Below, piece by piece: positions 1-20,632 of a stretch of DNA of 20,632 nt. The stretch spans positions 1 through 20,632 of the IMG/VR virus record IMGVR_UViG_3300009506_002841. One strand, given 5' to 3'. Position numbers and translations under genes: made by a program. Numbering within the stretch: the first letter of the stretch is position 1; each line of letters starts with the position of its first letter. This DNA comes from a virus. Under the pieces are notes generated by a model that was not told the DNA's origin, ran no database searches, and saw only the letters and a list, made by a program, of their open reading frames with translations.

Positions 1-322
1 CACCATTCCACTCAAATCCAATGTCATAAACTCTTCGTTTGGCATATGCATCTTTGGCAATTTCCATTCTAAGTTCTTTATAGTCAGTATTGCTACGCTT
101 TACATTGAACATTCTATGATCTGGAGTAACAGACAAATCTAATCTGTTATTTTTGACTCTATACATTTGTCCATTATAATTAAACTCATGTATAGATTTA
201 GGTTTTTTAAATACTAATGTTCTTTCATACTCAGTTCTTGTAGCCACTTTATCTTCGTCTTTAAGATCTTTAAATAACTTCCATCCTGAATCTGTGAATA
301 TTTCAGTCTGGTCATCATAACA
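1..322 (-). other. Intein, N-terminal part (class 1 type, Cys1), cut by the window edge
   Basis: About 107 intein residues are visible. They start with Cys at codon 322-320, directly after host residue Gly145. Block A reads CYDDQTEIFTDSGW followed by KDLKDEDKV, the usual C-x(4)-T-x-I-x-T-x-x-G...DL...D.V pattern. Block B reads SVTPDHRMF, with the conserved Thr and His of the TxxH motif that activates the first splice junction. The host gene cannot encode a normal SQD1 enzyme without removal of this segment. Its base composition is more A+T-rich than the flanking host codons, as expected for a separately acquired element. Blocks C-G, any endonuclease domain and the C-terminal His-Asn junction lie outside the window. 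Confidence 0.9.
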
Positions 323-757
323 TCCAATGTGGACGACATGCGTGTCGATTCCAAGGTCAGATATCGCAACCAACAGGTTGTTGGTCGCAGATATGTTATT
401 GTTTACCGTATAGCGTTTTTCGTAAGGCCCCTTCATCGAATACGGAGCTGCCCTCTGTTCTGCCAGATGCACAACCGCCATTGGGCGAAGGTGATCTATC
501 GTTTTTACAAGTGCTTCATAATCCCTTGAAATATCGAACTGCCTGATGCCAAGGGTATTGCCTGTAAGCTGACGCCATTTGAGCACCCTATAGTCAGCAG
601 GCTTGATTGGTGTTAGACTTTCGCATCCAAGTTTCACATCAATTACCCTGCGGCTCAGGTCATCAACAATCGTGACATCATATCCCAGACTGCTGAGTCT
701 TAACGATATAGGCCAGCCACAGAATCCGTCTCCTCCAAAAACTATTATTCTAGACAT
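1..757 (-). CDS. UDP-sulfoquinovose synthase (SQD1/SqdB) family NAD-dependent epimerase, partial, interrupted by an intein
   Basis: Runs off the left edge; 252 residues are visible. Host residues 1-145 match the SQD1/SqdB family, SDR-fold enzymes that make UDP-sulfoquinovose from UDP-glucose and sulfite: a Rossmann motif GGDGFCGW (8-15), an SRR..D segment (35-40), ESLTPI (46-51) and AEQRAAPYSM (99-108), all recalled hallmarks of this family. At residue 146 the host frame passes into an intein just after VVHIG, where relatives continue with TMGxYG. The missing +1 residue is therefore expected to be the catalytic Thr. ATG at 757 overlaps the end of the methyltransferase gene by 8 nt (ATGTCTAG), implying translational coupling at the end of a glycan gene run. 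A role in sulfolipid synthesis is unlikely for a phage; a modified sugar nucleotide for a surface glycan is more plausible. Another SDR epimerase of this subgroup is possible. Confidence 0.85.
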   Translation of the reverse strand, partial: MSRIIVFGGDGFCGWPISLRLSSLGYDVTIVDDLSRRVIDVKLGCESLTPIKPADYRVLKWRQLTGNTLGIRQFDISRDYEALVKTIDHLRPMAVVHLAEQRAAPYSMKGPYEKRYTVNNNISATNNLLVAISDLGIDTHVVHIGCYDDQTEIFTDSGWKLFKDLKDEDKVATRTEYERTLVFKKPKSIHEFNYNGQMYRVKNNRLDLSVTPDHRMFNVKRSNTDYKELRMEIAKDAYAKRRVYDIGFEWNG

Positions 758-1280
758 CAACCCACCACACAAAGTTCGGCAGTAAACTCACCGCCTGAAA
801 GAATTCGTCAACAGCCCTTTTGACCCCAAACCTTTTTATTTTATAGTCATGACCTGACAATATTCCCCCATGTTTTACTTTCGGCAGCCAGAGGATTATA
901 TCCTGTTTTACATATTTATAAGCATGGTTAGCATCGATAAATGCGAAATCCAGACTCCTGTCAGGGACATGTTTGACAGCTTCCTCGCTGTACATCCTTA
1001 AAGTCGTAATTTTATCGCTATACGCTGATACTGCCTCAAGATACATCTCATACACATCATTGTAATTAAGCTGGCTGTACTGGCTCTTTTCTCTTAATAT
1101 AGCTTTGAAATCGGGATACAGTTCCCAGCAATCAACGCAATAATATTGTCTGATCCCAGGCAAATTTTCTAGAAGATGCTTGGCCATGACACCTTTCCAT
1201 ACGCCAATTTCCGCTATAGTCTCGTGCTTTCTGTCTTTCAAGAAATCGACCAGCGTTCTGCGATGTTCAGATTCACCCAT
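750..1280 (-). CDS. Class I SAM-dependent methyltransferase
   Basis: A 176-residue Rossmann-type methyltransferase of the Methyltransf_24 kind. The SAM-binding motif I is AEIGVWKG (residues 23-30). An acidic residue ends strand 2 (CVD, about 50), FIDANHAY (114-121) forms the motif around strand 4, and SGHDY lies at 142-146. Family members often act in surface-glycan gene clusters, methylating sugars or glycan-linked substrates; the substrate cannot be read from sequence. ATG at 1280 overlaps the upstream epimerase stop by 8 nt and has no good Shine-Dalgarno site, so it probably depends on translational coupling. Its own stop overlaps the start of the SQD1-like gene. Confidence 0.85.
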   Translation of the reverse strand: MGESEHRRTLVDFLKDRKHETIAEIGVWKGVMAKHLLENLPGIRQYYCVDCWELYPDFKAILREKSQYSQLNYNDVYEMYLEAVSAYSDKITTLRMYSEEAVKHVPDRSLDFAFIDANHAYKYVKQDIILWLPKVKHGGILSGHDYKIKRFGVKRAVDEFFQAVSLLPNFVWWVDV

Positions 1281-2187
1281 TTAAAAACCAATCGACCGTC
1301 ATCCTAAGTCCGTCATCAAGTGTGACTTCAGGTCTCCATCCAAGTTCGTTATGTGCCTTTTTTATATATGCAAAATTTCTGCGGACATCTCCTACCCTCG
1401 GATCTGTCCTGCATATGGTAATGTTCTTGTATCCAACGTCAGAGAGCACCATTAAAAGTTTTCTGATAAGGTCAAAAATGCTGGTTTCGATATTTGTCGC
1501 AATCTGGTACACACCGCTTCCTCTTTCAGATGACCTGAATATGGCGTTGACAAGATCGTCAACATAAATAAAATCCCTCGTCTGGGTCCCGTCTCCATAT
1601 ATCTCGAAAACTTTACCGTCCAGTGCCTGTCTGATAAACTTCGATACAACGCTTCCCTTGTAAACGGATTCAGGACCATAAACATTGCTGAAACGCAGAG
1701 CGACCGTATCCACCCCGAATGTCAACTGATATGCCCGGCAGTACGCCTCCCCAGCGAGCTTGCTGGCACCGTACGGAGACACCGGATTCGGTGCTGTGTC
1801 TTCACGTATCGGAGGGTCACACTCACCGACAGCAGCACCGGACGACGCAAATACGAATTTTTTAATATGATTAACCTTTGCGGCCTCAAGCATGTTAAAC
1901 GTCCCGACTATGTTTTCCTCCATGTCTTTTCTTGGATTCATCACAGACGGCTCAACTCCCGTGTTTGCAGCAAGATGAACAACGATACCGATATCTTTAC
2001 AACATTTAAGACATACATCAGGATCAGTTATATCTCCCTCAACAAATTCCACTTCAGGAAACCTGCATGGAATGCCAAACGACATGTTGTCGAGTATCCT
2101 GACGCTTTTCCCGGATGCCACCAGCCTACTGACCAGGTTAGTCCCTATAAACCCGCATCCACCTGTTATGAGCCACTTTTTTTCCAT
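1273..2187 (-). CDS. NAD-dependent epimerase/dehydratase, UDP-glucose 4-epimerase-like (extended SDR)
   Basis: 304 residues, normal length for an extended short-chain dehydrogenase acting on nucleotide sugars. The NAD-binding motif is GGCGFIG (9-15), with VVHLAA at 69-74, SSGAAVG (115-121) at the catalytic Ser/Thr position, and the Tyr-Lys pair in YGASK (Y139, K143). The pattern fits GalE-like or UDP-glucuronate epimerase-like enzymes that act on UDP-sugars; the exact substrate is not readable. ATG at 2187 lies inside the end of the upstream glycosyltransferase gene (22-nt overlap). With the SQD1-like gene it probably supplies activated sugars to the neighbouring glycosyltransferases. Confidence 0.9.
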   Translation of the reverse strand: MEKKWLITGGCGFIGTNLVSRLVASGKSVRILDNMSFGIPCRFPEVEFVEGDITDPDVCLKCCKDIGIVVHLAANTGVEPSVMNPRKDMEENIVGTFNMLEAAKVNHIKKFVFASSGAAVGECDPPIREDTAPNPVSPYGASKLAGEAYCRAYQLTFGVDTVALRFSNVYGPESVYKGSVVSKFIRQALDGKVFEIYGDGTQTRDFIYVDDLVNAIFRSSERGSGVYQIATNIETSIFDLIRKLLMVLSDVGYKNITICRTDPRVGDVRRNFAYIKKAHNELGWRPEVTLDDGLRMTVDWFLNG

Positions 2188-2969
2188 TTATCAAGTTCTT
2201 TCCCAAACATGACAGCGCAGTCGTCTTTCCTCAAAAGATGCACATTCCCGTTCCATACATAATTACTCGGCTTATTCCCGCTTGGAAGACCAAATTCAAG
2301 GGGAAGGCAGTCGTATCTCATCTCTTTCTTGCATTCTTCAAACGCATGCCAGCAGCTTCCCTGTCCCCATCCAACAGGCCTTTCAATCGGAGGTACCCTG
2401 TCGATGTGATATCTCCACCTGTCAAAAAATCTTTTCAGGCTATCAGCAGGCCTTACAAGAACGCAGTCCGTCGTGATCCGCGCTTTAACAACCTTATGCC
2501 ACAACCTTAGCTTAAACCAGATATCCTTCTTGTCCAAAAGATCGTGGACGACGTTTATAAGAGGTTTTCTGAAGAGCGTGTCGATATCAAAATGAGCAAT
2601 ATACTCATATTTTTTTGACCAGAGTATTTTGTACACGCTTCTCCACCTGTCATCTCCGGATGTCATTAACTTCCAGACCCTGTTCGGCCCCTGGATGTAC
2701 ATCTTCTCGCATTCGTTTTTGTACGTCTCCATGACCTCAACCGGTAACCCTGCCCTTTTTGCCCAGTCCTGCATTGGAAGGGGCATGGAATTGACAGTTA
2801 TTTTACCGTCAGGATAGCATGAAATCAGATCATTAACCTCGTCCCTGGTCAGCCCCCTTGTGTCCATCCATACTTCAGGAAGATTGTCCCTATGGACATA
2901 GTGGAGACTCTTTAAAAACACTCTGGCATTTTCAAAAAACCCGTTCGTAAAATACGTGTGAATTAACAT
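2166..2969 (-). CDS. Glycosyltransferase, GT-A fold with DxD motif
   Basis: 267 residues from the preferred ATG at 2969, which has an AAAGGA Shine-Dalgarno just upstream and overlaps the previous stop as ATGTTAA. A longer form from ATG 2996 would add nine residues that do not resemble a domain start. The protein opens with a short beta-strand-like segment (MLIHTYFTNG). It carries YIAHFDIDTLF around residues 124-133, whose DID (128-130) is a typical metal and nucleotide-sugar binding DxD. The layout resembles GT8-like or other small viral GT-A enzymes, but I cannot name a family with certainty. It probably transfers a sugar made by the neighbouring epimerases. Confidence 0.75.
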   Translation of the reverse strand: MLIHTYFTNGFFENARVFLKSLHYVHRDNLPEVWMDTRGLTRDEVNDLISCYPDGKITVNSMPLPMQDWAKRAGLPVEVMETYKNECEKMYIQGPNRVWKLMTSGDDRWRSVYKILWSKKYEYIAHFDIDTLFRKPLINVVHDLLDKKDIWFKLRLWHKVVKARITTDCVLVRPADSLKRFFDRWRYHIDRVPPIERPVGWGQGSCWHAFEECKKEMRYDCLPLEFGLPSGNKPSNYVWNGNVHLLRKDDCAVMFGKELDKWKKSGS

Positions 2970-3535
2970 ATTCCTTTCTCGACTTCCGTAAGACATCCGC
3001 CTATTGCCGCTTTAAATACAATCCTGTCCCACCAGTACACCTTGGAAGGCATGATTTTTAAAAGTACGGCATTTAAAAAATAGAAATCACCGGCCCTTAC
3101 TTCCGACCATTTCTCTGAAAATTTCTGGAATAAGTTGTTACTGACGACAAAGTTTGGCGCTCCGATTGTGGTTCGAACCGGCAACACGTTTTTCCATACT
3201 TCATCAAATGGGTATAGAGGCTCGCCGATGTGCCCCTTACAGATGACAACATCGGGATTATTTGAATTGACGATTTCCTTTAGGTCTTTAATAAAATCAT
3301 TATAGACTAAAAAATCATCATCATCGAGAACATATACGAACTTTCCGTTTACTCTTTTGCGGTGCTCATGGATTTGAGTGTTTGCCCAGTGTAAACCCCT
3401 GCCCTCATCATCGTTGATGAAAAGCTGTTCGTAGTCCTTCTCTGTTTGATTTTGGACGGAAGCTATACAGCGCTCGAGCTGTTTCGGTCGCTTGTAGCAT
3501 CGCGTTATGATGCTTAAAAATGGAGTCATTTTCAT
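2963..3535 (-). CDS. Glycosyltransferase family 2
   Basis: 190 residues from ATG 3535 (ATG 3529 and TTG 3538 are alternatives). The GT2 pattern is clear: FLSIITRCYKRP (6-17), ASVQNQT (25-31), FINDDEG (39-45) binding the nucleotide, and VLDDDDF (69-75) containing the metal-binding DxD. It is short for GT2, having mainly the catalytic core and no acceptor extension. The gene starts 128 nt inside the end of the upstream glycosyltransferase, an unusually long overlap. A strong GGGAGGG site upstream is better spaced for an ATG at 3543, which is out of frame and stops after two codons. A past frameshift or base error at this junction is possible. Confidence 0.85.
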   Translation of the reverse strand: MKMTPFLSIITRCYKRPKQLERCIASVQNQTEKDYEQLFINDDEGRGLHWANTQIHEHRKRVNGKFVYVLDDDDFLVYNDFIKDLKEIVNSNNPDVVICKGHIGEPLYPFDEVWKNVLPVRTTIGAPNFVVSNNLFQKFSEKWSEVRAGDFYFLNAVLLKIMPSKVYWWDRIVFKAAIGGCLTEVEKGIC

Positions 3536-4643
3536 CAAACCATAATTTTAAGCCCTCCCGAAGCTCTTCCCTGAAACTGCTTGGAATATCGTCCATGGCC
3601 TTATAAAGCAGACTTAACGTATTTTTACTGTGTTCAAGATATGTCGTGGCAAGGTGAAACAGGGCGAGTGCGTAAGCCTTGCTGTTTTTGTTAAAGACAA
3701 ACTGAGACGCACGCTCCGCCATATTTTTATCAAAATCATGGTAAGCATTGACAAATCCCCTTGCTCCGGCACCGACAAGATTCTGATTTTTTGTCAACAT
3801 GCCATATCTTAACAGCGCCATATTGATATCAAGATCGTTGGGAAGTTCCTTCAGCGCGATTTCCAGCCATTTCCATGCGTTTTCTGCGTCATGTTTATTC
3901 AAGTATTGAGCAATAATAGACCAGTACACAGACCTGTGAAATCTTCCGTCTTTAATTTTTTTTCTTTTTTTAGCGTACTTTACTGCCCAATCAAGACTTT
4001 TTTCATGGTTGTCTGCAAAACTTGCATAAGCCTGAGACAGGTAAAAAATTGAATCGTAATCGTGAGGATCTTTTCGGACTGCCTTTTCTAATAGACTGAT
4101 CGTACGTTTGGCTTTAATTTCCTTTTCGTATGGATCAAGGTCATATCCGTAGTGGTTGAATTTCACAAATGTGCACAGACCAGTATCTCCTTTATACACC
4201 GGTTCATTGTGAATTGCCCTTCTGTATTTAACTTTTCCGTTTCTGAAAAACCGGACATGCTGTGTGGTTGCCGTCTCTTTGCCACCGACAATGTCGGTGC
4301 AGACAAGTGCAACAGCATTTATTTCCTTAATTGTCATCTCAAGAAACTTGAGAAACATTGAAGGCGTCGAACCTTTCAGGTAAACAAATTCTTCATCTGC
4401 ATCAAGCTGATATACCCAGTCGCCTGTCGCATATGAAAAGGACTGATTTCTGTGCTTTGCGAAGTTACCTTCCCATGGATGGTAATAAACTTTTGCACCG
4501 AACTCTTTTGCAATTTTCACTGTCTGATCGACAGACCCGGTATCAACGACGATCAGCTCAGCATTTAAACCTCTTACGGATTCAAGACACCTTCTGAGAT
4601 TTTTCTGCTCATTTTTTACGATCATCGCTATGGATAAGCGCAT
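3408..4643 (-). CDS. Glycosyltransferase family 2 with TPR-like helical region
   Basis: 411 residues. The N-terminal GT2 domain starts at residue 1 with SIAMIVKNEQ (4-13), then VVDTGSVD (32-39), WEGNFAKHRN (57-66) and YQLDADEEF (78-86), where DAD (81-83) is the metal-binding motif. From about residue 185 there are repeated helix pairs resembling tetratricopeptide repeats (for example DSIFYLSQAYAS and NAWKWLEIALKELPND). This is the known GT2-plus-TPR architecture found in glycan and glycopeptide clusters. ATG 4643 follows AAAGGA at good spacing and shares one base with the previous stop (TGATG). The last roughly 43 residues are read in another frame of the next gene and may not belong to the original protein. 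Confidence 0.87.
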   Translation of the reverse strand: MRLSIAMIVKNEQKNLRRCLESVRGLNAELIVVDTGSVDQTVKIAKEFGAKVYYHPWEGNFAKHRNQSFSYATGDWVYQLDADEEFVYLKGSTPSMFLKFLEMTIKEINAVALVCTDIVGGKETATTQHVRFFRNGKVKYRRAIHNEPVYKGDTGLCTFVKFNHYGYDLDPYEKEIKAKRTISLLEKAVRKDPHDYDSIFYLSQAYASFADNHEKSLDWAVKYAKKRKKIKDGRFHRSVYWSIIAQYLNKHDAENAWKWLEIALKELPNDLDINMALLRYGMLTKNQNLVGAGARGFVNAYHDFDKNMAERASQFVFNKNSKAYALALFHLATTYLEHSKNTLSLLYKAMDDIPSSFREELREGLKLWFDENDSIFKHHNAMLQATETARALYSFRPKSNREGLRTAFHQR

Positions 4644-5128
4644 CAGTCGTCCTTTGAAATTTCGTAATCTACAAGGACCCTTATATGATCGAGGATCTCA
4701 TCCCGTTTCGCAGTGTTTGGAAACGAGACATCAAACCTCTTGCGTGCAAAAGCCTTAATCTTGGCAACATTACCAAGATCTTGGAGTTTTTCAATTAACT
4801 TATCAAGATCTCCGGCACCATAGTAATTACCGACGTCCATGGTAAATCCGTCTGATTCATCCTGAATATCGATTTCGACTTCTTTATGTACGGGTTTCAC
4901 CTCAACAGGCTTTTTTTTTGGAACAACACCAGGAGGTGGTTGCTGCATAACCCTGACATGGCCTGCCCTGACTTCTGTCTTCACAAAGTCATTCGGCATT
5001 TCAAGGCAAAGATGTTTTCCAGGATAGATCTTAAACTTAAATCCCCATAATGTTATTACAGAACCAGGCAAATTAGGATAAATGCTGGGGTCTATAATAG
5101 CTTCAACCCAAGTTTTACTTTCACTCAT
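4643..5128 (-). CDS. Hypothetical protein downstream of the major capsid gene
   Basis: 161 residues, not recognised. The N-terminal part (1-75) looks like a small beta domain, including VITLWGFKFKIYPGKHLCLE and ending in VRVMQQ. A Pro/Lys/Val-rich linker with acidic patches (about 66-95) follows. The C-terminal part (about 105-155) is a predicted mixed helix-strand segment with DLDKLIEKLQDLG, AFARKRFDVSF and a final helix. By position between capsid and glycosyltransferases it could be a head accessory, decoration or head-completion protein, but no motif proves this. ATG 5128 has GGGGGA upstream and lies after a strong hairpin. Confidence 0.7.
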   Translation of the reverse strand: MSESKTWVEAIIDPSIYPNLPGSVITLWGFKFKIYPGKHLCLEMPNDFVKTEVRAGHVRVMQQPPPGVVPKKKPVEVKPVHKEVEIDIQDESDGFTMDVGNYYGAGDLDKLIEKLQDLGNVAKIKAFARKRFDVSFPNTAKRDEILDHIRVLVDYEISKDD

Positions 5129-5140
5129 GTTTCCCCCGTA

Positions 5141-5170
5141 TGGAGGAGGCCCTTAAAAGGACCTCCTCTA
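5141..5170 (-). other. RNA hairpin between capsid gene and following gene
   Basis: Inverted repeat gaggagg (5143-5149) and cctcctc (5162-5168), with further CCTT/AAGG pairing inside and weaker pairing outside. It lies in the 70-nt gap after the capsid stop, just upstream of the next gene's ribosome-binding site. No U-run follows on the minus strand, so it is not a standard intrinsic terminator. A processing, stabilising or attenuating hairpin limiting read-through from the capsid gene is more likely. Confidence 0.55.
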
Positions 5171-5198
5171 GGCATAGGAAACCGCGTCCCGGAAGACC

Positions 5199-6137
5199 TT
5201 AGTCACTGATTGAAGTAAGCCGCGCAAGACCTTTTCTGCTAAAGAGTGCAAAGTTGGCATACTGTTTGATACGCCAAATTATGACATCTTTTGCTTCCTG
5301 AGCTCCAACACGTTCAATCATAATTCCTGCAGGTACGGACATCGGATGTACGCCTGCAATCCCAACTTTGTTTGAACCATCATCAAAGCATCCAGCCCAT
5401 ACAGAAGTAAGCGCTCCACCTGTCAATGCAGCACCATTCGCCGTTTCTTCGACTGACAGATAGTCGTTTATAAAAATCGGAATACCTTCGTAGCTGATGG
5501 TCTGTCTCCCACCTGGCAATGTCACAACCCAGTCAGCCGGCGTGCCGCCGAGAGACCGCAAAAGAACCTTATAAGACCTCAAAGTCCGTCGCGGCATCAT
5601 GATCCAGTCGACCTGACCGTCTTTAGACAGGACAAGATCACACAGTTCGTCAAGCAACACAAAAGAAAGCGTCTGTGTCGTCGCGGCTGTGGTGTACTGT
5701 GTTGCATCGCATAGACTGTGGAAACTGTTCATCTGGGGAGACGCCCCTGTGCCCTGAGCCATGCCAGTCTGGAATAACCGGCCAAGAGACTTGGCCTTCA
5801 AAGAAATTTCCAGGGCTGTCTGGTCGACACCGGCACTGATAGACTGTGCCTGAACGAGTCCATCCATTTCAGCGTCACCGATCAGTTTGGTAGCCTTAAA
5901 TGTTTTGGTTGTGAAGGTGGAGGCTGTTTTAGCCGTTGAAGTGATGGTTGCCCCTACTGAAGCAACTTCGGTCGGACCGAGAGTAAGTTCCCGGTTAACG
6001 ATAAGGCCCTGTCCTTCATATCCAGTGAAGGGCAGGACGTCGAACAAAGGATTAACTGAAATAAAGTCTTCTACCACGCCGGAAACAATCTCATCATTGA
6101 TGAGCAGTCCAGCCTGAGCTAGAGTTTGTGTAGCCAT
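5199..6137 (-). CDS. Major capsid protein (HK97-fold expected)
   Basis: 312 residues, typical length for an HK97-type capsid protein without a separate delta domain. It lacks a signal peptide or membrane segment and is rich in Thr, Ala, Gly and Val. An N-terminal helical arm (1-30) precedes an extended-loop-like segment with Thr-rich TSTAKTASTFTTKTFKATK (about 66-84). Helix- and strand-rich P and A domain-like regions follow, ending in IIWRIKQYANFALFSRKGLARL. The position just downstream of a coiled-coil scaffold-like gene supports the call. The site GGAGGT five bases before ATG 6137 is among the strongest in the window, in keeping with high expression. The exact capsid subfamily is not identified. 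Confidence 0.87.
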   Translation of the reverse strand: MATQTLAQAGLLINDEIVSGVVEDFISVNPLFDVLPFTGYEGQGLIVNRELTLGPTEVASVGATITSTAKTASTFTTKTFKATKLIGDAEMDGLVQAQSISAGVDQTALEISLKAKSLGRLFQTGMAQGTGASPQMNSFHSLCDATQYTTAATTQTLSFVLLDELCDLVLSKDGQVDWIMMPRRTLRSYKVLLRSLGGTPADWVVTLPGGRQTISYEGIPIFINDYLSVEETANGAALTGGALTSVWAGCFDDGSNKVGIAGVHPMSVPAGIMIERVGAQEAKDVIIWRIKQYANFALFSRKGLARLTSISD

Positions 6138-6169
6138 CTGTTACCTCCAGATTTTGCGCGGCAAAGACT

Positions 6170-6964
6170 TTATGTACCGAAATCTCCAGGATATCTATTT
6201 TTAAGCCCTGCCGCAATTTTGTCAGCAGTGTTGGCAAATTCTTTATCTTTTCCAGAACCAAGATTTCCTCGAGCTGGTAGCCCGCCCTGATGTGTGTTAA
6301 GAATTTGCGCTTTCCGTGGATGTTCGTCGATCACCCTGGAAACGGCTTCTTCAAAATCAGCAGGATCTCCGTGATTTTTCTGGGACATCATAATTTCTCC
6401 ACTTCTATCAAGTCCCCGAATCTCAAGAGTTTTCTCATCGACCTGAAACCGGTCCCCAAAGATTTTTACTGCGTCTTCAGGGCAGTAAATGGTTTTCTGG
6501 TCTTTCCCGCTGAAATGTGGACTGTTTGAAAACTTTGTCGTTATCAAGAGGTTTTTTATAATGGCGTCTTTTTCACCAATTTTTGAGGCTATTTTAGCGA
6601 TTTCTTTTTCATGACCCTGTCTGATTTCCTGTTTCTCCTTGTCGAAACTTTTGGTCATGTCTGCTTTTAGGACTTTAATCCCGTTCGCATCCAGAATTTC
6701 CTTTGACTTTAAGTTAGAAACAGTCTCAAGAGCTTCAAATGCAAGTTCAGGATCAAGGCCCTTATACACTTCTAAGTCTTTTTTGAGCTGTTCGGCTTTT
6801 GTATAATGCCGCGTACGTTCCTCTTTCAAATCAGCAATGTTCTTTTCCAATCCCTGAAGCGTTGCCGCAGCATCAAATGGACTCTGAGATCCATCTGCGT
6901 ACTTATAAACGGGCAACCCATCTTTTAGAACCACATTTCCATTTTCATCCGTTACCAATTTCAT
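6170..6964 (-). CDS. Capsid scaffold-like protein (coiled coil)
   Basis: 264 residues, charged and mostly helical. A short N-terminal segment with GLPVYKYADGS is followed by predicted coiled coils at about 36-68 (LEKNIADLKEERTRHYTKA) and about 95-140, which is rich in Lys and Glu. A Gly-rich, loosely ordered tail (about 225-264) follows. Such proteins guide procapsid assembly and are lost before DNA packaging. This one resembles phage scaffold-like proteins of the DUF6651 type, although I cannot test the match. It is the first gene of the leftward operon, 32 bp upstream of the capsid gene. ATG 6964 follows AAAGGG with about eight bases of spacing. Confidence 0.75.
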   Translation of the reverse strand: MKLVTDENGNVVLKDGLPVYKYADGSQSPFDAAATLQGLEKNIADLKEERTRHYTKAEQLKKDLEVYKGLDPELAFEALETVSNLKSKEILDANGIKVLKADMTKSFDKEKQEIRQGHEKEIAKIASKIGEKDAIIKNLLITTKFSNSPHFSGKDQKTIYCPEDAVKIFGDRFQVDEKTLEIRGLDRSGEIMMSQKNHGDPADFEEAVSRVIDEHPRKAQILNTHQGGLPARGNLGSGKDKEFANTADKIAAGLKNRYPGDFGT

Positions 6965-7006
6965 AGCATCACGCCCTTTCGTTTTGGCATCTCGCCTGTT
7001 CGTATA

Positions 7007-7036
7007 TTCCTAACGGTCAAAATTGACCGTTAGGAA
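7007..7036. promoter_or_regulatory. Perfect inverted repeat, probable operator or leader hairpin
   Basis: Arms ttcctaacggtcaa (7007-7020) and ttgaccgttaggaa (7023-7036) are perfectly complementary over 14 bp around a 2-base centre. The repeat lies upstream of the rightward -35 box and inside the expected 5' leader of the leftward scaffold-capsid transcript. It has no following T-run on either strand, so it is not a normal terminator. The symmetry suits a dimeric repressor or activator site; a structured leader RNA is the alternative. Confidence 0.65.
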
Positions 7037-7055
7037 CCCCCGTTTATAAAATTAC

Positions 7056-7085
7056 TTGACTCCGCAGGATATAATATTCTATAAT
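7056..7085 (+). promoter_or_regulatory. Sigma-70-like promoter for the terminase-portal operon
   Basis: A -35 box TTGACT (7056-7061) and a perfect -10 box TATAAT (7080-7085) are separated by 18 bp. A second TATAAT at 7070-7075 is too close to the -35 box to be used with it. Transcription should start near 7092, leaving about 27 nt before ATG 7119. It overlaps the oppositely directed promoter almost completely. Confidence 0.75.
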
Positions 7086-7100
7086 TATGTGCAAAGTCAA
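7071..7100 (-). promoter_or_regulatory. Sigma-70-like promoter for the scaffold-capsid-glycan operon
   Basis: On the minus strand a -35 box TTGACT (7100-7095) and a -10 box TATTAT (7076-7071) are separated by 18 bp. The start should lie near 7064, giving a leader of about 100 nt that includes the inverted repeat at 7007-7036. Both boxes interleave with those of the rightward promoter, so RNA polymerase can probably occupy only one at a time. Confidence 0.6.
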
Positions 7101-7118
7101 CAAAAAAATATTAATTAG

Positions 7119-7607
7119 ATGAAACTATTACCTGTAAATAATGCAAATGTATCATTAAGAAAGCATCAAAGACAAACACAAGTAGCTAAAATGCTTTCGA
7201 AAAATCCGTACATGAGGCCTGATGAAATCGCAGAAAAATTAAACTTTTCAGTAGGCACAATCAGGGGGGATATTGCTGAAATTAACAGGGCCCTGCATAA
7301 TGAGACCCTTGTTTCAGCCTTTGTCCACAGAAATAGAATCCTTGAAGAAATAACTGCTAAGAAAAAATTGTGTTCCGAGAAATTGGCACAATGCCGTGGT
7401 GCAACCGCCGGCACAAGATGGATCGAAGAGTGGACCAAGCTTGTTGAAAAAGAGTGCAAAATATTAGGTATTTACTCGCCGGACAGAAAAATTATAGCCC
7501 ACATCGACACCGCTAAGTTTACAAAAGAAGAAAAGGACGCTGCAATAAAGGCAGCGCTGCTGGTAAGCGGCAAAGAGGACACAATAGATGTCGAGCCCTC
7601 AGGTTGA
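7119..7607 (+). CDS. HTH DNA-binding protein, probable terminase small subunit
   Basis: 162 residues. A helix-turn-helix lies at about 33-55 (PDEIAEKLNFSVGTIRGDI), resembling the DeoR/HTH_11 type. A central helical region (about 60-115), which could form an oligomerisation bundle, is followed by a C-terminal tail with KFTKEEKDAAIKAALL. A small HTH protein immediately before TerL, overlapping it by 20 nt, is the standard position of TerS, which recognises packaging DNA and recruits TerL. The family itself was not recognised, so TerS is inferred from context and architecture. It is the first gene after the rightward promoter. No clear Shine-Dalgarno precedes ATG 7119, only an A-rich leader. Confidence 0.7.
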   Translation: MKLLPVNNANVSLRKHQRQTQVAKMLSKNPYMRPDEIAEKLNFSVGTIRGDIAEINRALHNETLVSAFVHRNRILEEITAKKKLCSEKLAQCRGATAGTRWIEEWTKLVEKECKILGIYSPDRKIIAHIDTAKFTKEEKDAAIKAALLVSGKEDTIDVEPSG

Positions 7608-10002
7608 TATAAATAATCCCACCCAGGTAGCATTTACTTTCTTAACCTCTTATATCAAGCACTTATACCCAAATTACCTGTTTGCGAAATACCACGAGGA
7701 AATGGCAATAAAACTGATGGACGTCGAAAAAGGACTTATTGACCGTCTGATTATCGCCATGCCTCCGAGGCACGGTAAATTGCTTAGTGATTCTACTGTC
7801 TTACCTACTCCAAAAGGGTGGAAAAAACACGGAGATTTAAAAATTGGTGACTATGTATTTGGACTTGATGGAAAACCAACAATGATTAATTGGATTTCAC
7901 CAAAAGCTTTAGCAACACTTGAATTTGAATTCACAAATGGAGAAAAAATAAGATGTCATGAAAATCATGAATGGATGGTATTTAATAGAAGTAGAAATAG
8001 GTGGGAAACTAATGAATCAAAACATTTCACTCAAGGACGTAAACTTTTAAGTAATAACAGATGTATATATCAGCTTCCATTAACAGTTCCATTAAAATTC
8101 AGTGAAAAAAACCTTCCAATGCATCCATATGCACTAGGGATGTGGCTTGGAGATGGAAGCTCAGCTTGTTCAAGAATTTGTGCATCATATGAAGATGAGA
8201 TCGCTTTACGAGCTGTATCCGCTTGTGGATATCAAAATGGCGCAAGACATATCCATAACACAACTGGTGTTATTTCACAGAATTATATTAATGGAATGAC
8301 AGAAGAGTTAAGATATCTTAATCTTATAAACAACAAACATATTCCAGATATCTATAAATTCTCATCTGTTGAACAAAGACTTGAACTTCTTGCAGGCTTA
8401 ATAGACAGCGATGGATCTGTTGAACCTAAAACAAGCCGTGTAAGAATTACAACATCAGACCCAGTATTAGCCTGTGATATCAAAGAAATTGTGCGGTCAT
8501 TTGGATGGCATGTGTGCCACTACAAACAAAAACCATGCATTTCGACATCCGGAATAATAGGATCAAAAGAAGTAAGCTATCTCGGATTTAACCCAACAAC
8601 TGATATTCCAACAAGAGTCCCAAGAAAAGAAATTCAAAGATTCACAAAAAAAAGGCGAATTGGATTAAAATCAGTACGTCAATGCGACCCAGAACCAGGT
8701 CATTCAATCAGCGTTGAAAGCCCAGATGGAATGTATCTTGTCGGAAAAACCATTATCCCGACACATAATACAATGATGGTATCTGAATATTTTCCTGCAT
8801 GGTATCTCGGCAGAAATCCTGAACACCAGGTCATCGCCACGACATATTCCTATGAAAGAGCCACAGACGTTGGCCGAAAAGTCAGAAATCAGATGCTCAT
8901 GGACGCTTATCAGGAAATATTTCCTGACTTTACACTGTCTTCAGACAGCAAGAGCGCCAACAGATTATCTTCTGAACAAGGCGGAAACTATTTCAGTGTT
9001 GGAGTCGGTGGAGCAATCGCGGGCCGTGGTGCCGATTTGTTTTTAATCGACGACCCAATAAAGGGACGTGAAGAAGCTGATAGCGAAGTGTCAAGACGCA
9101 AACTGATTGACTGGTATCGAAGCGTGGCTTATACCAGGCTTTTGCCCGGTGGGAGGATTGTCGTCATATCAACCCGTTGGCACTACGACGACTTAACTGG
9201 ATACCTTCTTGAAGAAGACGTCGACAACTGGGAAGTTTTAAAATTCCCTGCAATCGCCGAAGAAGATGAGCCAGTAATAGGCAGAAAACGAGGAGAAGCC
9301 CTATGGCCGGCTAAGTATCCAATAGAAAGACTTCAAGTCATTCGTGATGTTGTTGGATCAAGAGAATGGAACTCACTTTACCAGCAGGACCCGATAGACG
9401 AAGAAGGCGGGGTTGTAAAAATATCGTGGTTTAAAAGATATGACGAGCATGAAATGCTTAGATTTGAAATGAATCCAGAGACTCCTCCATTTAATATAAA
9501 GTACCTGGCTATAAGTTGGGACACGGCGTTCAAAGAATCCGAGATCAACACAACACCTTCATGCGCCACCGTCTGGGGAGCCTCGGACATAGGATTTTAT
9601 CTGATTGACGTGTTTACCCAGAGAATGAACTTCCCTAAATTAAAGCGTAAGTCCATCTCACTATATAATTATTATTCAAATTTCCTGAACACCGTCGTCC
9701 TTATTGAAGATAAGGCCTCCGGGCAGAGCCTTATCCAGGTACTTCAGGAAGAAACAAATATCCCCATAATAAAAATGATTCCTGATAAAGGAAAAGTTAT
9801 AAGGATGGAGTCAGTTTCAAATGTTATCGAAGGCGGGAGGGTACACATACCGAATAGCGCGTCATGGCTTTCTGAATTCGAACGCCAGATCAGCCAGTTT
9901 CCACTCGGACGGTTTAAGGATATCGTCGACTCGACTTCTCAATTTTTGAAATGGGCTTCAAGGCCGAAACCGAAAAGAAAAATAATTCAGTTCTGGAAAT
10001 AG
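7588..10002 (+). CDS. terL: Terminase large subunit containing an intein
   Basis: An 804-residue precursor; removal of the 330-residue intein leaves 474, a normal TerL length. TerL is the ATP-driven DNA-packaging motor and headful or cos nuclease, acting at the procapsid portal. The N-terminal ATPase has Walker A PPRHGK (59-64), completed by Thr395 after splicing. Sequence then continues FPAWYLGRNPEHQV. Walker B is LFLIDDP with D488 and D489. The C-terminal RNase H-like nuclease begins at LAISWDTAF, where D645 is the first expected metal ligand. ATG 7588 lies 20 nt inside the upstream gene and follows AGAGGA. Without splicing the ATP-binding loop is split, so packaging depends on intein removal. 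Confidence 0.95.
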   Translation: MSSPQVDINNPTQVAFTFLTSYIKHLYPNYLFAKYHEEMAIKLMDVEKGLIDRLIIAMPPRHGKLLSDSTVLPTPKGWKKHGDLKIGDYVFGLDGKPTMINWISPKALATLEFEFTNGEKIRCHENHEWMVFNRSRNRWETNESKHFTQGRKLLSNNRCIYQLPLTVPLKFSEKNLPMHPYALGMWLGDGSSACSRICASYEDEIALRAVSACGYQNGARHIHNTTGVISQNYINGMTEELRYLNLINNKHIPDIYKFSSVEQRLELLAGLIDSDGSVEPKTSRVRITTSDPVLACDIKEIVRSFGWHVCHYKQKPCISTSGIIGSKEVSYLGFNPTTDIPTRVPRKEIQRFTKKRRIGLKSVRQCDPEPGHSISVESPDGMYLVGKTIIPTHNTMMVSEYFPAWYLGRNPEHQVIATTYSYERATDVGRKVRNQMLMDAYQEIFPDFTLSSDSKSANRLSSEQGGNYFSVGVGGAIAGRGADLFLIDDPIKGREEADSEVSRRKLIDWYRSVAYTRLLPGGRIVVISTRWHYDDLTGYLLEEDVDNWEVLKFPAIAEEDEPVIGRKRGEALWPAKYPIERLQVIRDVVGSREWNSLYQQDPIDEEGGVVKISWFKRYDEHEMLRFEMNPETPPFNIKYLAISWDTAFKESEINTTPSCATVWGASDIGFYLIDVFTQRMNFPKLKRKSISLYNYYSNFLNTVVLIEDKASGQSLIQVLQEETNIPIIKMIPDKGKVIRMESVSNVIEGGRVHIPNSASWLSEFERQISQFPLGRFKDIVDSTSQFLKWASRPKPKRKIIQFWK
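7780..8769 (+). other. LAGLIDADG intein in TerL Walker A motif, class 3-like with Leu1 and Ser in place of Cys
   Basis: Intein residues are precursor 65-394 (330 residues), inserted between Lys64 and Thr395 of the Walker A loop. The first residue is Leu, not Cys, Ser or Thr, so a standard class 1 start is impossible. Block A continues LPTPKGW...GDLKIGDYVFG. Block B has HENHEW, with His127 and Trp129 at the class 3 tryptophan position. Block F has HSISVESPDGMY, in which Ser373 sits where class 3 inteins use Cys. Block G ends IIPTHN with Thr392, His393 and Asn394, then +1 Thr. A homing endonuclease domain has two dodecapeptide motifs, LGMWLGDGS (183-191) and LLAGLIDSDG (267-276). The segment is A+T-rich compared with its flanks. 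Confidence 0.92.
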
Positions 10003-10012
10003 GAGACACGTC

Positions 10013-11476
10013 ATGAAAAAAGAAGATCTCGAATTCAAACATCCGCTTTACGAATCAAACATAGAAGAATGGAACCGGTACGGAATGACGTATGACGGAG
10101 GAGCACCATTTATAAAGTACGCACTTTACAGGTACAGTAACCTTGAAAGCGAGACAAACTTTCAAGAACGGGTAAAAAACGGCTATATCTTTAACTATGC
10201 CCAGTCTATCGTAGACCTCTATAATTTCTACCTTACCGAAAAACCAGCTATAATGAGTCTCGGCCCTCTTGAAGATAATCCCCAGTTTAATCTATTTTTA
10301 AAAGACGCTGATCTTAACAATACAGATTTTCATGACTTTATGAAAGAATCCCAAAAGATTAGTTCTGTCCACGGGTCTCTCGGAATCCTCGTCAACAAAC
10401 CGGATGGATTTGCAAATGATGTGTACCCGTATGTCACACGCTATTCATTGCCGAACATACTGGACTGGACTATAGAAAGAGATGAAAGGACACACAGATC
10501 AGTCCTTACCTATTTAAAACTGCTTGAAGAAGACGACACATACTTGTTGCTGTGGCCTAACAGGTGGGAAAAATGGGAAATTATTAAGAAAACAAAACAA
10601 CCTAAAATGCTCGGAGCAGGGGAAATCCCGATTGAAGAAATACCGTTCATCTGGATGCCGAACCTGAAACGGATCGAATACTGGTACCTCGGGGTAAGCG
10701 ACATCGTTGACATCAGCAGAATCGTGGAAAGCATCGTGCGCAATCTGTCCCATGGAGAAGAAATCATAAAACTGGCGGGGTTCCCCATGCTTCGACAACC
10801 GATCGATAAGTCATTTGGAATAGAAGAGAAAGACGATGATGATAAGGTCCGGATAGGCGTAAGGGCTGTTCAGCCGTATGACGCATCACTCGGGGAGGCA
10901 GGGAAGCCTGACTGGATGCCGACAGAAATCTATGAACCAGTTATGGCCGTCCTGAACTGGATAGACAGAAAAGCAGAAGAGTCATACAGAATCGCACATC
11001 TGTCAGGGGTGCACGGACAGCGTACGTCCGGCGAACCCGCCAGTGGACTTGCCTTAAGGTACAGCTTCCAGCAATTGTATTCTGTACTTGAAAAAAAGTC
11101 TAAAAACATGACTGAAGCCCAGCTTCAGATTATCAGGCTTTGGATGAAATGGCAGAGAATGGCGGATAAGTTCAACAGGATCAGTATCACAAGGCCAAAA
11201 GAATTTTCCATAGACGACCTTGCAGTTGAACTTGACAATGCTTTTACAGCAATGAGGAATATGGCCAGTAAGACATTCAGGACCAAGCTCCAGATGAAAG
11301 TTACTGACCATATTCTGCCCGACCTTACGGAGGAGGAGCGCATTGCCATTGAAAAAGAAACAGTTGCAAATACACCGGTAAGGATTGAACTCTTTAAAGA
11401 CACATTCAGGAATCAGACAGGCGGAGGAGATAAGATCAGGCCTGCTGATCAAACAAGCACAAGAGGAAGACGATGA
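10013..11476 (+). CDS. Phage portal protein
   Basis: 487 residues, the usual portal length, directly after TerL with a 10-nt gap and an AGGAGA site seven bases before ATG 10013. The portal is the dodecameric ring at the unique capsid vertex through which DNA is packaged and to which TerL docks. Visible features are a mixed alpha/beta N-terminal region with aromatic-rich helices (YIFNYAQSIVDLYNFYL), a central segment with EEIPFIWMPNLKRIEYWY, and the long helix region ASGLALRYSFQQLYSVLEKKSKNM (about 343-366) typical of portal stem or wing helices. A helical C-terminal tail follows. Position and architecture make the call strong. The C-terminal end overlaps the next gene as ATGA. Confidence 0.87.
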   Translation: MKKEDLEFKHPLYESNIEEWNRYGMTYDGGAPFIKYALYRYSNLESETNFQERVKNGYIFNYAQSIVDLYNFYLTEKPAIMSLGPLEDNPQFNLFLKDADLNNTDFHDFMKESQKISSVHGSLGILVNKPDGFANDVYPYVTRYSLPNILDWTIERDERTHRSVLTYLKLLEEDDTYLLLWPNRWEKWEIIKKTKQPKMLGAGEIPIEEIPFIWMPNLKRIEYWYLGVSDIVDISRIVESIVRNLSHGEEIIKLAGFPMLRQPIDKSFGIEEKDDDDKVRIGVRAVQPYDASLGEAGKPDWMPTEIYEPVMAVLNWIDRKAEESYRIAHLSGVHGQRTSGEPASGLALRYSFQQLYSVLEKKSKNMTEAQLQIIRLWMKWQRMADKFNRISITRPKEFSIDDLAVELDNAFTAMRNMASKTFRTKLQMKVTDHILPDLTEEERIAIEKETVANTPVRIELFKDTFRNQTGGGDKIRPADQTSTRGRR

Positions 11477-11691
11477 ACTACAAAGCGCTTGACAGAAAAA
11501 TAATGTGGAATTTTCGAGCCGATTTATATAAATCGGCTCGAAATTACGGTTACGAATATATTTCAGAGGCAGTTGTTGGAATGCTCCGTGAAGGATATTC
11601 AGTAAACGAAATAGCGGACATATTCGATACTACCCGCTATTCCGTTCACCGCTGGCTAAAACGCTGGGAAATTACTTTAGAAGTTTCTTAG
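11473..11691 (+). CDS. Small helix-turn-helix protein
   Basis: 72 residues with one helix-turn-helix at about 42-64 (YSVNEIADIFDTTRYSVHRW), resembling the homeodomain-like or Hin/resolvase-type DNA-binding fold, and almost nothing else. It is the last gene of the rightward operon and its ATG overlaps the portal stop (ATGA). A perfect 32-bp palindrome lies within its codons 14-24, so the protein may bind its own gene, or the site may serve another dimeric regulator; both are inference. It could be a regulator or a packaging accessory factor. The end overlaps the convergent gene by 20 nt. Confidence 0.7.
   Translation: MNYKALDRKIMWNFRADLYKSARNYGYEYISEAVVGMLREGYSVNEIADIFDTTRYSVHRWLKRWEITLEVS
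11512..11543. repeat. Perfect 32-bp palindrome inside a coding region
   Basis: The left arm tttcgagccgattta and right arm taaatcggctcgaaa flank a central TA, giving full two-fold symmetry over 32 bp. It lies within the 72-residue HTH gene, encoding residues 14 to 24 (FRADLYKSARN). Such symmetry over coding sequence is very unlikely by chance. It could be an operator, a recombination or packaging recognition site, or a strong RNA hairpin. Confidence 0.85.
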
Positions 11692-12142
11692 CATTCGGTG
11701 CCGGGAGCTTTTCAATCTTTTTTGCCATTTGTTCAACGACCTTTGGCAGATCGTCGAATACACTTTTAATATCGTCATCAAGTCCAGACAACTTGACCTT
11801 ATAAACCAGATCATTCATAGCTTTATTGACTTCCTGATTTATGCCGTTTTTAGACCTGTTCATTATAACATCGACTTTTTCTTCCACAGGAGTCTTATAC
11901 CCAAGAGGCCCGTGTTCCCTGTCTTCCCAATATTTTAACTGCCGTTTGACTTCGGATAATTCAAGTTCAAGCTGAGCTTTCTTTTCAAAAAGCCCATAAA
12001 TGCCAAGATCCTTCTTTACTGCAATCTCAACCTGCTTCTTTAAATCCTGGTCCCTAACCCTTAATTCTGCCAGCAACGGAGCAAATTGTTCTTCAATCAT
12101 CTTGCAGTACATATCGATCATCGTTGGTCCCATCTTCGCCAT
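11672..12142 (-). CDS. Hypothetical coiled-coil protein
   Basis: 156 residues, highly charged and helical, not recognised. A coiled coil at about 45-75 (LFEKKAQLELELSEVKRQLKYW) is followed by a short loop and a C-terminal helix ending in repeated Lys residues (AKKLLK). No cysteine motif, membrane segment or signal peptide is seen. ATG 12142 follows an excellent AAAGGAG site. It is the last gene of the leftward right-hand operon and its stop lies 20 nt inside the convergent HTH gene. It may oligomerise or bind a partner; no function can be given. Confidence 0.7.
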   Translation of the reverse strand: MAKMGPTMIDMYCKMIEEQFAPLLAELRVRDQDLKKQVEIAVKKDLGIYGLFEKKAQLELELSEVKRQLKYWEDREHGPLGYKTPVEEKVDVIMNRSKNGINQEVNKAMNDLVYKVKLSGLDDDIKSVFDDLPKVVEQMAKKIEKLPAPNAKKLLK

Positions 12143-12368
12143 CGTTTTTCTCCTTTCCCCCCAACCCGACGCCCCCCGCTGCGAGGCATTTCGGGCACAG
12201 GTCTATGTCTATTCTGTCGCCACTCGAACTGACAAACTGAAAAGTCACGTCATATGTACGGCCTTTTATGTCACACTGCAATCTCCCCTGGCCGTTAACA
12301 GCACGATTATAATCCGTATCTCTTTCTATAACTTCCGTACAGACATCACACATCGCAACTCTTGTCAT
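12093..12368 (-). CDS. Small zinc-ribbon protein
   Basis: 91 residues with two CxxC pairs, C7/C10 (CDVC) and C58/C61 (CPKC), separated by a beta-rich stretch (QCDIKGRTYDVTFQF). This is the pattern of a zinc ribbon with a split metal site. A Gly/Asp-rich tail (67-91) follows and is encoded in the 50 nt shared with the next gene. ATG 12368 is supported by AAGGTGAT six bases upstream and lies 23 nt inside the previous gene. It is a nucleic-acid-binding or protein-adaptor zinc ribbon by analogy; the target is unknown. Confidence 0.7.
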   Translation of the reverse strand: MTRVAMCDVCTEVIERDTDYNRAVNGQGRLQCDIKGRTYDVTFQFVSSSGDRIDIDLCPKCLAAGGVGLGGKEKNDGEDGTNDDRYVLQDD

Positions 12369-13203
12369 TGCGGATCACCTTCTTTCCTTTAAATTTCATA
12401 TTTTTTGGTCTGCGAATTTTGACCTCTTTTTCCATGAAATCGAATAACTCTTGAGAAATTCCTATGGACTTTGCGGTCTTTGGTTTTCTTTCTTTCCACG
12501 TCTGTTTAAATTCCTGGAAAGCCGCTGTTTTTCTGTAAGAATACTGACCGAACCACGCATTAAAAGGATTAAGACTCATCATAATATACTGTGAAATAAA
12601 ATCCTTTCGATCATCGCCTTTAATGACCCTTACTAATATACCAATGCTCTGATCATTAAATCCGTAATTGCTGTAAACTGCAGACCTGAACTCATTATTA
12701 AGACCATTTTTAAGATTCACAAGCTCGTATGCCCTGATAAAGTGTTTCCGTGGCGAAACAGGGGCATAAATATTACGTATTTGCTTCTTTTGCTTCTCAG
12801 CTTTTTTCAGATTATATTCAAATGTGTAATTATTATAATAAACCCCGAACTCACAAAAATCTTTATAACCAACCTCATCCCTCCATTTGTTTTTTTGATC
12901 CCAATGACGCACACGTATCGTTTCTCCTGTGTTTTTCATAAGCGCCAGGGCTTCAAAAAAAGTCATATTTTCTCTGACAGCCGGCTCCTTTAGAGAATAA
13001 ATATTGGCTTCATCATGACCACGATATTCCTGCTTGTATGCCACGATAAAATCAGGACCGTATGGATTGAAATTTTGGTTAATGATTTCAAGCGCCTCGT
13101 CAGCGCTTTCAGCAATCACACAGTCTAGGTCAGTATTTAGAATGACTTCAGGATCATTTGTAAGCCTCCATTGATTGCTATTCCCTTTGATGTATGCTCT
13201 CAT
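12346..13203 (-). CDS. Hypothetical protein with a DUF2829-like motif
   Basis: 285 residues from ATG 13203, one base after the previous stop; a TTG at 13215 would only add four residues. Not recognised as a whole. The N-terminal region (about 1-70) has ESADEALEIINQNFNPYGPDF and may be a small alpha/beta domain. Residues 80-101 read MTFFEALALMKNTGETIRVRHW, recalling the start of DUF2829-type domains, a family that includes the anti-Thoeris protein Tad2. This is only a short match. The C-terminal third is basic, with YRKTAAFQEFKQTWKERKPK and a Lys-rich end. No enzyme motif is visible. Confidence 0.6.
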   Translation of the reverse strand: MRAYIKGNSNQWRLTNDPEVILNTDLDCVIAESADEALEIINQNFNPYGPDFIVAYKQEYRGHDEANIYSLKEPAVRENMTFFEALALMKNTGETIRVRHWDQKNKWRDEVGYKDFCEFGVYYNNYTFEYNLKKAEKQKKQIRNIYAPVSPRKHFIRAYELVNLKNGLNNEFRSAVYSNYGFNDQSIGILVRVIKGDDRKDFISQYIMMSLNPFNAWFGQYSYRKTAAFQEFKQTWKERKPKTAKSIGISQELFDFMEKEVKIRRPKNMKFKGKKVIRNDKSCDV

Positions 13204-13204
13204 T

Positions 13205-13819
13205 TTACATCTCAAGCAGTTTCATGGAATTGAGGTAATTCTTGGTCAGAGCGTCGATGATAGCTTTACCCTTTTTAGTCTGGTTCATTTCGTGCTCGAT
13301 CACAACGGCCGTCATCTGACGTTCGGCAGCCGGGAGATCTTGGAGCTGTTTCTTCGCACCAATACCGTCTTCAACCCGCTGTGCACGTTTGTCATATAGC
13401 GAAGAATGCTCCTTTAAAATGGCCGTCTGACGCGGGTAAAGTTTAATGTTGGACTCAAATATCGTGACACCATTCCTTCCGTCAACTTCGTCTATATATA
13501 ACGTATAGACGTTCTGTGATGTATTGTTGACCCCGACTGAATGGTTTATGCCGGTCTTAAGATTGCCGCTGACTTTTGCATCGGATATGGCCTTGTCAAA
13601 CGCTTTCTGCTTGTCAAGAATAAGTTTAGGGATGTTTGACTTGCCATTCTCCTTGAACTCGTTTTCAAGTTCAGCGATTTTAGTGTCGATATCGATTACA
13701 TCAGCCTTGCTTTCCCTGATCCGTTTTCTTAGCTCAGCCTCAATCTTTGCAAGAGCTACGATAACAACGTCTTTTTTGTCGAACTTCATTCCAATTTCTG
13801 CTACGACTTCTGTTGCCAT
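13205..13819 (-). CDS. Hypothetical protein with N-terminal coiled coil
   Basis: 204 residues, not recognised. The N-terminal 20-60 region is heptad-like (VALAKIEAELRKRIRES, then DIDTKIAELENEF). A basic linker, a beta-rich middle (about 105-130, NVYTLYIDEVDG) and a helical C-terminal half follow. It has no Cys clusters, signal or membrane segment. ATG 13819 follows AAGGAG and begins three bases after the upstream stop. The layout suggests an oligomeric structural or scaffolding role in the operon; function unknown. Confidence 0.7.
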   Translation of the reverse strand: MATEVVAEIGMKFDKKDVVIVALAKIEAELRKRIRESKADVIDIDTKIAELENEFKENGKSNIPKLILDKQKAFDKAISDAKVSGNLKTGINHSVGVNNTSQNVYTLYIDEVDGRNGVTIFESNIKLYPRQTAILKEHSSLYDKRAQRVEDGIGAKKQLQDLPAAERQMTAVVIEHEMNQTKKGKAIIDALTKNYLNSMKLLEM

Positions 13820-13822
13820 TTT

Positions 13823-14095
13823 TCAATCTCCTTCTGAATTCCATGGATGCCGTTCGTATATATCCTCAACAGAGCCATGGGTTATAAGTTTATATTCAGC
13901 GGCTACGCCTGAATAATTTTTTATCCCGACAACTATTTTTTCAGGGAACCTACTGTCCTTCCAAAAACTTGTGGCATTCTCAATTTCAAGATTATCAAAT
14001 CGTGCATGCATGTCTTCACAAGTTTGTGCTTCGTTTTCTTTTTTGTAAAGTGTTCCACAAAAACTGCATTCCCAGTATTGAACCTGTTTTGGCAT
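13823..14095 (-). CDS. Small zinc-finger protein (C-x2-C...C-x3-H)
   Basis: 90 residues. The N-terminal 30 residues contain C10, C13, C26 and H30 in the order CSFC...TCEDMH, a compact zinc-finger signature. The rest is a short alpha/beta segment (IVVGIKNYSGVAAEYKLI). ATG 14095 shares a base with the previous stop and has AAAGGT upstream. It is one of several consecutive small zinc proteins here. A nucleic-acid or protein-binding role is inferred from fold only. Confidence 0.7.
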   Translation of the reverse strand: MPKQVQYWECSFCGTLYKKENEAQTCEDMHARFDNLEIENATSFWKDSRFPEKIVVGIKNYSGVAAEYKLITHGSVEDIYERHPWNSEGD

Positions 14096-14277
14096 TATTT
14101 AATTACCTTTCCGCAGTGCACACAAAATATAGCCGCGTAATCCCTGAATGCTCTTGCTCTTTCTTCCGCAGTTTTATGACTCATTATTTTGTCATAGTCT
14201 ATTTTTATGCCCTGCTCATCTTTTGACGTCCATTTGTGATTGCCGATAAGACAGTTAAACTTGTACCATAAATTCAT
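14095..14277 (-). CDS. Small zinc-binding protein (C...H...CxxC)
   Basis: 60 residues with C9, H14 and C52/C55: NCLIGNHKW at the start and FCVHCGK at the end. The spacing recalls the DUF1660 type of tiny phage proteins (a Cys-x(4)-His-Lys-Trp start with a terminal CxxCG), although the middle helix here is longer. ATG 14277 overlaps the upstream stop (ATGA) and has no strong Shine-Dalgarno, implying coupled translation. Function unknown. Confidence 0.65.
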   Translation of the reverse strand: MNLWYKFNCLIGNHKWTSKDEQGIKIDYDKIMSHKTAEERARAFRDYAAIFCVHCGKVIK

Positions 14278-14537
14278 TTGTCCATTTTCGCCTTTTCTAT
14301 GTCACACTCAAGTTCAAGTTTGCAAGATTTAACAAAAGCAGGAACTAGGAAATAATCGTCACATGAATCACAGTAAAATGACAATTTTTCCCATCCTTTT
14401 ACTCGTACATAAGAAAGATAATTATCACCATCGAATTCTGTTTCTGTTTGGCATTGTGGACACCTGACTTTTAAATCAAGATCAACATAAAGCCTTTTAA
14501 TGCCTTCAATTTCTATGTTCCCATGTACTGTTATCAT
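14274..14537 (-). CDS. Small zinc-ribbon protein with two CxxC pairs
   Basis: 87 residues. C26/C29 (CPQC) and C56/C59 (CDSC) form a clear zinc-ribbon pattern around a beta-hairpin-like stretch, preceded by a strand-rich N-terminus and followed by a charged helical tail. GGAGG lies close before ATG 14537, which overlaps the stop of the VWA gene (ATGA). Being coupled directly to the metallopeptidase-VWA gene suggests a shared process. The partner is not known. Confidence 0.72.
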   Translation of the reverse strand: MITVHGNIEIEGIKRLYVDLDLKVRCPQCQTETEFDGDNYLSYVRVKGWEKLSFYCDSCDDYFLVPAFVKSCKLELECDIEKAKMDK

Positions 14538-15895
14538 TTGACCTCCAAATCAATAACTTCGCCCCATGGCGGAGTTGAGTACCTGAGCCTGCCTCCCGGC
14601 ATTCTCGGTGTTGTGTTCATCCAGAAGACCTGAGCATTTGGACGGTTTGGTGGATATGCCCAATTCGTGACATCAAGATCGGTAAAATGAAATATGACAA
14701 CAGGTTCATCTTCAAGTTCAGCGGCTTTTATATATGCATCTTTATAATCGGTTCCGCCTGACTGAGTTTTGTCAAATTTAATTGGCAAGTCTTCCGATGA
14801 ATAAAACTCAGTCAAATAGGCGTACGTATTATGAAATATGACCGCAATTTCAAATCCCTCAAATTCTTCAAGTATTCCTGACAGCTCAGACGCATATGTC
14901 TCAAGTTCCCCTTGGGTAATTGACCCGCTGGTGTCAACGATAACGGCGATGGTGTTCAACTCTTTCACATATAAAGACGGCAGATAAACGTCATCCATAT
15001 ATTTTCTATTTGGCCGCCCCATGCAATAATCATCACGCGTAATTTCTTCGAGGACATCCGTAATTAGATCTTTGTATGTCCGCTGAGGTTCCGTATGGGC
15101 TTCGATGATTTCCTGGATAAATTCAGGCATGTCACCGATTGTCGACTCGAGCTCTTTCTGTAAAATCCTGCCAGCATTTGCTATTTTCTGGTCAAAGTCC
15201 TTTTCAAACTGTTTAACCTCTTCCGGAGTCGCCATCTCGCCTGGATTTTCTTCACTCTTGAGGGGCATGATCCCCCCGAACCCGCCGGTCTCCTTTTCGA
15301 ACTCTTCCTGCACATCAGGAGATGTATCTCCATCCTTTGACTGTTTTTTGGATTTTATTTTCTTTTTCTTGCTTTTAATGTTACCAGAACTTGTTCCATC
15401 ACCCTCACCCCCAGCTCCTTCGCCATCTTCATCCGGTGGAGGTGGCTGCTTTTTTTTCTGTTCCTGGAGTTTCCGGTATATCCTTATGGCGCTCATTCCT
15501 TCAAATTCTTTTTCAAACTTATGAACGAATCCATCTGGAGTTACCGGCAATTTTCTGCCTTTTGTAATCAGGCGGTTATCAATCGGGATATCACAGGCAC
15601 GCTGGGCAAGCCCCATGTCGAAATCAGGTTCTTCCATTAAATCAAGCATTAACTGGCCGTGTTTCAGCGCAACATGATAAACCTCATGTTCGAACAGCGC
15701 CATGACTTCTTCAATAGTCAGGTCCTTGATCCAGTCAGGATTGTAGATCATGCACTTTCCGTCGGTTGCCGCAGTAGCGCAACCTGGAGACTCAATTAAA
15801 TCAAGACTTAAGGCAACCGAACCAAAAAATGGTTCATCACCTTCACCGAGAATCAGCATTGTCCGTGCGCGTCTAAGCTTCTTTTCCGGAACCAT
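14534..15895 (-). CDS. HExxH metallopeptidase-like and VWA domain protein (DUF2201 type)
   Basis: 453 residues in three parts. The N-terminal domain has HEVYHVALKH (70-79), an HExxH zinc-peptidase motif. A low-complexity linker (about 143-195), rich in Lys, Pro, Gly, Asp and Glu, follows. The C-terminal VWA domain has an intact metal-ion-dependent adhesion site: DTSGS (321-325), T382 in SGGTD and D406 in FTDLD. This matches the DUF2201 architecture, which usually partners a MoxR AAA+ ATPase that remodels or inserts metal into a target bound through the VWA domain. A MoxR gene lies upstream in the same operon. ATG 15895 lies 23 nt inside the preceding gene with AGG a few bases upstream. Whether it cuts protein is untested; related proteins may use HExxH structurally. 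Confidence 0.85.
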   Translation of the reverse strand: MVPEKKLRRARTMLILGEGDEPFFGSVALSLDLIESPGCATAATDGKCMIYNPDWIKDLTIEEVMALFEHEVYHVALKHGQLMLDLMEEPDFDMGLAQRACDIPIDNRLITKGRKLPVTPDGFVHKFEKEFEGMSAIRIYRKLQEQKKKQPPPPDEDGEGAGGEGDGTSSGNIKSKKKKIKSKKQSKDGDTSPDVQEEFEKETGGFGGIMPLKSEENPGEMATPEEVKQFEKDFDQKIANAGRILQKELESTIGDMPEFIQEIIEAHTEPQRTYKDLITDVLEEITRDDYCMGRPNRKYMDDVYLPSLYVKELNTIAVIVDTSGSITQGELETYASELSGILEEFEGFEIAVIFHNTYAYLTEFYSSEDLPIKFDKTQSGGTDYKDAYIKAAELEDEPVVIFHFTDLDVTNWAYPPNRPNAQVFWMNTTPRMPGGRLRYSTPPWGEVIDLEVK

Positions 15896-16106
15896 TGACC
15901 TGCCTCATTATAATTTCTTCTATGACTTTTCTTAACGCCGTCTGAAACGGATATATATCTTCAGGTTCTACTCCATCAAAATGTTTAGGGCTCAAATATG
16001 CGATATCTTTTGCAAGCACAGAATGAAGACTTGGATCTGCATAAGAATCCAGATGGTCTGTGAGCACAATTTTGATGGCCTCTAATTCTTTATCATTAAA
16101 CTTCAT
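15873..16106 (-). CDS. Hypothetical small helical protein
   Basis: 77 residues, mostly helical and acidic, not recognised. It begins with a predicted amphipathic helix (FNDKELEAIKIVLTDHLDSY) and ends with a second (FQTALRKVIEEIIMRQ). It has no cysteine or membrane motif. GGGGAAG precedes ATG 16106, which overlaps the DUF3150-like stop (ATGA), and its end overlaps the VWA gene by 23 nt. Being wedged between those two genes it may be an adaptor for them (inference). Confidence 0.65.
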   Translation of the reverse strand: MKFNDKELEAIKIVLTDHLDSYADPSLHSVLAKDIAYLSPKHFDGVEPEDIYPFQTALRKVIEEIIMRQVNGSGKEA

Positions 16107-16954
16107 TTCTTCCCCATTAAAACTTCCATCTTGTTTTGTATGTCCCTTGCCTCTTGAGCAGTTTTGTCCCTTACCTTTTTGTCCTTTTTAAGCTGACCCG
16201 GAGTAAAGATGATTAACTTCTGTTTTACATCAGTACACAGCTCAGTCAATTTCGGATCATTAGCGACATTGAGATCTGGCAGGATATCGACCAGGTCTTC
16301 AAGATTAGAGACCAGGGTTTTAAAAATCTTCGGGTCCTTGTCGCTCAATCGTTCTGCCATTCGCTCAACCAGTTCATACATCCTGTCCCAGAGATTCTGG
16401 GATATCTGTTTGAGATTTTTGTCCTGTTCTTCGATTAGATCCTGCTTAATTTCGTCCAGCGTCGCCTGTTCAACTTTTAAAATGAAATGGTCGTCCTGTG
16501 GAATCGGCTTTCTATGCATCTCGAACGTATAGAATTTTTCGACTTCAGATACGTCAGGATATTCATTTGCCTTGAACGCAGGGCCTAATCTTGACTTTGC
16601 GGCCTCTATGACGGATGTCCATTTAACTTTTAAATCGCTTACGTTTGACTCAAATTCCATCTTGAGGCTTTTGATTCGCTGATTGTATTTCGGAATTAAA
16701 GTTGACGGAAGCAACCGGTACATGTCATGTCCCCACGGGACGGTCATTTGCCGGTGATACGACCTTGCCTGGTTGGCTATTCGTGATATATCCTTTACAT
16801 CAACACGGTCGATTTTAAATTTCCGGTAATAACCCGCACGGTTGTCTGTAATATTGTACGCCTGGTGGGCTGCGGTTGTGACTTCCTGGCTTTTTGTAGA
16901 AAGCCCGAGCTGCGTTATCCTCAGACTTACCAGCATACCCCTTTCTGCTAACAT
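16103..16954 (-). CDS. DUF3150-like protein
   Basis: 283 residues. The N-terminal half has MLVSLRITQLGLSTKSQEVT (7-26), ARSYHRQMTVPWGHDMYRLL (63-82) and a following helix with IPKYNQRIKSLKMEF. The Y-x-x-x-T-x-PW-x-x-x-x-x-R-LLP pattern is what I recall for DUF3150, a family often next to MoxR-like ATPase and VWA genes in phages and mobile elements. The C-terminal half is helical and charged (about 165-283). No catalytic motif is seen. ATG 16954 overlaps the previous stop as ATGTTAG; ATG 16936 is an alternative. It is likely a partner of the ATPase and VWA proteins. Confidence 0.7.
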   Translation of the reverse strand: MLAERGMLVSLRITQLGLSTKSQEVTTAAHQAYNITDNRAGYYRKFKIDRVDVKDISRIANQARSYHRQMTVPWGHDMYRLLPSTLIPKYNQRIKSLKMEFESNVSDLKVKWTSVIEAAKSRLGPAFKANEYPDVSEVEKFYTFEMHRKPIPQDDHFILKVEQATLDEIKQDLIEEQDKNLKQISQNLWDRMYELVERMAERLSDKDPKIFKTLVSNLEDLVDILPDLNVANDPKLTELCTDVKQKLIIFTPGQLKKDKKVRDKTAQEARDIQNKMEVLMGKK

Positions 16955-17256
16955 AACCCCAATCCCCTTTTAGCAATCTTCTTTGCCATTTCTAAAATTG
17001 TCCGTTTGAACTGTTCATCCATTCCATATTCAAACACCTCGCTTGAATTAAGAATATATTTAGATTCAGATATAAGTAAAATTTTAATGCAATTAAGCGT
17101 TTTTTCCCCCCAGTGTCCTTCAAAAGCATCCTGTCTGATCCGCAGACCGTGATATTTTGTCTTATATGCGAATACCATCTTGTATGAATAGTATATGACC
17201 ATATCGCCGAATTCCACCTGGTGAAATCCGGCGCTTCGTTCATAAAACCTGATCAT
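16948..17256 (-). CDS. Hypothetical protein
   Basis: 102 residues, not recognised. The N-terminal half is beta-rich and aromatic (FGDMVIYYSYKMVFAYKT), followed by a Gly/Trp turn (FEGHWGEKTLNCIK) and a helical C-terminus with basic residues. It has no membrane segment. The pattern of a strand with SYxT/K followed by a WG turn is common among small phage proteins of unknown role. It overlaps both neighbours by a few bases, fixing it as part of the coupled operon. Confidence 0.65.
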   Translation of the reverse strand: MIRFYERSAGFHQVEFGDMVIYYSYKMVFAYKTKYHGLRIRQDAFEGHWGEKTLNCIKILLISESKYILNSSEVFEYGMDEQFKRTILEMAKKIAKRGLGLC

Positions 17257-17633
17257 AATTTTTTGGCCATGGCCTCCAGAATGTCTTTAAGTTTTAAAGT
17301 AATCACAATGTCTATATAAGAGCTGTTCATATGCGACTTCACAGAATGGACTTCAACTGATGAGAGCTGCTCTATCTGTATCTTAAGTGGCTTTTGGACT
17401 GCTGCTCTTGTCGTATATTCATCCCTTTTGGCAATACGATATACCATACGCTTGCCTTTGTAATCTCCAACTGACTTTAAATAGCCTTTTGCCTTTGACC
17501 TTAACACAAAGTTGTCAATTTGCTTGTTTGTAAAGCCCTCATCATGCATAAAGTCTTGAATATATACTTTTGTAACTTCATCCAAAGGAATTTTAACTAG
17601 ACGGTTAATAAATCTTTCTATTCCTGATTTCAT
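17253..17633 (-). CDS. Hypothetical protein, possible winged-helix N-terminus
   Basis: 126 residues. Residues about 14-60 (PLDEVTKVYIQDFMHDEGFT, then NKQIDNFVLRSKAKGYL and a short hairpin KGKRMVYRI) have a helix-helix-helix-wing layout like a winged helix, which would bind DNA or RNA. The C-terminal 40 residues alternate strand and helix. AAAGGT lies eight bases before ATG 17633, which shares one base with the upstream stop. No family is recognised; the winged-helix reading is a visual inference. Confidence 0.65.
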   Translation of the reverse strand: MKSGIERFINRLVKIPLDEVTKVYIQDFMHDEGFTNKQIDNFVLRSKAKGYLKSVGDYKGKRMVYRIAKRDEYTTRAAVQKPLKIQIEQLSSVEVHSVKSHMNSSYIDIVITLKLKDILEAMAKKL

Positions 17634-18286
17634 TATTTCTTACCTTTCTTTTTTGTTTTTATCTGTTTTTTCGGTTTCTTTTTTGTAAGCCCGCAAGCAT
17701 GCACCATTGACGTAACTTCGTCAGCCGTACAATGAGCCAGGTTCTCGTAAAACATATCCACATATTTCAACTGGTCTGACAACATGATCGTCGGATACAT
17801 TCTGGAAGTTTTTTCCTTGATAACACGGTACAGATAAAGACCGGCACCATTACCGTCAGGATTGTGAATAGTGAACTCAATCTCGACAGCCTGGACGGGG
17901 TTATAAACATTTATCTTATGAATTTCCCACACATCCAGCTCTGTTTTGACGCAGAGTTCCTTCATATGCCTGTTGAAATCCGTGCAGTCATCAAATCTTC
18001 CCTTTAAACTGGCTGACTTAGTCTGCCTGGTTCTATAATCTCCATACAAGTCTCCTCCACTTTCAAGAGACATCGGAGATTTAAGTGTAAATCTCTGACA
18101 TACATCCGAAATTTCCTTGTAAGACCTGAATGACACACTTACCAGCCTTACTCCCCTTTTTGAAAACGATCCCTTCTTCCACGGCTTGGACTTCTGCCAT
18201 ATACGCAACTCTTCCGGTGCATGAAGGCTGTACCACTCATCACCTGACTTTTTAAACTTTAGTAATTCCTTAAGTTTCACAGTCAT
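17633..18286 (-). CDS. Hypothetical protein with Lys-rich tail
   Basis: 217 residues, not recognised. The core (about 40-190) mixes strands and helices, with VRLVSVSFRSYKEISDVCQR and VEIEFTIHNPDGNGAGLYLY as the most ordered-looking parts. The last 17 residues are almost all Lys (KKKPKKQIKTKKKGKK), suggesting binding to nucleic acid or an acidic partner. ATG 18286 has an excellent AAAGGAG site and lies 17 nt inside the previous gene. It has no Walker, zinc or membrane motif. Confidence 0.68.
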   Translation of the reverse strand: MTVKLKELLKFKKSGDEWYSLHAPEELRIWQKSKPWKKGSFSKRGVRLVSVSFRSYKEISDVCQRFTLKSPMSLESGGDLYGDYRTRQTKSASLKGRFDDCTDFNRHMKELCVKTELDVWEIHKINVYNPVQAVEIEFTIHNPDGNGAGLYLYRVIKEKTSRMYPTIMLSDQLKYVDMFYENLAHCTADEVTSMVHACGLTKKKPKKQIKTKKKGKK

Positions 18287-18671
18287 TTTCCATCTCCTTT
18301 GTTAAAAATGTAAAACTGCATCTCGGACATGTTGTTATTCTTCCTGTCTCAAACGTGACGTCTTTGTCATTCATTTTTTCAGTTGCCGCTGTTTTCCTGC
18401 AGGAAGTACATAACTGGGACGAGTATGTTCTTTTATTTAATGCAATTTCAGCATAACTTTTATTGCATAGCCTGCACATGACTCTTTCATCTAAACGCTT
18501 TCTTGTTTTCCTGTTGTTTTTATAAGAGCCGTCAAGCCAGGAACGGAGCACAGCCTCTGGGATATCACTTTCCATCGAAAGTTTTTCTATGGCTTTACTG
18601 TACGGCCATTTTTTCCACAGCAAGACTTCCATCTGCATTTTGAAAGCGTTTACGCACTGATCTACCCACAC
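18270..18671 (-). CDS. Zinc-finger protein with three CxxC pairs
   Basis: 133 residues. An N-terminal helical part includes a possible HTH at about 24-50 (YSKAIEKLSMESDIPEAVLR). Then come CRLC (66-69), CTSC (88-91) and CPRC (115-118), with a further Cys131 near the end. The first two pairs make one zinc site; the third, with residues near the C-terminus, may make another. The start is GTG 18671: AAAGGA lies seven bases upstream, within the end of the ATPase gene, and there is no better ATG. It is directly coupled to the MoxR gene (1-nt gap) and may bind nucleic acid or act as an adaptor. Confidence 0.7.
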   Translation of the reverse strand: MWVDQCVNAFKMQMEVLLWKKWPYSKAIEKLSMESDIPEAVLRSWLDGSYKNNRKTRKRLDERVMCRLCNKSYAEIALNKRTYSSQLCTSCRKTAATEKMNDKDVTFETGRITTCPRCSFTFLTKEMENDCET

Positions 18672-18672
18672 C

Positions 18673-20055
18673 CTAATTTCCTTTTATTTTGGTAAATACC
18701 AGCACATCCTGGTACTTATTCTGGAAATCTATAAATCCCTTGGTATTGCACACGTCTTCATTATGAGATACAGCATCTCTGACAAGCATCATCAGGAACT
18801 CCTCATTCAGCCTTTCGCCGTACTTAAGTATATTATCAAAGTTCTTTTTAGTCGCCTGGGCTGCAATACATTCACAGGTCGCATAAAGGATGGAATCGTT
18901 GGTAGGGACTTCAGCAGTGTCCGGATTCTTGATAATGTTGTCGATATTCGGAATACGCCTGAAGTGTTCCAGAAATCCTATAAAGTCGATGGCAAACGCC
19001 TTCCCGGCAGTGCCTTCATAAACTTCAAATTCAATAGACTTCGGGACGCCTGCCTTCAGCATATCCCCGCACTTAGCAATAGTCCTCGGAGTCGCGGAAT
19101 TGGTAAAATCGGTGGTCGGCTTATAACCGTTTGTGAGGAAATTCTTTCTGAACCGGTTGAATGCAATATTTTCCGCTGGCTGACCGCTCTCGATGGCCCA
19201 TTTGCACCAGTCATCGACATCTGTATCCAGATGCACAATAGTCGCCCTGTTTTTTAGCGGTTCTATCATTCCGGTAACAGCGGCCTTATCTTCTTTCCGG
19301 TTTGTAGCGACGATAAAACTGACATGCTTGCTTATTTTCGCACCGTTGAGTTTCCCGCCCCAGAGCAGCTGCATGGCTGCAGCCTGGGTCGCCTTTGGAG
19401 CCTGGCCCATGTCGTCCATGAACAGTGTCGTTGGAACATTAGCATTGATCAGCTCCAATAACATGCCGAACGGAACAAAATCCGCAGTAACATTGCCGTC
19501 TTTATCGACCTGCTTGAACGGAAACCCCTTGTAATTTGTCGGGTCTTCAATAACCGGATGCGTGATAATAATTCTTCTGCCGAGGTGTTCGGCAGCCTGT
19601 ATGGTGATCTCGGTCTTCCCGCCTCCAGGAGGACCTACGACCATCAAGGTAAAGTTGTTACTCATACACATACACGCTAACTCAAAATACTGACTTGGTT
19701 TCATGCCTCTTGGTTTCTCCTTTCGTGGTGGTGGCACTGTTTCCCATGAAAAATTTGGGCTTACACTAGGTGACACACTGGGACTTACGACGGACATCCA
19801 TGTACCAGGATATGCAACTGATGCGGCCAATGAAAACTGATCTGGATTTAGTGCCGTTAATGGTGATGTCGTAAAATCAGGGAAGATCCATTGTTTAAAT
19901 ACGTCATCGAATAAACTCGGGTTGTTAGAAAATATGCTCTGAATTTGACCGCAAGTTTTACATCGAATTCTAGCAAGATCAATTTGAATATTATTCGTAA
20001 TATCAAATGACCCGCAGCTAGGGCACCGTAATGTTTTTCCGTTTAATAGCGTCAT
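18673..20055 (-). CDS. MoxR-type AAA+ ATPase with N-terminal zinc ribbon
   Basis: 460 residues. A zinc ribbon at the N-terminus has CPSC (11-14) and CKTC (32-35). A Ser/Pro/Val-rich spacer follows, with a short repeat VSPSVSPSVSP (about 90-100). The AAA+ core has Walker A GPPGGGKT (141-148), Walker B TLFMDD (210-215), sensor 1 FIVATN (247-252) and a likely arginine finger near R270. The C-terminal helical domain (about 300-460) is typical of MoxR proteins. MoxR ATPases work as hexamers with VWA proteins to remodel or load targets. The DUF2201-type VWA gene downstream in this operon is the expected partner. ATG 20055 lies 38 nt inside the previous gene; its Shine-Dalgarno is weak (CGGA). Confidence 0.88.
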   Translation of the reverse strand: MTLLNGKTLRCPSCGSFDITNNIQIDLARIRCKTCGQIQSIFSNNPSLFDDVFKQWIFPDFTTSPLTALNPDQFSLAASVAYPGTWMSVVSPSVSPSVSPNFSWETVPPPRKEKPRGMKPSQYFELACMCMSNNFTLMVVGPPGGGKTEITIQAAEHLGRRIIITHPVIEDPTNYKGFPFKQVDKDGNVTADFVPFGMLLELINANVPTTLFMDDMGQAPKATQAAAMQLLWGGKLNGAKISKHVSFIVATNRKEDKAAVTGMIEPLKNRATIVHLDTDVDDWCKWAIESGQPAENIAFNRFRKNFLTNGYKPTTDFTNSATPRTIAKCGDMLKAGVPKSIEFEVYEGTAGKAFAIDFIGFLEHFRRIPNIDNIIKNPDTAEVPTNDSILYATCECIAAQATKKNFDNILKYGERLNEEFLMMLVRDAVSHNEDVCNTKGFIDFQNKYQDVLVFTKIKGN

Positions 20056-20203
20056 TTATCCGTTTCTCAAATTCATGATGCTCTCCTTCAAGATACGCAA
20101 GTCTGGCAATAGCATAAACATCCTTCCAGTTCAAATTTTCGTCGGACAGGTGCCATAGTGGATTCTCTACTACGGCACTGCGCCACCAGTCTTCAAATTT
20201 CAT
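20018..20203 (-). CDS. Hypothetical small protein
   Basis: 61 residues, not recognised. It opens with FEDWWRSA and has YAIARLAYLEGEHHEFEKRI in the second half. The FExWW...AR.A...G pattern recurs in many tiny phage proteins of unknown role. No Shine-Dalgarno is clear before ATG 20203. It lies 26 nt after the previous stop and overlaps the ATPase gene by 38 nt. Confidence 0.6.
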   Translation of the reverse strand: MKFEDWWRSAVVENPLWHLSDENLNWKDVYAIARLAYLEGEHHEFEKRINDAIKRKNITVP

Positions 20204-20229
20204 AACAGTATCTTAGGATATATTTTTTA

Positions 20230-20430
20230 TTATTTTTTGTCAGCGGAGGTATTGAACGTCAGATCAGCAGTGTACCACATTTTTTGCTTAATAATATCAT
20301 CGCCCATGGATGAGCGTACTTCGAGTACCCGTATTATTTCATTGTGCCTCCATCCCCTTCCGATGTGAATGTCTATTGAATCTTTAAGGTCTTCGTACAT
20401 GTCAGACTGTACTGTCTTATAGAGTATCAT
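20230..20430 (-). CDS. Hypothetical protein
   Basis: 66 residues from ATG 20430, which overlaps the upstream stop as ATGA; the longer reading from GTG 20478 lies inside that gene and is not supported. Not recognised. The predicted elements are a helix (MYEDLKDSIDIHIGRG), a second helix (HNEIIRVLEVRSS) and a final strand-like part (KMWYTADLTFN). No motif points to a function. Confidence 0.6.
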   Translation of the reverse strand: MILYKTVQSDMYEDLKDSIDIHIGRGWRHNEIIRVLEVRSSMGDDIIKQKMWYTADLTFNTSADKK

Positions 20431-20632
20431 CTTGATAACCCGTTGTACATACCTGTTGCCATTACATCGGTCATCCACATTTCAGAGCCGTTTATCATAA
20501 AATGATATCTTTGAGCACCTACATAACCACCCATTCTGTTTTTTGCATTGACTGTCATCATGCATTTCCAGCCATATTTCTTGCCGTCTTTTGCCATGAA
20601 CGGTTCAAAGAATTCATAATGGGCTGAATATG
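20427..20632 (-). CDS. Hypothetical protein, C-terminal part, cut by the right edge
   Basis: The last 67 residues of a gene that starts beyond the window, ending at TGA 20429-20427. It reads HYEFFEPFMAKDGKKYGWKC, then MTVNAKNRMGGYVGAQRYHF and NGSEMWMTDV. The continuous frame to the window edge, the coupled ATGA junction with the next gene and the amino-acid balance support a real gene. The NAKNRMGGYVG...Y-x-F pattern looks like a beta-rich domain of the kind seen in small secreted or envelope proteins, but without the N-terminus no signal peptide can be checked. Confidence 0.65.
   Translation of the reverse strand, partial: YSAHYEFFEPFMAKDGKKYGWKCMMTVNAKNRMGGYVGAQRYHFMINGSEMWMTDVMATGMYNGLSR

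Follow-up and report, generated by a model that had tools for sequence, protein, structure and literature searches.

Class 3 inteins are defined in part by a Cys at block F position 4 (F:4), which belongs to their Trp-Cys-Thr (WCT) triad. In MchDnaB1 and MsmDnaBi1 the reported class 3 nucleophile is Cys124 and Cys118, respectively (PMC7664689; PMC6195587), and for the MchDnaB1 active site a Cys124-His65-Thr143 triad like that of Ser/Cys proteases has been proposed (PMC7664689). In the class 3 inteins that have been tested the F:4 Cys is essential, with Ala in its place blocking splicing, and Ser is frequently a failed substitute for a catalytic Cys in inteins, as several tested cases show (PMC5222942). 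Inserts of this type have been thought always to be cysteine-initiated. Here we describe a phage TerL intein that, together with five relatives, carries Ser at this position.

Gene context and boundaries of the intein

The window, by which we mean the whole 20,632-nucleotide stretch of viral DNA analysed, is an incomplete phage record (20.6 kb), IMG/VR records being fragments. On its plus strand it contains an uninterrupted TerL ORF of 804 aa (7588–10002; Terminase_6C, E = 2e-12, and Terminase_6N). Directly upstream lies the gene for an HTH protein, the probable small terminase (7119–7607, plus strand), and contig L291 has a terminase small subunit in the same place; the portal protein gene follows TerL (10013–11476, plus strand; phrog_145, E = 2e-40).

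Two minus-strand regions of the window were also noted. Positions 750–4643 hold a cluster of glycosyltransferase-like, nucleotide-sugar epimerase and methyltransferase-like genes that adjoins the head genes and possibly serves surface sugar or DNA modification. Positions 14534–20055 encode a DUF2201 metallopeptidase/VWA-like protein and an AAA ATPase (phrog_1297), resembling a MoxR-VWA pair within a phage.

The TerL ORF is made up of a 64 aa N-extein (7588–7779, plus strand) that ends in the Walker-A sequence ...MPPRHGK, a class 3-derived intein of 330 aa (990 bases; 7780–8769, plus strand) with a LAGLIDADG endonuclease inside, and a C-extein with the remaining ATPase and the RNase H-like nuclease (8770–10002, plus strand). 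The insertion follows Lys64 of TerL and separates the Lys of Walker A from its Thr (PPRHGK^...^T). Intein-free TerL relatives read straight over this site, MW202426 as PPRHGK|SNLTSEIFPAWYLG, uninterrupted across the insertion point, and the homologue L290 as PPRHGK|S, so the insert is exactly 7780–8769. Near the TerL C-terminus (9910–9945 region) the sequence of the nuclease motif is FKDIVDS, compared with EDDDVDS or HDDMVDA in relatives, with Lys in place of one acidic residue.

The intein begins with Leu at A:1 (TTG; 7780–7782, plus strand) and so has no N-terminal nucleophile. Block B, GEKIRCHENHEW (7939–7974, plus strand), supplies Cys59 (B:6), His60 (B:7), His63 (B:10) and Trp65 (B:12). 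Both motifs expected of a LAGLIDADG homing endonuclease are present and intact, HPYALGMWLGDG at 8122–8157 and LELLAGLIDSDG at 8380–8415 (both plus strand), the second in a PF14528 match (E = 2e-8). Toward the C-terminus, all on the plus strand, come Cys302 (TerL Cys366; 8683–8685), seven residues ahead of F:4; Ser309 (TerL Ser373, codon TCA; 8704–8706), which occupies F:4 and is the putative initiating nucleophile; block G Thr328-His329-Asn330 (8761–8769); and Thr+1 (8770–8772), at once the C-extein nucleophile and the Walker-A Thr.

An insert that encodes a homing endonuclease might also be a self-splicing intron, its 990 bases excised as RNA. This is exceedingly improbable here, given that Rfam returned no intron match to the insert, that the TerL frame is open from end to end, and that all HINT blocks, Asn330 and the +1 nucleophile are kept.

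Ser at the position of the class 3 nucleophile

A phmmer search of the PDB sequences returned the class 3 inteins MchDnaB1 (6rix) and MsmDnaBi1 (6bs8) as first matches. The block F–G stretch aligns without gaps (window intein 295–330 with Mch 110–145) and places Ser309 on MchDnaB1 Cys124 and MsmDnaBi1 Cys118, and Cys302 on MchDnaB1 Val117. The N-terminal stretch is in register with 6rix from residue 5, and this, with the empty site above, identifies Leu as residue 1. The alignment bears out the first-pass annotation, which had placed Leu (TerL 65, TTG) at intein position 1, Trp129 in block B (intein Trp65, two residues past His63), Ser373 at the block F position, Thr392-His393-Asn394 at the terminus (intein 328–330) and Cys366 (intein Cys302) off the block F position: neither a Cys at F:4 nor a nucleophile at position 1 appears.

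A splice site shifted to Ser3 was considered and rejected; Leu-Leu would then remain in Walker A after splicing, the related contig L092 has Ala at position 3, and the 6rix register sets residue 1. Nor is Ser309 a plausible sequencing error: no single-base change connects the Cys codons (TGY) with the TCA of the window, and other contigs independently have Ser.

The AF2 model of the window intein (pLDDT 96.8, from a 54-sequence alignment) has an intact HINT fold. With Foldseek it matches 6riy and 6bs8 over the splicing domain (TMt 0.86–0.87) and PI-SceI along its entire length.

Census of relatives

Relatives were gathered from IMG/VR and GTDB genomes, supplemented by a Ser-specific DNA pattern scan. 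The block F column, to which the first-pass annotation had drawn attention for TerL inteins, was read in 176 full-length inteins: 170 have Cys at F:4 and 6 have Ser, a Ser frequency that is a lower bound, the pattern scans having covered spacings other than the short E-G-G one. No other residue, such as Ala, Gly or Asp, occurs at F:4 in any of the 176, and this restriction to Cys or Ser fits the expectation that a nucleophile is required there. The Ser forms, all on separate contigs, are those of the window, L001 and L092 (codon TCA in each), L002 (TCT), L283 (TCN) and L004 (AGC); the L092 intein is identical in L093 and L094. L283 came from the DNA pattern scan, two further such scans gave no additional Ser forms, and the L283 junction, searched as a peptide among named phages, had no match. 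All 13 inteins sampled from isolate phages, nearly all in TerL, have Cys at F:4 (hosts Bacteroides, Porphyromonas, Gordonia, Mycobacterium, Salmonella, Klebsiella, Aeromonas, Pseudomonas and Parabacteroides), and a mycobacteriophage survey likewise reported Cys (PMC5050341).

Some of these TerL genes carry a second intein. In L002 a class 1-like intein (2567–3556; Cys1, Asp F:4, ...HN^TRWH) lies about 135 codons past the Ser-F:4 intein, both within one 1155 aa ORF. The L120 and L197 TerL genes combine a Walker-A class 3 Cys intein with a Cys1-type intein just ahead of the Walker-B region (...GAHC / ...HNC.IDDPI).

Since Ser often cannot stand in for a catalytic Cys, compensating changes are expected in the Ser forms. 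A column scan gave only weak candidates apart from Thr+1, which is present in all six Ser forms vs 28 of the 170 Cys forms (3/3 of the origins described below; chance about 0.005). Thr+1 also occurs in close Cys relatives of L283 and L004, and its association with Ser F:4 may be background in part. Position 1 differs as well: a nucleophile is found there in 0/170 Cys forms vs 2/6 Ser forms, these two from different lineages (chance about 0.001). They are Ser1 in L002 (AGT; L002:1157) and in L004 (AGC; L004:1363), gains that may reflect weak nucleophilicity of Ser F:4; residue 1 is Leu in the window and L001, Gln in L092 and Ala in L283.

The constant Thr+1, together with a position 1 that lacks a nucleophile, would also suit a class 2-like pathway with direct attack of Thr+1 on the N-terminal junction and an assisting role alone for Ser309, like that of Asp F:4 elsewhere; F:4 is indeed an assisting residue in class 1 and class 2 inteins (PMC4031507). 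We regard this as unlikely. Direct attack by threonine would be chemically demanding, an assisting F:4 residue should vary, yet only Cys or Ser is seen there, and the known class 2 inteins are KlbA orthologues with Ala1, Asp F:4, Ser G:6 and Cys+1 (PMC4031507), whereas the window has Leu1, Ser F:4, His G:6 and Thr+1 and shares none of these features.

Independent origins and persistence of the Ser form

In an IQ-TREE analysis of 63 inteins with F:4 masked, three Cys/Ser changes are needed and well-supported branches force all three; every one of 200 bootstrap trees requires more than one change (5–95% range 3–3), and two of the three origins were apparent in an earlier tree as well. The six Ser inteins are derived from Cys forms in three independent origins. 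One is the clade of the window, L001, L002 and L092 (support 100/100; 57–72% identity to the window); L004 falls inside a Cys clade whose members mostly have Ala1, and L283 pairs with L099 and L101, both Cys. The window intein nests inside the class 3 WCT TerL inteins and retains the Trp and Thr of their triad, in agreement with its earlier description as a class 3-like TerL intein.

These origins bear on whether another cysteine initiates splicing in place of Ser309. Cys302 is retained throughout the window clade and lies in the AF2 model on the strand leading to F:4 (E295–308), probably across the hairpin from it, and Cys59 (B:6) is present in 6/6 Ser forms. With Cys59, a thiol is thus available nearby in every Ser form, which is a point against initiation by Ser309. 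But L004 and L283 have Val and Ile, respectively, in place of Cys302, so that two of the three origins are without it and it was rejected as a general nucleophile, and in the alignment it pairs with Val117 of MchDnaB1 and not with the nucleophile. Cys59 is found in 98/170 Cys-F:4 forms as well, therefore it is no compensation, and it adjoins B:7, a residue with a side chain expected to face the opposite way. Initiation by either cysteine is very unlikely, and a minor part for another nucleophile (Thr+1, Cys59 or Cys302) is possible beside the oxyester route from Ser309 that we favour.

The window clade has kept Ser through TCA/TCT codon changes and near synonymous saturation. Between the window and L001, pN and pS are 0.18 and 0.63 for the intein and 0.29 and 0.87 for the C-extein; dS is at or beyond saturation and the pN/pS ratios are indicative only, but as judged from these codon comparisons purifying selection on both intein and TerL is clear. 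The same two inteins are 72% identical, more than their TerL proteins (60%), and the window intein is far richer in AT than the gene around it (GC3 0.21 vs 0.44 in the C-extein), which points to recent acquisition. The higher intein identity and low GC3 fit recent movement between TerL genes. Each of three 64–91 kb contigs with a Gln1/Ser-F:4 intein was found to have a single TerL.

It could be argued that the intein no longer splices, or cleaves only, and that TerL has been lost or is made elsewhere: Ser failed for the catalytic Cys in several tested inteins (PMC5222942), and the window is incomplete enough, at 20.6 kb, for a second TerL to be possible. This seems quite unlikely, because Ser has appeared repeatedly and persisted for long in TerL genes under purifying selection, with three origins, a lasting clade and intact LAGLIDADG motifs and catalytic blocks, to which the signs of recent mobility may be added. 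The conserved TerL exteins and the single TerL of the 64–91 kb relatives indicate that splicing most probably takes place; with Walker A of the sole packaging motor interrupted, an intein that failed to splice could hardly persist.

Proposed splicing pathway and its implications

The window intein is probably active and mobile, a class 3 derivative whose block F Cys has been replaced by Ser, and the comparisons above suggest that class 3 splicing can proceed without a block F cysteine. In the pathway we propose, Ser309 Oγ would form a Ser-His-Thr triad with His63 and Thr328 and attack the bond between Lys and Leu1, and the product would be a block F branched intermediate with an oxyester linkage. 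Oxygen-to-oxygen transesterification would then transfer the N-extein to Thr+1, Asn330 would cyclise, and an O-to-N shift would restore the Walker-A GKT, every covalent intermediate being an oxyester.

More tentatively, loss of the block F thiol may be a recurrent evolutionary step in phage TerL inteins that works together with Thr+1. Its products would be the first natural class 3 inteins to rely on oxygen alone, and a way back to class 1 would lie open. The suggestion of such a route comes from Ser1, which arose twice independently and in Ser-F:4 lineages only; in sequence, L002 and L004 look like the onset of a return to class 1 chemistry. It does not apply to the window and L001 (Leu1), L092 (Gln1) or L283 (Ala1). 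If true, class 3 and class 1 would be linked by living intermediates and not separated by one ancient split. The repeated natural Ser replacements allow a direct test of the need for a thiol, of the Ser-His-Thr triad and of the change of class. For protein ligation under oxidising conditions, a thiol-free intein whose two nucleophiles both lie in the C-terminal part would also be well suited.

Comparison with known inteins

Judged by the features of the three classes, the window intein has the Leu1, Trp B:12, Thr G:5 (Thr328) and usual Ser/Thr+1 (here Thr) of class 3, and its common descent with WCT inteins is indicated by the nesting of Ser forms within Cys forms and by the structural match to solved class 3 inteins. 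It is not filed as canonical class 3 because the defining Cys F:4 is replaced by Ser309; from its sequence it is best described as a class 3-derived Trp-Ser-Thr variant, whose mechanism is most probably that of class 3 with oxygen substituted for sulphur. The Cys, Ser or Thr that class 1 has at position 1 is lacking in all Ser forms except L002 and L004. In the literature covered, which did not include the founding class 3 papers, we found no report of all-oxyester splicing outside class 1 (Ser1) inteins, and a passing mention of Ser F:4 in those papers or in supplementary tables is possible.

The window intein shares the HINT fold, the absence of a position-1 nucleophile, Trp B:12, His B:10, Thr-His-Asn and Ser/Thr+1 with the class 3 inteins MsmDnaBi1 (6bs8), MchDnaB1 (6rix), phage Bethlehem DnaB and the TerL WCT inteins, but these have a Cys F:4 nucleophile where it has Ser. 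Those in TerL of the Bacteroidales phages Porphyromonas phage005b and Bacteroides BK649P1 occupy the same Walker-A site, are about 40% identical and contain LAGLIDADG, but combine Cys F:4 with Ser+1, in contrast to Ser F:4 with Thr+1 in the window. The cysteine-independent class 1 inteins PolB16 OarG and Aes123 PolB1 resemble it in having oxygen-only nucleophiles and are expected to pass through oxyester intermediates (PMC10189870; PMC11923092). Their splicing relies on Ser1 and on the motif NX His, which is preceded by Arg/Lys, lies before block B and marks Ser1 oxyester, cysteine-independent inteins (PMC10189870), whereas in the window intein residue 1 is Leu and the corresponding region (residues 33–59) lacks His, an absence that counts against the proposed oxyester pathway. 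Finally, the split class 3 intein AceL NrdHF is a natural departure from WCT that still splices by the class 3 route (PMC7891396); its triad differs at the Trp (MCT) and retains the Cys, whereas in the window it is the Cys that is changed.
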